DNA from: Clostridia bacterium
Lineage (GTDB): Bacteria > Bacillota > Clostridia > Christensenellales > Aristaeellaceae
DNA length: 64,000 nucleotides
Assembly: GCA_017469265.1 (NCBI GenBank)
Contig: JAFUGS010000003.1
Location: forward strand, 43,639 to 107,638
Direction: 5' to 3'
Shown here: positions 1 through 64,000 of the stretch, piece after piece
How positions within the stretch are numbered: position 1 is the first letter of the stretch
How the letters are laid out: every line of letters starts with the position of its first letter
Program-made: the position numbers and the translations under genes
Notes under the pieces: model-generated
The model's input: only the letters and a program-made list of their open reading frames with translations
Told to the model about the DNA's origin: nothing
The model's database searches: none

Positions 1-1
1 G

Positions 2-1384
2 CTGGAGGATATCCCCGCCGGCCACAAAATCGCCCTGCGGGATATTCCCGAAGGGGAAAACATCATCAAGTACGGTTTCCCCATCGGCCACGCCACCCGT
101 CCCATCCCCCGGGGCTCCCATGTGCACATCCAGAATCTGAAGACCAACCTTTCCGAAACCCTGACCTATACCTGGCAGCCCGCCCCCGCGGCGCCGCTGC
201 CCGCTGTCGCGCCCCGCACCTTCCTGGGCTATCCCCGGAAGGACGGCAGGGTGGGCATCCGCAATGAGCTGTGGATTCTGCCCACCGTGGGCTGCGTCAA
301 CGATATCGCCCGGGCCCTGGAGCGGGACTGCCAGTCCCTTGTGGGCCCCGGCGTGGACCATGTGTACGCCTTCCCCCATCCCTACGGCTGCTCCCAGATG
401 GGAGACGATCAGGAGAACACCCGCCAGATTCTGGCGGACCTGTGCGTCCATCCCAACGTGGGCGGCGTGCTGCTGCTGGGCCTGGGGTGTGAAAACAGCT
501 CCATTGCTGAAATCCGGAAGCATCTGCCCGCGGACGCGGATGAAAGCCGCTTCCGCTTCCTGGTCTGCCAGGAGGTGGCGGATGAGTATGAAACCGCCCG
601 CGCCCTGATTCAGGAGCTGGCGGAGCGGATGCGCCTGGAAGTCCGGGTTCCCTGCCCGGCGGAGAAGCTGGTGGTCGGCCTTAAGTGCGGCGGCAGCGAC
701 GGTTTCTCCGGCATCACCGCCAACCCGGTCATCGGCGGCCTCAGCGACCGGCTGGCCGCCCTGGGCGGATCCTCCATCCTGACGGAGGTGCCGGAGATGT
801 TCGGCGCCGAGACCATCCTCATGTCCCGCTGCGGCACCCGGGAGCTGTTTGACAAAACCGTTTCCCTGATCAATGACTTCAAGCGCTATTATCAGGAGAA
901 CCACCAGACCATCTACGAAAACCCCTCCCCCGGCAACAAGGCCGGCGGCATCTCCTCCCTGGAGGATAAGGCCCTGGGCTGCACCCAGAAGAGCGGCTTC
1001 TCCCCGGTGCGGGGCGTCCTCGCCTATGGGGAGCGGGTCACCCTCCCCGGGCTGAATCTGCTCTCCGCCCCCGGGAATGACCTGGTGGCCGCCACGGCCC
1101 TGGCCGCCTCCGGCGCCCAGCTGGTCTGCTTCTCCACCGGCCGGGGCACGCCCTTCGCCTCCCCGGTGCCCACGCTGAAAATCGCCACCAACCCCACCCT
1201 GGCGGAGAAAAAGGCCAACTGGATCGATTTTGCCGCCGGCGATCTGCTGAAGGGAAAGACCCTGGACCAGCTGTCCGACGCGCTGCTGGACCTGGTGCTG
1301 GAGGTTGCCTCCGGCAAGCCCGTGGTCAGCGAGACGAAAGGCTTCCATGACCTGGCCATCTTCAAAACCGGCGTCACCCTGTAA
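2..1384 (+). CDS. uxaA: UxaA-family altronate/galactarate-type dehydratase, 5' end outside window
   Basis: Open in frame from base 2, so the N-terminus lies beyond the left edge. A GTG at 122 is internal because the upstream codons encode the end of a SAF domain (LEDIPAGHKIALRD, then PIGHATRPIPRGSHVH). The UxaA-type catalytic region follows, with YPRKDGRVGIRNELWI, PHPYGCSQMGDD, LKCGGSDGFSG and GNDLVAATALAASGA. The family dehydrates altronate or related sugar acids to 2-keto-3-deoxy acids in the cytosol, feeding hexuronate catabolism. One chain carries both the SAF and large domains, as in the single-chain UxaA type. Substrate (altronate versus galactarate or another aldonate) cannot be settled from sequence alone. 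It is followed by a hairpin terminator. Confidence 0.88.
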   Translation: MEDIPAGHKIALRDIPEGENIIKYGFPIGHATRPIPRGSHVHIQNLKTNLSETLTYTWQPAPAAPLPAVAPRTFLGYPRKDGRVGIRNELWILPTVGCVNDIARALERDCQSLVGPGVDHVYAFPHPYGCSQMGDDQENTRQILADLCVHPNVGGVLLLGLGCENSSIAEIRKHLPADADESRFRFLVCQEVADEYETARALIQELAERMRLEVRVPCPAEKLVVGLKCGGSDGFSGITANPVIGGLSDRLAALGGSSILTEVPEMFGAETILMSRCGTRELFDKTVSLINDFKRYYQENHQTIYENPSPGNKAGGISSLEDKALGCTQKSGFSPVRGVLAYGERVTLPGLNLLSAPGNDLVAATALAASGAQLVCFSTGRGTPFASPVPTLKIATNPTLAEKKANWIDFAAGDLLKGKTLDQLSDALLDLVLEVASGKPVVSETKGFHDLAIFKTGVTL

Positions 1385-1391
1385 TCTCATC

Positions 1392-1416
1392 AAAAAACGC
1401 CTTCCCGCGGGAAGGC
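1392..1416 (-). terminator. Rho-independent terminator for the degV unit
   Basis: The palindrome GCCTTCCCGCGGGAAGGC is followed on the minus strand by six T residues. It sits just past the degV stop codon. Confidence 0.7.
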
Positions 1417-1424
1417 ATGAAAAC

Positions 1425-1457
1425 GCCCGGGAGGATTTCCTCCCGGGCCCTTTTTTT
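1425..1457 (+). terminator. Rho-independent terminator for uxaA
   Basis: An 11-bp GC-rich stem (GCCCGGGAGGA with TCCTCCCGGGC) is followed by seven T residues on the plus strand. With the adjacent minus-strand hairpin it insulates two convergent genes. Confidence 0.8.
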
Positions 1458-2337
1458 ACTTCAGTTTGTTCCGGTCTCCGAAGTACACGATGGAAAACAG
1501 CCCCGGCCCCGTGTGGGCGCCGATCACCGGCGAGATGATCCGCTTCTCGATCCGCGCGTCCTTTACGGCGGAACGGATCTCCCGCTCCACCATTTCCGCC
1601 TCCGCGAGGCAGTCCCCGTGCACGCTGTACATGTTCCGGTCCTGCTTGTCCCAGGTGCTCTCCAGCAGCAACCGCAGTTCCCGGACAGCGCTCTTCTCGC
1701 CCCGCTTCCGGTCGATCACCTGCAGCTTTCCTTCCGCGTCGATGATCAGGATCGGCAGCACATGCAGCACGGTGCCCACCACCGCCGTCGCGCTGGAAAT
1801 CCGCCCGCCCCGGCTCAGATGCATGAGATCGCTCACCACGAAAACGTGGCAGACCTTTTTGGCCAGCTCCCGGATGGCCGTTGCCGCTTCCGCCGCGTTC
1901 AGGCCCCATCCCCGGATCGTCACCGCTTTTTCCGCCAGCAGGTCGATCCCGCCCGTGGCGGAAAGCGTGTCCACCACGTGCACCCGGGCGGGCGCGTACT
2001 TCCGGTTCAGGTTTTCCGCCGCCATGTTGGCGCTTTCCACCGTGCTGGTCAGCCCGCTGGACAGGGCCAGGTAGACGATGTCCTGTCCGGCCTCCAGCAC
2101 CGGCGCGAAGGCTTCCTCGTACTCCCCGGGGGTAATCTGACTGGTGGAAAACATCGCCCCTTCCCACATCATGCGGTAAAAGTCACGCAGTTCCTCGTCG
2201 CTTTCGTATCCGGTCAGCGTCCTTGGCTCTTCTTCCCTGCTGAGGCAGGTCATGGGCAGCACGCGGATATCCTCCGCCCGCAGAAACGCGGGGTTCAGGT
2301 CCGCGCTGGCATCCGTATAGATCACAAAGGGTTGCAT
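1456..2337 (-). CDS. DegV family fatty-acid-binding protein
   Basis: A 293-residue protein with DegV signatures: TSQ at 65-67, LSSGLTST at 92-99, LSRGGRI at 174-180 and IGAHTGPG near the C-terminus. DegV/FakB proteins bind a fatty acid, and characterised members present it to a FakA kinase for phospholipid synthesis. No fakA is in the window, so the partner is unknown. An AAGGA ribosome site precedes ATG at 2337. The gene lies 78 nt downstream of the PLP synthase on the same strand with no terminator between, so the two probably share a transcript. Confidence 0.9.
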   Translation of the reverse strand: MQPFVIYTDASADLNPAFLRAEDIRVLPMTCLSREEEPRTLTGYESDEELRDFYRMMWEGAMFSTSQITPGEYEEAFAPVLEAGQDIVYLALSSGLTSTVESANMAAENLNRKYAPARVHVVDTLSATGGIDLLAEKAVTIRGWGLNAAEAATAIRELAKKVCHVFVVSDLMHLSRGGRISSATAVVGTVLHVLPILIIDAEGKLQVIDRKRGEKSAVRELRLLLESTWDKQDRNMYSVHGDCLAEAEMVEREIRSAVKDARIEKRIISPVIGAHTGPGLFSIVYFGDRNKLK

Positions 2338-2415
2338 GCTGGATATCCTTTCTTGTTCCGATCGAACAGGTGCCCCTTCTCAGGCGATGTGCATGCAGCA
2401 GAGCATCTTCTTGTT

Positions 2416-3654
2416 TTACTTCCCCGCGGGAAGCTGAATCCCCAGCTCCTTCGCGCAGTCCACCAGGGTGTCCAGCGCGCAGAGGATTTCCTCATCCGTA
2501 TGTTCGGAGATCACGTTGAACCGCAGCCGGGCTTCGCCCTTCGGCACGGCGGGGAACACCGCCGGCGGCACGCAGACGTTCTTGTCCCGCATGGCGTTGG
2601 ACAGCACATAGGCGTCCAGGTCGTCCCCGATCAGCACCGGAATGATGGCGGATTCGCCGGCCAGGCAGATGTTCAGATTCCGCTTCTTCGCCTCGTCGCA
2701 GAATAGGTGGATGTTATGATGCAGCCGCTCCATGATTTCCGGCTCGCCGCGCAGCAGCTCGATGGCCTTGCGCACCGCCGCCGCCAGGGGCGGGGAAATG
2801 CCCACCGAAAAAGCGAACCCGGGCAGCATGTAGCGCATGTAGTCGATGATCGCCTGGCTGCCCGCCAGGTATCCGCCGCAGGCGCCCAGTCCCTTGGAGA
2901 GGGTGCCCATATGAATGTCGATATCTCCGGGCTGCAGGTCGAAGTACTCATCCACGCCGCCGCCCGTCGGCCCCAGCACGCAGCTGGAGTGCGCTTCGTC
3001 CACCATGAGGAAGCAGCCATACTTCTTTTTCACTTTCACCAGCCCGGGAATGTCCCCCACGTCCCCGTCCATGGAGTACGCGCCTTCGGCGATGATCAGC
3101 ACCTTGCCGAATTTTTCCCTCCGGGTGGAAAGGATCCGATCCAGCGCCGCGATGTCGTTATGCGGGAAGGGCCTGCAGGTGGCCCGGCTCAGCTGGCACC
3201 CCTGCCACACGGAATTGTGGGACAGGGAATCGTAAACGATCAGATCCCCTTCCCCGCAGAAATTGCCCACGAAAGTCACGTTGGTGGCATGGCCGCTGAC
3301 CAGCACCAGCGCGTCGTCGGAGCGCTTCCAGTCCGCGATCTCCCGCTCCAGCTGGCGGTAGATCGTCTTCTCCCCGGCCAGCAGGCGGCTGCCGCTGGCG
3401 GACGTGCCGTACTGATCAATGGCTGCCTTCGCCGCCTCGGAAACCTCCTTCCGCCCGGACATCCCCACGTAATTGTAGCTGGCGAAATTCAGCTTCCGCA
3501 CCCCGTCCACCAGGGAGGTGTCCGTCAGCGCGGAATCATGCCGGATAAAGTAGGGATCCCGGTCATGGGTAGCGGCGGCCATTTCCTGCCGCCGGGCCAG
3601 AAACTCCCTGTACTCCGGAGCATCCTCAAAGCGGGTGATGGACTTGGTTTCCAT
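2416..3654 (-). CDS. PLP-dependent alpha-oxoamine synthase family protein (KBL/SPT/BioF-like)
   Basis: A 412-residue aminotransferase-fold enzyme. It has the glycine-rich GTSASGSRLLAG segment (83-94), the PLP-contacting DEAH at 219-222 and the Schiff-base lysine K254 in TLSKGLGACGGYLAG. The family condenses an amino acid with an acyl-CoA and releases CO2. Known products are aminoketobutyrate, 3-ketosphinganine and 8-amino-7-oxononanoate. No biotin or threonine-dehydrogenase gene is adjacent, so specificity is open; serine palmitoyltransferase-like or 2-amino-3-ketobutyrate ligase activity are the main options. A GGAGGG site lies upstream of ATG 3654, and a strong promoter lies at 3706-3734. 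Confidence 0.8.
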   Translation of the reverse strand: METKSITRFEDAPEYREFLARRQEMAAATHDRDPYFIRHDSALTDTSLVDGVRKLNFASYNYVGMSGRKEVSEAAKAAIDQYGTSASGSRLLAGEKTIYRQLEREIADWKRSDDALVLVSGHATNVTFVGNFCGEGDLIVYDSLSHNSVWQGCQLSRATCRPFPHNDIAALDRILSTRREKFGKVLIIAEGAYSMDGDVGDIPGLVKVKKKYGCFLMVDEAHSSCVLGPTGGGVDEYFDLQPGDIDIHMGTLSKGLGACGGYLAGSQAIIDYMRYMLPGFAFSVGISPPLAAAVRKAIELLRGEPEIMERLHHNIHLFCDEAKKRNLNICLAGESAIIPVLIGDDLDAYVLSNAMRDKNVCVPPAVFPAVPKGEARLRFNVISEHTDEEILCALDTLVDCAKELGIQLPAGK

Positions 3655-3705
3655 CTCTGTTCCCTCCTCGCGCGTTTCTGTTCCTTAAAAGTTCGCAACG
3701 GGGCT

Positions 3706-3734
3706 ATTGTATAAAGCATTCCGGCATTTGTCAA
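3706..3734 (-). promoter_or_regulatory. Vegetative promoter for the PLP synthase-degV unit
   Basis: On the minus strand, TTGACA at 3734-3729, a 17-nt spacer, then TACAAT at 3711-3706. Confidence 0.75.
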
Positions 3735-3802
3735 TCTTTTCACCCCTTCCTTTTTGTCATCCATTCCCTCTTTTTTGTCAATTCCCGGAATGATTCCTTT
3801 CC

Positions 3803-3831
3803 TTGACGGTGACCCGTTTCTTTGTTATCAT
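3803..3831 (+). promoter_or_regulatory. Vegetative promoter for the NusG-II protein/deoB unit
   Basis: TTGACG, a 17-nt spacer, then TATCAT. It is divergent from the promoter at 3706-3734. Confidence 0.65.
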
Positions 3832-3905
3832 GCTCCTGTGTGTGAAAGAATGTGATGAAAGAAAGCTCCGCCTTTCTTCCGTCTTCTGTTCCGGAGGTTT
3901 GATTC

Positions 3906-4412
3906 ATGCTGTACATTCGCTCTGCCCCCGTCCCGCGCCGCTGTGAGCCGCGGGCACGTCTGCTGGCCGCTGGCCTGACATTGATTCTTCTGCTTTTCGC
4001 ATTCTCCGGCACCGGCGCGTCCGCCGAGGCACAGATGAACACCGTCTCAGGTTCCTCAGCCCTGTCCGATCCCTTTGTGCCGGCCAAAGCCTATGTGCTG
4101 GTGACCGGCGTTGAGGAGCGGGGCTTCCTGCCCCTGCCGGAAGAGGAGGATCTGGTCTTCCCCTTCTCCCAGGTGCTGTCCGACGGTACTTGCACGGAAA
4201 ATGTGATCCATCTGACCCCGGAAGGCGTCTATATGGAGTCCTCCTCCTGCGCGGATCAGGACTGTGTCTGCCAGGGCCTGGTCACCCTGGAAAACCGGGA
4301 AACCCGGCTTTATGGCAATCTGATCCTCTGCCTGTCCAATCAGGTCTCCCTGGAGCTTTTCACCCCTGAGGAAATTCTCCAGCTGTATGCGGACACCGCG
4401 CCTCAGGGATAA
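3906..4412 (+). CDS. Exported NusG domain II-containing protein
   Basis: A 168-residue protein with a basic N-terminus, a hydrophobic signal segment (about 20-38) and an ASA-EA cleavage-like site. The mature part resembles the NusG_II domain found in small secreted Bacillota proteins: SCADQDCVCQG (C115, C120, C122) followed by LCLSNQVSLE (141-150). A GGAGG site precedes ATG 3906. Function is unknown; the closely spaced cysteines suggest a redox or metal role by inference only. It lies 60 nt upstream of deoB on the same strand, which suggests a shared transcript. Confidence 0.7.
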   Translation: MLYIRSAPVPRRCEPRARLLAAGLTLILLLFAFSGTGASAEAQMNTVSGSSALSDPFVPAKAYVLVTGVEERGFLPLPEEEDLVFPFSQVLSDGTCTENVIHLTPEGVYMESSSCADQDCVCQGLVTLENRETRLYGNLILCLSNQVSLELFTPEEILQLYADTAPQG

Positions 4413-4472
4413 TAATGAAAACCGCCGGCTGCGCGGCGGAAAATAGCATTGCTGAAAGGAAGGTTTGAAACC

Positions 4473-5663
4473 ATGTCGAAATATCGCCGCGTTTTTGTGA
4501 TTGTGCTGGATTCCCTGGGCGTCGGCCCCATGCCGGATTCGGATGCCTTTGGTGATCACGGGGTGGATACCCTGGGCCACATTGCCCAGAAGGCGGATCA
4601 TCTGGTGATCCCGAACCTCCGCCGCTGGGGCATGGCCAATCTGCATTCCCTGGCCGGCATCGATCCGGTGGAGCATCCCCTGGCCTATTACGCGAAGCTG
4701 AGGGAGCGCAGCGCCGGAAAGGACACCATGACCGGCCACTGGGAGATGATGGGCCTGCACACGACAAAGCCCTTCATCACCTTCACGGATACCGGTTTCC
4801 CGCCGGAGCTGATCGCGGAGCTGGAAGCCCGCACCGGCCATAAGGTCATCGGCAACAAGGCCGCCAGCGGCACGGAAATCCTGGATGAGCTGGCCGAGGA
4901 GGAAATCGCCACCGGCCATATGATCGTTTACACCTCCGCGGATTCCGTCCTGCAGATCTGCGGCAATGAGGAAACCTTCCCCCTGAAGGAGCTGTACCGC
5001 TGCTGCGAGATCGCCCGGGAGCTGACCATGCGGGATGAATGGAAGGTGGGCCGGGTCATCGCCCGCCCCTATCTGGGCCGAAAGAAAGGCGAGTTCGTCC
5101 GTACCGCCAACCGCCATGATTACGCCGTGAAGCCCTTCGGCCCCACCGTCCTGAACGCGCTGAAGGACGCGGGCTGGGATGTCATCTCCATCGGCAAAAT
5201 CAACGACATTTTCGTCGGGGAAGGCATCACCGAAGCCTATAAGTCCCAAAGCTCCGTCCACGGCATGGAGCAGACCATCGACGTGGCCGGGAAGGATTTC
5301 CATGGTCTCTGTTTCGTCAATCTGGTGGACTTTGACGCCCTCTGGGGCCACCGCCGGAATGTGAACGGCTACGCTGGCGAGCTGGAGCGCTTTGATGAAA
5401 AGCTGGGCCAGCTGGAAGAAAAGATCGGCCCGGAGGATCTGGTGATTCTGACCGCGGACCACGGCAATGATCCCACCTACACCGGCACCGATCACACCCG
5501 GGAAAAAGTCCCCTTCCTCGCCTACTCCCCCAGCATGCGGACTCCCGGTCCCCTGCCGGAGACGGATACCTTCGCCGTCATCGGCGCCACCGTGGCGGAC
5601 AATTTCGGCGTCGCCATGCCGGAGGGCACCATCGGCCATTCTCTCCTGGATCAGCTGGTCTGA
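4473..5663 (+). CDS. deoB: Phosphopentomutase
   Basis: A 396-residue enzyme interconverting (deoxy)ribose 1-phosphate and 5-phosphate in nucleoside salvage. Alkaline-phosphatase-fold metal and phosphate sites are visible: [14 protein letters not shown] at the N-terminus, [10 protein letters not shown] (phosphate-acceptor Thr region), [12 protein letters not shown] and [18 protein letters not shown]. The start at ATG 4473 follows GAAAGGAAGG with good spacing; an in-frame TTG at 4449 lies upstream of that ribosome site. Length matches the family (about 390-400). Confidence 0.96.
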
Positions 5664-5773
5664 TCCGCTCCAAAGCCTTCCCGCCGCGCCATTCCCCATG
5701 CTGAAAGACCTCTGAACCGGCCCAAAAAGCCGCCACCTGTCCCCTTCGTTCCACGGATGTCCAAAAAATGCAT

Positions 5774-5802
5774 TTGACATTCCGCCGCACCTATGGTAGA
5801 AT
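5774..5802 (+). promoter_or_regulatory. Promoter for the tRNA gene
   Basis: TTGACA, a 17-nt spacer, then TAGAAT. It ends 12 nt before the tRNA acceptor stem. Confidence 0.8.
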
Positions 5803-5814
5803 ACCATCCGTTGA

Positions 5815-5888
5815 GCGCTCGTAGCTCAGTTGGATAGAGTGTCAGACTCTGACTCTGAAGGTCACAGGTTCGAATCCTGCCGGGCGTA
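5815..5888 (+). tRNA. tRNA with anticodon CUG (nominal Gln) on an Arg-like body
   Basis: The cloverleaf folds. Acceptor GCGCTCG (5815-5821) pairs with CGGGCGT (5881-5887). The D-stem is GCTC/GAGT. The anticodon stem TCAGA/TCTGA encloses loop CTCTGAC, giving anticodon CUG at 5849-5851. The T-loop is TTCGAAT. The body, including GTAGCTCAG, TGGATAGAG and GAAGG, resembles bacterial tRNA-Arg rather than the usual tRNA-Gln. The outermost T-stem pair is an A-C mismatch, pair 1-72 is G-U, and CCA is not encoded (the genomic 3' sequence is CAA). It could be a functional Gln isoacceptor, an anticodon-mutated tRNA-Arg, or a decaying gene. A promoter and a terminator flank it. Confidence 0.8.
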
Positions 5889-5892
5889 CAAA

Positions 5893-5930
5893 CCCCAGAT
5901 GCCTTACAAATCAAGGCTCTGGGGCTTTTT
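5893..5930 (+). terminator. Terminator of the tRNA transcript
   Basis: A stem of CCCCAGA plus GCCTT pairs with AAGGC plus TCTGGGG, followed by five T residues. It begins 4 nt after the discriminator base. Confidence 0.85.
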
Positions 5931-5943
5931 CATGTCAAAGAGA

Positions 5944-5966
5944 AAACCGCCCTTTTCAGGCGGTTT
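5944..5966 (-). terminator. Hairpin downstream of the integrase relic
   Basis: AAACCGCC and GGCGGTTT form an 8-bp stem around a 7-nt loop. The stem ends in a T-rich arm in either orientation. It lies between the tRNA terminator and the minus-strand integrase fragment. Confidence 0.45.
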
Positions 5967-5982
5967 GTCGTTTATTTGCCGT

Positions 5983-6240
5983 TTACTCGCTTTGGGGTTC
6001 TTGATTTCCACTCTTCGCGCTTCTCCTGATGTCAATAATTCCGGATTTTTCCCTCACTTTCTGGAGCTCACTGCTCATGACATCCGTGGTGTGTCGTGAC
6101 GCTTTTTCGAAAAGGTGGGTATTCTTGTCCAAGGTTGTGCTGGTCCTCGAATGCCCCGCGCGTGCGCTCACTTCCTTCACATCACACCCGGCGGCGATCA
6201 GTAGTGAAATCCCCGTGTGCCTGTAGGAGTACAGCGGTAC
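5983..6240 (-). pseudogene. Tyrosine recombinase (integrase) C-terminal remnant
   Basis: The last ~85 codons before the stop at 5983 match the tyrosine-recombinase catalytic end: YSYRHTGISLL (Arg-His box), SARAGHSRTSTTLD (second His) and THLF. The catalytic tyrosine expected just before THLF is replaced (TTLDKNTHLF), so the fragment cannot be active. The N-terminal and core domains are absent. The 200-codon open frame that contains it runs on into unrelated sequence. Its position beside a tRNA is typical for an integrated element, of which this seems the last trace. Confidence 0.7.
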
Positions 6241-6242
6241 AT

Positions 6243-6490
6243 GTGCGTTTGAATAATACACATGTGGAAACCGCAGGTGCCGAAACCAATCAGCAGTTTC
6301 CTGTAATCCAGATCGGCGAGCGCCTGTTTCAGCGTGTCCCCGATGGCCGCGGCTGCCCGGTCCTCCTTTACCGCGCTTCCAGGCGCGGAGACACGCGCGA
6401 TCCAGAGGCAGATCGGCAGCAGTATAAAAACGGGCACGCTGAGGATCATCAACACAGATTCTTCGACGGCTGCCGCGTCTGAAAAACGGT
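6243..6490 (-). pseudogene. MFS transporter fragment
   Basis: A minus-strand frame encodes a hydrophobic helix (LSVPVFILLPICLWIARV), then a loop and KLLIGFGTCGFHMCIIQTH. This looks like the central loop and start of the seventh helix of an MFS permease. The frame breaks at about 6243, where integrase-like sequence begins. No start or remaining helices are present. It is a short relic. Confidence 0.55.
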
Positions 6491-6647
6491 CCGCAGGGCA
6501 GCGTCCGCGCCATTCGGGCGCCGGCCGGGCCCATCTTTCCGTTCCCTTTTGCCGGCCTTTGTGCTATACTGTATGAGAAAGTCATAGAAAGCGATTTCCT
6601 TCGCGCTGTGTTTTGGCCTTTGGAGGGAATTGAAAGGAGAACTGCCT

Positions 6648-7892
6648 GTGAAACGGTTTATTCCGGAGGAGTATCGGCCCCTGGCAAAAATGCTGATCGT
6701 CGTCAGCGCAATCTGTGTCCTGATGGTGGCCGCCCTGGTGTATCTGGATCGGATTACCGGCTTCCTTTCACAGCTGATGGGGATTCTCTCCCCCTTCCTG
6801 GTCGGCGCCGCCCTGGCCTTCATCCAGATGCCCATCGCCCGGCGGATTGAGTGGTTCCTGAACCGCTTTCTTTTCCGGCGCCATCCTCACGGGAAGGCCG
6901 CCCGGATGCTCTCCGCCGGTCTGTCCATCGTGATCCTGTTGCTGCTGCTGGTGATCTTCCTGAATATTCTTCTGCCCCAGGTCATCTCCTCCGGCAATTC
7001 CCTGGTCCGCCAGGTGACCACCTTTGTCAATGAGAATGACGAAACCGTCAACAATCTCCTGAAGCAGGCCGGCCTCATCGGGGAGGATGTGGATCCGCTG
7101 AATTCCGTCTGGCAGAATATCCTGTCCTCCCTCACGAATTACATCAGCATCGTTCCTTCCGTCCTGCTGACCTCCTATAACCTGGTTTACTCCATTGTCT
7201 TCAAGACCCTGATCGGCCTGATCATTTCCTTCTATTTCCTGGCGGATTCCCGCCGGATCAGCAGCATCTGCAAGAAAACCACCTACGCTGTCCTGGAGCG
7301 GGAGCAGGCGGACCGTTTCATCTTCTGGTGCCGGAAAGCCAACCGCCTCTTCGCCGGGTTTACCACCGGCAGAATTGTGGATTCCATCGTCATCGGCATC
7401 ATCTGCTATCTGGGGATGCTGATCATGGGGCTGGAATATCCCCTGATCATCTCCGTTGTCATCGGCGCCACCAATATCCTGCCCTTCTTCGGGCCCTTCA
7501 TCGGCGCCGTGCCCAGCGTGCTGATCCTGCTGATCGTGAATCCTATCTCCGCCCTGAAGTTTACCATTTTCATCCTCATCCTGCAGCAGCTGGACGGCAA
7601 CCTCATCGGTCCGAAGATTCTGGGGGACTATGTGGGCATCTCTCCCCTGCTGACCATGGCCGCCATTCTGCTGGGCTCCGGGCTCTTCGGCTTCGTGGGG
7701 CTGATCGTTTCCATTCCGCTCTGCGCCCTGATCTACGCCATCATCCACACCGTTGTGGAAACCCGGCTCGCCGCCAAATCCCTTCCGACGGAGACGGCGG
7801 CCTACGATGCCATTCCCGCGCCGGAGGAAAAGCCGGGAAAAACCGGTCTCGGCCTGTTCTCCCGGATGAAGAAGCTTGGCAAAAAAAGCTGA
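6648..7892 (+). CDS. AI-2E family transporter
   Basis: A 414-residue polytopic membrane protein. Its C-terminal core is typical of the AI-2E/PerM/YdbI family (DUF20): GLEYPLIISVVIGATNILPFFGPFIGAVPS, and LQQLDGNLIGPKILGDYVGISPLL. About eight membrane segments are visible, with a basic cytoplasmic tail. The family includes quorum-signal exporters and sodium/proton antiporters, so the substrate is not predictable. GTG 6648 was chosen because GAAAGGAG ends 8 nt before it; an in-frame TTG at 6630 lies upstream of that site. Confidence 0.88.
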   Translation: MKRFIPEEYRPLAKMLIVVSAICVLMVAALVYLDRITGFLSQLMGILSPFLVGAALAFIQMPIARRIEWFLNRFLFRRHPHGKAARMLSAGLSIVILLLLLVIFLNILLPQVISSGNSLVRQVTTFVNENDETVNNLLKQAGLIGEDVDPLNSVWQNILSSLTNYISIVPSVLLTSYNLVYSIVFKTLIGLIISFYFLADSRRISSICKKTTYAVLEREQADRFIFWCRKANRLFAGFTTGRIVDSIVIGIICYLGMLIMGLEYPLIISVVIGATNILPFFGPFIGAVPSVLILLIVNPISALKFTIFILILQQLDGNLIGPKILGDYVGISPLLTMAAILLGSGLFGFVGLIVSIPLCALIYAIIHTVVETRLAAKSLPTETAAYDAIPAPEEKPGKTGLGLFSRMKKLGKKS

Positions 7893-7929
7893 CCCCTTTC
7901 GCGGCCGCGGCGCGGGATGGCTCCGGTTT

Positions 7930-8412
7930 TTATTTCCCCTCCCCGGTGTAAGGATTCTCCTGAAGCAGCGGATATTTCACCCCGTCCAGATAGGCTTTCA
8001 GCGCCGCCCGCTGATCCTCGGCAAACAGTTCCGGCATTTCATCTTTTCCAAAGAAGCGCAGTTCAAAGGATTCCTCGTCGATCCTTGGTTCCCCGCTGAT
8101 GATCGACGCGGTAAACATGGCGGTAATCACATGCGCCGCGTCGCCATTGCTCCAGACCATGTCGTGATTGTGGAAGATGCCGAGGAAGCTGTCCAGTTTC
8201 ACTTCCAGCCCGGTTTCCTCGCGGGTTTCCCGCAGCGCGGCCTGCGCGTAGGTTTCATTCATTTCCACAAGTCCGCCGATGAGCCCCCATTTTCCGTTGT
8301 CCGTTCTGCGCTGAACCAGAATCTGATCATCCCTGATAATCAGCGCTCCGGCGCAGTTCAGAATGATCTTCCTGGGCCCGATCACCTTCCGCAGGTCATG
8401 GATATAGTCCAT
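7930..8412 (-). CDS. Nudix hydrolase
   Basis: A 160-residue protein with a complete Nudix box: GGLVEMNETYAQAALRETRE continuing to ETGL. It matches GX5EX7REUXEEXGU, with the catalytic glutamates in the RETREE segment. The upstream QRRTDNGKWGLIGG is also typical. Nudix enzymes cleave nucleoside diphosphates linked to another group; the exact substrate cannot be read here. It is convergent with the AI-2E gene. A decayed piece of a related gene lies at 11840-11915. Confidence 0.9.
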   Translation of the reverse strand: MDYIHDLRKVIGPRKIILNCAGALIIRDDQILVQRRTDNGKWGLIGGLVEMNETYAQAALRETREETGLEVKLDSFLGIFHNHDMVWSNGDAAHVITAMFTASIISGEPRIDEESFELRFFGKDEMPELFAEDQRAALKAYLDGVKYPLLQENPYTGEGK

Positions 8413-8471
8413 GCCGTTATCCCTCCATTCTGCTGAACTGGAACCTTTTTGGAAACGCTGATTTATTCAAA

Positions 8472-8621
8472 TCAGCGTGAAAGCGTTCCGCGTACTTTGT
8501 TGATTAAAAGGGAGGCCTGCCGCAGCTGTTCCACGATCCGCGACCGATTTTCATAGTCACGGTCCCGGAGAATCACGACAGATTCATCCTTTCCCGGAGA
8601 ACGGCTCTGACGGATACGCAT
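8472..8621 (-). CDS. Small hypothetical protein (49 aa)
   Basis: An open frame from ATG 8621 to TGA 8474-8472 encodes a basic 49-residue peptide ending INKVRGTLSR. GGAAAGGA lies about 10 nt upstream, and the gene is 35 nt downstream of the hybrid kinase stop, so it could be the last cistron of that transcript. The stop codon lies inside an inverted repeat (ACGCTGATTT/AAATCAGCGT). A similar tail, with TCAGCGTGAAAGC, recurs near 12733. No family is recognised, and it could be non-coding. Confidence 0.4.
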   Translation of the reverse strand: MRIRQSRSPGKDESVVILRDRDYENRSRIVEQLRQASLLINKVRGTLSR

Positions 8622-8655
8622 TTTTACAGGATCCTTTCCATCGCGGCCCCGTTTT

Positions 8656-11600
8656 TCAGGCTTTGATCAGGCTTTCAAGCGTCTCAAACAGCAGATCCGG
8701 CTGTACCGGCTTGGACAGGTGGGCGTTCAGGCCGGCCTGCATGCTGCGCTGTACATCCTCATCGAAAGCGTTGGCTGTCAGCGCGATGATCGGAATGTCT
8801 TTGGCGTCGCCCCGATCCATGGCGCGGATCGCGCGCGTGGCCTCCAGCCCATCCATCTCCGGCATCCGCACATCCATCAGAATCGCATCGTAGAACCCTT
8901 CCGGGTGCCCGGCAAACAATTCCACCGCTTTCCTGCCGTTTTCAGCCCGGTCCGCTTCCATCCCCCGCATCCGTAGAACCATCTGCATGATCTCCGCGTT
9001 CACGTCCATATCCTCCGCCAGCAGGATATGCCTTCCGGCAAGATCCGCCCTGTTCTGTTCCTTCCTGGCGCGGAGATCCTTTCGCTTCAGCGCGGATTTG
9101 AATTCGTCCAGAACCGCCGCGGCGAAGAGGGGTTTCGGCAGGAAACTGTCCACGCCGGCCGCCAGCGCTTCCTCCAGCACATCATCCCAGCGGTACGCGG
9201 TCAGGATGATGATCGCGGATTCCTGTCCGATTTCGGCCCGAATCCGGCGCGTGGTCTCCACGCCGTCCATCTCCGGCATCTTCCAGTCCACAAGGATCAG
9301 GTTATAGGGCTGCATCCGGGCGCGGCGCAGCCTGACCATCTCCACCGCCTGCCTGCCGGAGTTCGCCATCTCCGACGCGATACCGGCCTTCTCCAGCACC
9401 AGCTGCGCGTGCTGACAGGCAATCGGGTCGTCGTCCACGATCAGCACGGTCATTTCGCCGGGGTTGATTTCTTCCTCGCCCTGCATGTCCGTTTTTCCGG
9501 AATCGGCCAGGGTTACCGTGACAAGGAAAGTCGTGCCGACACCCTTCTCGCTGGTGACGTCGATATGGCCGTTCATCATCTCCACGATGCTCCTGGTGAT
9601 GGCCATGCCCAGGCCGGTGCTGCCATATTTGTTCGTCGTGGAGGAATCCTCCTGGGAGAAGGTATCAAACAGCCGGGGCAGGAATTCCCTGCTCATGCCG
9701 ATGCCCGTGTCGGAAATCGTAAAGCACAGCGTGGACTTTCCGTCAAACCGGGCGGTCCGCTCCACCTGCAGTTCAACCTTTCCCCCTTCGGGAGTGAATT
9801 TGACGGCGTTGCCCAGAATGTTGATCAGCACCTGCCGCAGCTTCAGGTTGTCGCCAATGTAGTAATCGTCCACCTCCGAGTTGAGCTGACACCGGTACTC
9901 CAGTCCCTTGTCCTGGCACTGGCCGCTGAACATGGTGTTGACCGCCTTCAGCAGCTTCCGGAAGGAGAACTCCTCATTTTTAAGCGTGAGCCGGCCGGAC
10001 TCGACGCGGGACATGTCCAGAATGTCATTGATCAGCCCCAGCAGATGCTCGGCGGAGGCCCCGATTTTCTCCAGATACTCTCTTGTCTTCGGTGAAATCT
10101 CCGGGTCGTTCAGGGCAATGCTGTCCAGGCCGATGATGGCATTCATCGGCGTCCTGATCTCGTGGCTCATGTTGGACAGGAACGCGGTTTTGGCCTTGCT
10201 CGCTTCCTCCGCGGCCGTCAGCGCGTCGCTGAGCGCCTGCTGCTGCTCCATGGCTTTGCGGGTGGTCGCGTCCACGTCCACGAAGCAGGCGCCCACGCTG
10301 TCGATCCGCTGTTCACTCTGATCCCCGTCATATCGGACACGGGCAAAGCGGACGGTCTCATAGCTTTCCTTCCCATGGCGCTTCACCATGTAGGTGTAGG
10401 AAATCACCCGCTGCCTGCTCAGTCCTTCCCGGATGGCGTCCGGCTGGATGAAACGCAGGAATTCCTCCCGGTACGGCTCCGTGATATACTGTCCGGCATA
10501 GGCCGTCACGGAGGAAAGATACGGAAAATGTTCTCCCACCGCGAAGCCTGGCGTGTCCAGATCGGTATGCGCCTGGTAGCACACGCCCGCGTCCTTGTCC
10601 AGCTCCAGGAAATACACGCTCCAGTAGTCCGCGGCCAGGGCGGTGATCATTTTATCCTGCTGCTCCCGCTGGCGTTCCTCGTCCAGCAGCTTTTCCTGCA
10701 GGGCCAGGCGGTGCTCCAGCTCCTCCTGCTTCACCCGGCTGGTCGCCTCCGCGGTCTCCTGTTCCAGCTGGAGTTTGCTGTTTCTCTTGGTCTGCCCGAT
10801 GATGAAGCCGAACATCAGCAGCATGGCCACCACCGTCAGCGCCGACTGGATGACGCTCCGCCGTACCGTTCCTTCTGAAATCGAGCTGATCCGCTCGCTG
10901 ATGACGCTCTCCCGGATCAGGTAGGTAAGCTGCCAGTCCGTTCCGCTGACCGGGATATAGGTCAGCGTCTCCCGGATGCCGTTGAAGGTGAAGGAAACGA
11001 CGCCGCGCGTGGCGGACTGGAATTCCCCCGTGAACTGATCATAGGAGTAGGGCTGCTCGAAGACAGCGGTCTTCATGGCGTCCAGCAGGTTGTCCTCCAT
11101 GGCCAGGCCGCCGAGGACGGAATCCGTCAGGGCTGTGCCATTTTTTGTATAGATATTGCAAAAGGTGGCGTTGCCGGTATGGGTCGTCATGGAAACGCCG
11201 GAGAGCATTTCCTGCATGTCGATGGCCATAAAGCATACGGACAGCTGTTTCCCTTCAAAGAGAACGCTGACCGGCGCCGCGATAATGACGCGTTTTTCCC
11301 AGCTTTCCGGGTTGAAGATGGAAATCTCCGGTTCTGAAAGCGTCCGGTAATCAAAGCTGTAATCCCCGATGTTGTTTTCGACGCCTGCAGAGGTGTAGAT
11401 CAGGCCCTCCGTGTCCACGAAGGCAAACCGTTCCAGATGGTAGAGCTGCTTCATGCGGGTCTGATAGGCTTCCAGATGCGTCTTGTCCGAGATATCCTCC
11501 TCGGTCATCAGGTCAATGGCCACCCGGATGGTCTGGATCTTTTCCCGCAGGTTGTCCTCCACAACCTGCTCCCTGCGGCCTGCCAGCTCATCCAGGTACA

Positions 11601-11745
11601 GAAGGCTTACGGAGCGGACAGCCTCCTCCGTGTCGCGTCGGGCCTGCGTGCCCATCCACATGGTTCCGGCTACCAGGATGATGGTGAGCATCAGGCTTCC
11701 GAATATCGCGATGGTCGCGATATAATTCTTTCTGGCCGGTTTCAT
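8656..11745 (-). CDS. Hybrid sensor histidine kinase with two receiver domains
   Basis: A 1029-residue protein. In order: a membrane helix near the N-terminus, a ~280-residue extracellular Cache-like sensor, a second helix near residue 310, and a coiled coil of Gln/Glu-rich heptads. Then come a PAS-like segment, HisKA (NMSHEIRTPMNAI), HATPase_c (NILGNAVKFTPEGGKVEL, DTGIGMS, GSTGLGMAI) and two REC domains (LILVDWKMPEMDG and AILMDVRMPEMDG). It is a phosphorelay-type sensor; no HPt or output partner is adjacent. ATG 11745 was chosen because AGGGGTGG precedes it; 16 codons upstream are open but lack a site. Confidence 0.93.
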   Translation of the reverse strand: MKPARKNYIATIAIFGSLMLTIILVAGTMWMGTQARRDTEEAVRSVSLLYLDELAGRREQVVEDNLREKIQTIRVAIDLMTEEDISDKTHLEAYQTRMKQLYHLERFAFVDTEGLIYTSAGVENNIGDYSFDYRTLSEPEISIFNPESWEKRVIIAAPVSVLFEGKQLSVCFMAIDMQEMLSGVSMTTHTGNATFCNIYTKNGTALTDSVLGGLAMEDNLLDAMKTAVFEQPYSYDQFTGEFQSATRGVVSFTFNGIRETLTYIPVSGTDWQLTYLIRESVISERISSISEGTVRRSVIQSALTVVAMLLMFGFIIGQTKRNSKLQLEQETAEATSRVKQEELEHRLALQEKLLDEERQREQQDKMITALAADYWSVYFLELDKDAGVCYQAHTDLDTPGFAVGEHFPYLSSVTAYAGQYITEPYREEFLRFIQPDAIREGLSRQRVISYTYMVKRHGKESYETVRFARVRYDGDQSEQRIDSVGACFVDVDATTRKAMEQQQALSDALTAAEEASKAKTAFLSNMSHEIRTPMNAIIGLDSIALNDPEISPKTREYLEKIGASAEHLLGLINDILDMSRVESGRLTLKNEEFSFRKLLKAVNTMFSGQCQDKGLEYRCQLNSEVDDYYIGDNLKLRQVLINILGNAVKFTPEGGKVELQVERTARFDGKSTLCFTISDTGIGMSREFLPRLFDTFSQEDSSTTNKYGSTGLGMAITRSIVEMMNGHIDVTSEKGVGTTFLVTVTLADSGKTDMQGEEEINPGEMTVLIVDDDPIACQHAQLVLEKAGIASEMANSGRQAVEMVRLRRARMQPYNLILVDWKMPEMDGVETTRRIRAEIGQESAIIILTAYRWDDVLEEALAAGVDSFLPKPLFAAAVLDEFKSALKRKDLRARKEQNRADLAGRHILLAEDMDVNAEIMQMVLRMRGMEADRAENGRKAVELFAGHPEGFYDAILMDVRMPEMDGLEATRAIRAMDRGDAKDIPIIALTANAFDEDVQRSMQAGLNAHLSKPVQPDLLFETLESLIKA

Positions 11746-11806
11746 CAGGGATCCACCCCTTTTTTGTATATTCAATATTCCATATTTGACCATCCATCAT
11801 TTCAAA

Positions 11807-11835
11807 ATTATATCACAGAAAGCCACGGTTCGCAA
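11807..11835 (-). promoter_or_regulatory. Promoter for the hybrid kinase gene
   Basis: On the minus strand, TTGCGA at 11835-11830, a 17-nt spacer, then TATAAT at 11812-11807. The 5' leader is about 55 nt. Confidence 0.75.
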
Positions 11836-11839
11836 TTCC

Positions 11840-11915
11840 GCTTCCCGAAGCAAGCAGCGGATGCCTCACCCCCTCAAGGCAGGCTTTCATCGCCGCCCGG
11901 TGATCCTCTTTCTGA
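11840..11915 (-). pseudogene. Nudix hydrolase C-terminal fragment
   Basis: The minus strand reads EDHRAAMKACLEGVRHPLL. This corresponds to EDQRAALKAYLDGVKYPLL at the end of the intact Nudix gene at 7930-8412, and the DNA is similar over about 60 nt. Only the tail remains. It shows that this interval carries rearranged copies of nearby genes. Confidence 0.6.
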
Positions 11916-11967
11916 GGATTATGCGTTCCGCTCGCATGCACGGAGAACGCTGAGCGTTTGTCCGCGT

Positions 11968-12639
11968 CTACCGGAGGGTTTTCAGGTACTGCTTATGCTC
12001 GTCGGAAACGCGGAAACTTTCGATCGCCTTCTGGATCGCCTTTTTATGCGTCCATGGATCAAGCCTGCGATCCTTGATGTAGATGACGCTCTCCTCGTAT
12101 TGTTTCGCCAGCGCCATCGCAAAATACCACGCGACCATCATTCTGATATAGTAATCCTGGCCGGGAACCCTGGCGACCCACTCCAGATACACCGGGCTGA
12201 AATCCTCTCCGAGGAATTCGTTCATCAGCATCCGGATCCCGAATCTGACGGTGTATACATGCTCCGATCCCATCCATCTTTGGATCATCGGGAGGAGTTT
12301 TTCGTGGTTTTTTGAGAAGACCTTTGGGCTTGACTGATCGCATACCGGCCAGCAGTCCACATACGGCAGGAAGATTTCCACAGCCTTGACGCATTCATCG
12401 AAATCACGGATCATCGCGATCAGGAAGAAATGCACCTGGTTTTCCTCATAGTATCTGTGCGGAAGTTCCGCAAGAAACGCCTCCGCCTCTTCTGTTCCCC
12501 GGATTTCTTTCGCGATCCGTCGCAGATCAGACGTTTTAACCCCCAGCATCGTTTCCTTTGGAATGCCGGGAACCAGTTTGCTTTGAAAGTCCCTGTATTT
12601 CTCGCTGCCGAATGCCGCAAGCCTTTCAGATACGCTCAT
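11968..12639 (-). CDS. DNA alkylation repair protein, AlkD-like (full copy)
   Basis: A 223-residue HEAT-repeat-like protein with GIPKETMLGVKTSDLRRIAKE, HRYYEENQVHFFLIAMIRDFDECVKAVE and DPWTHKKAIQKAIESFRVS. It belongs to the AlkD-like family, in which characterised members excise N3/N7-alkylated purines without base flipping. Length is normal for the short Bacillota forms (about 220-235). The first ~104 codons are duplicated almost exactly at 17830-18141. Its upstream region also carries a copy of the lysS 3' tip, so it is probably one arm of a homologous duplication. Confidence 0.85.
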   Translation of the reverse strand: MSVSERLAAFGSEKYRDFQSKLVPGIPKETMLGVKTSDLRRIAKEIRGTEEAEAFLAELPHRYYEENQVHFFLIAMIRDFDECVKAVEIFLPYVDCWPVCDQSSPKVFSKNHEKLLPMIQRWMGSEHVYTVRFGIRMLMNEFLGEDFSPVYLEWVARVPGQDYYIRMMVAWYFAMALAKQYEESVIYIKDRRLDPWTHKKAIQKAIESFRVSDEHKQYLKTLR

Positions 12640-13013
12640 TTTACGGAATCCCCCTCACAGGCACACATTGTCAACGGGATGGACACAATCAAAAACCATT
12701 ATAGCGTGAACCGGAAAACGCGCTTTTTCCAATCAGCGTGAAAGCATTCTGCCAGCTTCGTTGGTCCCGCGGGTATGCTTCTGAGCCCGGCGTCCTTTTT
12801 TAACCCATCTGAAATTGTAGCAGATCGGCTTGAAAATGGCAACGGAAAACGCGTAAAAGCCCCTGCACTGCCCGAATGGGCGTAAGGCTCGATTCATCGT
12901 CACGATCAAAAACCCCGTCACCGGCGTGACTGGCTCCGATGGCGGGGTTTTATGATGCTTCATTCTGTCTATGGGACTGCCGCTGTCCGGAATCGGACGG
13001 GCTTCATGGTGGG
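12335..13013. repeat. Direct repeat arm A: alkD 5' part, intergenic region and lysS 3' tip
   Basis: This segment repeats 17835-18297 in the same orientation: the 5' half of alkD, the lysS terminator region, and the last codons of lysS (GGGCTTCATGGTGGG). Arm A differs at scattered bases and carries about 225 extra nt at 12692-12918. That insert is bracketed by similar CACRATCAAAAACC motifs and contains TCAGCGTGAAAGC, as at 8472. The extra stretch has no convincing gene. Confidence 0.8.
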
Positions 13014-13290
13014 AAAATCCTTCGTTCTATTTCATAAGTCTACACAAGCCTGTGTATCCCTATTTTTCAAGGTGTCCCGCATGGCCGTTATTATACAACT
13101 CTACGTAGTGTCACCTGCACAAATGCCCTCTATCAGGCTGTTTTTTGCAAGACCGAAATGCAGAAAGTTGCAGAGCGGTCATGTAGGTTGTTGCAGCTAC
13201 AAAATGTAGGTAATTGCAGAAGGTCCATCACGGACGGGTAATCCGAGGCCCCACCGGCACACACGCCATACCGGTGGGGCAATCAGTTAA
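13014..13290. mobile_element. IS21-like element end region
   Basis: About 277 bases without a gene. They lie downstream of the IstB-fragment/132-aa cluster and just outside the lysS-tip repeat. The stretch holds a 23-bp-periodic repeat array and a GC-rich hairpin (GCCCCACCGG 13248-13257 with CCGGTGGGGC 13271-13280). The base composition is more AT-rich than its surroundings. The exact element boundary could not be placed. Confidence 0.5.
13158..13219. repeat. Three 16-bp repeats at exact 23-bp spacing
   Basis: ATGCAGAAAGTTGCAG at 13158, ATGTAGGTTGTTGCAG at 13181 and ATGTAGGTAATTGCAG at 13204. The consensus is close to ATGTAGGTNNTTGCAG. IS21-family ends carry multiple transposase-binding repeats, and the nearby istB fragment supports that reading. 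Confidence 0.7.
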
Positions 13291-13689
13291 TCAAAACGGC
13301 AAATCATCGCCGTCAGATCCTTTGGAAGGAACCCGGTCGGAAACGGGCTCATCAGGATGCCCGCGGTAGTCTTCCGGGTTTTTCAGGTATTCCTGGTATT
13401 CATTTTCCAGGAAACGCAGGGCATTAATGAAATCCATCGGGCCACCGGATTCAGTGGCAATGAAGTCGCCGTTCTCGTAGGGACTGTGACCGCTTCGAAC
13501 CCAGCTGTGCAGAGCCTTTTTCTCTTCCGGAGTAGCATCAGGGAATTGTTTCAGATAACTCCGCATATCGCTCCAGTTCTTCCGACGGAATTCTGCTTCC
13601 CATTTCTTCAGCGTTTCGGCATCAACATGGTCGTAATCGAAATCATTGTATTCGGTTTCCCAGGGGCTGGTAAGCTGCTGCCTGCTCAT
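13291..13689 (-). CDS. Acidic hypothetical protein downstream of istB fragment
   Basis: A 132-residue acidic, soluble-looking protein with no signal or membrane segment. Tryptophan- and charge-rich stretches include KKWEAEFRRKNWSDMRSYLKQF and FLENEYQEYLKNPEDY, and the tail ends GDDLPF. Its ATG overlaps the stop of the IstB fragment (ATGA), so it was translationally coupled to istB and is probably an accessory gene of that IS21-like element. I recognise no functional domain. Confidence 0.6.
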   Translation of the reverse strand: MSRQQLTSPWETEYNDFDYDHVDAETLKKWEAEFRRKNWSDMRSYLKQFPDATPEEKKALHSWVRSGHSPYENGDFIATESGGPMDFINALRFLENEYQEYLKNPEDYRGHPDEPVSDRVPSKGSDGDDLPF

Positions 13690-13934
13690 GAGCTCACCCC
13701 CTGACGGCTGTTGGTCCGGGCAAAGGCCTGGTTAATACTGGACTCCCGGAGCCGGTTGTTTTCGCCGGGGAAAAGGATGAGTTCCACATGCTGGATCAGC
13801 CGGCCAATCAGTGCAGTGGTCATCCGCTTGTCATACAGGACATTCACCCACTGCGAGAATTCCAGATTGGTGTTCAGGACAATGGATTCCGGCCCGCGGA
13901 CCTTCATGTTCGCCCTCGTGCCGGAGCATATCAC
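13686..13934 (-). pseudogene. istB: IstB-like ATPase, C-terminal fragment
   Basis: The 82-codon frame contains NTNLEFSQWVNVLYDKRMTT and ALIGRLIQHVELILF. This is the sensor/C-terminal end of IstB, the AAA+ helper ATPase of IS21-family transposons. The Walker A and B regions and all of istA are missing. The left part of the frame (MICSGTRANMKVRG) does not look like IstB, so the break is near 13915. It is a non-functional remnant. Confidence 0.75.
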
Positions 13935-13949
13935 CGGGAAACTGGTGAA

Positions 13950-14010
13950 TGAGGCGTAAAAAACGTCACCGACGGCAGCGTCGGGCCCTGGGCCCGGCGC
14001 TCTTTTCTTA
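13950..14010 (-). terminator. Terminator region of recD2
   Basis: Just past the recD2 stop, the minus strand shows a long GC stem (GAGCGCCGGGCCC with GGGCCCGACGCT). A second stem (GACG...CGTC) then runs into TTTTTT at about 13961-13966. Confidence 0.65.
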
Positions 14011-14017
14011 TGCTCCT

Positions 14018-16741
14018 TTACGTCATCTTCCAGAACCTGGTGTAGTCGTTCACCTTCACCTCCGCCTGCAGGTACCTGATCAGGATCTCGGCGCAGGCAT
14101 GGCTGTCGCTGTCCGCCTGATGATGGTCCAGCTCAATCTCGTAGTAGCGGCACATGTCGTTCAGCCTGTGGCTCATGTTCGGGAGCACGGCCCGCCCGAT
14201 GCGGACCGTGCAGACGTAAGGCGCCTGCTTTTTCCAGGAGATGCCGTAATCCAGCAGGCATCTTTTCAGTACCCCCATGTCGAAGGGGGCGTTATGGGCC
14301 GCCAGGGTGCCGCCGGACAGGAGAGGTCGGATCCGCGGCCACAGCTCCCGGAAGGTCGGGGCCCCGGCCACCGTCGCGGCGCTGATCCCGGTCAGCTCCG
14401 TATTGAAGGAATCAAAGGGTTCTTCCGGATTGACGTAGCTGAAGAACTCCTCTGTAATCCGTCCGTTCTCCACCACGGAGATGCCGATGGCGCTCATGCG
14501 GTCGTTCCTGGCGTTGGGCGTCTCCACGTCAAAGCAGACGTACCGGTGGGCGTTCGCGGCGGAGGGCGGCAGGGAAAGGACCGGCGACGGGGCCGTCTTT
14601 CCGGCCAGCCGTTCCGCCAGCAGGGTGTTGCGCCCGTCCACCGTCACGTTTTTGACGCAGTACGCGACGGCCTTTTTCTCCCCCACCAGTACCAGAGCCT
14701 TCCTGGCCCGCGTAACCCCCGTGTAAAGCAGGTTGCGCTGGAGCATGGTGAAGTGGGTCATCATGACGGGCATCACCACGATGGGATATTCCGCTCCCTG
14801 GGCTTTATGCACCGTCGTGGCGTAGGCCAGCACGATCTCATCCAGCTCCGCCGCGTCATATAGCACGCTGCGGTCGTCGAAGAGGATAGTCAGTGTTCTT
14901 TCATCCGTGTCCATGCGCTGGATGGTGCCGATGTCGCCGTTGAATACTTCCTTTTCATAGTTGTTCCGGATCTGCATCACCTTGTCCCCGGGCCGGAAGG
15001 CGTATCCGCCCCGGCGCAGCTCGGGCGCCGCGCCGCCAGGGCTTCCCGGAGCAGCCGGATTGACGGCGGCCTGCAGCAGCTGGTTCAGATTCACCGCGCC
15101 CACCGCCCCGCGCTGCATGGGGGTCAGCACCTGGATGGCCTGGGGGTCCGTGCCGTAATACCGGGGCAGCCGGTTTCTGACCAGATCCACGATCAGGGTC
15201 GCGGCCTTCTCCGGATCCTCCGATCCCTGAAAAAAGAAGTCCGTTCCCTTTCCGTTGGACAGATCGGGATATTCCCCGTGGTTGATCCGATGGGCGTTGG
15301 TGATGATCCTGCTGGTCGCCGCCTGGCGGAAAATCTTTGTCAGGGTTACCACGGGAAACACACCGCTGGCGATCATGTCCCGCAGCACGTTTCCCGCGCC
15401 GACGGAAGGCAGCTGGTCCACGTCCCCCACAAGGATCAGCCGCATGGAATCCGGAACCGCCCGCAGCAGGGCGTACATCAGCACGATATCCACCATTGAG
15501 CACTCGTCGACGATCAGCAGGTCCCCCTCCAGGGGATTGTCCTCCCTCCGGCGGTAGCCCTCCGGCGGCTTGAATTCCAGCAGGCGGTGGATGGTTTTCG
15601 CCTCCATCCCGGTCACCTCGGACAGGCGCTTCGCCGCCCGGCCCGTAGGCGCCGCCAGCAGGATCCGCATGCCCCGGAAGGCGCGGATAATGCCCATGGT
15701 GGTCGTGCTCTTGCCGGTGCCCGGCCCCCCTGTCAGGATCATGATCTTGCTGGTTCTGGCGGTTTCGATGGCCTGGCGCTGCACCTCGTCATACTCGATG
15801 TCTTCTTCCGTCTCCATCTGCGTCTGCACCGGCCGGACCGGGCTTCCTTCGCGGATGCTCCTCAGCCGGTTCTGAACCCCTGTTTCCGAGTAGAAGAGGG
15901 GCGGAAGATAAATGGCGAAATCCTCGGTATCCGGAATGGGGGTGACGATCACGTCCTCCGCCTGGATCATTTCGTCCAGCGTCTCCGAAAGGGCCGCGGC
16001 CTCCGCCTCTAGCAGCCTGGCTCCCGTCTCCAGCAGCTGATCCCGGACGGCGTAGCAGTGCCCCTCCTCCGCCAGCTTGTTCAGGGTGTAGATCAGGCCG
16101 CTGCGCAGCCGCACGGGGGCGCTCTTTTCGAAGCCCAGCTTCCCGGCGATGGTGTCCGCCGTTTTAAATCCGATGCCCCAGATATCGTCCGCGAGGCGGT
16201 AGGGATTCTCCTGCACCACCTGCACGCTGTCCGCTCCGTACTGCTTGTAAATCCTCGTGGCGTGGGCGGTGCTCACGTCATGCCCCTGCAAAAAGAGCAT
16301 GATGTTCTTGATTTCCTTCTGCTCGGCCCAGGATTTCCTGATCATCTCCACCCGGGTCTGCCCGATGCCGGGCACCCGGGCCAGCTCCTCCGGGCGGTCT
16401 TCGATAACGTTCAGGGTTTCTTCGCCGAATGCCTGTACGATGCGCCGGGCGAACTTGGGGCCGATCCCCTTCACCAGCCCCGATCCCAGGTATTTCTCGA
16501 TCCCGTGGACGGTGGCCGGCATCGTTTCCTCGAAAGATTCAATGGCAAACTGCCTGCCGTATCTGGCGTCCACCTTCCAGTTTCCCTCAAGCAGCAGCAC
16601 CGCCCCCGCGTGAACCTCCGGCATCATGCCCACGGCGGTAATGAGATCGCTGTATCCCCTGGCGGTACATTTGATGACGGAATACCCGTTCTGTTCGTTC
16701 TGATACGTGATCCGTTCCACCACGCACCGCAGCCGTTCCAT
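14018..16741 (-). CDS. recD2: RecD2-like helicase fused to a DnaQ-type 3'-5' exonuclease domain
   Basis: A 907-residue protein. The first ~700 residues are RecD2: N-terminal OB/ERCC4-like part, helix-hairpin-helix repeats (GLVKGIGPKFARRI, LARVPGIGQTRVEMI), Walker A GGPGTGKS (338-345), Walker B LLIVDECSM and the motif VI region ATTVHKAQGAEYP. From about residue 728 an extra domain follows with CFDVETPNARND (DxE), AAHNAPFD, and HHQADSD (final H and D). These are the four acidic residues and histidine of a DEDDh exonuclease. RecD2 is a 5'-3' DNA helicase; the fusion suggests unwinding coupled to trimming. ATG 16741 has GGAAGGGAAGG upstream; an in-frame ATG at 16774 lacks one. Confidence 0.9.
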   Translation of the reverse strand: MERLRCVVERITYQNEQNGYSVIKCTARGYSDLITAVGMMPEVHAGAVLLLEGNWKVDARYGRQFAIESFEETMPATVHGIEKYLGSGLVKGIGPKFARRIVQAFGEETLNVIEDRPEELARVPGIGQTRVEMIRKSWAEQKEIKNIMLFLQGHDVSTAHATRIYKQYGADSVQVVQENPYRLADDIWGIGFKTADTIAGKLGFEKSAPVRLRSGLIYTLNKLAEEGHCYAVRDQLLETGARLLEAEAAALSETLDEMIQAEDVIVTPIPDTEDFAIYLPPLFYSETGVQNRLRSIREGSPVRPVQTQMETEEDIEYDEVQRQAIETARTSKIMILTGGPGTGKSTTTMGIIRAFRGMRILLAAPTGRAAKRLSEVTGMEAKTIHRLLEFKPPEGYRRREDNPLEGDLLIVDECSMVDIVLMYALLRAVPDSMRLILVGDVDQLPSVGAGNVLRDMIASGVFPVVTLTKIFRQAATSRIITNAHRINHGEYPDLSNGKGTDFFFQGSEDPEKAATLIVDLVRNRLPRYYGTDPQAIQVLTPMQRGAVGAVNLNQLLQAAVNPAAPGSPGGAAPELRRGGYAFRPGDKVMQIRNNYEKEVFNGDIGTIQRMDTDERTLTILFDDRSVLYDAAELDEIVLAYATTVHKAQGAEYPIVVMPVMMTHFTMLQRNLLYTGVTRARKALVLVGEKKAVAYCVKNVTVDGRNTLLAERLAGKTAPSPVLSLPPSAANAHRYVCFDVETPNARNDRMSAIGISVVENGRITEEFFSYVNPEEPFDSFNTELTGISAATVAGAPTFRELWPRIRPLLSGGTLAAHNAPFDMGVLKRCLLDYGISWKKQAPYVCTVRIGRAVLPNMSHRLNDMCRYYEIELDHHQADSDSHACAEILIRYLQAEVKVNDYTRFWKMT

Positions 16742-16774
16742 TTCCGTCACCTTCCCTTCCGTCGCGGCGGTCAT

Positions 16775-16957
16775 AGCAGTGAAAAGCGTTTCAGGGAGTC
16801 GGTTTTTCCCGGCTCCCTGCTTTGCTGGTTCTTTTTTATTCGTAACTGTTCAGTCGCATAACTAGTAATAAAAATGTAACATTTTACCAAAAGGATCCCC
16901 AAAACCGTAGGTCGAATACTTCTATCATAAGGAAATCAAGGGATGGAGGTGTTCGAA
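16775..16957. other. Gene-free AT-rich stretch between recD2 and the IS66 relic
   Basis: An AT-rich block between recD2 and the IS66 remnant. A hairpin (GGGAGTCGG...CCGGCTCCC) lies near 16795-16817. Promoter-like AT sequence on the minus strand could serve recD2, but no clear -35/-10 pair was found. It may hold the edge of the IS66 remnant. Confidence 0.35.
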
Positions 16958-17427
16958 GTGGATCAGTCCGAGCTGCTGCAAATGCTGATAGAGCAAATCA
17001 GAATACTGAACGAATCGAACGCCGCCAAGGATGCGCAGATAGCCGCACTGACAGAGCAATAGCGAAGCTAACCGCTCGGATCGAGGAACTGACGCACAAG
17101 AAGAACAGCAACAACAGTTCCAAGCCACCGTCCGAAGATCGGCTGGAGAAACCAGCGCCGAAGAATCTTCGCGGGAAGAGCGGTAAGGAGCAGGGCGGAC
17201 AACCCGGTCATAAAGGAACCGGGATGAAAACTGACCGCAGACCAGATCTGGTTGAGGAACATGTTCCGGATCCGGATGCTTCAGAACCGAGAAAGGTGCC
17301 GAACAATTTGCACGTGTGCTGAGCTTCATCTCAACAGCGGTGCGTCATGGCATCTCTTCTTTTGATGCCTGTCTTTCCCTGCGAAATGGCACTGCTCTTG
17401 CGCTGGTTGAAGGATGGGACGACTGAA
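16958..17427 (+). pseudogene. IS66-family transposase remnant with central deletion
   Basis: Three plus-strand pieces belong to one IS66 TnpC protein. The first starts at GTG 16958 (MDQSELLQMLIEQIRILNES) and stops early near 17060. A +1 frame then continues with KNSNNSSKPPSEDR and GGQPGHKG, the IS66 zinc-finger leader. The third (17299-17427) is the C-terminal tail, ARVLSFISTAVRHGISSFDA. The catalytic DDE core is absent, so two lesions (a frameshift and a deletion near 17298) make this a dead copy. Confidence 0.8.
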
Positions 17428-17830
17428 CAGATACCCTGTCTTTATCTAAATGATTATGCCATGAAATCTGTCTCAGGTCAATTTTTTCCGGCTTTTTCTG
17501 TCTTCCTCAGCAGACAAAATCGCAGCAGCCAAAGCCGGCTGCCGCGGTAACGCAAAACGCTCATTAATCAACAAATTCCTTGCACTTGATGGGGCATGCT
17601 TCTCATAGACTCCAAAATCCCCGCTCTCATCCACAAAAATACTCAATTCCCGCATATCCGTAATCGCCTTCTATCCGTATAAAAATAGCGGGGAGTCCCC
17701 CCGCCAAGAAGGTTGGACCTGGGGCTTCCGACCAGCCCAAACCAGTATGATCAACTGGTTTTACCTAGTTAGAGTTTACACTGAAACGGCATATTAGTCA
17801 AGTGGTTTTTCGCATAATTCACTCAAAACA
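17428..17830. other. Relic-rich intergenic stretch
   Basis: About 400 bases with no intact gene. They contain the start of a DUF3800-like gene, a small hairpin (GCGGGGAGTCCCCCCGC near 17689-17705) and an AACCAG...CTGGTT stem followed by TT near 17735-17760. The right end joins the truncated alkD copy. Confidence 0.5.
17587..17655 (-). pseudogene. DUF3800-family N-terminal fragment
   Basis: The minus-strand frame begins MRELSIFVDESGDFGVYEKH, the conserved opening of DUF3800 proteins (an RNase H-like fold with the DESGD acidic motif). Homology fades after about 23 codons, and the remaining frame to 17473 is unrelated. It is the beginning of a gene whose rest has been lost. Confidence 0.55.
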
Positions 17831-18141
17831 GCCTGCTGATCGCATACCGGCCAGCAGTCCACATACGGCAGGAAGATTTCCACAGCCTTGACGCATTCAT
17901 CGAAATCTCGGATCATCGCGATCAGGAAGAAATGCACCTGGTTTTCCTCATAGTATCTGTGCGGAAGTTCCGCAAGAAACGCCTCCGCCTCTTCTGTTCC
18001 CCGGATTTCTTTCGCGATCCGTCGCAGATCAGGCGTTTTAACCCCCAGCATCGTTTCCTTTGGAATGCCGGGAACCAGTTTGCTTTGAAAATCCCTGTAC
18101 TTCTCGCTGGCGAACGCCGCAAGCCTTTCAGATATGGTCAT
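17794..18141 (-). pseudogene. Truncated second alkD copy
   Basis: The first ~104 codons repeat the AlkD-like protein at 11968-12639, starting MTISERLAAFASEKYRDFQS and ending at VDCWPVCDQ. A dozen unrelated codons and a stop follow. The C-terminal half, with the DNA-binding groove residues, is missing. It lies immediately downstream of lysS and so is probably the resident copy, interrupted by the sequence now at its left. Confidence 0.75.
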
Positions 18142-18297
18142 TTTGCGGATCCCCCTCACAGGCGCCCATTGTCAACGGATGGGCACGATCAAAAAAACGC
18201 CATCGGCGTGACTGGCTCCGATGGCGGGGTTTTATGATGCTTCATTCTGTCTATGGGACTGCCGCTGTCCGGACTCAGACGGGCTTCATGGTGGGGA
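17835..18297. repeat. Direct repeat arm B: alkD 5' part, terminator and lysS 3' tip
   Basis: Partner of 12335-13013. Homology runs from CTGATCGCATACCGG in alkD to the lysS stop region and ends after CATGGTGGG. About 5.5 kb separates the arms. Confidence 0.8.
18191..18226 (-). terminator. lysS terminator
   Basis: On the minus strand, CGCCATCGG pairs with CCGATGGCG and is followed by seven T residues (18197-18191). In repeat arm A the equivalent hairpin is altered but still pairs (CCCCGTCACCGG/CCGATGGCGGGG). Confidence 0.8.
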
Positions 18298-19756
18298 ACA
18301 GCAGCACGTCCCGGATGGCGGCGCTGTCGGTCAGCAGCATGCACATCCGGTCAATGCCGTATCCGATGCCGCCGGTGGGGGGCATGCCGATCTCCAGCGC
18401 GTTCAGGAAATCCTCATCCGTGTGGTTGGCTTCCTCATCGCCCTGGGCAAACTGCTCTTCCTGGGCGGCGAAGCGGGCCCGCTGATCGATGGGGTCGTTC
18501 AGCTCGGAGTAAGCGTTGGCCATTTCCCACCCGTTCATGAAGAATTCGAAGCGCTCCACGTAGTCCGGATCCTCGGGCTTCCGCTTGGTCAGCGGGGAAA
18601 TCTCCACCGGGTGATCCATGACGAAGGTGGGCTGAATCAGGTGCTCCTCCACATATGCTTCGAAGAAGAGATTCAGGATGTCCCCCTTCTTGTGCCGCTC
18701 TTCGTATTCGATGTGATGCTCCTTCGCGGCCTGCCGGGCTTCCTCCAGGGTGTGGATCTGGTCGAAGTCCACGCCGGAATACTGCTTCACCGCGTCCTTC
18801 ATGGTGACGCGGGCAAAGGGCTTGCCCAGATCCATCTCCACCCCGTTGTACACGATGGTGGTGGTGCCCAGGACTTCCTGCGCCACGTAGCGGTACATGT
18901 TCTCGGTCAGGTCCATCATGCCGTGGTAATCCGTATAGGCCTGATACAGTTCCATCAGGGTGAACTCCGGATTGTGCCGGGTGTCCAGGCCCTCATTCCG
19001 GAAGACGCGGCCGATTTCGTAGACCCGCTCCAGGCCGCCCACGATCAGGCGCTTCAGATACAGCTCCAGGCTGATGCGGAGGCGGAAATCCTCGTCCAGG
19101 GCGTTGAAGTGGGTCTCAAAGGGCCGGGCCGCGGCGCCGCCGGCGTTGGCCACCAGCATGGGGGTCTCCACTTCCATGAAGCCCTGGGCGTCCAGGTAGC
19201 GGCGGATAGCGCTGATGATCCGGCTGCGCTTGATGAAGGTGTCCTTGCTTTCCGGATTCATGATCAGATCCACATAGCGCTGGCGGTAGTGAAGATCCAC
19301 GTTCGTCAGCCCGTGGAACTTCTCAGGCAGGGGCTTCAGGGATTTGGACAGCAGCGTGAAGCTTTCCGCGTGCACGCTGGTCTCCCCCGTCTTCGTCTGG
19401 AAAACGGTGCCCTTGACGCCCACGATGTCGCCGATGTCGTCCTTCTTGAAGGCGGCGTAGGATTCCTCCCCGATGATGTCCCGGGCCACATAGACCTGGA
19501 TGGTCCCCTGCAGATCCTGCACATGGCAGAAGGAAGCCTTGCCCATGACGCGCTTGGACATGAGCCGGCCCGCGATGGTGACCTCCCGGCCCTCCAGCTC
19601 CGCAAAATGCTCCCGGATCTCCGCGGAGTGATGATCCGTGTCAAAGCGGCGGATCTGATAAGGATCCTTCCCCGCCGCCTGCAGCGCCTGCAGCTTCTCC
19701 CGCCGAATCTGTTCCTGTTCGCTCAGCTCCTGAGCAGTCCTGATATTCTCTGACAT
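18275..19756 (-). CDS. lysS: Lysyl-tRNA synthetase, class II
   Basis: A 493-residue enzyme. An N-terminal OB anticodon-binding domain (VTIAGRLMSKRVMGKASFCHV) precedes the class II core: motif 1 near FMEVETPMLVANAGGAAARPF, motif 2 FRNEGLDTRHNPEFTLMELY, and motif 3 PPTGGIGYGIDRMCMLLTD. It charges tRNA-Lys. The start at ATG 19756 follows TTGGAGAA; a TTG four codons upstream lies within that site. The gene sits 84 nt downstream of greA on the same strand, a pairing common in Bacillota. Its last codons are duplicated at about 12985-13013. Confidence 0.97.
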   Translation of the reverse strand: MSENIRTAQELSEQEQIRREKLQALQAAGKDPYQIRRFDTDHHSAEIREHFAELEGREVTIAGRLMSKRVMGKASFCHVQDLQGTIQVYVARDIIGEESYAAFKKDDIGDIVGVKGTVFQTKTGETSVHAESFTLLSKSLKPLPEKFHGLTNVDLHYRQRYVDLIMNPESKDTFIKRSRIISAIRRYLDAQGFMEVETPMLVANAGGAAARPFETHFNALDEDFRLRISLELYLKRLIVGGLERVYEIGRVFRNEGLDTRHNPEFTLMELYQAYTDYHGMMDLTENMYRYVAQEVLGTTTIVYNGVEMDLGKPFARVTMKDAVKQYSGVDFDQIHTLEEARQAAKEHHIEYEERHKKGDILNLFFEAYVEEHLIQPTFVMDHPVEISPLTKRKPEDPDYVERFEFFMNGWEMANAYSELNDPIDQRARFAAQEEQFAQGDEEANHTDEDFLNALEIGMPPTGGIGYGIDRMCMLLTDSAAIRDVLLFPTMKPV

Positions 19757-19840
19757 CGATTTCTCCAACTGTTCTTTTCTTTGATCGCCCCGGCCTTCGC
19801 CGGGGCGTCCCGCATCCGGAGGGCGCGCCTCCGGGAATGG

Positions 19841-20323
19841 TTAAATCTTGCGGATGCCCATCACCTTGTAGCGCAGGGTGCCGGCGGGAACAACGATGGA
19901 AACGGTCTGATTCTTCTTCGCGTTCAGCAGGCCCTCGCCCACCGGGCTTTCCACGGAGATCTTGTTTTCGAAGGGATCGGCTTCATTGGCGCCCACGATG
20001 GCGTACTCCACGACCTCGCCCTCGTCCATGTCCTTGACCTTCACGATGGTGCCGATGGAAACCTTGTCGGTGGTGATCTCATCGTCCGCCACCACGGTAG
20101 CCGTCCGGATGGTGGCCTGCAGGCGGGTGATCTCCGCCTCCACCTTGGCCTGCTCCTTCTTGGCCTCGTCATACTCCGCGTTTTCACTCAGGTCCCCAAA
20201 GCCGCGGGCGATGGCAATCTGCTCGCTGACCTCATTCCGCCGGACGGAAATCAGGTAATCCAGCTGTTCCTCCAGCTTCTTTTTGCCGCTTTCGGTCAAG
20301 ATCGTTGTTTTCTCTTCCGCCAT
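19841..20323 (-). CDS. greA: Transcription elongation factor GreA
   Basis: A 160-residue factor with an N-terminal antiparallel coiled coil bearing the acidic tip (GFGDLSENAEYDEAKKEQ) and a C-terminal FKBP-like domain (NPVGEGLL-type PVGEGLLNAKKNQ). It enters the RNA polymerase secondary channel and stimulates transcript cleavage in backtracked complexes. ATG 20323 (MAEEKTTIL) follows GGAG at normal spacing; 11 upstream in-frame codons are open but unlikely. A strong promoter lies at 20410-20438. Confidence 0.96.
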   Translation of the reverse strand: MAEEKTTILTESGKKKLEEQLDYLISVRRNEVSEQIAIARGFGDLSENAEYDEAKKEQAKVEAEITRLQATIRTATVVADDEITTDKVSIGTIVKVKDMDEGEVVEYAIVGANEADPFENKISVESPVGEGLLNAKKNQTVSIVVPAGTLRYKVMGIRKI

Positions 20324-20409
20324 GATGATCCACTCCATTTCATAATCAAGGCGCACCTGGCCGCGGTCGCGGAAGGTGCGCTCAAATATCCCTCTTCAGG
20401 ACGGGTTGC

Positions 20410-20438
20410 ATTATACCGGGTAAACCCTTATATGTCAA
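20410..20438 (-). promoter_or_regulatory. Promoter for greA-lysS
   Basis: On the minus strand, consensus TTGACA at 20438-20433, a 17-nt spacer, then TATAAT at 20415-20410. Confidence 0.85.
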
Positions 20439-20444
20439 GGGGTT

Positions 20445-21155
20445 CTACTTATTCTTCAGCCGTTTGTCGGTCTTTCTGGCCAGCCAGGTGCCGAAGGACT
20501 GAATCACCTGGGTGATCAGCACCAGCACGATCACCGCCAGATACAGCACCGCGTAGCGGTACCGCTGATAGCCGTAGGCCAGGGCCAGCTTGCCCAGGCC
20601 GCCGCCGCCCACCGCGCCGCTCATAGCCGTATAGCCCATGATGGTTGTAATGGCCAGGGTGAAATTGGTGATCAGGCTCGGCACGCTTTCCGGCAGCATC
20701 ACCCGGCAGATGACCTGCATCGGGGTGGCGCCCATGGCCTGGGCGGTCTCAATGATGTTGGGGTTCACTTCCCGCAGGCTGCTTTCCACCAGCCGCGCGA
20801 TGAAGGGGAAGGCGGCGATGGCCAGGGGAACGATGGAAGCCACCGTCCCCACGGAGGTACCCACGATCACCCGGGTCAGGGGGATGACCATCACCATCAG
20901 GATGATGAAGGGCACCGAACGCAGCAGGTTGATCAGCACGTTCAGGAAGCTCATGAGCGGGCCGGGCAGGGGGCGGATGCCCTTCTTCTCCCCGGTGACC
21001 AGGATGATGCCCAGGGGCAGCCCCAGCAGAATGGCGAAGAAGGTCGCCACCAGGGTGGAATAGACCGTTTCCCAGACCGCAAAGGGAAACTCGTTCAGCA
21101 GACAGGTCCAGGCTTCCTGCAGTCTTTCCGGGGTAAACGCGCTTGTGAAATTCAT
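20445..21155 (-). CDS. metI: Methionine ABC transporter permease
   Basis: A 236-residue inner-membrane permease with five or six helices. Family segments are ETVYSTLVATFFAILLGLPLG, LRSVPFIILMVMVIPLTR, the ATPase-coupling loop EVNPNIIETAQAMGATPMQV, and TIMGYTAMSGAVGGGGLG. It forms the MetNI translocator for methionine uptake. Its ATG overlaps the metN stop by ATGA, so it is translationally coupled to metN. Confidence 0.95.
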   Translation of the reverse strand: MNFTSAFTPERLQEAWTCLLNEFPFAVWETVYSTLVATFFAILLGLPLGIILVTGEKKGIRPLPGPLMSFLNVLINLLRSVPFIILMVMVIPLTRVIVGTSVGTVASIVPLAIAAFPFIARLVESSLREVNPNIIETAQAMGATPMQVICRVMLPESVPSLITNFTLAITTIMGYTAMSGAVGGGGLGKLALAYGYQRYRYAVLYLAVIVLVLITQVIQSFGTWLARKTDKRLKNK

Positions 21156-22180
21156 GCCCTGGCCCCCTCTCCGGTGTACTCAGCTTCCACCTGCACAATG
21201 ATGTCCGGAATCGCGTTCAGATAGGACACGATTTTCGCCATATCCTCCGGGGATCCGGGCACATCCAGCAGCATATAGCCATACGCGTTTCCTCCCACCG
21301 TCCGCGTGGACGCGCCGACGATGCTGGGCAGGATCCCGGTCTGGACTGCCATCTTCGCGATCAGGGGCTCCTGGGAGGGCTGTTTCCCGTTGAAAATGAT
21401 GCGGATCCGCTGCCCGCTGTCGGAGAGCAGGTTCTCGTTGTCCGCCATCTCCGGATAAATCAGGTTCCGGCTGGCCCGGGTCTTCGGGTTGGAGAACACC
21501 TCGCTGACTTCCCCTTCCTCCACCACTTCCCCGTTCTCCAGGATGGCGACCTTGCTGCAGATCTCCTGCACCACGCTCATCTGGTGGGTAATCACAATGA
21601 CCGTGATTTTCATTTTCCGGTTGATATCCCGGATCAGCTCCAGAATCGCGTGGGTGGTTTTGGGGTCCAGGGCCGAGGTGGCCTCGTCGCACAGCAGCAC
21701 CGAGGGCTCCGTCGCCAGGGCCCGGGCGATGGCGATCCGCTGCTGCTGGCCGCCGGACAGCTGCGCGGGATAGGAATTGGCCTTATCCGGCAGGTCCACC
21801 AGCTCCAGCAGCTCCCTGGCCTTCTTTTTCGCCTCCGCGTCCGGCACGCCGGCCAGCTTCAGCGGCAGCATGATGTTCTGCAGGCAGGTGCGCTGCATCA
21901 GCAGGTTGAAGCTCTGAAAAATCATGGTGACCTTCCGTCGCATCTCCCGCAGCTGCTTTTCCTTCAGGGTGCCCAGATCCTGCCCGTCCAGCAGCACCGT
22001 CCCCTCCGTGGGGCGCTCCAGCATGTTGATACAGCGGACCAGGGTGCTCTTCCCGGCGCCGCTCATGCCGATGATCCCGTAAATATCCCCATCATGGATC
22101 GTCAGATTGATATGTCGAAGCGCGTCCACCGGCCCGTCCAGGGTCGTAAAATGCTTCGACAGATTTCTCAGCTCGATCAT
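21152..22180 (-). CDS. metN: Methionine ABC transporter ATP-binding protein
   Basis: A 342-residue ATPase with Walker A GMSGAGKST, signature LSGGQQQR and Walker B VLLCDEATSALDP. It has a C-terminal NIL/ACT-like domain (from about residue 265) of the kind that binds methionine and mediates trans-inhibition in MetN. The KMKITVIVITHQMSVVQEIC segment is also MetN-like. GGAGGAG precedes ATG 22180. It lies 130 nt downstream of metQ with a terminator hairpin between, so metNI may be expressed by partial readthrough from the metQ promoter. Confidence 0.95.
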   Translation of the reverse strand: MIELRNLSKHFTTLDGPVDALRHINLTIHDGDIYGIIGMSGAGKSTLVRCINMLERPTEGTVLLDGQDLGTLKEKQLREMRRKVTMIFQSFNLLMQRTCLQNIMLPLKLAGVPDAEAKKKARELLELVDLPDKANSYPAQLSGGQQQRIAIARALATEPSVLLCDEATSALDPKTTHAILELIRDINRKMKITVIVITHQMSVVQEICSKVAILENGEVVEEGEVSEVFSNPKTRASRNLIYPEMADNENLLSDSGQRIRIIFNGKQPSQEPLIAKMAVQTGILPSIVGASTRTVGGNAYGYMLLDVPGSPEDMAKIVSYLNAIPDIIVQVEAEYTGEGARA

Positions 22181-22255
22181 GCCTTCTCCTCCATCCCGTC
22201 CTTTGTTGGAACCGGTCCGCGCCTATTATATCCGTCCGCGGGGAAAAGCGCAATC

Positions 22256-22292
22256 AAAAAAAGGGGACCGGATGCATCCCATCCGGTCCTCC
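22256..22292 (-). terminator. Terminator/attenuator between metQ and metN
   Basis: On the minus strand, GGACCGGATG pairs with CATCCGGTCC and is followed by CC and seven T residues. It lies 20-50 nt past the metQ stop and upstream of metN. Confidence 0.8.
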
Positions 22293-22310
22293 CTGGTTTT
22301 TTTGATCGGT

Positions 22311-23141
22311 TTACTGGATGCCCAGCAGGCTCAGATCAGCGCTCTTGCCCGCGTACAGGCCCATGGGCTCCACATGGACGCCCGCAATGGTGGTCAGGTT
22401 GGTGCCATTTTCCTCGTTGAAGTTCTCCTGATAGGGGGCGTGGGCGAAGAAGTTGGCGAAGGCGTCACCGGCGTCCACGATGGTGTTCGGGGTGATGTAA
22501 TCATCCACGACGGTGTACTCCAGGGTGATGTCCTTGGCCGCCAGGATTTCCTTGGCGATGTCCAGCACGTAGCTGTGGGGATCCAGGGTGCAGACCACCT
22601 TGATGGTGCTGCCCTTCAGGGCTTCGTAATCCACGTCGGGATCATAGCCGTCCGTGGGATTGTCGATGGTGGCGATGGCGCCGTTGGTGTAGGTAGAGAA
22701 GAAGTCCACCACCTGCTGGCTCAGCACCGCGGCGGCCAGGGCCTTGGCTTCAGGGGTGTCCGCGTTCTCGGCCTTGACGGAGACCACGTTCACATAGGGG
22801 CTCTCGCTGTTCTCAAACAGCAGGGCCTTGTCCAGGATGCCGGCCGCCAGCGCGTAGTTGCCGTTGATGATGCCGAAATCCACGTCCAGGAGCACGTTGG
22901 GCACCATGGCCGCTTCCACTTCCTGGAACTCGATGCCCAGGGGGTTTTCAATGATGTCCGCCTTGGTGGCGGTGATGCCCGCTTCCTCGTTCAGGGTGAT
23001 CACGCCGTTGGCCTGCAGCAGCAGCAGGGCACGGCCCTCGTTCGTCGCGTCATTGGGCAGCGCGATGGTCAGCGCCAGGGCGCTTCCGAGCCCGCACACC
23101 AGCAGAGCCACAACACACAGCAGAGCAGCAAACTTCTTCAT
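22311..23141 (-). CDS. metQ: MetQ/NlpA-type methionine-binding protein with permuted domain order
   Basis: 276 residues with an N-terminal signal segment (1-23). Family motifs are all present but in rotated order. First comes the usually C-terminal block: IALPNDATNEGRALLLL (26-42) and ESPYVN (113-118). Then, after a linker near 160-178, comes the usually N-terminal block: IKVVCTLDPHSYVLDIAKEI (180-199), NFFAHAPYQENFN (230-242) and GVHVEPMGLY (255-264). This looks like a circular permutation with new termini before PNDATNEGR. No canonical lipobox is seen (LLVCG has Val before Cys), so membrane attachment is uncertain. GGAGG precedes ATG 23141; 72 upstream open codons cross the promoter and are non-coding. 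Confidence 0.85.
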   Translation of the reverse strand: MKKFAALLCVVALLVCGLGSALALTIALPNDATNEGRALLLLQANGVITLNEEAGITATKADIIENPLGIEFQEVEAAMVPNVLLDVDFGIINGNYALAAGILDKALLFENSESPYVNVVSVKAENADTPEAKALAAAVLSQQVVDFFSTYTNGAIATIDNPTDGYDPDVDYEALKGSTIKVVCTLDPHSYVLDIAKEILAAKDITLEYTVVDDYITPNTIVDAGDAFANFFAHAPYQENFNEENGTNLTTIAGVHVEPMGLYAGKSADLSLLGIQ

Positions 23142-23184
23142 CTTTCTTTCCTCCTTATGCTTGACCGTTTCATGGGATAATGGC

Positions 23185-23213
23185 AGTATAGCCTCTTTCC
23201 GGCCGGATTGCAA
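23185..23213 (-). promoter_or_regulatory. Promoter for metQ
   Basis: On the minus strand, TTGCAA at 23213-23208, a 17-nt spacer, then TATACT at 23190-23185. No SAM-I or T-box leader was recognised between it and metQ. The leader is only about 37 nt. Confidence 0.75.
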
Positions 23214-23358
23214 TCCGCGCGGCCGGGGAAAACAATCGAAAAACAACCGCGTCACATTCGGTTTCTGCTCAGCAGCACGGCGATGCGGCGGCGGATTTTT
23301 CCGGTTTCCCTCATGGCTGAGCCCCCTCTCTCCTTCGGATTGGGGCCATGATAGCACG

Positions 23359-23387
23359 AAAAAAAGCCCTTGTCCAATACAAGGGCT
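23359..23387 (-). terminator. Terminator of the rnz-uvrB-small gene operon
   Basis: On the minus strand, AGCCCTTG pairs with CAAGGGCT and is followed by seven T residues. It is about 80 nt past the stop of the 54-aa gene. Confidence 0.8.
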
Positions 23388-23466
23388 GAATGGTTTGTCA
23401 TAGGCGCAGTCTATGACTTCGCGTCTGCCGCGGCCGCCGGACTTTTCCTCAGGGCCCGGGGATGGA

Positions 23467-23631
23467 TTACCCCTGGTTTCTCAGCATTTTGAGCACGGTT
23501 TCCACCAGTTCGCCCACGGTGCCCGCCTTCCGGATCATCAGCTTGATGGCTTCCTTCTCCAGGAAGGTGATCTGATGGTTCTGATTTTTGTCAAACCAGT
23601 CCGTCAGCAGCTGGATGTCTTCCTTCGTCAT
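23467..23631 (-). CDS. Small hypothetical protein (54 aa), last gene of rnz-uvrB operon
   Basis: ATG 23631 overlaps the metallophosphoesterase stop (ATGA), and the frame runs 54 codons to TAA at 23469-23467. The protein is helical and charged: MTKEDIQLLTDWFDKNQ, then ITFLEKEAIKLMIRK, ending LKMLRNQG. The tight coupling argues that it is translated. No family is recognised, and no membrane segment is visible. Confidence 0.65.
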   Translation of the reverse strand: MTKEDIQLLTDWFDKNQNHQITFLEKEAIKLMIRKAGTVGELVETVLKMLRNQG

Positions 23632-24335
23632 GTTCCTTCCTCCTCCGGTTCCAGATGCAGGATAATCAGCTCACAGGGATTGTTGATCCGCGGAAAGCGG
23701 GCGCCGTTGGTCATGCCCCGGGAAATCATCATCCGGCCCCCGTCATGCAGGCCGTGGGTCAGCTTCGGAAAGAAGCCCTGCCCCGGCGCGTAAAGGCCCT
23801 GCCCACGGATCTGAATCTGCCCGCCGTGGGCGTGCCCGCAGATGGTGAAGTCAATGTCCCTCCCCCGGACGTAGTCCCGCCACATCTCCGGATGGTGGCA
23901 CATCAGCAGCCTGTACCCCTGCTCCCGCTCAAAGGCATCCAGGAAATCCCGGTTCGCCAGGCCGTAAGGCTGGCTGGACAGGCCCCCGATACGGATGCCC
24001 TCAAAATCAACGCTGGCGTCATCCAGCAGGGTTACCTCGCTGTCCGCCACCAGGCGCATCCATTCCTCCCGGTAGGCGCATTTCCGCTCATGGTTCCCCA
24101 GGGAATAGAACACCGGCGCGGCCTTTGGCGCCTCCCGCAGGAAGCGGGCCGCTTCCCGGTACTGCCTCCGGTGCCGGTTCACCAGGTCCCCGGGCACCAG
24201 GATGGCGTCCGCTGCCGCCAGGTCCGGCATCACGTCGTCAAAGGGCGCCGTATGCAGATCCGCGGCCACGGCCAGGGTCAGCTTCCGGGGAATCTTCGGG
24301 CTCCGCAGGGTGTGATGCACCCGGATCCGCGTCAT
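23628..24335 (-). CDS. Calcineurin-like metallophosphoesterase
   Basis: A 235-residue phosphoesterase with metal-binding motifs: VAADLHTA (DxH), VPGDLVNR (GD), LGNHE (GNHE), LMCHHPE and ICGHAHGGQ (GHxH). The arrangement resembles the YkuE/YaeI-type group, whose members act on membrane lipids or other phosphoesters; the substrate here is unknown. ATG 24335 overlaps the previous gene's stop and its own stop overlaps the next start, so it sits inside a chain of coupled genes. It has no signal peptide but follows two membrane-protein genes. Confidence 0.85.
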   Translation of the reverse strand: MTRIRVHHTLRSPKIPRKLTLAVAADLHTAPFDDVMPDLAAADAILVPGDLVNRHRRQYREAARFLREAPKAAPVFYSLGNHERKCAYREEWMRLVADSEVTLLDDASVDFEGIRIGGLSSQPYGLANRDFLDAFEREQGYRLLMCHHPEMWRDYVRGRDIDFTICGHAHGGQIQIRGQGLYAPGQGFFPKLTHGLHDGGRMMISRGMTNGARFPRINNPCELIILHLEPEEEGT

Positions 24336-25213
24336 GCGGCCCTCCGCCGGGTCCGCGCGGCCCAGGCCATGAGCAGCCCGCCCAGGATCAGCGCCGCCGC
24401 GGCGGCCCCCATGACCTCCAGGCTGAGAATCCGGGCCAGATGGCTGTACTGCGCCTCCAGCGCCTGGGAGGCCTCCCCGATCATGCCCCGCAGGTTCATG
24501 GTTTTCATCAGGATCAGCGTCAGCAGCATCAGCAGTCCGCAGCCGGACAGGGCGCCGCCAATATACTGGCCCGCGGTCTGAATCTTCCGGCTCATCATCA
24601 GGGCGATCAGGCCCGCCAGCAGCAGGCTGGCCAGGCCGCAGACCAGGGGAACCTGGCGCAGCAGCTCCATGGCCTGGGGCAGGTTGACGGATCCCCTGAC
24701 CCGCTGCAGGCCGGCGTTCACCAGCTGATCCCGGAACAGGACCGCCGTTTTCCGGACCGTCTCGCTGATCCGGTTTTCGATGGTCTCCAGGGTGTTGTTC
24801 ACCATCAGGGGATTCAGTCCCTCCATGAAGGCGGTATCCGCCCGCAGGATTTCCTGTACATCGGCCGTGAAGACCGGCGCGTCCGTCATCTCTCCCGTGG
24901 CGAACAGCCCGGTCCACCAGGCTGTCACCTGGCGGTCCAGCGCCTCCACCTGCTCCCTGGTCACCGCTTCCGCCACCGGCTCCGCGGAAAAACCGTATTC
25001 CGCCCCCAGGGCGTCCACGCCCTCACGGATCCGCTTCATCTGCAGATCCACCGCGCTCCGGTCCAGGGACACCCGCTCATGCAGGCTCACGGAGGTCAGC
25101 CCGCGCAGGCCGAACAGACCCAGCTGCGTCCCCCAGAGGGTCACCGTCAGCAACACCGCCAGCAGCGCCGCGGGGATGTGCCACGCCCCCGCGGGCATTT
25201 TCACTTTGCTCAT
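24332..25213 (-). CDS. Uncharacterised membrane protein with large extracytoplasmic loop
   Basis: A 293-residue protein with one N-terminal helix (about 13-33). A ~150-residue hydrophilic, mostly helical region follows (for example EQVEALDRQVTAWWTGLFATG), then three helices near 189-207, 218-238 and 266-288, and a basic tail (AARTRRRAA). I recognise no domain family. Both ends overlap neighbouring genes by ATGA, tying it to the 49-aa membrane peptide upstream and the metallophosphoesterase downstream. Confidence 0.75.
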   Translation of the reverse strand: MSKVKMPAGAWHIPAALLAVLLTVTLWGTQLGLFGLRGLTSVSLHERVSLDRSAVDLQMKRIREGVDALGAEYGFSAEPVAEAVTREQVEALDRQVTAWWTGLFATGEMTDAPVFTADVQEILRADTAFMEGLNPLMVNNTLETIENRISETVRKTAVLFRDQLVNAGLQRVRGSVNLPQAMELLRQVPLVCGLASLLLAGLIALMMSRKIQTAGQYIGGALSGCGLLMLLTLILMKTMNLRGMIGEASQALEAQYSHLARILSLEVMGAAAAALILGGLLMAWAARTRRRAA

Positions 25214-25359
25214 TTGATCACCGCCAGTTTGATCGCCACATGGATCAGATTTTGAAGGGTTTCGCCGTACCGGATGGCGGCGAAGGCCAGCGCCGCCGCC
25301 ATGGGCAGCGCCAGCAGAATGGGGGTCAGGATCATCCAGGGGCCCTGTTTCCGTTTCAT
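25210..25359 (-). CDS. Small membrane peptide (49 aa)
   Basis: ATG 25359 follows GGAG. The frame encodes a basic start (MKRKQGPW), one strongly hydrophobic helix (MILTPILLALPMAAALAF) and an amphipathic tail ending AVIK. Its stop overlaps the next gene's start (ATGA). It is probably a single-pass membrane peptide working with the adjacent 293-residue membrane protein. It lies 47 nt downstream of uvrB with no terminator between. Confidence 0.65.
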   Translation of the reverse strand: MKRKQGPWMILTPILLALPMAAALAFAAIRYGETLQNLIHVAIKLAVIK

Positions 25360-25406
25360 GGGTTTCTTCGCTCCTTCTTTGGCCGGGGCCGCTCGCCGCG
25401 GCCGGC

Positions 25407-27428
25407 TCAGTATCCGCTCTTGCGGGTCCGTTCCCGCCGGCTGTGCCGTTTCTGCTGGGTATCGTCCTTCATGGGGGCTTCCCCCCGCAGCTCCAGCAGG
25501 CGGTCCCGCAGCTTCGCGGCCCGTTCGAATTCCAGCTCTTTCGCGGCGGAGAGCATCTCCTCCTCGATCTGCCGGGTCAGGGCTTCCAGCTCCTCCTCCG
25601 TCAGCGCCTGCCCGGAGGTTTCCTCCACCTTCTTCGTGATTTCCAGCACGTTCCGGATGGCTGTCCGCACGCTTTCCGGCGTGATGCCGTGGGCCTCGTT
25701 GTACGCTTCCTGGATGGCCCGGCGGCGGTTGGTCTCCGTCATGGCCTTCTCCATGCTCTCCGTCAGCGTATCGCCGTAGAGAATGACCCGGCCGTCCACA
25801 TTCCGGGCCGCCCGGCCGATGGTCTGGACCAGGGAGGTCTCCGACCGCAGGAAGCCTTCCTTGTCCGCGTCCAGGATGGCCACCAGGGCCACCTCCGGCA
25901 GGTCCAGCCCCTCCCGCAGCAGGTTAATGCCCACCAGCACGTCGTACTCACCCAGCCGCAGGTCCCGCAGCAGGCGGGTCCGCTCGATGGTCAGGATGTC
26001 GCTGTGCAGGTACCGGACCCGGATCTCCAGCTCCTTCAGGTACTCCGTCAGGCTTTCCGCCATGCGCTTGGTCAGGGTCGTGACCAGCACCCGTTCCTTC
26101 CGGGCCGTGACCTGGCGGATTTCGCCCACCAGGTCATCGATCTGCCCCGTCGCCGGCCGCAGGATCACCTTCGGGTCCAGCAGGCCGGTGGGTCGGATAA
26201 TCTGCTCCACCGTCTGCTCCGCCCGCCCGGTCTCGTAGGGGCCCGGCGTAGCGGAAACATAGATCACCTGGCCGATCCGCTCCTCAAACTCGTTGAAAAG
26301 GAGGGGGCGGTTGTCAAAGGCGGAGGGCAGGCGGAAGCCGTAGTCCACCAGCACTTCCTTTCTCGCCCGGTCCCCGTTGTACATGGCCCGGATCTGGGGC
26401 ACCGTCACATGGCTTTCATCAATCAGGGTCAGAAAGTCCCCGGTGAAGTAGTCCAGCAGCGTGTAGGGCGCCTCGCCCGGCTTCCGGCCGTCGAAGTACC
26501 GGCTGTAGTTTTCGATGCCCTGGCAGTAGCCGATCTCCCGCATCATCTCGATGTCATACCGAGTGCGCTGGGCGATGCGCTGCGCCTCCAGCAGCCGCCC
26601 CTGGGCCTCGAACTCCGCGATTCGCTGCTGCAGGTCCGCCTCGATGTCCCCGATATGAGCCTCCAGGTGGGCCGGATCCGTGGCGTAATGGGTGGCGGGA
26701 AACAGCGCCGCGTGCTCCAGGGTCGCCAGCACATGCCCGCTGACCGCGTCGATCTCGCAGATGCGGTCGATTTCGTCCCCGAAGAGCTCGATGCGCAGGG
26801 CCTTTTCGTGCTCCCCGGCGGGAATCACCTCGATGGTATCCCCCTTGACCCGGAAGGTTCCCCGGGCGAACTCCACGTCGTTCCGCTCGTACTGGATGTC
26901 GATCAGGGAGCGCAGCAGGGCGCTCCGCTCCACCCGCATGCCCGGCCGCAGGGAAAGCATCATGCCCTCGTACTCGCTGGGATCCCCCATGGAGTATATG
27001 CAGCTGACAGAGGCCACGATGATGACGTCCTTCCGCTCCCGCAGGGCCGCCGTGGCGCTGTGGCGCATGCGGTCGATCTCGTCGTTGATGGAGGCGTCCT
27101 TCTCGATATAGGTGTCCGAGGAGGCGATGTAGGCCTCCGGCTGATAATAATCATAATAGCTGACGAAGTATTCCACCCGGCTGTCCGGGAAGAAGGCCTT
27201 CAGCTCGCTGCACAGCTGGGCGGCCAGCGTCTTGTTATGGGCGATGACCAGGGTGGGCTTCTGCACCTTTTCGATGACGGAGGCCATGGTGAAGGTTTTC
27301 CCGCTGCCGGTGACCCCCAGCAGAATCTGTTCCTTCATGCCCTTCCGCACGCCCTCCGCCAGCGCGGCGATGGCTTCCGGCTGGTCACCGGAAGCTTCAT
27401 AGGGGGCCTTCAGCACAAAACGATCCAT
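25407..27428 (-). CDS. uvrB: Excinuclease ABC subunit B
   Basis: A 673-residue UvrB with Walker [11 protein letters not shown], the beta-hairpin region [21 protein letters not shown], and helicase motifs [10 protein letters not shown] and [38 protein letters not shown] and a C-terminal UVR motif ([20 protein letters not shown]) are also present. It is the damage-verification helicase of nucleotide excision repair and loads UvrC. ATG 27428 ([10 protein letters not shown]) follows GAAAGGA. It lies 58 nt downstream of rnz in an apparent operon. No SOS-type GAAC-N4-GTTC box was noticed. Confidence 0.97.
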
Positions 27429-27486
27429 GCGCGTCCTTTCTTTCGGTGCTTTCGCTTCCATTCCGTTATCTTTACGCGTAAAGGCG

Positions 27487-28464
27487 TCAGCCGTCCTCAC
27501 AGCCGTCCGCCCACCAGTCTTCCTTCTGCCTGTATTCCACCGCCGCGGGCTCCCGGTCTTTGGGATACCGCAGAGTCAGGATCATGCCGTCCCGGCCCGC
27601 GGCCGTTTCGGGAAAAATCGCCCGGGCGGTCGGCAGGCCCTCCTCCGGCTCATCCAGGCTGGTGCTGAAATGGGTCAGTACCAGCTGGTGCGCTCCCGCG
27701 TCCCGGGCGGTCTCCGCCGCCTCCCGGAACAGCATATGGTGGTTCTTCAGCGCCTGGGGCAGCTTCTCCTCCTCGGCGTACATGCCCTCCAGGATCGCCA
27801 GATCCGCCTCCGACGCATATTTCTGCAGCGTCTCGCAGGGGCGTGTGTCCGTGGAGAACACCAGGGAGATGCCCTTCCGGGCTTCCCCCATGACCTCCTC
27901 CGGGCACACCCGGCGAAGCCCCACCCGGACGCTTTCCCCCTGCTGCAGGGTTTTCCAGTCCCGGACAGGCACCTTCAGCGCCTTGGCTTTTTGGGGATCG
28001 AATACCCCTTTCCGGGGCAGCGTCATCCGGAAGCCGTAGCAGGGCATCCCGTGATTCACCGGAAAGGCCCGGATGTCCAGCCCGATGAGCTCGAACCCGC
28101 GCCCCTCCGGCGGAAACTCATGCAGCCGCACCGGATAGCTCAGCTTCGGCACGATGACGCAGAGGCCTTCCACCACCCGCTTCAGCCCCGCCGGGCCGTA
28201 GATGTCGAAGGCTTCCGTCTTTCCCGCCTTTTCCAGGCTCAGGAGCAGCCCGGCCAGCCCCGTGCAGTGATCCCCGTGAAAATGGGTCAGCACCAGCCCC
28301 TCCAGGCACCGGAACCCCCAGCCCAGCCGGCGGATGCCCACCTGGGTTCCTTCCCCGCAGTCCACCAGCATGGCGCGGCCGTTCACCCGGACATACAGCG
28401 AGGAAAGCGCCCGCCCCGGCATGGGCAGCGTGCCGCCGGTTCCCAGCAGGCAGCATTCCAGCAT
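27487..28464 (-). CDS. rnz: Ribonuclease Z-type metallo-hydrolase
   Basis: A 325-residue protein of the tRNA 3' processing family with the zinc motif [17 protein letters not shown], an early [11 protein letters not shown] segment, a VFSTDTRPC motif and a late LTHFSTSL. RNase Z cleaves tRNA precursors that lack an encoded CCA, consistent with the CCA-less tRNA here and the cca gene at 48.3-49.7 kb. MLECCLLG at ATG 28464 follows GGGAGGG; 11 upstream codons are open without a site. The promoter and a palindrome lie at 28504-28543. Confidence 0.88.
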
Positions 28465-28503
28465 TCTCGGTTCCCTCCCCCGCGCGTCCGTTCCCAAAAA
28501 AGC

Positions 28504-28543
28504 ATATCATATGTATGATATCGCTAAAGGCGGGAAAAATCAA
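28504..28543 (-). promoter_or_regulatory. Promoter of the rnz-uvrB operon with palindromic operator
   Basis: On the minus strand, TTGATT at 28543-28538, a 17-nt spacer, then TATCAT at 28520-28515. A perfect 18-bp inverted repeat, ATATCATA-TG-TATGATAT (28504-28521), covers the -10 and start region. It is a likely repressor site, but the regulator is not known. Confidence 0.65.
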
Positions 28544-28579
28544 CCACCGGATTCCGTGCCGCCGGCGGGCGGCCAGATG

Positions 28580-28605
28580 AAAAAAGCCTCCGGATATCCG
28601 GAGGC
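28580..28605 (-). terminator. Terminator of the amino-acid ABC transporter operon
   Basis: The palindrome GCCTCCGGATATCCGGAGGC is followed on the minus strand by six T residues. It is about 20 nt past the ATPase stop. Confidence 0.85.
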
Positions 28606-28626
28606 GGACGGCAAGGCGTCCTTTTC

Positions 28627-29370
28627 TCAATGATCCTGAATGGACTGCAGGAAGGCCTGGGCCCGCTGGGTCTGGGGATGAGTAAAAAAGCTTTCCGGGC
28701 TTCCCTCCTCCAGGATGCTGCCGTTTTCCATAAAGATCACCCGGCTGGCCACCCGGCGGGCGAAATTCATCTCATGGGTCACCACCAGCATGGTCATCCC
28801 TTCCCGGGCCAGCTCCGTCATGACGTTCAGCACCTCGCCGATCATCTCCGGATCCAGCGCGCTGGTGGGCTCATCAAAAAGCATGGCCTTCGGATGCATG
28901 GCCAGGGCCCGGGCGATGGCCGCCCGCTGCTGCTGGCCCCCGCTGAGCTGGGCGGGCACCTTGCGCGCCTGATCGCCGACCCCCACCCGCTCCAGCAGGC
29001 GAAGGGCTTCCTCCCGGGCCTGCTTTTTCGGGATCCGCAGCACGTCCACCGGCGCGATGGTCACGTTGTCCAGCACGGTCCGGTGGGGAAAGAGGTTAAA
29101 GCTCTGAAACACCATGCCGATCTGGCTCCGCAGCCGGGCCAGGTTTTTCCCTTCCCGGGGGATCCGCTCCCCGTCGATCCGGATTTCCCCGCTGTCGATG
29201 GTTTCCAGCCGGTTGATGGTCCGGCACAGGGTGGATTTGCCGCTGCCGGAGGGGCCGATGACCACCACCACTTCTCCCCGGGCCACGGACAGGTTGATAT
29301 CCTTCAGCACGTGCAGTTCCCCAAAGTGTTTCTCCACATGCCTCAGCTCAATCACGGGATGTTCGCTCAT
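28627..29370 (-). CDS. Polar amino-acid ABC transporter ATP-binding protein
   Basis: A 247-residue ATPase of the GlnQ/HisP/GltL group with Walker [10 protein letters not shown], signature LSGGQQQR and Walker [16 protein letters not shown]. The [19 protein letters not shown] segment and [19 protein letters not shown] are typical of amino-acid importers. Its start overlaps the upstream permease stop by ATGA. With two permeases and a binding protein it completes a single importer operon (31900 to 28627). Confidence 0.93.
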
Positions 29371-30194
29371 GCCGTTTTCCTCCTGCTCTCCCGTCCGGCC
29401 AGGTTTTCGGAAAGCCTGTTCAGACCGTAATTGATCAGAATATAGATCACCGCCACCACCAGGTAGGTGGAAACCAGCGCGTCATAATTGGAGATCAGCA
29501 CCCGCGCGTTCTGCATCAGGTCCGCGCAGGAGACGATGTAGGCGAAGGTGGTATCCTTCAGCACGATGACCAGCTCCGCGATCAGCGTGGGGATGATGTA
29601 CCGGAAGGCCTGGGGAAAGAGGATCCGGTAAAAGGCGCGCCGCTCCGTCATGCCCAGGCTCAGCGCCGCCTCACGCTGCCCCCGGGGCACGGCGTTGACG
29701 CCGCCGCGAAAAGCCTCCGCCACCACGCCGCAGGCGGAGATCGCCACCGGCAGGGCGATTTTCCAGAAGGCGCTGAGTTTGACGCCCGTCCTGGGCACCA
29801 CCAGGAAGAAGAAGTAGATAAACAGCAGCGTGGGCACGCCGCGGGTGAAGGAAATCAGCCCCGCGCTGAGGCGCCAGAGGATGGCGTGCCGGCTCAGGCG
29901 GCCCCGCATCAGCAGGAATCCCGCCGCGAAGGTAATGGCCGCCGCCGTCAGCGCCACCTCCACCGTGGTCAGCAGGCCCTGCCCGATGAACCGCCAGGTG
30001 GTCCACCGGGAGAAGAAGGACCAGTATTTCGCCTTCAGCTGCCCCGTGACCGCAAACTGGTGAATCACCGCGTAAACCAGCGCCGCGATCAGCCCCAGGG
30101 CCAGCGCGGTTCCGACCCGGATCCATGTCCGGGTCCGCGGGCCCGGCGGCTCATACAGATAATCCCGGATGGAAGGTTTCTTCGTCTTGCTCAT
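29367..30194 (-). CDS. Amino-acid ABC transporter permease (second subunit)
   Basis: A 275-residue HisM/GlnP-type permease with an N-terminal cytoplasmic tail, five or six helices, and the coupling motif [20 protein letters not shown] continuing with [19 protein letters not shown]. It ends with a basic tail (ESRRKTA). It pairs with the permease at 30191-30850, whose stop it overlaps by ATGA. The two probably form the heterodimeric membrane channel. Confidence 0.92.
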
Positions 30195-30850
30195 CGCAGA
30201 ATCCTCACTTTCCGGTCAATCCGGCTGCCCGCCAGGCCGATCAGCAGGGCCGTTCCGCAGTAGAAGGCCGCGGAGATCACAAAGGCGGTCACGCCGCCGG
30301 TGGCGTGGGTGTTGATGTAGGAGACCAGTCCGGTCAGTTCCCTGGGATTCAGCGGCACCTGAGACCCCAGGGAGGTGGTCAGCATCGTGGCCACCATCAG
30401 ATTCGTCATGGGCAGCACGGAGAAGCGCAGCGCCTGGGGAATCACGATCCGCCGGATGATCTGGAAGAAGCGCATGCCCAGGGCCCGCGCCGCCTCAATC
30501 TGCCCCCGGTCGATCATGTTCATGCCGCTCATCAGGTACTCGGAGCAGAAGGCGGAGGGAATCAGCGTCGTGGCGATCAGCACGCAGGTTTCATAGGCAA
30601 AAAGCACCTTCAGGTACGGCAGAGCGTAGACCAGCAGAATCAGCAGCGCGGCGCCGGGAATGTTCCGGAATATCTGGACATAGAAGTCCCCAAACCGGCG
30701 CAGGGGCCGGATGGGGCCGACCCGGGCCACGGTGATGAGGATGCCCAGCGCGAAGGCCAGGCCAAAGCTCAGGGCGGTCAGCTTCCAGGTGGTCAGCAGG
30801 GCCAGCAGGTACTGGCTGCCATACTGATCCCAAAGCGCGGAAACGCTCAT
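30191..30850 (-). CDS. Amino-acid ABC transporter permease (first subunit)
   Basis: A 219-residue HisM-type permease with LLTTWKLTALSFGLAFALGI, the EYLMSGMNMIDRGQIEAARA coupling loop and LGMRFFQIIRRIVIPQALRF. ATG 30850 (MSVSALW) follows GGAGG; the TTG five codons upstream is within that site. A hairpin separates it from the binding-protein gene, so it may be expressed below that gene. Confidence 0.92.
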   Translation of the reverse strand: MSVSALWDQYGSQYLLALLTTWKLTALSFGLAFALGILITVARVGPIRPLRRFGDFYVQIFRNIPGAALLILLVYALPYLKVLFAYETCVLIATTLIPSAFCSEYLMSGMNMIDRGQIEAARALGMRFFQIIRRIVIPQALRFSVLPMTNLMVATMLTTSLGSQVPLNPRELTGLVSYINTHATGGVTAFVISAAFYCGTALLIGLAGSRIDRKVRILR

Positions 30851-30867
30851 GCCAAAAACCTCCAAAG

Positions 30868-30902
30868 GGGGCCTTCCGGCGCGCAGCGCCGTGAAGGCCC
30901 CA
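30868..30902 (-). terminator. Attenuating hairpin between binding-protein and permease genes
   Basis: On the minus strand, GGGGCCTTC...GGCGC pairs with GCGCC...GGAAGGCCCC and is followed by only TTT. This fits partial termination or transcript stabilisation, giving more binding protein than permease. Confidence 0.5.
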
Positions 30903-30988
30903 ATGCGTATGCTTTTCCGGAGCGGTCAGGCGGGTGCCCGAAAGCCCCGGCAGATTCCTCCGGCCGGAATATGCCGGCCGGGAAGCGG

Positions 30989-31900
30989 TCAGTCCTCGAT
31001 GGCGGGGGCTTCCGGCGCGGTGTCAATTCCGGTCCGGTTGCCCAGCGAAACCTGCCACAGCTCCGCCCACAGGCCGCTGTCCTCAACCTGCGCCAGGAAG
31101 CCGTTGATGAAGGCCACGCCGTCGCTGTCCAGCGGCACGCCGATGCCGTAGCTGTCCTCCGGGCCGAACACGTCGCCCGCGATCTGATACTGGCCCGGAT
31201 TCTTCACGATGGAGTTCAGGATCAGGGTGTAGTCCGTCACATAGGCGTCCGCCCGGCCCAGCACCACGGCCTCCCGGGCTTCGTTGTCGGTTTCAAACTC
31301 CTGCACGATGGCTTCCGGCGCGTATTCCGCCAGAATCGCGGGACCGGTGGAACCCGCCTGAGTCGCCACAGTCTTGCCCGCCAGCGCGTCCACGCCCGTG
31401 ATGTCCTCATTGCCGGCCTTCACCAGCACCGCCTGCTGGGACACATAGTAGGGGCCGGCGAAGGAAATCACCTGCGCCCGGGCCTCGGTGATGGAATAGG
31501 TGGCGAACACCGCGTCCACCTGATCCTCCTGCAGCACGGATTCCCGGGTGCTGGAGGTCACCTGGGTCAGCTCATACTTGCTCTCGTCCCCCAGGATGTA
31601 CCGGGCCAGCAGCTGATACAGCCCGGCGTCAAAGCCGCGGACCTTCTCATCCGTCTCGTCCAGCTGGCTGAACAGGAAGGAGGTACGGGTGCCGCCCACG
31701 CGCAGCACGCCCGCGTTCTTCACCCGGGTCGCCCACTCGCTGTCCGCGATGGCTTCGTCCGACGCGACAGGACCCTTGGCCAGCAGCGCGTCAAAGGCTT
31801 CCTTGTCGATGGGGGTGGCTTCCGGCTCTTCCGCCAGGGCGGAAACCGCCGCGGTCAGCAGCAGCGCCAGCGCCAGAAGGATGGACAATGCTTTCTTCAT
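30989..31900 (-). CDS. Amino-acid ABC transporter substrate-binding protein
   Basis: A 303-residue SBP_bac_3 protein with a signal peptide (1-24, ending ALAEEP). The ligand-binding fold shows GVLRVGGTRTSFLFSQLDE, VRGFDAGLYQLLARYILG, AVFATYSITEARAQVISFAG and GKTVATQAGSTG, close to glutamate/glutamine-type binders (GluB). No lipobox cysteine is evident, so retention at the Gram-positive surface is unexplained, as for MetQ. The specific amino acid is not determined. Confidence 0.88.
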   Translation of the reverse strand: MKKALSILLALALLLTAAVSALAEEPEATPIDKEAFDALLAKGPVASDEAIADSEWATRVKNAGVLRVGGTRTSFLFSQLDETDEKVRGFDAGLYQLLARYILGDESKYELTQVTSSTRESVLQEDQVDAVFATYSITEARAQVISFAGPYYVSQQAVLVKAGNEDITGVDALAGKTVATQAGSTGPAILAEYAPEAIVQEFETDNEAREAVVLGRADAYVTDYTLILNSIVKNPGQYQIAGDVFGPEDSYGIGVPLDSDGVAFINGFLAQVEDSGLWAELWQVSLGNRTGIDTAPEAPAIED

Positions 31901-31948
31901 GATTCTTTACCTGCTTTCCTCACAAATTTGTCTTTCCCAGACAAGCGC

Positions 31949-31977
31949 ACTTTATCATGTTAAACCTACTAAGTCAA
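31949..31977 (-). promoter_or_regulatory. Promoter for the amino-acid ABC operon
   Basis: On the minus strand, TTGACT at 31977-31972, a 17-nt spacer, then TAAAGT at 31954-31949. Confidence 0.5.
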
Positions 31978-32127
31978 TTGTTTTTTAGCTCAGCTGCCCG
32001 GAAAAACAGGGAAAATGCAATTCTCCTTCCCTTTTGTCCGCCGTGGATGCTATAATGAGAATGGTTCCGATTCCGGCTGGCCCGTCCGGCGGGCGGCCTT
32101 CATTTTTTTGCGGAAAGAGGCTTTTTC

Positions 32128-32829
32128 ATGTCCAGACCCCGTATCGGGATTCCCCCTTATTTTTCCTACGACCGCGGCGAGGAGTACATGCCGGAGGGCT
32201 ATCTTCGGGCGGTCGACTACCTGAACGCCGACCTGGTGACGCTGCATTATGACACGCCCCTGTCCCACCTGCCCGCGCTGGTCAAGACGCTGGACGGGCT
32301 GATTCTCTCCGGCGGGGTGGATGTGGATCCCCGCCTGTACGGGCAGGAGCCCACGCCCCGGTGCGGCCCCCTGGATCCGGTCCGGGACCGGATGGAGATG
32401 GCGCTCCTGCGGGAGGTGCTCGGTTCCCGGCTGCCCATCCTGGCCATCTGCCGCGGGATGCAAATCCTGAACGTGGCCCTGGGCGGCACCCTGGTGCAGG
32501 ATATTCCCACCCGCTTTCCCGGCGCGGATCATGATCAGAAAAACGGCCGCCACAGCCTGAGCCATGACGTCAGGCTGCTTCCGGGCGGCACGCTGGCACG
32601 GATCTACGGCGGCGCGGAAACGCTGATGACCAACAGCTTCCATCACCAGGCGGTGGACCGGCTGGCGGAGGGGCTCCTGCCGGAAGCCCTGGCGGCGGAA
32701 GGGTTCCCGGAGGCCTACCGCGGCGCCGGCGGGCAGTGGATCCTGGGGGTTCAGTGGCATCCGGAGGTATCCTTCAAGGTGGAGGCTAATTCCCGCCGGA
32801 TTATTGCCAGCTTCCTTCAGGCTTTATAA
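32128..32829 (+). CDS. Class I glutamine amidotransferase-like hydrolase (peptidase C26, PuuD-like)
   Basis: A 233-residue enzyme of the gamma-glutamyl-GABA hydrolase group. It has LDGLILSGGVDVDPRLYGQE, the nucleophile elbow ILAICRGMQILNVALGG with catalytic Cys, and the partner His in LGVQWHPE. The family hydrolyses gamma-glutamyl amides in polyamine breakdown or related metabolism. No puuA/B/C genes are adjacent, so the true substrate is unknown. It is transcribed away from the amino-acid importer. Confidence 0.88.
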   Translation: MSRPRIGIPPYFSYDRGEEYMPEGYLRAVDYLNADLVTLHYDTPLSHLPALVKTLDGLILSGGVDVDPRLYGQEPTPRCGPLDPVRDRMEMALLREVLGSRLPILAICRGMQILNVALGGTLVQDIPTRFPGADHDQKNGRHSLSHDVRLLPGGTLARIYGGAETLMTNSFHHQAVDRLAEGLLPEALAAEGFPEAYRGAGGQWILGVQWHPEVSFKVEANSRRIIASFLQAL

Positions 32830-32848
32830 ATATTCATTTATACATTGA
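32829..32848 (+). promoter_or_regulatory. Candidate ArgR box upstream of argG
   Basis: An AT-rich imperfect palindrome around ATATTCATTTATACA resembles ARG-box half sites. It is offset 39 nt upstream of the argG -35. The match is loose, so this is tentative. Confidence 0.3.
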
Positions 32849-32886
32849 TTATGCGTATAATATGCATGTTTTTTTCCGATTATCCC

Positions 32887-32915
32887 TTGACATGGATGTA
32901 TAAAAGGTGTATATT
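32887..32915 (+). promoter_or_regulatory. Promoter for argG
   Basis: Consensus TTGACA, a 17-nt spacer, then TATATT. A second -10-like TATAAT lies at 32856-32861. Confidence 0.8.
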
Positions 32916-32950
32916 TCACCGCGTACTCATTTTATGAAGGAGGTTTTCGC

Positions 32951-34174
<1,224 letters not shown>

Positions 34175-34206
34175 AAAAAGAGGAGCTTCCCGCTCCCCTG
34201 TTTCCG

Positions 34207-34240
34207 GAAGGAGGCAGCCGCCCGGCTGTCTCCTTTTCCT
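34207..34240 (+). terminator. argG terminator
   Basis: GGAGGCAGCC pairs with GGCTGTCTCC and is followed by TTTT then T-rich sequence. Confidence 0.75.
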
Positions 34241-34246
34241 TTTGCC

Positions 34247-35671
34247 TTATCCGAGTTCCACGATAAACCGGGTCCATCCGTCCATCTCGCTCTCCGCCCG
34301 GATTTTTCCCCGGTGCAGCTCCACGATGGAGCGGGCGATGGCCAGGCCCAGCCCTTCCCCGCCGGTTTCGCTGTTCCGGCTGGCGTCCGTCCGGTAGAAG
34401 CGGTCAAAGATCCGCTCCAGATCCTTCGGGGCGATGCCTTCCCCCGTGTTCTCCACCCGCAGCTCGCAGCCGTGCGCTTTGCGGCTCAGCCTGACCCGGA
34501 TGGCGCCCCCGTCATTGGAATATTTCAGCGCGTTGCTCAGCAGGATCACGGCCAGCTGCTGCAGCATGGCCTCATTCCCGGTGCAGCGCACATTTTCCTG
34601 AATCTCCGTTTCCAGGGTCTTGCCCGCCTCGAAAACCGTGCTTTCAAAGGGCAGCAGCACCCCCAGCAGCGCCTCGCTGAGGTCCAGCTCCCGCATTTCC
34701 TGGCTGCCTGTGCCCCGGTCCAGCCGGGCCAGGATCAGCAGATTCCGGACCAGGTCGTCCGTCCGCCGCACCTCGGACTGAATATACTTCAGATACTCAT
34801 TCTCCCCGATTTCTCCTTCCAGCACGTCCGCGTTGGCGGAGATCACCGCCAGCGGGGTCTTCAGCTCGTGGCTGGCGTCCCAGACGAACTGCTGCTGCCG
34901 GACAAAGGCATCCTCCACGGGCCGAACCATCCGGCGGATCAGCGCCCAGGCGCCCAGGCTCAGCAGCAGGCAGGCGATCCCAGCCACCAGGGCCGTGGCC
35001 CGCAGCACCCGCTGCCCCGCCTGCAGCTCCAGCCGGGCATCCAGCACGATCAGCTTCCGCCCGTCCTCCCCGCTCAGCAGCCGGTAAAACTGGGTGTCCT
35101 GCCGGCCCCCGCTCTTTCCGTCCGCCAGCACCTGATCCGCGAAACGCTGCAGGGTCTCCTGGTCATACAGGTTTTCCCGGTCGCTGGTCCAGGACATAAT
35201 CTGCCCCTCCTCGTCCAGCGTCAGGGTATAGGAATTGGACAGGCTGGCGACCTCCTCCAGGCTCATGGAGCGGTCGCGGAAGGCGCCCGGACCGTTTCGC
35301 CCGGTCCCCGGGCTGAAGGGTTCCCTCCCCGGGCCGTCCGGCGGAGCGTCACGGCGGGCCTCGTCCGCCGTACCCTCCTTTTCCGTCTCATCCGGCTTTG
35401 GCGGCGGGGTCTGCGTCCCCGTGTCCGCTCTCTCTCCGTTTTCCGTCCCCTCCGGCCTGGGCGGCGGCGTCTGCGCGTCCCGTTCCCCCGGCATCCCCGC
35501 GCCGGCGGGAATGGTGCCGCCGTTCTCCGCCAGCAGATTCAGCGCCGTCTCCGCCTGGGTGACGATATTCCGGTTGTTCACCGCATAAATGCCCAGCACA
35601 ATGCCCACGGATACCAGGATCAGCACGCTGATCACCAGCAGCGTCATGCGCAGGCGCAGTTTCCGGATCAT
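34247..35671 (-). CDS. Sensor histidine kinase with proline-rich extracellular repeats
   Basis: A 474-residue membrane kinase. TM1 is at about 9-30 and TM2 near 224-245. The extracellular part begins with a low-complexity stretch holding two near copies of a unit with QTPPPRP/QTPPPKP and TE(N/K)(G/E) motifs (about 66-103), followed by a Gly/Pro-rich run. HisKA follows (DASHELKTPLAVIS), then HATPase_c (LLSNALKYSNDGGAIRV, GGEGLGLAIARSIVELH). Its ATG overlaps the response-regulator stop by ATGA, so the two form a cognate pair. Confidence 0.92.
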   Translation of the reverse strand: MIRKLRLRMTLLVISVLILVSVGIVLGIYAVNNRNIVTQAETALNLLAENGGTIPAGAGMPGERDAQTPPPRPEGTENGERADTGTQTPPPKPDETEKEGTADEARRDAPPDGPGREPFSPGTGRNGPGAFRDRSMSLEEVASLSNSYTLTLDEEGQIMSWTSDRENLYDQETLQRFADQVLADGKSGGRQDTQFYRLLSGEDGRKLIVLDARLELQAGQRVLRATALVAGIACLLLSLGAWALIRRMVRPVEDAFVRQQQFVWDASHELKTPLAVISANADVLEGEIGENEYLKYIQSEVRRTDDLVRNLLILARLDRGTGSQEMRELDLSEALLGVLLPFESTVFEAGKTLETEIQENVRCTGNEAMLQQLAVILLSNALKYSNDGGAIRVRLSRKAHGCELRVENTGEGIAPKDLERIFDRFYRTDASRNSETGGEGLGLAIARSIVELHRGKIRAESEMDGWTRFIVELG

Positions 35672-36348
35672 CCTTCCACCTCCAGCGCGTACCCAAGGCC
35701 CCGGCTGACCCTGATCCGGACCGCCGACCCCAGGAAGGTCAGCTTTTTCCGCAGGAAGGAGATATACACCTCCAGATTATTGTACTCCGCCTCGCTGTCG
35801 TACCCCCAGACCCGTTCCTGGATGGTTTCCTTCTCCAGAATCTGCCCCGGGTTACGCAGAAAGAGCTCCATCAGCTGGTATTCCTTTGCTCCCAGCCTGA
35901 TTTCCTTGCCAGTGGCCGTACATTTCAGCCGCGCCTCCTGGGGCACCAGCTCCACATCCCCCGCGCCCAGGGTCATCTGAGGCGCCACGCCGCCCCTTCG
36001 GGTGATCGTCTTCAGGCAGGCCATGAGCTCCGCCGTGTCAAAGGGCTTCGGCAGATAATAATCCGCGCCGCTTTCCAGCCCCCGCACCCGGTCCGTAACA
36101 TCTCCCCGGGCGGTCAGCATCAGCACGGGCAGGCTCATTTTTTCCGCCCGGACCCGGCGCAGCACCTCAAAACCGTCCATGCCGGGGAGCATCACGTCCA
36201 GGATCATGGCGTCGTAGCTCCCGGTCAGGGCATAGTCCAGCCCGTCCAGCCCGGTATAGACCGCGTCCACCTCGTACCGCTCCTGCTGCAGCAGCTTCCG
36301 CAGCGCCGCGGACAGACGTTTTTCATCCTCCACCAGCAAAACCCGCAT
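35668..36348 (-). CDS. OmpR/PhoB-type response regulator
   Basis: A 226-residue regulator. The receiver domain (MRVLLVEDEKRLSAALRKLL; phospho-acceptor Asp in MILDVMLPGMDGF; Lys in YYLPKPFD) is followed by a winged-helix DNA-binding domain (LGAKEYQLMELFLRNPGQIL, VEYNNLEVYISFLRKK-like ending). ATG 36348 lies 5 nt past the rsmH stop, so it belongs to the rsmI-rsmH operon. The longer open frame upstream overlaps rsmH and is not real. It is co-translated with the kinase gene. Confidence 0.94.
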   Translation of the reverse strand: MRVLLVEDEKRLSAALRKLLQQERYEVDAVYTGLDGLDYALTGSYDAMILDVMLPGMDGFEVLRRVRAEKMSLPVLMLTARGDVTDRVRGLESGADYYLPKPFDTAELMACLKTITRRGGVAPQMTLGAGDVELVPQEARLKCTATGKEIRLGAKEYQLMELFLRNPGQILEKETIQERVWGYDSEAEYNNLEVYISFLRKKLTFLGSAVRIRVSRGLGYALEVEG

Positions 36349-36353
36349 TCCGT

Positions 36354-37310
36354 TTACGCTCCTTCCGGCGCGGGCAGCTTCTCCGCCACCCGCATTTTGG
36401 CGCTGTGCGCCCGTGGATTCCGGCTGATCTCCTCCTCGGAGGGTTTGATGGCGCCCCCGCCCAGCACCCGGACCACCGGCTTTCTCCCGCAGGTGCAAAT
36501 GGGAGCCTTCGGCGGGCAGACGCAGGGGTTCTGCAGCCGCTGGAAGCATCGCTTCACCAGCCGGTCTTCCAGGGAGTGAAAGGTAATGACGCAGAGGCGC
36601 CCCCCCGGCTTCAGGCAGTCCACCAGGTCGCAAAGCGCCTGATCCAGGGGGCTCAGCTCGTCATTCACCGCGATGCGGACCGCCTGGAAGGTCCGCCGGG
36701 CCGGGTGTCCCTCCTCCTTCCGGCGCACCGCCTTCGGAATGGCGGCATCCACCGCGGCCACCAGGTCAAAGGTGGTTTCCAGCGGTTTTTCCGCCCGATG
36801 CTCGCAGATCATCTTCGCGATGCGGGCCGCCCACTTTTCCTCGCCGTAATCCCGGATGATCTCCGTCAGCTCCCGTTCATCGGCGGTGTTCAGCAGCTCC
36901 GCCGCCGTCCGCCCCTGGCTGCGGTCCATCCGCATGTCCAGCGGCGCGTCCTCATGATAGCTGAAGCCCCGCTCCGGCGTGTCCAGCTGGGGGCTGGACA
37001 CCCCAAGGTCCAGCAGCGCCCCGTCCAGCGCCGGCGCGCCCGCCGCCGCCAGCAGGGCTTTGGCATCATGAAAATTGCCGTGAATCGCCTGAAAGCCGGC
37101 GAAGCTGCCCAGCCTTTCCGACGCCGCGGCGATGGCGGTCTCATCCCGGTCAATGCCGTACAGCGCCGCGCCGGGCCCCGCCGCCTCCAGGATCGCCCGG
37201 CTGTGCCCGCCGCCGCCCAGCGTCCCGTCGCAGTAGACGCCGCCCTCCTTCAGGGGCATCCATTCCAGCACCTCCCGCAGGAGGACCGGTTCATGAACAA
37301 AATTCCGCAT
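36354..37310 (-). CDS. rsmH: 16S rRNA (cytosine-1402 N4)-methyltransferase
   Basis: A 318-residue SAM methyltransferase with HEPVLLREVLEWMPLKEGGVYCDG, GTLGGGGHSRAILE, GALLDLGVSSPQLDTPERGF and LCVITFHSLEDRLVKRCFQ. It modifies C1402 in the ribosomal P site. Here it is not in a division (mraZ/ftsL) cluster. Instead it lies 20 nt downstream of rsmI, which adds the 2'-O-methyl to the same nucleotide. A CAGGA site precedes ATG 37310. Confidence 0.96.
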   Translation of the reverse strand: MRNFVHEPVLLREVLEWMPLKEGGVYCDGTLGGGGHSRAILEAAGPGAALYGIDRDETAIAAASERLGSFAGFQAIHGNFHDAKALLAAAGAPALDGALLDLGVSSPQLDTPERGFSYHEDAPLDMRMDRSQGRTAAELLNTADERELTEIIRDYGEEKWAARIAKMICEHRAEKPLETTFDLVAAVDAAIPKAVRRKEEGHPARRTFQAVRIAVNDELSPLDQALCDLVDCLKPGGRLCVITFHSLEDRLVKRCFQRLQNPCVCPPKAPICTCGRKPVVRVLGGGAIKPSEEEISRNPRAHSAKMRVAEKLPAPEGA

Positions 37311-37330
37311 GTTTTTCCTGCTCCGTCTTT

Positions 37331-38194
37331 CTATCCTTCCGTGAACAGCTTCTTCAGCCGCAGCGCCGCCTGCTTCACGGCGTTTTTCTTTTCGCCCTCC
37401 AGCGCCAGCTCGTTCTGCGCGTCCCGCAGGGACAGGCCACGCAGGGCCATTTCTTCCACGAGCCGGGCCTCCAGGGACCCCGCCCGGGGCGCCTCCGCCG
37501 GCGCGGGCAGGGGCACCTCGTGCAGATCCAGCACCAGGCAGTACTCCCCTTTTTCCGTCTTCGGATTATCCCGCAGCGCCTGCAGCACCTCCGCCGGGCG
37601 CCCCCGCAGCGTCTTCTCGTGCAGCTTGGTCAGGTCGCAGCTGACGCTGAGCGCCGCCTCCGGCAGCTCCTCCGCGATGGTCTCCACCAGCTCCGTCACC
37701 CGGAAGGGAGATTCATGCACCACCGCCACGCGAACACCTGCAGCGATCTCCCGCAGTTTTTCCCGCAGATCCTTCTTCTCCCGGGGCAGAAAGCCGTAAA
37801 AGGCAAACTCCCGCGTGTCAAAGCCGGAAACGCTCAGGGCCGCCACCGCCGCGCAGCAGCCCGGCACGGGCTGCACCTCGATGCCCCGCTCCAGGCAGGC
37901 CTTCACCAGCCCGTATCCCGGATCCGAGACGCAGGGCGTCCCCGCGTCCGTGGTCAGCGCCACCGTCAGATTCTCCGCCGCCATCCGCTCCGCCAGGGCT
38001 TCCCCCTTGGTGCCCTCGTTATGCTGATGGCAGCTGGTCAGCGGGGTATGAATGTCAAAAACCTGGCACAGTTTTCCCGTCACCCGGGTATCCTCCGCGG
38101 CGATCAGATCCGCCCCCTTCAGGGTTTCCACCGCCCGGGGGGACCAGTCCCGCAGATTCCCGATGGGGGTCGCCACCACGTACAGCACCGGCAT
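37331..38194 (-). CDS. rsmI: 16S rRNA (cytidine-1402 2'-O)-methyltransferase
   Basis: A 287-residue SPOUT-unrelated tetrapyrrole-methylase-fold enzyme with PVLYVVATPIGNLRDWSPRA, LIAAEDTRVTGKLC, TDAGTPCVSDPGYGLVKAC and PGCCAAVAALSVSGF. It methylates the ribose of C1402. ATG 38194 follows GGAGGAG; 13 upstream codons overlap the promoter region and are excluded. It is the first gene of an rsmI-rsmH-RR-HK operon. Confidence 0.96.
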   Translation of the reverse strand: MPVLYVVATPIGNLRDWSPRAVETLKGADLIAAEDTRVTGKLCQVFDIHTPLTSCHQHNEGTKGEALAERMAAENLTVALTTDAGTPCVSDPGYGLVKACLERGIEVQPVPGCCAAVAALSVSGFDTREFAFYGFLPREKKDLREKLREIAAGVRVAVVHESPFRVTELVETIAEELPEAALSVSCDLTKLHEKTLRGRPAEVLQALRDNPKTEKGEYCLVLDLHEVPLPAPAEAPRAGSLEARLVEEMALRGLSLRDAQNELALEGEKKNAVKQAALRLKKLFTEG

Positions 38195-38238
38195 GGTTCT
38201 CCTCCGTTTCCGCTCGCTCCGCCTGTTTTCCACTCTTC

Positions 38239-38268
38239 AGTATAAGCCCGCCGCCCCTTCCCCGTCAA
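38239..38268 (-). promoter_or_regulatory. Promoter for the rsmI-rsmH-two-component operon
   Basis: On the minus strand, TTGACG at 38268-38263, an 18-nt spacer, then TATACT at 38244-38239. Confidence 0.7.
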
Positions 38269-38297
38269 ATACGCCCGCGGGAAAACCCGGACAGCGC

Positions 38298-38324
38298 AAA
38301 AAAACGGGAGTGTTGCCACTCCCG
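38298..38324 (-). terminator. GH3 gene terminator
   Basis: On the minus strand, CGGGAGTG-GCAA-CACTCCCG is followed by seven T residues. Confidence 0.85.
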
Positions 38325-38336
38325 AACGGAAAAAGC

Positions 38337-40406
38337 TTATTTGCGGATTTCCAAAGGCTTCTGCCCGGTCAGGGCCGCGCTGCGGGCGTCCGGCTGGCTC
38401 AGCCCGGCGTACAGCGTGCCGTGCGGCGCCGGCTGACGGTCGCCGTTTTCGTCCACCACGGTCCAGGTCAGGGGATCCAGACGTACCTGGATCTCCTTCT
38501 CCTCCCCCGGTTGCAGGCTGACCCGACGGAAGCCGCAGAGCCGCGGATGAACCGGCGCCAGCGGGCTGTCGCACCGGACATAAACCTGGGCCACCGTTTC
38601 ACCCGCCCGGTCCCCGGTGTTCTTCACCCGCAGGCGGACCGTTTCCGCTTCGGCCTGCGCGCCAGTCACCACAAAGGTGGTGTAGCTCAGCCCATATCCG
38701 AAGGGATACAGGGGCATGCCCTCGAAGTAGCGGTAGGTCCGGTTCCGCATATCGTAATCCTCGAAGGGGGGCAGCTCGCTCACATCGTGATAGAAGGTCA
38801 GGGGCAGCTTTCCGCTGGGGTTCACCTCGCCGAAGAGGATTTCCGCCAGGGCGGTTCCGCCGGCCTGCCCCGGATACCAGGCGAAGATCTTCGCGTCTCC
38901 CTCGGGCACATTCAGATTGCTGCCCGCGGCGATGACCGTCACCAGCTTTTTCGCCTTGTCCCGCAGCAGGGCCAGCAGCTTCCGCTGGCTTTCCGGCAGG
39001 TTCAGATCCTTCTTGTCCCCGCTGAAGTACTCATTCCCCGTGTCTCCCTCTTCGCCTTCCAGCCCCGCGTCCAGGCCCACGCAGGCGACGGTCACGTCCG
39101 CGGTCTCCGCGTACATGGCCGCCTCCGCCAGGCGGTCATCCGCCTGGGCCAGGCCGCTGGTCCGGTCCTTGAACAGATGGCAGCCCAGGCTGTACAGCAC
39201 CCGGATGCCATGCTTCTCCGCGTACGCGCGGATCCCCGCCAGGAAGGTCACGTAGCGGCTGCTGGTGCCGTTGTAATTGCCCTCCAGCGCCATGACGCTG
39301 TCCGCGTTGGGCCCGATGACCGCGATGGTCCGGACCTTCTCCGGGTCCAGCGGCAGGGTGCCGTCGTTCTCCAGCAGCACCATGCTCTTTTCCGCGGCTG
39401 TTTTCGCCAGCGCCGCGTTGGCGTCGGTGTCCACCTCCGTCACGGGAATCGCGTTATACTCGCATTCCTCGTCAAACAGCCCCAGCAGCACCCGGGTGGT
39501 CATCAGCCGCACGCAGGCCCGGGTAATGTCCTCCTCGGTGATCAGGCCCTCCTGCAGCGCCTCCAGCAGGTGCAGATAGGTGTTTCCGCAGTTCAGGTCA
39601 CACCCGTTCTTCATGGCCAGCGCCGCGCTTTCCGGCGCGGTCCCGGTCACATGGTGATTCTCGTGGAAATCCCGGATGGCCCAGCAGTCGCTGACCACAT
39701 GCCCCTGGAAGCCCCAGCGGTCCCGCAGGATATCCTTCAGCAGCGTGGCGGAGCCGCAGGCGGGCTCGCCGTTCACCCGGTTGTAGGCGCCCATGACGCT
39801 TTCCACCTGGGCCTCCTTCACCGTGGCCTCAAAAGCGGGCAGATAGGTTTCGAAAAGATCCTTCCGGCTGGCCCGGGCGTCAAACTGATGCCGCAGCGCC
39901 TCCGGCCCGGAATGGACGGCAAAATGCTTGCTGCAGGCGGCGGTCTTCAGGTATTTGCCGTCCCCCTGCAGGCCCTGGATGAACCGGATGCCCAGCCGGC
40001 TGGTCAGATAGGGATCCTCCCCGTAGGTTTCATGCCCCCGGCCCCAGCGGGGATCCCGGAAAATGTTGATATTCGGGCTCCAGACGGTCAGTCCCTTATA
40101 GATATCCCTGTCCCCGTGGGCGCTCTGCCCGTTGTACTTGGCCCGCGCCTCCCTGGAAATGGTCTCGGCGATTTCCTGCTGCATGTCCTCGTCAAACATG
40201 GCCGCCAGACCGATGGCCTGGGGGAAAACCGTCGCCGTGCCGGCGCGGGCCACCCCGTGCAGCACCTCGTTCCACCAGTTGTAGGCGGGGATCCCCAGCC
40301 GGGGAATCGCAGGCGCGTCGTATTTCAGCTGGCTTGCCTTCTCCTCCAGCGTCATCTGGCTGACCAGGGCTTCCGCTTTTTTCCGGGCTTCCTCTCTGTT
40401 GCGCAT
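38337..40406 (-). CDS. Glycoside hydrolase family 3 (beta-xylosidase/beta-glucosidase-like)
   Basis: A 689-residue GH3 enzyme. The catalytic TIM-barrel carries YNWWNEVLHGVARAG (41-55), KHFAVHSGPE and the nucleophile Asp240 in VVSDCWAI. The (alpha/beta)6 domain (AEKSMVLLENDGTLPL; GDTGNEYFSGDKKDLNLP) and a C-terminal fibronectin III-like domain (YPFGYGLSYTTF onward) follow. YNWWNEVLHG is typical of the xylosidase-leaning subgroup. There is no signal peptide, so it probably cleaves imported oligosaccharides. It has its own promoter and terminator and no adjacent transporter. Confidence 0.92.
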   Translation of the reverse strand: MRNREEARKKAEALVSQMTLEEKASQLKYDAPAIPRLGIPAYNWWNEVLHGVARAGTATVFPQAIGLAAMFDEDMQQEIAETISREARAKYNGQSAHGDRDIYKGLTVWSPNINIFRDPRWGRGHETYGEDPYLTSRLGIRFIQGLQGDGKYLKTAACSKHFAVHSGPEALRHQFDARASRKDLFETYLPAFEATVKEAQVESVMGAYNRVNGEPACGSATLLKDILRDRWGFQGHVVSDCWAIRDFHENHHVTGTAPESAALAMKNGCDLNCGNTYLHLLEALQEGLITEEDITRACVRLMTTRVLLGLFDEECEYNAIPVTEVDTDANAALAKTAAEKSMVLLENDGTLPLDPEKVRTIAVIGPNADSVMALEGNYNGTSSRYVTFLAGIRAYAEKHGIRVLYSLGCHLFKDRTSGLAQADDRLAEAAMYAETADVTVACVGLDAGLEGEEGDTGNEYFSGDKKDLNLPESQRKLLALLRDKAKKLVTVIAAGSNLNVPEGDAKIFAWYPGQAGGTALAEILFGEVNPSGKLPLTFYHDVSELPPFEDYDMRNRTYRYFEGMPLYPFGYGLSYTTFVVTGAQAEAETVRLRVKNTGDRAGETVAQVYVRCDSPLAPVHPRLCGFRRVSLQPGEEKEIQVRLDPLTWTVVDENGDRQPAPHGTLYAGLSQPDARSAALTGQKPLEIRK

Positions 40407-40452
40407 GTGCTTTCTCCTTTATCACGGTTTCGCGGCAATACCTTCGTTTTTC

Positions 40453-40481
40453 ATGTTAACACAGGGAAACCGGTTTTTCAA
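40453..40481 (-). promoter_or_regulatory. Promoter for the GH3 gene
   Basis: On the minus strand, TTGAAA at 40481-40476, a 17-nt spacer, then TAACAT at 40458-40453. Confidence 0.6.
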
Positions 40482-40492
40482 CGCCAGAACGC

Positions 40493-40524
40493 AAAAAACC
40501 TGCGCAGTGCTTGCGCTGCGCAGG
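40493..40524 (-). terminator. Terminator of the murB-rapZ-whiA-membrane protein unit
   Basis: On the minus strand, CCTGCGCAG pairs with CTGCGCAGG and is followed by six T residues. Confidence 0.85.
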
Positions 40525-40533
40525 ACATCCGGG

Positions 40534-42516
40534 TCATGTTTCCGGCACCCGGTACAGGGTGGCCTCGCTGTTTTCAAACACGATCGGATACATTTCCGCC
40601 AGGGTTTCCTCATCCACGTCATAGCTGGACCGTTCATAGGAGGAAACATAGATATACTCCGCGCCGTACTTCGCCGGCACGTCGGAGAAGGAGGCCGGGT
40701 CCTCGTAGAAGCAGGAGAGGTCCACCTTTCGCTCCGTGGTGTCAAAGCCGTGCCAGTACAGCCAGAGGTCCGGCCCGCAGACGATGGTGCGCCCGGCGAT
40801 GGAAGACACCGGATTCAGGTGCTGGGTTCCCGTCAGGAAAACCGCGTCCGGCTCCGTATGGTCCCGAACATACTGTCCGGCCTCCACCGAGGCGGCGGAA
40901 AAAGCCTGATAGCTGGAAACCGCTTCCCTGGCCAGCGTCAGGCCCGCGCTCAGAAACAGAACCACCGCCGTGGCCCCGGCCAGGACGCCCCGTCCCGGCA
41001 GCCCCCGCAGCCTGCGCCAGAGCCGGGCCGCCCAGTTGGCCACGATCATGCATCCGATCATCCAGGCCAGGTAGAACAGCTTGTTGTTGTCATACTCGTT
41101 GGGCTGGAAACGGATCAGCTCCGCCGCCAGCACGATGGGCAGCATGCCCCAGAACATCCGCCGCTGCCTCGGATCCTTTTCAAAGGCCGCCGCCAGCAGC
41201 ATCAGGAAGGGCAGGCCGATGTTCTTGACATAGAACCAGAGATAGAAATCCCGCATGCCCAGCCCGCCGGGATTGTTCACCCAGTTGAACTGGAAGCGGA
41301 GAAAGCCGGTATGGGCGGTCTCCGTCTGAAAGGTCTGGGCAAAGGTAAAGCCGATCAGCTGCGGCAGCGCCAGCGCCGCGGCGGTGGCGCCGTAAATGGC
41401 ATAGTCCGCCAGCATACGGCCCCTCTTCCGCGTTCCGGACGGATCCCCGTGGATCAGGTCATAGCCCAGGTTGCCGGCGGAGCACAGGGCCAGGGCCACA
41501 AAGGTATGGGTATGAATCAGCGGCAGCGCGCCCGCCCAGATTCCCAGCAGCAGCAGGCCCCGGAGGCGATGGGTGTCCGAAGGTCTCCCCGGCCGGAACA
41601 GGGTCTCCAGCAGGTAAAAGCAGGGCAGCCCCATGGCCCAGCCGCCCAGCAGCGTCCGCTGCGGGATCATCAGATCCGCGATCACGTTGCTCCAGCGAAG
41701 ATTGTTGGGCTCCGGCTGGTTGGTCGGGGTTTTGTAATATCCCTCCATTATATGGCGCAGCCTCGCCATCAGGGTCAGCCCGCCATCCGCTTCGTAACCC
41801 GCGGCCTGGTCAAAATCGTACAGAAAACCCAGCCCGCCGTTCAGGAAAAAGAGCAGGGCCGCCAGCACGACGGTTTTCCGTCCGATGGTCATCTCCCGCC
41901 CCAGAATCATGACCCCCATATAACACAGGAGCATCATGAAGGTACCGGGCAGGATCACCGCGGCCTGCAGACCGCATCCCATCAGATAAAAGCTGGAGCT
42001 GAGGCTGTCCGTCAGGAAGGGATAGCTCAGCCGATGCCCGGGATAAAACGGATAGTCCGCGGGAAAGCGCTTCCCCACCAGTCCGGTGATAAAGCTCAGA
42101 TGCATGGGCAGATCCCCGTAGGTGCTCTGGCCCACGTTCCAGTTGCCCCCCGCGTCCACGCGCATGACGTGGGTATACTGCAGGTACGCGCTGAAGATCG
42201 TCAGCGGGAGCGCCACCAGCAGCATCTGGCGGAGGAGGACGCGTTCCGACGCGTCCCAGCCCCGGCATGGCCGCCGGTCCCGGACAAAATAGCACAGCGC
42301 CGCCAGCAGCGCCCCCGCCCCCAGCGCCAGCCAGTGCGCCGTCCAGGTGAAGGACCAGCCGAAGGCAAACAGCGCGGGGAGCCAGGTCATTTCCAGCAGC
42401 CCCAGACTCATGCCAAGCCAGGCCCGGTCCAGTGCCCGCCGCCCGGGCAGCAGCCATCGGACGCTGAGCGTTCCCAGCGCCTGAAAGCATAGAAAATACA
42501 TCACGGAAAGCAGCAT
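40534..42516 (-). CDS. Polytopic membrane protein, GT-C glycosyltransferase-like
   Basis: A 660-residue protein with about 12 hydrophobic helices and a C-terminal soluble part (about 560-660). The first large loop carries STYGDLPMHLSFITGL, and helix ends carry charged motifs such as RFQPNEYDNNKLFYLAWM. This pattern resembles lipid-linked-sugar (GT-C/PMT-like) transferases and related uncharacterised proteins, but no family is certain. ATG 42516 follows GGAGG. It lies 29 nt downstream of whiA with no terminator, so it may be the last gene of the murB operon. Confidence 0.65.
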   Translation of the reverse strand: MLLSVMYFLCFQALGTLSVRWLLPGRRALDRAWLGMSLGLLEMTWLPALFAFGWSFTWTAHWLALGAGALLAALCYFVRDRRPCRGWDASERVLLRQMLLVALPLTIFSAYLQYTHVMRVDAGGNWNVGQSTYGDLPMHLSFITGLVGKRFPADYPFYPGHRLSYPFLTDSLSSSFYLMGCGLQAAVILPGTFMMLLCYMGVMILGREMTIGRKTVVLAALLFFLNGGLGFLYDFDQAAGYEADGGLTLMARLRHIMEGYYKTPTNQPEPNNLRWSNVIADLMIPQRTLLGGWAMGLPCFYLLETLFRPGRPSDTHRLRGLLLLGIWAGALPLIHTHTFVALALCSAGNLGYDLIHGDPSGTRKRGRMLADYAIYGATAAALALPQLIGFTFAQTFQTETAHTGFLRFQFNWVNNPGGLGMRDFYLWFYVKNIGLPFLMLLAAAFEKDPRQRRMFWGMLPIVLAAELIRFQPNEYDNNKLFYLAWMIGCMIVANWAARLWRRLRGLPGRGVLAGATAVVLFLSAGLTLAREAVSSYQAFSAASVEAGQYVRDHTEPDAVFLTGTQHLNPVSSIAGRTIVCGPDLWLYWHGFDTTERKVDLSCFYEDPASFSDVPAKYGAEYIYVSSYERSSYDVDEETLAEMYPIVFENSEATLYRVPET

Positions 42517-42545
42517 TTTTCCTCCAGGTTCATTTCCGCCCCGGG

Positions 42546-43505
42546 TTACGCCAGCGTCTTTTCCAGCTCCATCAGCCGCCGCAGCCGGTGATTCACCGCG
42601 CTTTTGCTGATGGGCGGATCCAGCATCGCCCCGATCTCGGCCAGGGAGCAGTCCGGGTTTTCCATTCTCGCCCTGGCCACCTCCCGCAGCGCGGGCGGCA
42701 GGGTAAACAGGCCGATCCGCAGGCTGATGTTTCGGCAGGCTTCCGCCTGCTTCTGGGCCGCGTCCAGCATCCGTTCGCTGTTGTGCTCATCGCAGTTCGC
42801 TGCCCGGCTGGCCCGCAGCCGAATCTGCCGTTTCACCCGGATGTTTTCCATTTTCAGCACGCTGGTGCCCGCGCCCATCATGGCCAGCATATCGCTGATC
42901 TGCTCCGCGCCCTTGAGATACACGACGGTCTGCCCCTTCCGCTCGTAAGTGTGGCAGGGCAGATCGCTCTTCTCCAGCAGCCGCCGCAGCATCCCGCTCA
43001 GCCGCTCATTTTCCGCCTTCCACTCCAGGTGGTATTCCTTTTCGGGATTCGTCATGGTGCCGGCCCCCAGGAACGCCGCCCGGAGAAACGCCCTCCGGCA
43101 GCACTGCCGGGTCAGCGGATGCCGGGGCACGGTCTGCCGCAGGCTCATCCGTCCCTGCTCATCCGTCTCCGCCATGTGCAGCGCCATGAGCAGCGCGCGG
43201 CTGTCCTGCTCGCTCAGCGTCAGCACCCAGGTTCTCCGTCCGCCAAAGCGGCGGGTCTGGGTGAAATGCAGCATGGGGCTGACCTCCAGCCGGGTTTTCA
43301 GAAGCTGGAAGAGCCTCCGCGCCGCGCCTGTGTTTTCCATCCGGTAGGTCACCGTCAGGCTTCCCCCGCTTCGAAACCGCAGATGCCCGGAGGTCTGGGT
43401 GAAAGCCCCGATTTCGCTCAGCTGGCAGCAGCTTTTTCCCATGGGAAGCCGCACCAGCTCTTCCTTCACGCCGGCGGCAAAGCTCTGGTTTTCGTCCCTT
43501 GGCAT
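42546..43505 (-). CDS. whiA: Sporulation/division regulator WhiA
   Basis: A 319-residue protein with a LAGLIDADG-like N-terminal domain (FRAAFLGAGTMTNPEKEYHLEW) and a C-terminal HTH (SLAEIGAMLDPPISKSAVNH, then RLRRLMELE). In Bacillota WhiA affects division and chromosome organisation; in Streptomyces it is a transcription factor. GGAGGG precedes ATG 43505. It is the third gene of murB-rapZ-whiA. The yvcK gene usually found between rapZ and whiA is absent here. Confidence 0.95.
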   Translation of the reverse strand: MPRDENQSFAAGVKEELVRLPMGKSCCQLSEIGAFTQTSGHLRFRSGGSLTVTYRMENTGAARRLFQLLKTRLEVSPMLHFTQTRRFGGRRTWVLTLSEQDSRALLMALHMAETDEQGRMSLRQTVPRHPLTRQCCRRAFLRAAFLGAGTMTNPEKEYHLEWKAENERLSGMLRRLLEKSDLPCHTYERKGQTVVYLKGAEQISDMLAMMGAGTSVLKMENIRVKRQIRLRASRAANCDEHNSERMLDAAQKQAEACRNISLRIGLFTLPPALREVARARMENPDCSLAEIGAMLDPPISKSAVNHRLRRLMELEKTLA

Positions 43506-43511
43506 CGCCGG

Positions 43512-44414
43512 TTATCCCTCCTCGATCGGCGTGCTCCACCGGGCCTGCTCCAGCTGCAGATCCCGATGGCTGACCTCTGTGGGCAGGCCGGTCTCCCGCA
43601 GGAAGGCCCCGATGGCTTCCGCGATGGCCACGGACCGGTGGGCGCCGCCGGTACAGCCCACGGCGATCACCAGCCGGTGTTTTCCCTCCTCCATGTAGTG
43701 CGGAATCAGAAAACGCAGCATCTTCTCCCACTGGGACAGGAATTCCCGGGTCGTGGGGTTGTCCATGACATAGCTGCGGACATCCTCGTCCAGCCCGCTG
43801 TGGTGGCAGAGGCTTTCAATGTAGAAGGGATTGGGCAGGAAACGGACATCCATGACCAGGTCCGCCTGCCGGGGCAGACCCCTTTTGAAGCCGAAGCTCA
43901 TCACCTCCGCCCGCATGACGGGGGTTTCCTCATTCAGCCCGCCCAGGGTCTTCTTCAGCAGCGCCGTCAGCGCCCGGCTCCGGAGCCCGGTGGTGTCAAT
44001 GACAAAATTGGCGGTCTCCCGCAGGGGCTGCAGGCGGGTTCTTTCCTCGGTGATGGCCTGCATCAGCGTCAGGCCCTCCTGGGTCAGGGGATGATCCCGC
44101 CGGCTCTCCTTGTAGCGGTCCAGCAGGGTTTCATCGCTGGCTTCCAGAAAGATGATATCAATCCGGTTGCCCATTTTCCGCAGCTCGCTGATCATGCCCG
44201 CCACCGCGTCCGCGTCAAAAAACTCGCCGCTGCGGACATCCATGGCGATGGTCACGGAGGTCTGGCGGATCGGCGCGGAGTTGAAGGCCTCCACCAGCCG
44301 CGGCAGCATCATGGGGGGCATATTGTCCATGCAGAAGCTGCCCTGGTCCTCCAGATAATGGACACAGGCCGTTTTACCGGCGCCGCTCTGCCCGGTGACA
44401 ATCAGGTATCTCAT
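43512..44414 (-). CDS. rapZ: RNase adapter/nucleotide-binding protein RapZ (YvcJ)
   Basis: A 300-residue P-loop protein with GQSGAGKT (8-15), a DSF-like FCMDNMPPMMLPRLVEAF, FLEASDETLLDRYKESRRDHPL, and the C-terminal GCTGGAHRSVAIAEAIGAFL. In E. coli RapZ guides RNase E to a regulatory RNA; in Bacillota YvcJ has GTPase/ATPase activity and a less clear role. Its ATG overlaps the murB stop (ATGA). Confidence 0.94.
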   Translation of the reverse strand: MRYLIVTGQSGAGKTACVHYLEDQGSFCMDNMPPMMLPRLVEAFNSAPIRQTSVTIAMDVRSGEFFDADAVAGMISELRKMGNRIDIIFLEASDETLLDRYKESRRDHPLTQEGLTLMQAITEERTRLQPLRETANFVIDTTGLRSRALTALLKKTLGGLNEETPVMRAEVMSFGFKRGLPRQADLVMDVRFLPNPFYIESLCHHSGLDEDVRSYVMDNPTTREFLSQWEKMLRFLIPHYMEEGKHRLVIAVGCTGGAHRSVAIAEAIGAFLRETGLPTEVSHRDLQLEQARWSTPIEEG

Positions 44415-45292
44415 GCCTCATCCTCCCCCAGAATCCGGATCTCCGGCTCAAGCCGGATGCCGGTTCTTTCCTCCACGATACGCTGCACCGCCCGCATCAG
44501 GTCCAGAAAGTCCCGGGCCCGTTCCCCGGTGTTGACCAGAAATCCCGCGTGCTTCGGGCTCACCCGCGCGCCGCCGATGGCATACCCCTTCAGCCCGCAC
44601 TGATCAATCAGCGCCGCGGCGTACGCGCCTTCCGGCCGTTTGAAGGTACTGCCCGCGCTGGGCACATCCAGGGGCTGGCTTTCCGCCCGGCGCCGGTTCA
44701 GATCCGCCATGGTTTCCCGGATCACCCGGGGATCCCCTTCCTCCAGCCGGAACCGGACCTCGCTGATCACCAGGCCGTTCTCCTGCATGGCGCTCCGCCG
44801 GTATCCAAAGCCCAGGGCGTCCCCTTCCAGGGTGAGAAAACCGCCGTCCGGGGTGACCCCCGCCACGGAGGACACCACCTGGGCCATTTCGCCGCCGTAG
44901 GCGCCGGCGTTCATGAGCACGCCGCCGCCCACCGTGCCGGGGATGCCGGAGGCAAACTCCAGCCCCGTCAGCCCGTGCTCCGCCGCCGCGGACGCCACCG
45001 TCCCCATCATGGCCCCGGTCTGGGCGATGATTTCCCGTCCCCGGACTTCCACCCGGTTCATGCCCCGGCCCATGCGGATCACAAGGCCGCGGATGCCCCC
45101 GTCCAGCACCAGCACATTGCTTCCGTGGCCCAGGATCGTCACCGGGATTTCCCGGCTCCGGGCCTCCCGCATCAGGCCGGCAATCTCCTCCCGGGAGGCC
45201 GGCAGCGCCAGCCAGTCCGCCGGGCCGCCCAGCTTCAGCGTGGTATAATCCCGCATCTGGGCGCCGGGTAAGATCTGATATCCTTCAAACAA
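44411..45292 (-). CDS. murB: UDP-N-acetylenolpyruvoylglucosamine reductase
   Basis: A 293-residue FAD enzyme of peptidoglycan synthesis (type II, lacking the extra loop). It has TLKLGGPADWLALP, LGHGSNVLVLDGGIRGLV, FASGIPGTVGGGVLMNAGAY, PSAGSTFKRPEGAYAAALID and GARVSPKHAGFLVN. It reduces the enolpyruvyl group on UDP-GlcNAc. The start is TTG 45292, preceded by AGAGGAAG; no ATG is suitable. A structured leader of about 145 nt precedes it. Confidence 0.95.
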   Translation of the reverse strand: MFEGYQILPGAQMRDYTTLKLGGPADWLALPASREEIAGLMREARSREIPVTILGHGSNVLVLDGGIRGLVIRMGRGMNRVEVRGREIIAQTGAMMGTVASAAAEHGLTGLEFASGIPGTVGGGVLMNAGAYGGEMAQVVSSVAGVTPDGGFLTLEGDALGFGYRRSAMQENGLVISEVRFRLEEGDPRVIRETMADLNRRRAESQPLDVPSAGSTFKRPEGAYAAALIDQCGLKGYAIGGARVSPKHAGFLVNTGERARDFLDLMRAVQRIVEERTGIRLEPEIRILGEDEA

Positions 45293-45440
45293 AGCGTTCT
45301 TCCTCTTCTTTCAGGCGGATGTCTCATCGGCTTCGCGGTATTTCCCGCCGATGAGCGGCGCGGATTTCCGCGCCGGGCGGCCGGAAATCATACGGCCCCT
45401 GCCGGAGCGCTCTCCGGCCCCGCCGGTTCGCGCGCGCCGC
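45293..45440 (-). promoter_or_regulatory. Structured 5' leader of murB
   Basis: Between the promoter and the TTG start are four consecutive stem-loops. Visible stems are GCCGGAG/CTCCGGC, a GGCCG/CGGCC pair, GGCGCGGA/TCCGCGCC (45357-45374), and CTCATCGGC/GCCGATGAG (45323-45355). None has a T-run. I do not recognise a known riboswitch class. The density of stems suggests regulation or transcript stabilisation. Confidence 0.4.
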
Positions 45441-45447
45441 AAAACTG

Positions 45448-45477
45448 ATTATACAATAATCCGCCGCTTCCTATCAA
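45448..45477 (-). promoter_or_regulatory. Promoter for murB-rapZ-whiA
   Basis: On the minus strand, TTGATA at 45477-45472, an 18-nt spacer, then TATAAT at 45453-45448. Confidence 0.75.
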
Positions 45478-45491
45478 GCGGACGCGGATAA

Positions 45492-45518
45492 GAAAAAACG
45501 CTCCGAAAGCGGAGCGTT
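45492..45518 (-). terminator. secG terminator
   Basis: On the minus strand, AACGCTCCG-CTTT-CGGAGCGTT is followed by four more T residues. It lies 22 nt past the secG stop. Confidence 0.85.
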
Positions 45519-45539
45519 CCATCATAAAATCAATCCTGC

Positions 45540-45770
45540 TCAGCGGATGAACAGCAGCAGCAGGCTCAGCGCCACAAAGACCGCCGCGGCAATCTTTGTC
45601 CCCAGGGCCAGGCGGGCTTCCATGGTCTTGGCCTTGCTCTTGCTGAAATAGCTGTCATTGGACCGGCCGCTCAGGGCGCCCATGCCGTCATCGTCAGAGC
45701 TCTGCATCAGCACCGTCACGATCATGAACAGCGCGTCAATAATCAGCAGGATGGAAAGTACGGTAGCCAT
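45540..45770 (-). CDS. secG: Preprotein translocase subunit SecG
   Basis: A 76-residue protein with two membrane helices (about 4-24 and 55-75). Between them is the conserved cytosolic loop with LMQSSDDDGMGALSGRSNDSY, then FSKSKAKT. It assists SecYEG-mediated export. ATG 45770 follows GGAGG. The gene stands alone and is closed by its own terminator; the usual downstream rnr-smpB is not here. Confidence 0.9.
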   Translation of the reverse strand: MATVLSILLIIDALFMIVTVLMQSSDDDGMGALSGRSNDSYFSKSKAKTMEARLALGTKIAAAVFVALSLLLLFIR

Positions 45771-45895
45771 AAGAATCAAACCTCCTCATCGTTCAGCGGG
45801 GAATAGTCTATCATACCCGCCTGCAAAATGCAAGAAGAATTCCGGATTTTTGGGATTTTTGGCGCATTTTTTCGTGGCACCCTTCCCGCCCGGCT

Positions 45896-46582
45896 TTAAA
45901 TCTCCCGGTTCTGTTTCTGGGCGGCCAGGACGGTGAGGCAGTTCTCCATGCTGCGCTCGATATGCTTCCTGGTCAGCTCCGTAAAGTGGTCCAGATCCTT
46001 CGCCTCCACGTAATCCACCAGCCGGTGGTGCTCCTTGTGGGCGGCGCTGCGGCGGTTCTCCTGCCGGATGGCCATGGCGGAAAAGCGGCGGATATATTCG
46101 TCCTGTCCCTCGATGACCCGCAGAATCCGTTTCTGCCCGCAGATGGAGGTCAGCTGCCAGTGGAATTCCCGGGCCAGGGGGCTCAGGCCCTCCACGTCGT
46201 CCTTCTCCTGAAGCTTGTCCATTTCCGCCAGCTTCTCCCGCAGGGAAGCGATATCCTCCGCGGTGGCGTTTTCCACAATCGCCGGCAGGGTCAGCATTTC
46301 CAGCGCGTTGCGAATGGTATAGATTTCCCGCACGTCGTCGATGGTAAAGGCCCGGACCACCACGCCCCGGCGCATCACGTACTCCACCAGTCCATCCCGC
46401 TCCAGCTTCCGCAGCGCCTCGCGCAGCGGCGTCCTGGAAATATGCAGCCGGTCAGCGTAATCCGTTTCAACAATGCGTTCCCCGGCCGGAATCTCTCCCG
46501 TGATGATCGCCTTTTTCAGCACCTCGTAGGCAATCTCCCGGATCGGCCTGCTCTCCATCATCGGCTGAAACGTCAAAGACAT
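45896..46582 (-). CDS. GntR-family regulator, FadR/FCD type
   Basis: A 228-residue regulator. The winged-helix domain (PIREIAYEVLKKAIITGEIP; HISRTPLREALRKLERDGLV) is followed by an all-helical FCD ligand domain. The domain has DDVREIYTIRNALEMLTLPA, an FHWQLTSICGQKRI segment and HHRLVDYVEAKD, in which metal/carboxylate-binding histidines occur. The ligand is unknown; such regulators often respond to sugar acids or other carboxylates. ATG 46582 follows GGAGGTGG; 15 upstream codons are open but lack a site. Confidence 0.9.
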   Translation of the reverse strand: MSLTFQPMMESRPIREIAYEVLKKAIITGEIPAGERIVETDYADRLHISRTPLREALRKLERDGLVEYVMRRGVVVRAFTIDDVREIYTIRNALEMLTLPAIVENATAEDIASLREKLAEMDKLQEKDDVEGLSPLAREFHWQLTSICGQKRILRVIEGQDEYIRRFSAMAIRQENRRSAAHKEHHRLVDYVEAKDLDHFTELTRKHIERSMENCLTVLAAQKQNREI

Positions 46583-46636
46583 CAAAAGCCACCTCCACCG
46601 TGCAGTCGGAATGAATTGCTCCTGCACTTTGGATGC

Positions 46637-46665
46637 AATCTACACCAAAAAAACAATTTTGTCAA
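46637..46665 (-). promoter_or_regulatory. Promoter for the GntR gene
   Basis: On the minus strand, TTGACA at 46665-46660, a 17-nt spacer, then TAGATT at 46642-46637. The inverted pair TGCATCCAAAGTGCA just downstream may be an autoregulatory site. Confidence 0.65.
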
Positions 46666-46811
46666 GCTGCGGAAACGGTATGTCTCCAGCCATTTTTACC
46701 ATTTTTCGCGCCCGCTTTTTCCGCGCCGTTTTTTCGTTGATCCGCGGCGGTTTCTTCCCATTCCGGCGGCCCCGGATCTTTCGGAAATCAGGGTGCGGGC
46801 CGCCATGCCGG

Positions 46812-47051
46812 TCATTCCTCGATGCCGTTGATCGTGAACCGGAGGCGGCGGGCGGGAATCCCTTTTTCCGCGCCAAGCTGATACATTTTTTCCATCAGCC
46901 TGGCCTTCGCCACCCGTTCCGTCACCTCCGCCGAGCTGATGCTCACCACCAGGTCGGGATAATCCGGATGCTGGCTCACCAGCATGTATTCGCAGGGATC
47001 CTTTTCCCGGTCCACATGCCACCGGATCCGGATCAGATCTTCCTCCGCCAT
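46812..47051 (-). CDS. Small hypothetical protein coupled to alaX (79 aa)
   Basis: ATG 47051 lies 19 nt inside the end of alaX and follows AAAGGGAAG. The 79-residue product is soluble and charged, with DLIRIRWHVDREKDPCEYML, DLVVSISSAEVTERVAKARL and GIPARRLRFTINGIEE. No family is recognised. The overlap implies coupled translation and perhaps a shared function with the tRNA-editing enzyme. The longer frame that contains it is an artefact of alaX. Confidence 0.6.
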   Translation of the reverse strand: MAEEDLIRIRWHVDREKDPCEYMLVSQHPDYPDLVVSISSAEVTERVAKARLMEKMYQLGAEKGIPARRLRFTINGIEE

Positions 47052-48238
47052 GTTCTTCCCTTTCCTTCCGTCACCAGGATCTTCCGCGCCACCTCCGCGC
47101 ACTGGGGAATGCCGGCGCCGCTGGCCAGATCCGGACGTCCGCCGCCCCGGCCGACCCGCCTGATCAGCTGATTCATGTCGATATCCACATCGACGCTCCG
47201 GGCAAAGGTCAGCCGCTCCCCGGCGCACAGCAGCAGAACCTTCCCCGCCTCCGCGATGTACCGGCTGACCGCCTCGGACACCGGCCTGGCTTCGCCCTCC
47301 GCCAGCAGAGTCACGCTGAGGCCCACATCCTTCAGGCTCTCCCGCTCCTCGTTCTTCCGGATTTCGGTCAGGATCCGTTCCGTTTCGAACCGGTTGACCT
47401 TTCTTTCCGCCTCCGCCAGCCTGGCCTTCAGCTCCCCGGCGGCGGAAGCCAGCCGGTCCATGGGGCAGGACAGCACGTTTCCCGCCTTATGCGCGCTGCG
47501 CATGCACTGGCGGAACAGCCTTTCCGCCCGCTGTCCGCAGACGAAGCTCACCCGCACCTTCCCCTTGCTCGGGATGGCGCTGATGATTTTGATCTGTCCA
47601 ATCCGCCCCGTGGAGGCAGGGTGCGTGCCCCCGCAGGCCACCATCTCGAAATCCCCCATGGCGACGACGCGGACATGCTCCGTCACCGTCGGCGCCTTCC
47701 GGAGCGGCAGGGTTTTCAGTTCCTCCTCCGAGGGAAACCAGCAGCGGATGGGCGCGTCCTGCCGGATCCGGCCGTTCACCAGATCCTCCAGCGCCGCGGT
47801 TTCCTCCTCCGTCAGATGGGTCCGTCCGTCCGGCAGAGCCACATCGATGCTGCTGTCCTCCTGCCCCAGGTGCAGCCCGATGGTGGTGCCGCCCAGCTTT
47901 TCCCAGATGGCGCCGGCCAGCATATGCTCGCCCCCGTGCTGCTCCATGTGGTCCCGGCGCCGTTCCCCGTCGATCTCCCCGTGGACGGGCGTGCCTTCCG
48001 GGATTCGCTTCTCCACCCGGTGCCAGACCACGCCCTCCCGGTCCACTTCCACATCCGTGACCGGGACGCGTTCTCCCCCGGCGGTCAGAAAGCCGGTGTC
48101 ATACGGCTGCCCGCCGGAGGTGGGATAAAAGGCGGAGCGGTCCAGGGCCACCCAGCTGCCCTTTTCCTCCCGCGCCGCCACAACCGTTCCGTCAAACTGC
48201 CACAGGTACGCGTCGTCATAATACAGCCGTTCCGTCAT
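47033..48238 (-). CDS. Alanyl-tRNA editing protein (AlaX, long form with DHHA1 domain)
   Basis: A 401-residue free-standing editing protein related to the AlaRS editing region. The N-terminal barrel (TSGGQPYDTG) is followed by the zinc site HGGEHML plus CGGTHPAST. A coiled coil (LKARLAEAERKVNRFETERI) leads to a C-terminal DHHA1 domain with GRGGGRPDLASGAG. It hydrolyses mischarged Ser- or Gly-tRNA-Ala. The zinc motif reads HGGEH rather than the common HTAEH, but both histidines are kept. GGAG precedes ATG 48238. It lies 107 nt downstream of cca on the same strand. Confidence 0.9.
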   Translation of the reverse strand: MTERLYYDDAYLWQFDGTVVAAREEKGSWVALDRSAFYPTSGGQPYDTGFLTAGGERVPVTDVEVDREGVVWHRVEKRIPEGTPVHGEIDGERRRDHMEQHGGEHMLAGAIWEKLGGTTIGLHLGQEDSSIDVALPDGRTHLTEEETAALEDLVNGRIRQDAPIRCWFPSEEELKTLPLRKAPTVTEHVRVVAMGDFEMVACGGTHPASTGRIGQIKIISAIPSKGKVRVSFVCGQRAERLFRQCMRSAHKAGNVLSCPMDRLASAAGELKARLAEAERKVNRFETERILTEIRKNEERESLKDVGLSVTLLAEGEARPVSEAVSRYIAEAGKVLLLCAGERLTFARSVDVDIDMNQLIRRVGRGGGRPDLASGAGIPQCAEVARKILVTEGKGRTWRRKI

Positions 48239-48345
48239 CTCGTTCCAGCTCCTTTTTCTTTCCTCCGCGCCTGCTTTTCTTCCGCCGGCCGCGGCGCCGC
48301 CCCGCGGAGGCCTTTTCGGGGCACCTTGCCTCCGCCGGGGCCGGG

Positions 48346-49692
48346 TCAGGCTTTTTCCTCCCCCGCGCCCTGTTTCCGCGCTTTCGCGGCGGCCCGCAGC
48401 GCCTCCGTCTCGTTCTCCAGCCGGCCGTCCATGACTTCCTCCAGCAGGCGCCGCAGCTCCTCCCCGATCTCCTTCTCCCGGAAGCCGATCTCCATCAGCT
48501 CCGTCCCGCGGATCCGCAGGTCCTTCAGGGTGAAGCAGGGCCGCTCCGCCAGCAGCGCGTCCAGCGCGGCGTTCAGCTCCAGGAAGTGCGCCCGGGCATG
48601 CTCCGGGTTCCGCGTCCCGGTGGCGATCCGGTCCGCCAGATGAATCCGGAACAGCGCCCGCAGGTCCTTTTCCCCATAGCGGTTCAGCCGCCGGAGCAGC
48701 AGCTTTTTCTCCGTGCTCAGGGGGATATCGTGCCCCTCCACCAGCCGGATGATCCGGTCCCGGGTCTCCCGGTCAAAGCGCAGATGATCCAGCGTCTCCG
48801 CCGCCAGCCGGGCGGAGTATGCCTGATGCCCCGCGTAATGCCCCACTCCCCTGGCATCCGTCGTGCGGGTAAAGGGCTTGCCGCTGTCATGCAGCAGCAT
48901 GGTCATCCGCAGGACGGGATCCGCCGGCACGTTTTCCACCGCCCGCACCGTGTGCTCCCACACGGTATAGAGATGGTGCGGGTTCTCCTGATCGTACCCC
49001 ACCGCGGGCTTCAGGCAGGGGATCAGAAAGGTGATCACCTCCGCGTAATCCCGCAGGATCCGTCCGGCCCCCGGTCCGCAGAGCAGCTTCACCAGCTCCT
49101 CCCGGATCCGTTCCGCCGCCACCTTTTCCATCGTCGGGTACAGGTCGCGGATGGCCCGGTCCGTTTCAGGCGCGATGGTGAAATCCAGCACGGAGGCGAA
49201 GCGCAGCGCCCGCAGAATCCGCAGCGCGTCCTCCCCGAACCGCCTGGCGGCTTCCCCCACGCAGCGGATACAGCCCCGCGCCAGATCCGCCTGTCCCTCA
49301 AAAAGATCCATTATTTTGCCGTCCCGGTCACAGGCCATGGCGTTGATCGTAAAATCCCGCCGGGCCAGATCCTCCTCCACCCGATCCACAAAATCCACGG
49401 AATCCGGATGCCGGTGGTCCGTGTAGGCGCCGTCCACCCGGTAGGTTGTAATCTCGTAGGGCACGTGGTGGATGACCACCGTCAGCGTCCCGTGTTTGAG
49501 TCCTGTCTCCACCACCCGTTCCCCCGCAAAGATCCGCTCCATCTCCTCCGGCAGCGCGGAAGTGCAGAGATCCCAGTCCTTCGGCTCCGCTCCCCGCAGC
49601 GAATCGCGGACGCAGCCCCCCACCGCGTAGGCGGAAAAGCCCGCCTGATGCAGGCGGTTCAGCAGGTTCAGCACGTCTTCCGGCAGTCGCAT
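48346..49692 (-). CDS. cca: CCA tRNA nucleotidyltransferase with HD domain
   Basis: A 448-residue class II enzyme. It has the nucleotidyltransferase core YAVGGCVRDSLRGAEPKDWD (GG and DxD), RRDFTINAMACD, and the basic RRFGEDALRILRALRFA. An HD domain follows (MLLHDSGKP; GHYAGHQAYSARLAAETL). It adds CCA to tRNA 3' ends, needed by the tRNA at 5815, which lacks an encoded CCA. GGAGGG precedes ATG 49692. A TATAAT lies about 30 nt upstream without a clear -35. Confidence 0.95.
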   Translation of the reverse strand: MRLPEDVLNLLNRLHQAGFSAYAVGGCVRDSLRGAEPKDWDLCTSALPEEMERIFAGERVVETGLKHGTLTVVIHHVPYEITTYRVDGAYTDHRHPDSVDFVDRVEEDLARRDFTINAMACDRDGKIMDLFEGQADLARGCIRCVGEAARRFGEDALRILRALRFASVLDFTIAPETDRAIRDLYPTMEKVAAERIREELVKLLCGPGAGRILRDYAEVITFLIPCLKPAVGYDQENPHHLYTVWEHTVRAVENVPADPVLRMTMLLHDSGKPFTRTTDARGVGHYAGHQAYSARLAAETLDHLRFDRETRDRIIRLVEGHDIPLSTEKKLLLRRLNRYGEKDLRALFRIHLADRIATGTRNPEHARAHFLELNAALDALLAERPCFTLKDLRIRGTELMEIGFREKEIGEELRRLLEEVMDGRLENETEALRAAAKARKQGAGEEKA

Positions 49693-49781
49693 GTGTCCCT
49701 CCGTCCTTTTGATGCCCGCATTATACCATATTCTGCCCGCAAAAGATACCGCCGCGGGGCGCTGCCCTTTTTCTCCCCGCG

Positions 49782-49820
49782 AAAAAACCGCCGCCCATTG
49801 TGCGGATGGGAGGCGGTTTT
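49782..49820 (-). terminator. Terminator of the rpsM-rplQ operon
   Basis: On the minus strand, AAACCGCC...CCAT pairs with ATGGG...GGCGGTTT and is followed by further T residues. It lies 34 nt past the rplQ stop. Confidence 0.75.
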
Positions 49821-49853
49821 GCTTGCTTGATGTGTTTTCCGATTTATATTCTC

Positions 49854-50366
49854 TTAGACCAGTTCCAGAACCACCATCTCGGCGGCGTCGCCGCGGCGCG
49901 GACCCAGCTTGTAGATACGGGTGTAGCCGCCGGCGCAGTTCTTTTCCGCGTTGCGGGCCTTGTACTTGGGCCCGATTTCCCGGAAGAGCTTCTCCACCAC
50001 GGGATGCTTGTTGTCCTTCGTCCGCTCCTTGTACTCGGCCTTGTTCTCGTCGTCCTTCTTGGGCTCCTTCAGGTCGTACAGGTAGGACATCATGATACGG
50101 CGGGCATGCAGCTTGCTGGGGGCGTCATTGGTGACTTCCAGCGTAACCAGCTGTCCCTTGTCATTGTGCGTTTCCTTGGTGACCGAGACCGTGTTGTCGC
50201 ATTCGCGAATGGCCAGCGTGATCATCTTGTCAGCGATCCGCCGCACTTCCTTCGCCTTGCTCTCCGTGGTCTGAATCCGGCCATACCAGATCAGATTGGT
50301 CACCTGGTTGCGAAGCAGCGCCTTGCGCTGATCAGCCGTGCGACCCAGCTTGCGTTGGTTAGCCAT
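49854..50366 (-). CDS. rplQ: 50S ribosomal protein L17
   Basis: A 170-residue L17 beginning [20 protein letters not shown], with [19 protein letters not shown] and the C-terminal [20 protein letters not shown]. It is longer than the common 112-130 residues because of a lysine/glutamate-rich insertion (about residues 75-130, including [20 protein letters not shown]). Such insertions occur in some Clostridia. It is the last gene of the operon. GGAGG precedes ATG 50366. Confidence 0.96.
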
Positions 50367-50423
50367 GGGATTGTTCCTCCTTCTGGTAATGCGCGCGGGA
50401 ACGCGTCCCCGGGCGCTGAAAAC

Positions 50424-51371
50424 TTATTCTTCGATGGGACGCAGGCCCAGCCCGAGGCCTTCCAGCTTCTGCTGTACCTCTTCCAGGCTCTTGCGGCCGA
50501 GGTTCCGGACCTTCATCATGTCGTCCTCGTTCTTGGTCACCAGTTCGGCGACGCTGTTGATGCCGGCACGCTTCAGGCAGTTATATGCCCGGACGGAAAG
50601 ATCCAGTTCCTCGATGGTCATCTCCAGAACCTTGTCTTTCTTGTCTTCCTCCGGCATCACCATGCTCACGGGGATCACCTGATCCGTCAGCCCGACAAAG
50701 AGCTCAAGATGCTCCATCAGGATCTTGGCCGCGCCGCTGATGGCTTCCTCGGGCTTCAGGGTGCCGTTGGTCCACAGCTCCAGGGTCAGCCGGTCATAGT
50801 CGGTGATCTGCCCCACACGGGTGTCCTCCACCGTGTAGTTCACCTTTTTCACGGGAGTGAAAATGGAGTCGATGGGAATCACGCCAATGGGCATGCTGGG
50901 ATTCTTGTTCTTTTCGGCGCTGACGTAGCCGCGGCCGCGTTCCAGCGTCAGCTGCATCTGCAGGTGCGCGTCCTCATTCAGGGTCGCGATGTGCAGATCC
51001 TTATTGACGATTTCAACCTCATCATCCGTCCGGATGTCACCGGCCGTCAGCTCCATGGGGCCTTTAAAGTCGATGTTCAGCGTCTTCGGTCCCTCGCCAA
51101 ACATCTGGCAGGCCATGCTCTTCAGGTTCAGGATGATCTCGGTTACATCCTCCTTCACCCCCGGGATGGTGGAAAACTCATGCTGTACGCCTTCGATATG
51201 CACCGAGGAAACAGCCACGCCGGGAAGGGAGGAAAGAAGCACGCGCCGCATGGAGTTGCCCAGGGTGTGGCCAAAGCCGCGTTCCAGGGGCTCGATGACA
51301 AACTTGCCATAGGTCCCATTCTGACCCAGCTCGACGCACTCGATTCGTGCCTTTTCGATTTCTACGATCAT
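50424..51371 (-). CDS. rpoA: RNA polymerase alpha subunit
   Basis: A 315-residue alpha subunit. The N-terminal dimerisation domain ([33 protein letters not shown]) and the C-terminal domain with helix-hairpin-helix ([35 protein letters not shown]) are complete. ATG 51371 ([11 protein letters not shown]) follows GGAGGG; the TTG five codons upstream is inside the site. Confidence 0.97.
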
Positions 51372-51422
51372 TGGTACCCTCCTCAATTGTTTCCTGGCAG
51401 CGGGGCGTTCCGCCCCCTGTCA

Positions 51423-52019
51423 TTAACGGCTGTAGTACTCGACGATCATGTTCTCGGCCACTTCCAGGTCAATATCCTCCCGGGTGGGCAGAGCGGCTAC
51501 ATTGCCGGTCAGGTTCGGGGCATCGAAGCTCAGCCACTTGGGCGTCAGCACGGTGGTGCCTTCCCGCAGGCTCTTGAACATTTCGCTCTCGGCGGAGCGG
51601 GGACGCAGGGTGATCACATCGCCCACCTTCACCTGATAGGAAGGGATGTCCACCTTCTGGCCGTTGACACGGATGTGGCCATGGCCAACCACCTGGCGGG
51701 CCATCCGGCGGGTCTTGGCCAGGCCCAGACGGAACACCACGTTGTCCAGCCGCAGCTCCAGCAGCCGCAGCATGTTCTCACCGGTGATGCCCTTCATGTG
51801 GGCGGCCTTCAGGTAGTACTTATGGAACTGCTTTTCCTGTACACCATAGACAAACTTGACCTTCTGCTTTTCCTTCAGCTGCGCGCCGTATTCGGAGACC
51901 TTCTTACGACGGTTGCCGCCGGGATTGCGGGTAGATTTTTTATTGCCATAGCCCATGACGGCCGGGGAAATGTCAAAGCTCCGGCACTTCTTGGCGATAG
52001 GTTCTTTATTGACAGCCAT
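51423..52019 (-). CDS. rpsD: 30S ribosomal protein S4
   Basis: A 198-residue S4 with the S4 RNA-binding domain (RLDNVVFRLGLAKTRRMARQ, VVGHGHIRVNGQKVDIPSYQ). It opens MAVNKEPIAKKCRSFDISP, so the usual N-terminal MARYTG segment is replaced; the early zinc-type cysteine cluster of some Bacillota S4 proteins is absent. It nucleates 30S assembly. It lies 21 nt downstream of rpsK. Confidence 0.96.
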   Translation of the reverse strand: MAVNKEPIAKKCRSFDISPAVMGYGNKKSTRNPGGNRRKKVSEYGAQLKEKQKVKFVYGVQEKQFHKYYLKAAHMKGITGENMLRLLELRLDNVVFRLGLAKTRRMARQVVGHGHIRVNGQKVDIPSYQVKVGDVITLRPRSAESEMFKSLREGTTVLTPKWLSFDAPNLTGNVAALPTREDIDLEVAENMIVEYYSR

Positions 52020-52040
52020 TCTTGCTTGTCCTCCTTCACT

Positions 52041-52442
52041 TTACACGCGACGGCGCTTGGGCGGACGGCATCCGTTGTGCGGGATGGGCGTGACGTCCTT
52101 AATCATGTTCACATCCAGGCCGGCAGCCTGCAGGGAACGAATCGCGGCTTCACGGCCGGATCCGGGACCGTTCACATAGACCTCAACGGTCTTCAGACCA
52201 TATTCCATCGCGGCCTTGGCGGCGGTTTCCGCGGCCATCTGCGCGGCGAAGGGCGTGCTCTTCTTGCTTCCGCGGAAGCCCAGCCCGCCGGCGCTGGCCC
52301 AGCTCAGGGCGTTGCCCTGGGTGTCGGTGATGGTAACGATGGTGTTATTGAAAGAAGAACGGATATGGGCGGCGCCGCGTTCGACGAGCTTCCGCTCACG
52401 GCGTTTCCGCGTAACCTTCTTAAGCTTCTGCTTAGGTGCCAT
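52041..52442 (-). CDS. rpsK: 30S ribosomal protein S11
   Basis: A 133-residue S11 with [60 protein letters not shown] and a [15 protein letters not shown] end. It forms the platform of the 30S subunit near the mRNA exit. Second gene of the operon, 49 nt downstream of rpsM. Confidence 0.97.
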
Positions 52443-52491
52443 TGATTTTTCTCCCTCCGTAGCCCGCGAAATCCGCGGGCGTCAATTCGTA

Positions 52492-52869
52492 TTACTTGGT
52501 AGCCTTCTTCTTGCCGGCAATGGTCTTCTTCGGGCCCTTGCGGGTACGGGCGTTCTGCTTGGTGTTCTGCCCGCGGACAGGAAGGCCATGACGATGACGA
52601 ACGCCACGGTAGCAGCCGATTTCAATCAGCCGTTTGATATTGAGGGACACCTCGCGGCGAAGATCGCCTTCCACCTTCAGGTGATGCTCAATGTATTCAC
52701 GCAGCTTGCTGATCTCGGTCTCGGAGAGATCCTTTACCCGGGTGTCGGGGTTGATGCCGACTTCCGCCAGCAGCTTCTGCGACGTGGTCAGGCCGATGCC
52801 GTAGATGTAGGTCAGGCCGACTTCAACGCGCTTTTCTCTGGGCAGGTCAACGCCTGCAATGCGTGCCAT
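52492..52869 (-). CDS. rpsM: 30S ribosomal protein S13
   Basis: A 125-residue S13 with [54 protein letters not shown] and a basic tail. It contacts the P-site tRNA and bridges to 50S. GGAGG precedes ATG 52869. It is the first gene of the unit here; infA and rpmJ, which often come before it, are not directly upstream. Confidence 0.97.
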
Positions 52870-53280
52870 GTGTGTGTTACACCTCCATCAATTTTTGACC
52901 CATGGTCAAATAGGGAAAAGCATGGAGCCTCTCCATGCCGGCCCGGACAAACCGGACCCGGTTGACCCCTCCCGCAGCCCTGAAGGAAGGATCCCTCGCC
53001 CTTCGGAACATCCGAAGCGCGGCCGCCCTCACTTCCCGCGGCAACCCACCGCGAAGAAAAAGGATCAGCATGCGTCGGCCCCTGGTGAAAGCAGGCGCAC
53101 GACAACGCCACCCCACCGCTATGGAAGGCGCGGCAGGACAGCGCAAAAAAAGAGACGTAGATCAGCCGTCGGAACATGGGCTGAAAGAAACCCATGCAGC
53201 CGCCCGACAGCCAACCGGGCTAACTGTGAAATACTATCATAATCTTTGGGCAAAAGCAAGAACCCCGGTGGAAAATTTCT
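52870..53280 (-). promoter_or_regulatory. Long leader region of the rpsM operon
   Basis: About 400 nt without a real gene. On the minus strand it holds several stems (CTTCGGATGTTCCGAAG; a CCGG-rich stem; TTTGACCATGGGTCAAA) and the attenuator at 52914-52936. A promoter-like TTGCTT with a 17-nt spacer and TAGTAT lies near 53226-53257. The layout fits a ribosomal-protein leader under autogenous control, but no known element was recognised. Confidence 0.4.
52914..52936 (-). terminator. Attenuator-like hairpin in the rpsM leader
   Basis: On the minus strand, GCATGGAG-AGG-CTCCATGC is followed by TTTT. It lies about 45 nt before the rpsM start codon. Confidence 0.5.
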
Positions 53281-53420
53281 TAAATTTCTGTTAAATATTC
53301 ATTTTCTTTCGTTTCCCGTCTCCGGCTTGTTTTTTCATCTTCTTCCGGCGGAAAGGGGCCCGTGCCAGCTCCGGCGGACGGGTGTCGCCTGCTTCCGGCG
53401 GAAAAACCCGCCCCGTTCCC

Positions 53421-53449
53421 TTGTCACATTCGCCGTTTTCTGCTATCAT
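53421..53449 (+). promoter_or_regulatory. Promoter for the small membrane protein at 53493
   Basis: TTGTCA, a 17-nt spacer, then TATCAT. Confidence 0.7.
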
Positions 53450-53492
53450 CTGCCCGGAAACGATTCTTGTTTCGCACAGGAGGTTGCTTGTC

Positions 53493-53984
53493 ATGCAGGC
53501 TTTGTATCAGGAAAAGGATTATACTGCCCTGAACGCGCAGATCCGCCGCCGTCAGCTGCTGCTGCTGCTCATCGCCCTGCTCGTGCTCGCCGCCGTGGGG
53601 CTGACCCTGGCGCTGGATGACCACAAGGAGCACCGTCCGGAGCTGTGGACCACGCTGCTGGTCATTTTCGGCGGCGGCGCCATGATCTTTTTCTGGGATC
53701 TGATGATCCGGCCCCTGCGCTGCTACGCGCGGCATATGAACGCCTCGCTCCACGGCCGCTCCCATGAGGAAACGGCGGTCTTCGAGCGTTTCGGGGAAGA
53801 GGTTTCCCTGGTGGACGGGGTCCGCTTCCGGGATCTGATCTTTCTCGGCAGTCCCGACAAGCACGGGGACCGGGAGCGCCTGTACTACTGGGACGCGGAG
53901 CTGCCCCTTCCCGATTTCCAGCCCGGGCAGTCCTTCCGCCTGACCTATTATGACCGTTTCCTGACCGGCTATGAAGCCATGTGA
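53493..53984 (+). CDS. Uncharacterised two-helix membrane protein
   Basis: A 163-residue protein beginning MQALYQEKDYTALNAQI, with two helices (about 24-44 and 57-75) and a soluble C-terminal part (RFRDLIFLGSPDKHGDRERL, then YYWDAELPLP). The tail resembles small beta-rich extracytoplasmic or cytosolic domains, but no family is recognised. GGAGG precedes ATG 53493; 37 upstream codons are open but cross the promoter. It is monocistronic and closed by the shared terminator. Confidence 0.7.
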   Translation: MQALYQEKDYTALNAQIRRRQLLLLLIALLVLAAVGLTLALDDHKEHRPELWTTLLVIFGGGAMIFFWDLMIRPLRCYARHMNASLHGRSHEETAVFERFGEEVSLVDGVRFRDLIFLGSPDKHGDRERLYYWDAELPLPDFQPGQSFRLTYYDRFLTGYEAM

Positions 53985-53992
53985 TTTTCCGT

Positions 53993-54026
53993 AAAAAAAG
54001 GAGCCGCCGCCCGCGGCTCCTTTTTT
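53993..54026. terminator. Bidirectional terminator
   Basis: Seven A residues, the stem GGAGCCGC/GCGGCTCC, then T residues. It works in both directions between convergent genes ending at 53984 and 54034. Confidence 0.9.
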
Positions 54027-54033
54027 GGTCCCG

Positions 54034-55503
54034 TCAGAAGGCGCTCTCCAGCCCGCCCTTGATCAGATAAAACAGGGTCCATCCGTCCACGGTCACCGCG
54101 TCATGCAGCGCGTCAAAGGGGCTCAGCTCCAGGATATGGGTCTGCCCGTTCAGGGTATGAAAAGTCGCCCGGGTTTCCGTCTCCTGTTTCTCCCATCCAT
54201 CCGGCAGGCGCCCGCTCACCGTGACCACCATCCACCGCTCATAGGCGGCGGAGAATGTCTCATAGCTGTAGTTTTCCCCGTTCCGGGTGCAGGATACCCG
54301 CGTCCCCTCCTGGTTTTCCGTCTCCTCCCCCGTCGCCGCCTCATAGGTCAGCACGTATTCATCCCGCTGTCCGTCCGCCTTTTCAATCACCAGGCGCTGC
54401 AGGGAGGTCAGCGGCGTCGTCACCGGGTACCGCGCCAGCGTGCTCATGGGATCCACGCCGGTCAGCGTCTCGATGGTGAAATGGTTCATGGTATAGATCA
54501 CGTCTTCATACAGCACGTAATCCGTCATCTCGTTCCGGCTGGCGCCGATCACGAAGCGCAGGGTCTCCTCCGGCCGGTCCGTGACATTGTACGCGCCTTC
54601 CTCCGTCACCTGGCCGGTGCTGCCCGCCCCCAGATGCAGCTCGATCATGCCCGTCGGCGCGTCCAGGCCGTACAGGGCTCTGTTTTCCGCGTTGTCCTCG
54701 CCCACATACAGTCCCAGCCGCAGGTTGCCCGCGTTCTTTTTCAGATTGCTCATCTGATCCTGATCCGCCGGATACCGGATGGGGGCGTTCAGGATCCAGT
54801 TGGCCGGGGCGTCCGCGTCCGTAATCGCTCCCCGCAGCGTCCATTCGTACCGGAGCGCCCCCGCCCCGTCCAGGACGCTGATGCGGTCCAGCCGGCCGGT
54901 CTGGATCTCCGGCTGGGTGACCGGATGCAGCAGCTCCTTTTCAAAGGCCAGATCCTCCATCAGGCTGCCGGCCACCGCGTACAGCCGGTCATCCCCCTCC
55001 AGGATCAGGAACCGGTAATCCGCGTCCTCCAGCCCGGAGGCATCGCCCACATGAAAGGTGATCTCCGTTCCGTCCGTGTATCGGACCGTCGCGGTCAGCG
55101 CCGGATCCGCCAGGCCGAAATCCGCCAGCTGATCCGCGTATTCCGACCGGTCCTCCGTCAGGATGTCCTCGTAAACCAGGTTGGCCAGCGCGTCCTCCAC
55201 CCGCTCCCCCAGGGTCGGATCCAGCGTCCAGTCCGCTCCGTCGTCCAGGGTCAGGTTTCCCTCTGCGTCCCGGCTGGCGCTCCAGGGTTCCCGGCCCCGG
55301 ACCTGGATCGTCATATGGGCGATTTCCCCCTTTTCCCGCGCCTGCAGCACGCCGCCCGTGTTCTCCCGAACCGGGATCGGCGTTTTCTCTGTCCGCGTCA
55401 GCAGAAAAGCGGCCGTCCCGCCGCCTGCCAAAAGCAGCGTCAGGATCAGGATGACCGTCTTTTTCCCCCCGCCGTGTTTTTTCCGTTTCTGAACCCGCAG
55501 CAT
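54034..55503 (-). CDS. DUF4340 domain-containing membrane-anchored protein
   Basis: A 489-residue protein with one N-terminal helix (about 16-37) and a long extracytoplasmic part. It has repeated DUF4340-type modules: WTLDPTLGERVEDALANLVY, DFGLADPALTATVRYTDGTE, and a second NRALYGLDAPTGMIELHLG with a later DYVLYEDVIYTM. DUF4340 proteins accompany GldF/GldG-like ABC-2 systems. GGAGAG precedes ATG 55503, 22 nt after the GldG-like stop. Function is unknown. Confidence 0.85.
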   Translation of the reverse strand: MLRVQKRKKHGGGKKTVILILTLLLAGGGTAAFLLTRTEKTPIPVRENTGGVLQAREKGEIAHMTIQVRGREPWSASRDAEGNLTLDDGADWTLDPTLGERVEDALANLVYEDILTEDRSEYADQLADFGLADPALTATVRYTDGTEITFHVGDASGLEDADYRFLILEGDDRLYAVAGSLMEDLAFEKELLHPVTQPEIQTGRLDRISVLDGAGALRYEWTLRGAITDADAPANWILNAPIRYPADQDQMSNLKKNAGNLRLGLYVGEDNAENRALYGLDAPTGMIELHLGAGSTGQVTEEGAYNVTDRPEETLRFVIGASRNEMTDYVLYEDVIYTMNHFTIETLTGVDPMSTLARYPVTTPLTSLQRLVIEKADGQRDEYVLTYEAATGEETENQEGTRVSCTRNGENYSYETFSAAYERWMVVTVSGRLPDGWEKQETETRATFHTLNGQTHILELSPFDALHDAVTVDGWTLFYLIKGGLESAF

Positions 55504-55525
55504 CTGCTCTCCGGTTCCTTTCTGC

Positions 55526-56995
55526 TTATCGGTTTCTCCGCCGCATCAGCACGATCAGCGCCGCCAGCAGCACCGCCAGCGGCATGGCGGTCACCAGCAC
55601 CGCGCCCACGCCGTTGCTCCTGGCGCTGAGGGCCGGCCGCACCGCGTTCCGCGCCGCGATGTCCATCTGGGCGCCCTGCTGTCCGGTCAGATACTCCACC
55701 ATGCGCATCACCAGCTCCCGCGCGTCCGTCATGGCGTAAACCTGGGTTTCCGTCAGCATGGCGCTGCTGCCGCAGAGGAAGGCCCGGCTGACGTACCCCC
55801 CCGCGGTGATCCGCTGCGCCTGCAGCGCCAGGGTGAATGGCCCCGTCGGGTCACCCTCCGCCTGTTCCAGGCTGCTCATGTCCATGCTCAGCGCTTTCAG
55901 GTAGGCCGTTTCGCCGCTCTTCAGTACCGGAAACACCGTCAGGTTCCGGTCGGTATCCTCCGGCGTCTCAAAGGCCCGGCACCCGGGCATCAGCACCGTG
56001 TCCGCGCCGGAGGCCACCAGATCCATGGTCACGTCCGTGCTCAGCATCTCGGGGATCAGGTCGATCCGGATGTTGTTGTAGTAGCTGTTCCCGTCCTTCG
56101 CGTCCGCCACCACGATGCCGTCCAGCGGCAGAAAGCCGTAGGACCGCAGCAGCGCCGCGTAGTTGGGCATCTGGCCGACGGGATCCGTGTAGTCGCAGGT
56201 GATCAGCAGGCTGCCCCCCTGGTCCGTAAAGGCATTCAACTTCGCCAGCTCCGCGTCACTGATGTCCCGCATGGGGCTGAAAAACACCAGCAGCTCCGAC
56301 GGATCAGGCGTATAGTCCGCGTCATCCAGCCGCTGATAGCTGACCTCGTAATGGTTTTCCGTCAGCAGGCTGTCGAAAGCCTCCAGCGTCTGTCCGTCCA
56401 GCTCTCCATGTCCCTGCAGGATGGTTACCCGCGGGATCTCGTCCCGCGTGACATAGGCCAGCGCGCTGGTGATCGCCCGCTCGTAGGTATATCCCGCATA
56501 GCTGTAGTTTCCGGTCTCCGGATCCATGCTCAGGCTGATGAACGACGCCGGGCTGAGAATCCGCCAGCGGTTTGTCGCCGCGCAGTAAACGATCAGCGAA
56601 TCGGAGCTGACGCTCTCCGTCTCCGTGGAAAACCGGGTTACCAGCGACGGGTTCAGGGCCGGATCGCTCTGCTCCCAGGTTACCCGGGAGGACCCCGCCG
56701 CGTACCGGTCCAGCAGCTCCATCAGCGGCGCGTCCTCCTGCCCTTTGGAAAAAAACGCGTAGATATGCACGTCATAGGGCAGCGCCGCCAGCACCTCCCG
56801 GGTGGCCGCGCTCTGGGTCGTAATCCCGTTGAAGGACAGATCCAGGCGCCACCCCCGCTGTTTTTCCAGCGTGGTTACGGTGATATTCACCGCCGCCAGC
56901 GCCAGAATCAGCAGCATCAGGATCCCGGTGTTCATCCCCCGGATCCTCCAGCGCCCGCCGGATTCCTTTCCCGCGTTTTTCTTTCGGTTCGTCAT
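55526..56995 (-). CDS. GldG-like ABC-associated membrane protein
   Basis: A 489-residue protein with an N-terminal helix (about 22-43) and a large extracytoplasmic region resembling the ABC_transp_aux (GldG/IFT52-like) domain: ITTQSAATREVLAALPYDVH, RVTILQGHGELDG, and GGSLLITCDYTDPVGQMPNY. A C-terminal helix (about 462-484) ends RRRNR. GldG proteins partner with GldF-type permeases in export or gliding systems; in Bacillota their role is not known. GGGACGGGAAC precedes ATG 56995. Confidence 0.82.
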   Translation of the reverse strand: MTNRKKNAGKESGGRWRIRGMNTGILMLLILALAAVNITVTTLEKQRGWRLDLSFNGITTQSAATREVLAALPYDVHIYAFFSKGQEDAPLMELLDRYAAGSSRVTWEQSDPALNPSLVTRFSTETESVSSDSLIVYCAATNRWRILSPASFISLSMDPETGNYSYAGYTYERAITSALAYVTRDEIPRVTILQGHGELDGQTLEAFDSLLTENHYEVSYQRLDDADYTPDPSELLVFFSPMRDISDAELAKLNAFTDQGGSLLITCDYTDPVGQMPNYAALLRSYGFLPLDGIVVADAKDGNSYYNNIRIDLIPEMLSTDVTMDLVASGADTVLMPGCRAFETPEDTDRNLTVFPVLKSGETAYLKALSMDMSSLEQAEGDPTGPFTLALQAQRITAGGYVSRAFLCGSSAMLTETQVYAMTDARELVMRMVEYLTGQQGAQMDIAARNAVRPALSARSNGVGAVLVTAMPLAVLLAALIVLMRRRNR

Positions 56996-57097
56996 GTTGT
57001 TCCCGTCCCCATACTCCTCCCGGCGCGCCCCCGCGCCAGTCGGATTTCACTCCTTGTCCTTTTTCCCCTGTTCCGCCGGAAACTGGGCACACCCCTG

Positions 57098-57811
57098 TCA
57101 GCTTTTTCCCGTGACGCGGCGGGCTTCCAGATGATGCACGGTCATGGCCAGGAACACCGCCGCGAAGCTCACCTCAAACACGATGCCCGCCCAGCTGAGC
57201 TGCCCCATCAGGAAGGGCTCATTCCGGCTGTACAGGCTCAGAAAGGCCATAGCCCTGGACAGCCATCCGATGGTAACCTGATCCCGCAGCAGATCGATCA
57301 TCCAGACCAGAAAATTGGCCCCGAAGCCCAGCACCGCCGCGATGACCGGTGTCGCCGCGCATCCGCTCAGATACAGGTCCATGGCGACGAAGGCGCATCC
57401 CTGCAGGATGAACCCCAGATAGTTGACCGCCAGCTCTGCCGGGAAAACCTGTCCATAGACCGCCACCACCGCCGCGTACAGCAGGGTCAGGCCCGCCGCC
57501 GCCATCAGAACGGTCACCGCCGCCAGGTACTTCCCGACCACGATCCCGCTCAGGCTCACCGGGCTGGTCAGCAGCAGCTGATCCGTCCGCTTCTGCCTTT
57601 CCTCCGCCAACAGCCGCATGGTCAGCACCGGGCTGAGCAGCATCCACAGATAGCTCATCTGCCCGATAAAGGTCGGCAGATCCCCGCTGTGCTGCCGCAG
57701 GATGGAAAGGAAGAAAAGCACCGAGGCGATCAGCAGAAAAACGCCGATGAAAACATAGCCCACCGGGGTATAGAAATAGCTCTGCAGCTCCCGCTTCCAG
57801 ATTGCCTTCAC
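57098..57811 (-). CDS. GldF-like ABC-2 permease
   Basis: A 237-residue permease with six helices, opening MKAIWKRELQSYFYTPVGYV and with LLSPVLTMRLLAEERQKRTD and LLLTSPVSLSGIVVGKYLAA, hallmarks of the ABC-2 exporter family near GldF/NosY. The start is GTG 57811 with a weak GAGG. No ABC ATPase gene lies upstream; the next gene is divergent. Its ATPase must be encoded elsewhere or has been lost. Confidence 0.87.
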   Translation of the reverse strand: MKAIWKRELQSYFYTPVGYVFIGVFLLIASVLFFLSILRQHSGDLPTFIGQMSYLWMLLSPVLTMRLLAEERQKRTDQLLLTSPVSLSGIVVGKYLAAVTVLMAAAGLTLLYAAVVAVYGQVFPAELAVNYLGFILQGCAFVAMDLYLSGCAATPVIAAVLGFGANFLVWMIDLLRDQVTIGWLSRAMAFLSLYSRNEPFLMGQLSWAGIVFEVSFAAVFLAMTVHHLEARRVTGKS

Positions 57812-57941
57812 GCCGCCTCACACTCACCCGCAACAAATAATCCGGCGGGTTTCCCCGCCGGATAACAGTATAGCACAGCCCTCTTCCCTCCGACTGTGAA
57901 CATCCAGTAAATTTTCATCCCGCCGTTTTCCGCCCTTTTTC

Positions 57942-57970
57942 TTGCATTCCCTTTCTTCCTTGGATATAAT
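57942..57970 (+). promoter_or_regulatory. Promoter for the MFS transporter
   Basis: TTGCAT, a 17-nt spacer, then consensus TATAAT. Confidence 0.8.
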
Positions 57971-58031
57971 CATCCCCGGCCGCCTGTGGCGGCCAGACCC
58001 CCACGGATATCGAAAGGGAGAGCATTACGGC

Positions 58032-59240
58032 ATGAAAAAACACCTTTCTGCGGTCACGCTGCACTATATGCTGATCACCGCCGGCTTCTGGATGTCCTTC
58101 TGCCTGGTGTCCACCAACGCCGCTGTTTTTCTCCAGGCCATCGGGTATTCCAATGTGCAGCTGGGGATCATCATGGCCCTGGGCAATATCGGCGGCGCGC
58201 TGCTCAGCACGCTGCTGGGGGATTTTCTGGACCGGCATCCGCGGGTCCGCCACATCCAGGTGCTTCGCTGGCTGTCCCTCGCCCAGATCCTGACGCTGGC
58301 GCTGCTCCGTCTTTTCCCCCGCAGCGGCCCTTTCGCTTCCGTCACCTACACGGTTTACTGCTCCGCCCTCATGGCCGTCAACGCGGTGAACCTGGATCTC
58401 TGCGTGCGCCTGGAGCATGTCGGGGCGGATCTGAATTTCGGGCTGGCCCGCTCCATGGGCTCCATCGCCTTTATGGTGGTGTCCGTGCTGATGGGGGTTC
58501 TGGTGGAACGTTTTTCCCACCTGGTCCTGCTGTACGCCGGGCTGGCCATCATCCTGTTTCAGCTTTTCAGCAACCGCCTGGTCGACCGTGACCTGAAGGA
58601 AGCGGAAGCCCACGCGCCGGCCTGGGCCGCCGCCGCCCGCCAGCCCTCCGCGTCCCTGCCGGCCTTCATCCGACAGAATCCCGCCTTCGCGGTTCTGCTG
58701 CTGGGCATTATCCTGATCTTCACCGCCCACAACATGGACGGCAATTTCATGATCAACGAGATTCGCGCCCTCGGCGGCGGCACGGCTGACATGGGCATCA
58801 TCGCCGCCTTCCAGGCCCTGATGGAGGTGCCCGTCATGGTGCTTGCCTCCCGCCTGCCGAAAAAGTGGAGCCATGCGCAGTACATCCGGCTGTCCTTCCT
58901 GTTCTTCGTGATCAAAATTCTGGCTTACGCCCTGGCGCCGAGCCTTCCCTTCTTCTTCGCCGCCCGCGTCCTGCAGGCCCCCAGCTACGCCCTGTACATC
59001 GTGCTCATCGTGTCCTACGCGGATCAGGTGGTCCCCCACCAGGATTCCGCCAAGGCCCAGGGCCTGCTGGTCAGCGTCACCAACATCGGCGCCGTGCTGG
59101 CCAGCCTGGCCGGCGGCGCCATGTTCGACACCCTCGGCGTCCGCCCCACCATGCTGATCGCCACCGGCATCGCCCTCGCCGGCGCCGTCATCGGCTGCCT
59201 CGGCGCCCGGGACGAGCGCAGGCAGCCCACTTTGTCCTGA
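58032..59240 (+). CDS. MFS transporter (MFS_1-like / LacY-like group)
   Basis: A 402-residue permease with 12 predicted helices. It has MKKHLSAVTLHYMLITAGFW, a loop-2/3 GDFLDRHPRVRHIQVLRWL, the central loop, then LIFTAHNMDGNFMINEIRAL and SYADQVVPHQDSAKAQGLLV. It resembles sugar/nucleoside proton symporters of the MFS_1-like clan; substrate unknown. ATG 58032 follows AAAGGGAG; the earlier in-frame codons lie across the promoter. Confidence 0.9.
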   Translation: MKKHLSAVTLHYMLITAGFWMSFCLVSTNAAVFLQAIGYSNVQLGIIMALGNIGGALLSTLLGDFLDRHPRVRHIQVLRWLSLAQILTLALLRLFPRSGPFASVTYTVYCSALMAVNAVNLDLCVRLEHVGADLNFGLARSMGSIAFMVVSVLMGVLVERFSHLVLLYAGLAIILFQLFSNRLVDRDLKEAEAHAPAWAAAARQPSASLPAFIRQNPAFAVLLLGIILIFTAHNMDGNFMINEIRALGGGTADMGIIAAFQALMEVPVMVLASRLPKKWSHAQYIRLSFLFFVIKILAYALAPSLPFFFAARVLQAPSYALYIVLIVSYADQVVPHQDSAKAQGLLVSVTNIGAVLASLAGGAMFDTLGVRPTMLIATGIALAGAVIGCLGARDERRQPTLS

Positions 59241-59299
59241 CCGTGCGAAAGCCGTCAAATTCTCTGTCCGTTACAGTGAATATGATAAGAATTCAGACC

Positions 59300-59857
59300 T
59301 CAGACCTGCTCTGAAATCTGTTCCGTAATCACCAGATCCATTGGAACATCCGTGGCTTCTGTGGGAATCGCCTGCACGATCTGCGTGCGAAAGCAGAGGC
59401 ACACTTTTTTCGCCGCGCGGTTCCGCAGAAACCAGTCATAGTATCCGCCGCCGTGGCCAAGCCGCGCGCCGCTTTCCGTGGCGGCGACGCATGGTACCAG
59501 AATCAGGTCCGGTTCCGGCACGGGCGGATCATTCGTCTTCCCCGGGATGGGCTCAAGAATTCCGAAGGGACCGGGACGAAGGAACGCCTCCCCCCGCCAT
59601 GGCCACGCCTCCATGCGGGGCGCCTGAAGGCACCTCGGCAAAAGGACCATCTTTCCCCGGGCCATTGCCTCCCTGATAATTCCCCGGGTATCCGGTTCTG
59701 TCGGAAGCGTCCAGTAAGCCATGACCGTATGTGCCTCCTGGAACCATGGGGCCGATATAACCTGCCGCGCGATGCGGATGCTCGCTGCCTCCTTTTCCGC
59801 CGCCGTCATCGCCCGAACCCGTTTCATCACTTCCCCGCGCAGAGAATGCTTGTCCAT
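59300..59857 (-). CDS. 5-formyltetrahydrofolate cyclo-ligase
   Basis: A 185-residue enzyme converting 5-formyl-THF to 5,10-methenyl-THF with ATP. It has the N-terminal helix with LRGEVMKRVRAMTAAEKEAA, YWTLPTEPDTRGIIREAMA, PDLILVPCVAATESGARLGH and GGGYYDWFL. Length is normal. GGAGGG precedes ATG 59857. It stands alone between a plus-strand MFS gene and the divergent XRE gene. Confidence 0.93.
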   Translation of the reverse strand: MDKHSLRGEVMKRVRAMTAAEKEAASIRIARQVISAPWFQEAHTVMAYWTLPTEPDTRGIIREAMARGKMVLLPRCLQAPRMEAWPWRGEAFLRPGPFGILEPIPGKTNDPPVPEPDLILVPCVAATESGARLGHGGGYYDWFLRNRAAKKVCLCFRTQIVQAIPTEATDVPMDLVITEQISEQV

Positions 59858-60022
59858 GTTTCAAGCCCTCCTTCCACTGAAAACCAAAAACGGTTGTCTG
59901 CCCGCTACGGATAAAAGCATCGTGAAAAAGCATACCATTTCCTCTGTACATGTTCAAGGCTTCATTTCTTTCAAAAGCAAACTCTCCTCTGCTTCGTTCT
60001 CATTTTCTGTGATATAACCATA

Positions 60023-60051
60023 TTGATTTATCACAAAAAATGTGATAGTCT
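60023..60051 (+). promoter_or_regulatory. XRE gene promoter overlapping a palindromic operator
   Basis: TTGATT at 60023-60028, a 17-nt spacer, then TAGTCT at 60046-60051. The spacer contains the perfect inverted repeat TATCACA-AAAAA-TGTGATA (60029-60047), overlapping the -10. A half site, TGTGATA, occurs upstream near 60009. This is a typical autorepression layout. Confidence 0.75.
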
Positions 60052-60075
60052 GATCATGAAAGGTGGTTTTCGCGC

Positions 60076-60627
60076 ATGAAGGAATATGCTGTGGCCAGGG
60101 AACTGCATCCGGAAGATGTCCGCCGCATCCGAGAGCTACTCGGCATGACACAAAAGGAATTCGCAGCTTTTGCCGGCTGCTCGAAACGCGCTGTGGAATC
60201 CTGGGAGGAGAAAAACACGCCTGTTTCCGGCCCCGTTGTCACGCTGCTGGATCTGCTGTGGAGGCAACCCGCACTGGCGCTTCAGATGTCCCTGCCGGAG
60301 AAGAAAGGGAACCTCCGCGTCTGGTATATGTACAGAGATATGGTCTGCTCTGTCATCGACGTGGATGACCGGCTTCGCCATATTGAAGTGAAAAACTATA
60401 TTGGAGACCCGCTTTATTGTGCCTTCGGCTCCAAGCTTACCCCTGATTATGACGACTATCTGGCTTTCCTGGAATCCCGCTGTTTTCCACGCACACGGGA
60501 TAAAATGAAGCTGCAGCTTCGGGAGCTCGGCCTTCCTTTCTATGATCCGATCATGATCATTCGAAAAACAGACGGACGCATGGCCGAGGATGAATTCTGG
60601 TTAAGGATGGAACAAAACAATGATTGA
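60076..60627 (+). CDS. XRE-family HTH regulator
   Basis: A 183-residue protein. An N-terminal helix-turn-helix (about 14-50, RRIRELLGMTQKEFAAFAGC then SKRAVESWE) is followed by a C-terminal domain of unknown kind with LRVWYMYRDMVCSVIDVDDR and DYDDYLAFLESRCFPRTRDK. The HTH resembles antitoxin-like (MqsA/HigA type) regulators. AAAGGTGG precedes ATG 60076. The 19-bp operator in its own promoter suggests autorepression. A 40-codon frame overlaps its stop. Confidence 0.8.
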   Translation: MKEYAVARELHPEDVRRIRELLGMTQKEFAAFAGCSKRAVESWEEKNTPVSGPVVTLLDLLWRQPALALQMSLPEKKGNLRVWYMYRDMVCSVIDVDDRLRHIEVKNYIGDPLYCAFGSKLTPDYDDYLAFLESRCFPRTRDKMKLQLRELGLPFYDPIMIIRKTDGRMAEDEFWLRMEQNND

Positions 60628-60742
60628 GCTTTTCAGTAAGGATCGCATCAACGCAAGGCTTCAGTCTTCCAAGGGAAACCAGTTGAAATTTTCAAAGGGG
60701 TTCATCAATGCAATCAACAAAACTGAAGACTTTAATTGTTGA
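60620..60742 (+). CDS. Small ORF overlapping the XRE gene stop (40 aa)
   Basis: ATG 60620 lies 8 nt inside the XRE gene end, and the frame runs 40 codons (MIELFSKDRINARLQSSKGN through NKTEDFNC). The overlap looks like translational coupling, as between an antitoxin-type regulator and a partner. The product is basic and short, without a recognised domain. It could be the surviving start of a longer gene cut off where AT-rich sequence begins. No terminator was seen between here and 60820. Confidence 0.4.
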   Translation: MIELFSKDRINARLQSSKGNQLKFSKGFINAINKTEDFNC

Positions 60743-60819
60743 AAAGCAACTATATTTTCTCTCTTTGCAAAAGGGTTTTTATCAAGATATGATAACTCGT
60801 TTTTGCTGTCGCTTCGTTT

Positions 60820-63800
60820 TTATGCAAGCTTGCCTGCCAACGCCAGAGCAGGTTCCTCCTCATACACACTCTGTACCACCGCCAGCTTCCCGTTGTCATC
60901 CAACGACAGCACGACCTGAATCCAATACGCCTGATCGCTGTATCGAATCCACGTATTCGGGTCAATGCGATCTGTGCCAATGCCTTCAGGCGCTTCTTCC
61001 GTCAGCTTGTACCAGAACACGGCTGTGCCATTGTCTCCTGCATGAGTGAGGAAATCCTCATAAGTGTATTTGAGATTCAGCGTGAAGGCGCCGGTTTGAT
61101 CATTCTGTCCGCTGAGAATGTTTCCCTGCGGCAGGCCCGGGTATTGATTCTCTGTCTGCCTTGCCGGCTCCAATGTAAAGGTAAACACATCGCTCTCGGC
61201 GAGATCCCGGCCAAGCATCTGCTTGGTGCCGGAAATAGGGAGGGTAATATCCTGCGGGAGATTATAAATGCTGAAATCCGTGCTTTGTTCGCTGTTAACG
61301 AGTTGAACCAGCGAATTTGTCGCCTTTCCACCATTCTCGTCCGTAAGCTCTACGCCCCCGCCGGAGGCTGTCCCTATACCGCCTATAACAGTCACCGTCC
61401 CGCCATCCACCTTGAAATAGATCGGCAGCAGACCTCTGTAGCCCTCCGGAGTTGTGGTTTCCTCCAGCCTGTATGTACCTTCGTAAAGTTCAAGATCCGC
61501 TTCTCCGACGGTGACATCCCATGTCAACGCTTTGGCGGGCGGATTACCGTCCGCGTTTTTCAGCATGGTGATGGTCAGTTCCGCACCGTCCAGCGCATTT
61601 TCGTTCATATCCTTTTTGACGAAGTGAATCGGCCATTTTATAATGCGGTTTACAAAGGTAATCTCCGTAGTCAGTCCGTCATTAGAAACCACTCTAGTTT
61701 TGCTGACGTTAAAATAATGTGACGGTATGATTTCATCCGCGTCGTAGTCATACCAGCCTTCATTCTGATTGGTGTCCCCGTAGCCGTTAGGTCTCACCAG
61801 CACATCGCTGTATGTTTCCGTCCACTTGTCGGCAGCAACCTCCACCCACTCCGGTTCTGTTTCATCGTTCCGCGCGGTAGCCTGTATAGCGGTGATATCC
61901 TTTGACATTCCACCCTCAACATCCAGATAACCCTGATTCAGTGCCATCTGAAACGTATTATCCTCGCTCTTTGTACTCGAGGGACGAATGCCCGTTTCAT
62001 TATACCAATCCATCCAGATCTTGTTGATGATCACCTGCGCAGGATAAATGATGATATACGCGTCGCGTTCCAGTGTAACAGGATACCCGTTCACCGAGCA
62101 GATTGCTGTGACACGCACATTATAAGTGCCCGGCTGCGTTCGGGTGAATGTAGAACTCTCTACCGCTTCCCCAAGCGTCCCATCTTCATTATATAACTGA
62201 TAGGAAGTTCCGGTAATCTGAAAAGTTCCGTCTGAGATAAATTGTTCAATCTCCTTTCTGTATCGCGTATTATTCCCAGCCAGGGTTCCCACGTTGAGGA
62301 ATTTCTGAGCTGTAATGGTATGCGGCTGCCCGTCATATGGAACAATCAGACTGTTCACATCAATGCCGCACCAGATCGCCTCCAGGGTAAAGCGGGAATT
62401 GTTACTGTAAGGGTATTTTATTTTTTTGTTTTCTAACAGATCACTTCGGCTGTATACCGTTGCGTCTCTTGTGCCTGGTCTGTCTTTATCAAACCATCCG
62501 ACAAAATAGTAGCCTTCCGCTTCGGGAATATAAACCGCACTAAGTGTTATCTCTTCATTCTTCGTATACTGACGATTGGAATAGTACATCGGAGCGCCCG
62601 CCCCTGAAGAAATATACCAGTCCCGTGGGCCATTCCACACTACGGTAGCCTGGGCAGCCGTCAGATTCATATTGTAACCTGTATATCCTCCGGTTGTGCC
62701 TTTCTCCCGGTAAAACACGGCGTAATAATCCGCGTCCTTCAACGAATCGCCGGATGGGATAAGTTCGGGTGTTTTTGAATTGGCAATCACGTTGAAAGTG
62801 GTCATTGTATCATCGGTATATTCAATCCATCCGCCAAAGGTGTATCCTGTCTTTTTGACCGATGCCCTGGAACCTTGCACATTTGAGGTATCTGACCCTA
62901 ACCATACATCCTGGTCATTGTCAATCTTGCCCGCTTCAAGATCATTATCGCTTACGTGGATATGATAATGTATGGTGTGTTCCTGCACATTGGTGTTCAC
63001 GCGATAATGCGCGATCAGTTCGCTCCATTCGCGATACGAGATATATGATGAAAGATCAAAACCTGCGGGAATCGTCGAGCCCAAAGGGACCTCTTCGCCG
63101 TCAGTGATTCGTGTTACAGTTTGCTCATTCAGCGTCCAGTGGTCAAACACATACTCCTCATAGGCGACAGCCTCAATTGTCGCGGGTGCAGTACCCGCGC
63201 TTCCAATATACATGGTGGACACCCGGCCATTGATCGTGTTGTCATAATCCGGGCTGATAATATAGCCATACGCAGGATTTTCAGGGGTGATATGCATGTA
63301 TCGATGATAAGCGGACGGTTCAAAAAGAGCGATATAGGTTGCCCCTTCCACAATCTGATCCTCCGCTGGCACAAATGTGGAATCGGTCGAGAGAAGCACG
63401 CCGTTCTGATCCACCCAACCCACAAATCTGTAGCCTGTTTTTGCTGTGGCGGTAGAGCCGGTCGCGTTCATGCCAAGGGTCACGGTCTCCGAAGTTGCTG
63501 AGATCTCACCCCGCTGTTCATCTACCTGATAATATATCGTCGCTTCGGTGATTTTTTCAAAAAACGCCGTCACAACGATATCGCTGGTCACGGTTGACGT
63601 GTTATAGATTTTCAGTACTTCATCCGTCGTCAGCAGATTTCCATCTTCATCATACCAACCCTTCAGCCGATACCCTTCATCTGGCTGCACGGTAATATTC
63701 TGGTTGGCTGCGTCTTTGGTAGACAGGGCATATACCAGGCCATCATCGCTGTAACCGTCATTCGCTTTATCAATGATATGACCGCCCTCGGTGGCCACGA

Positions 63801-63870
63801 AGGTAATCAGATAGTAACCGTTTTCCACAAAGTTTGCCACAAAGGTATCTGTCGTATAGTAAGGAATTAT
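60820..63870 (-). pseudogene. Large repeat adhesin/pilin-like protein, truncated at both ends
   Basis: About 1015 codons remain open. In order: several InlB-like B-repeats with the GY.F.GW.D hallmark (for example GYRLKGWYDEDGNLL, GYRFVGWVDQNGVLL, GYTFGGWIEYTDD, GYYFVGWFDKD), an MBG/YDG-like module (IVPYDGQPHTITAQ), and a Cna-B-like module (FVKKDMNENALDGAELTI). The last is a Spy0128-type pilin isopeptide domain (FSIYNLPQDITLPISGTKQM, then VFTFTLEPA). There is no signal peptide and no LPxTG or membrane anchor, and the final beta-strand of the pilin domain is missing. The 5' side runs into IS sequence near 63870; the first ~25 open codons (to 63945) belong to the IS. Confidence 0.7.
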
Positions 63871-63881
63871 CGATAAATAAC

Positions 63882-63910
63882 TTGTGCAAAAAGCACTTAT
63901 GTGATATAAT
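63882..63910 (+). promoter_or_regulatory. Transposase promoter with start codon at the predicted transcript start
   Basis: TTGTGC, a 17-nt spacer, then TATAAT. The ATG at 63917 falls where the transcript should begin. Confidence 0.65.
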
Positions 63911-63916
63911 GTATGC

Positions 63917-64000
63917 ATGAGCACGACGACCCTGTCGGAGCACATTGCAAGAGTGCTTCCCTGGCTGGATGAAAGCCAAAAACGGAAGTTCCTGGCATCC
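63917..64000 (+). CDS. Transposase N-terminus, truncated by window end
   Basis: Twenty-eight codons from ATG 63917 are visible: MSTTTLSEHIARVLPWLDES followed by QKRKFLAS. The opening, with LPWLDESQKRKFLAS, resembles the start of ISAzo13-type transposases, but too little is present to be sure. There is no Shine-Dalgarno sequence, because the ATG lies about 7 nt after the -10 box, so the mRNA may be leaderless. Confidence 0.45.
   Translation, partial: MSTTTLSEHIARVLPWLDESQKRKFLAS

Follow-up and report, generated by a model that had tools for sequence, protein, structure and literature searches.

A metQ gene with circularly permuted halves beside metNI, and two classes of permuted MetQ with separate positions in trees

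We analyzed a 64,000-nt stretch of DNA (the window) from the draft genome of a Clostridia bacterium of the family Aristaeellaceae. On its reverse strand lie a metQ-like gene, metN and metI, and the features of this locus are collected in Table 1. The preliminary description had placed an ordinary metNI beside the gene, and both neighbors do look ordinary: metN has ABC_tran and NIL domains, and each gene is fitted best by its own model. Both score below NCBI's strict cut-offs (MetN 356.6 of 499.7 bits, MetI 205.2 of 212). The gene had also been credited with a signal peptide, promoter and terminator of its own. The terminator held up as a hairpin with a T run, a consensus match, and its position between metQ and metN suggests that transcription of metQ may continue into metNI only in part. 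The promoters are consensus matches only, and the signal segment was judged by eye. A search of 14 loci for known riboswitches gave no match at Rfam gathering scores. Within the window, the only Rfam matches were one tRNA and one DUF3800-XI RNA, the latter at 17690-17739 (-) with 51.6 bits against a gathering score of 37.8. A perfect TTGACA-17-TATAAT promoter-like match was also seen at 20438-20410 (-), upstream of an ORF (20356-19841) that looks like greA.

Table 1. Features of the metQ locus, in coordinates of the window.
Feature	Position	Strand	Basis or remark
Permuted metQ (P0001), 276 aa	22311..23141	-	Translation, PF03180 profile, relatives
Export-signal-like segment, residues 1-24, without canonical lipobox	23070..23141	-	By eye and pattern count
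Equivalent of the C-half of normal MetQ, residues 25-156	22674..23069	-	Profile, alignment, contact mapping
Linker from old C terminus to old N terminus, residues 157-176, ATIDNPTDGYDPDVDYEALK	22614..22673	-	Alignment
Equivalent of the N-half of normal MetQ, residues 177-270	22332..22613	-	Profile, alignment, contact mapping
New C terminus, SLLGIQ and stop	22311..22331	-	Loop equals the SLDELKDG-like loop before strand ATIAIPND in normal MetQ
metN, ATPase with NIL domain	21152..22180	-	ABC_tran and NIL; best fit is the MetN model
metI, permease	20445..21155	-	Best fit is the MetI model
Terminator-like hairpin, stem 22289-22265, then TTTTTTT	22265..22289	-	Between metQ and metN
Shine-Dalgarno-like AAGGAGG, 8 nt before ATG	23150..23156	-	Read from sequence
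Promoter-like match ahead of metQ, 9 of 12	23185..23213	-	Consensus match only
Promoter-like match, 10 of 12	23376-23348	-	Consensus only; then terminator-like hairpin, stem from 23387

The named MetQ/NlpA motifs were found in the translation in the swapped order that had been reported for them: PNDATNEGRALLLL, ESPYVN, DPHSYVLDIAKEI, NFFAHAPYQENFN and VEPMGLY. The collinear order of this family, N-half and then C-half, is absent from the window protein, in which the C-half precedes the N-half. PF03180 was the sole Pfam family at E 0.001, and the whole protein scored 189.4 bits (E 7.1e-56) against a curated cut-off of 27. When the reading frame was searched with the profile, the first stretch (residues 25-155) matched profile positions 99-231 with 122.9 bits (E 1.2e-35) and the second matched positions 1-92 with 67.8 bits (E 9.7e-19), in inverted order and without an intervening stop. 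Aligned with a normal-order MetQ from Oscillibacter (L049), the two halves were 53% identical over 133 residues and 46% identical over 101 residues, again swapped. These scores and identities place the swapped order far beyond chance. NCBIfam MetQ models also matched the protein in two stretches, all under cut-off (TIGR00363 gave 114.7 bits of the required 228.85, and two other models were likewise missed); the normal-order L049 misses the NCBIfam MetQ/NlpA cut-offs too, with 207.9 bits. At the sequence level, the swapped PF03180 stretches and the L049 alignment support a MetQ/NlpA-family protein with circularly permuted halves, and a cut between GLYxxKS and the PND motif, both as proposed earlier.

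Relatives were sought with six short patterns in one genome per species, across 84,980 species, and the best 80 of 365 were kept. The C-half preceded the N-half within a single ORF in 42 of these 80 (L004-L045), and 38 had the normal order. The permuted rows assembled for comparison fell into class A, with 79 rows including the window gene, and class B, with 14 (L114-L118, L120-L125, L224 and two loci of family f31). Both classes are cut in the same loop. In each, the new N terminus lies directly before the strand that is ATIAIPND-like in normal MetQ, and the new C terminus lies in the SLDELKDG-like loop, class B extending a few residues further. Their linkers are different: that of class A mostly has 21-22 residues (range 19-23, apart from one row at 7) and a recurrent NPTDGYDxxVDYxAL pattern, and that of class B has 27-31 residues of dissimilar sequence with PDDGTNLSR-like motifs. 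One further class B-like permuted gene, L119 (G061:C151), is broken by an in-frame stop and looks like a decayed copy.

In MetQ of N. meningitidis (NmMetQ), R156, N213 and N238 hold the methionine amino and carboxyl groups, and the thioether is packed from the other lobe by Y81, F98, H100 and Y103; the N238A change weakens binding more than 10^5-fold (PMC6739813). We mapped these contacts onto the window protein by motif and spacing, not by residue-by-residue alignment, which gave R37, N93 (or N95) and N118 in the C-half as equivalents of R156, N213 and N238, and Y215, F232, H234 and Y237 in the N-half as equivalents of Y81, F98, H100 and Y103. With N93 taken, all seven contacts are kept in the window protein, in 79 of 79 class A rows, in 12 of 14 class B rows and in 80 of 100 normal rows; the alternative, position 95, is T or S in all 14 class B rows. 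Over the core of the protein, dN/dS was 0.01-0.26 in each of 14 pairs tried, a rough estimate because synonymous differences were high in several pairs. The permuted class is under purifying selection, which supports, at sequence level, that the gene, earlier judged functional in appearance, is kept by it. Linker dN/dS was low in most pairs, with values of 0.60 and 0.76 in two of the 14, over about 20 codons; one of these two was the window gene versus L013.

From its sequence, the window protein is most likely a working methionine-binding protein of MetNI. Not every NlpA-family protein binds methionine, and the permuted proteins, those of class B above all, could instead be MetQ-like proteins for another ligand, such as a different amino acid or a dipeptide. 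Position 95 does differ in class B, as do motifs adjoining the pocket (PDDGTNLSR, DTLIAPLTLYS). Set against this are the seven contacts, kept throughout class A and in all but two class B rows, and the NIL domain kept in the window's MetN, and we regard a non-methionine ligand as unlikely.

We then asked how often the permuted order arose. In a quick tree of 142 rows, with the halves restored to one order, the permuted rows fell into two groups, and more careful trees of 67 and 73 rows needed two changes of order. A single change was found in none of 200 bootstrap trees for the 67-row and 73-row sets, the 73-row bootstrap not being settled. One permuted clade was rejected by the AU test with p 0.00018 when three long rows were left out, and in a wider set with p 0.0038 (quick tree, four rows left out). 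Trees of the N-half and of the C-half each forced two permuted groups, the N-half tree from few columns, and a MetN tree of 55 rows kept the two classes (supports 100/99 and 100/100) apart, each nested among different operons of normal order. The trees disagree on which normal-order relative stands nearest to class A: it was a group of Oscillibacter rows in the 142-row tree (support 80) and a Gemmiger operon in the MetN tree, and the 67-row and 73-row trees fix none. Five records with class A genes (L004, L005, L007, L009 and L011) are titled Anaerolineaceae, Flexilinea or Chloroflexi; they sit among Clostridia records in the 142-row tree and are probably mislabelled bins.

Gene order was also compared. 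Of 85 permuted rows with metN nearby, 83 had the order Q..N, and of 84 normal rows 77 had N..Q, a count that omits 28 rows without a near metN and whose Fisher p of 5e-37 ignores relatedness. A strict tie between permutation and Q-N-I order was rejected: two f31 genomes (L230 and L231) have a class B permuted metQ downstream of metNI, as N-I-Q, and some normal genes are Q..N.

Classes A and B might still descend from one permuted ancestor, the normal-order members between them being reversions or tree error. The shared cut loop and the nearly universal Q-N-I order of permuted rows would suit such a history. The AU tests reject one clade, however, two positions are needed in the N-half, C-half and MetN trees, the linkers are unlike in length and sequence, and a reversion would itself be a second permutation. 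A single origin is thus disfavored and, in our judgment, quite improbable. Two independent permutations at the same loop are the simplest reading. We consider it likely that MetQ was permuted independently at least twice at this loop, and propose that this happened because tandem metQ-metQ pairs recur and the flytrap fold tolerates the cut.

Normal-order tandem metQ-metQ pairs were present in 11 fetched genomes of three families, six in f63, four in f212 and one in the window's own family. They follow metNI, or metI if the fetched stretch stops there. One stop codon only parts the frames in 7 of the 11 pairs, a form that our search favors because it reads through stops. In the 73-row tree, the L226 and L227 pairs and a single member of the L232 pair (row L174_2) joined class B in a larger clade (fork supports 93/99 and 90/83), with normal-order rows L097 and L104 closer to class B than these pairs (95/90) and the f212 pairs elsewhere. 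No fused MetQ-MetQ gene with more than two halves was seen among the ORFs of all fetched loci, where, with overlapping loci counted repeatedly, the halves were arranged N-C in 163, C-N in 137 and singly in 2. Duplication, fusion and trimming make up the classical model of circular permutation. Tandem duplication of metQ, in-frame fusion and trimming would be a plausible route here as well. The earlier suggestion of duplication followed by trimming thus gains from the tandem pairs among normal-order relatives of class B, although the fetched loci held no fused intermediate.

The window's draft genome harbors a second PF03180 gene, L001 (G000:C55), in normal order and with its own metNI. Its residues at the seven contacts are R,T,L,L,E,H,Y versus R,N,N,Y,F,H,Y, and as it differs at four of them, the permuted gene is the only full-site PF03180 protein found in this draft genome. 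L001, L152 and L153 represent an NlpA paralogue of normal order that is very divergent, has a metNI of its own and probably serves another substrate. The existence of such a paralogue and of its own metNI could mean that the permuted gene is a remnant heading for loss, replaced by the copy on C55. We find this very improbable, since the paralogue is the one that departs from the contact set, while the permuted gene keeps all seven and belongs to a class under purifying selection.

To see how far the permuted order extends, we turned to wider sets of genomes. Among 80 genomes of the window's family, PF03180 matches occurred in 72 and, by a hand count, swapped pairs in 25, at 32 loci that include the stop-interrupted L119; 18 of these 25 show no normal-order match, and many are drafts. 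The scans of the order, class and phylum scored at most six candidates per genome, so the counts from them are lower bounds. Full-length permuted matches were found in at least 19 of 396 genomes of the order, including 8 listed genomes of the window's genus, one in a single contig and two in two contigs, and in at least 19 of 391 genomes of the class, which include the window's own and represent ten further families. Domain order was confirmed in all 18 new class-level loci (L208-L225), of which one comes from a one-contig genome (G825) and one from a two-contig genome (G676). In the phylum, at least one further genome among 398 (G865) carried the permuted form. Overall, permuted ORFs occur in genomes that consist of one contig (G441, G825) or two contigs (G346, G248, G676). 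In all, the permuted order is inherited across at least 13 bacterial families, counting the window's family, f31 and f153. A possible fourteenth is f63, in which one of 100 genomes (G1218, L277) has a permuted Q-N-I operon; the other listed f63 matches are normal-order or tandem, and L277 may reflect transfer or contamination. A misassembly or local rearrangement in one metagenome bin, which a draft of 103 contigs and 91.75% completeness might suggest, is refuted, as the same order recurs in 42 of the 80 loci, from separate records, in 8 listed genomes of the same genus and in genomes of one or two contigs. Normal-order relatives with identical flanks, which the preliminary description had named as a sign of misassembly, were not encountered among the relatives; the closest ones, some from genomes of one or two contigs, are permuted and lie beside metNI.

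A simple lipobox pattern was matched by 26 of 93 permuted rows and 49 of 100 normal rows, and the window protein has none. Among the 26 permuted rows with a lipobox, 24 have the Cys 6-10 residues ahead of the first strand; the distance in normal rows ranges from 3 to 51. Of the permuted proteins inspected by eye, most have a plain-looking export signal and seven look as though they carry N-terminal membrane anchors. Loss of lipoprotein making as the cause of the missing lipobox was rejected, as Lgt was found in 78 of 80 genomes of the same family. In N. meningitidis, lipidated MetQ is required for the interaction with MetNI (PMC8416018), and by analogy the missing lipobox would count against work of the window protein with MetNI. 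Permuted rows include proteins that have a lipobox and others that lack one, so lipidation by itself does not account for the permutation. We infer that the permutation would relocate the membrane anchor: instead of the outer end of one lobe it would be attached at the hinge, by a short tether, and this may alter how permuted MetQ docks on MetNI. In the case of TpMglB-2, a permuted protein of another family, the authors raised the possibility that the topology is adapted to membrane tethering (PMC4990184).

Taken together, we hold it very probable that the window gene encodes a working methionine-binding protein of MetNI with a permuted chain, and that this form has at least two origins, most likely through duplication, fusion and trimming. 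The conserved linker of about 20 residues would connect the old C terminus to the old N terminus, and the new termini would open in the loop between the parts that carry the two contact sets (SLDELKDG / ATIAIPND). The same bilobed Venus-flytrap would form round the same pocket, one lobe clamping methionine by its amino and carboxyl groups (R37, N93 or N95, N118) and the other packing its thioether (Y215, F232, H234, Y237), and methionine would then be passed to MetNI. In class A and in class B alike, the permutation most likely began with a tandem duplication of metQ, after which in-frame fusion and trimming of the outer halves would have followed. If true, this is a repeatable evolutionary experiment of which the presumed start, a tandem pair, and the end, a permuted protein, are both alive, and nature's own test of how much re-cutting a protein chain can take without losing its function. 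The permuted genes also carry a warning for annotation: profile searches label them plainly as MetQ/NlpA, and collinear alignments and trees will mishandle them.

We found no paper on a permuted MetQ in the open-licence literature, nor a mention of one in the accessible text of PMC12667903 or PMC2861598. Among solved structures no chain had the permuted order, all 22 matches to the class A profile falling in two stretches. Within this literature, the lack of a described natural permutation of MetQ noted in the preliminary description held up; a naturally permuted solute-binding protein of another family is in print (PMC4990184). The wide distribution of the permutation and its apparent double origin go beyond that description. 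What is new is that permuted MetQ falls into two classes, which the MetQ trees, the trees of either half and the MetN tree all keep apart; that a solute-binding protein can be permuted was already known, and the surprise lies in the likely repeated origin.

Compared with MetQ/NlpA lipoproteins (PF03180; 4k3f, 4ib2, 1xs5, 3ir1, 4yah), the permuted proteins share both halves, the seven mapped contacts and metNI neighbors. They differ in the reversed order of the halves, in a linker between the old termini, of about 20 residues in class A and 27-31 in class B, and in new termini placed in the loop that separates the two contact sets; a lipobox is also missing from the window protein. TpMglB-2 (Tp0684) of Treponema pallidum, for which, with its Gram-positive relatives, a "Type Ic/Cluster Bc" was proposed, is reported to bind ligand and to change conformation, and has relatives in gut Gram-positives (PMC4990184). 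Like permuted MetQ, it serves an ABC importer as a solute-binding protein and occurs naturally in circularly permuted form, a likeness that for MetQ is seen at the level of sequence. Unlike MetQ, it belongs to a glucose-binding family of Type I fold, no repeated origin is reported in the accessible text of PMC4990184, and its permuted part is 13% identical to the E. coli MglB equivalent, compared with 46% and 53% for the halves of the window protein. Circular permutation within the bilobed binding-protein fold is also known at fold level from the glycine-betaine- and molybdate-binding proteins and CysB (CPSARST, PMC2395249), in proteins less than 24% identical, whereas the MetQ case lies within one family and among near relatives. 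Both precedents compare distant proteins, while permuted MetQ has close normal-order and tandem-duplicated relatives. With these relatives and a second class that shares the cut but has another linker, the fixation of a permutation becomes directly addressable, as do the questions of whether folding or transporter docking sets the cut site and what effect the moved anchor has.
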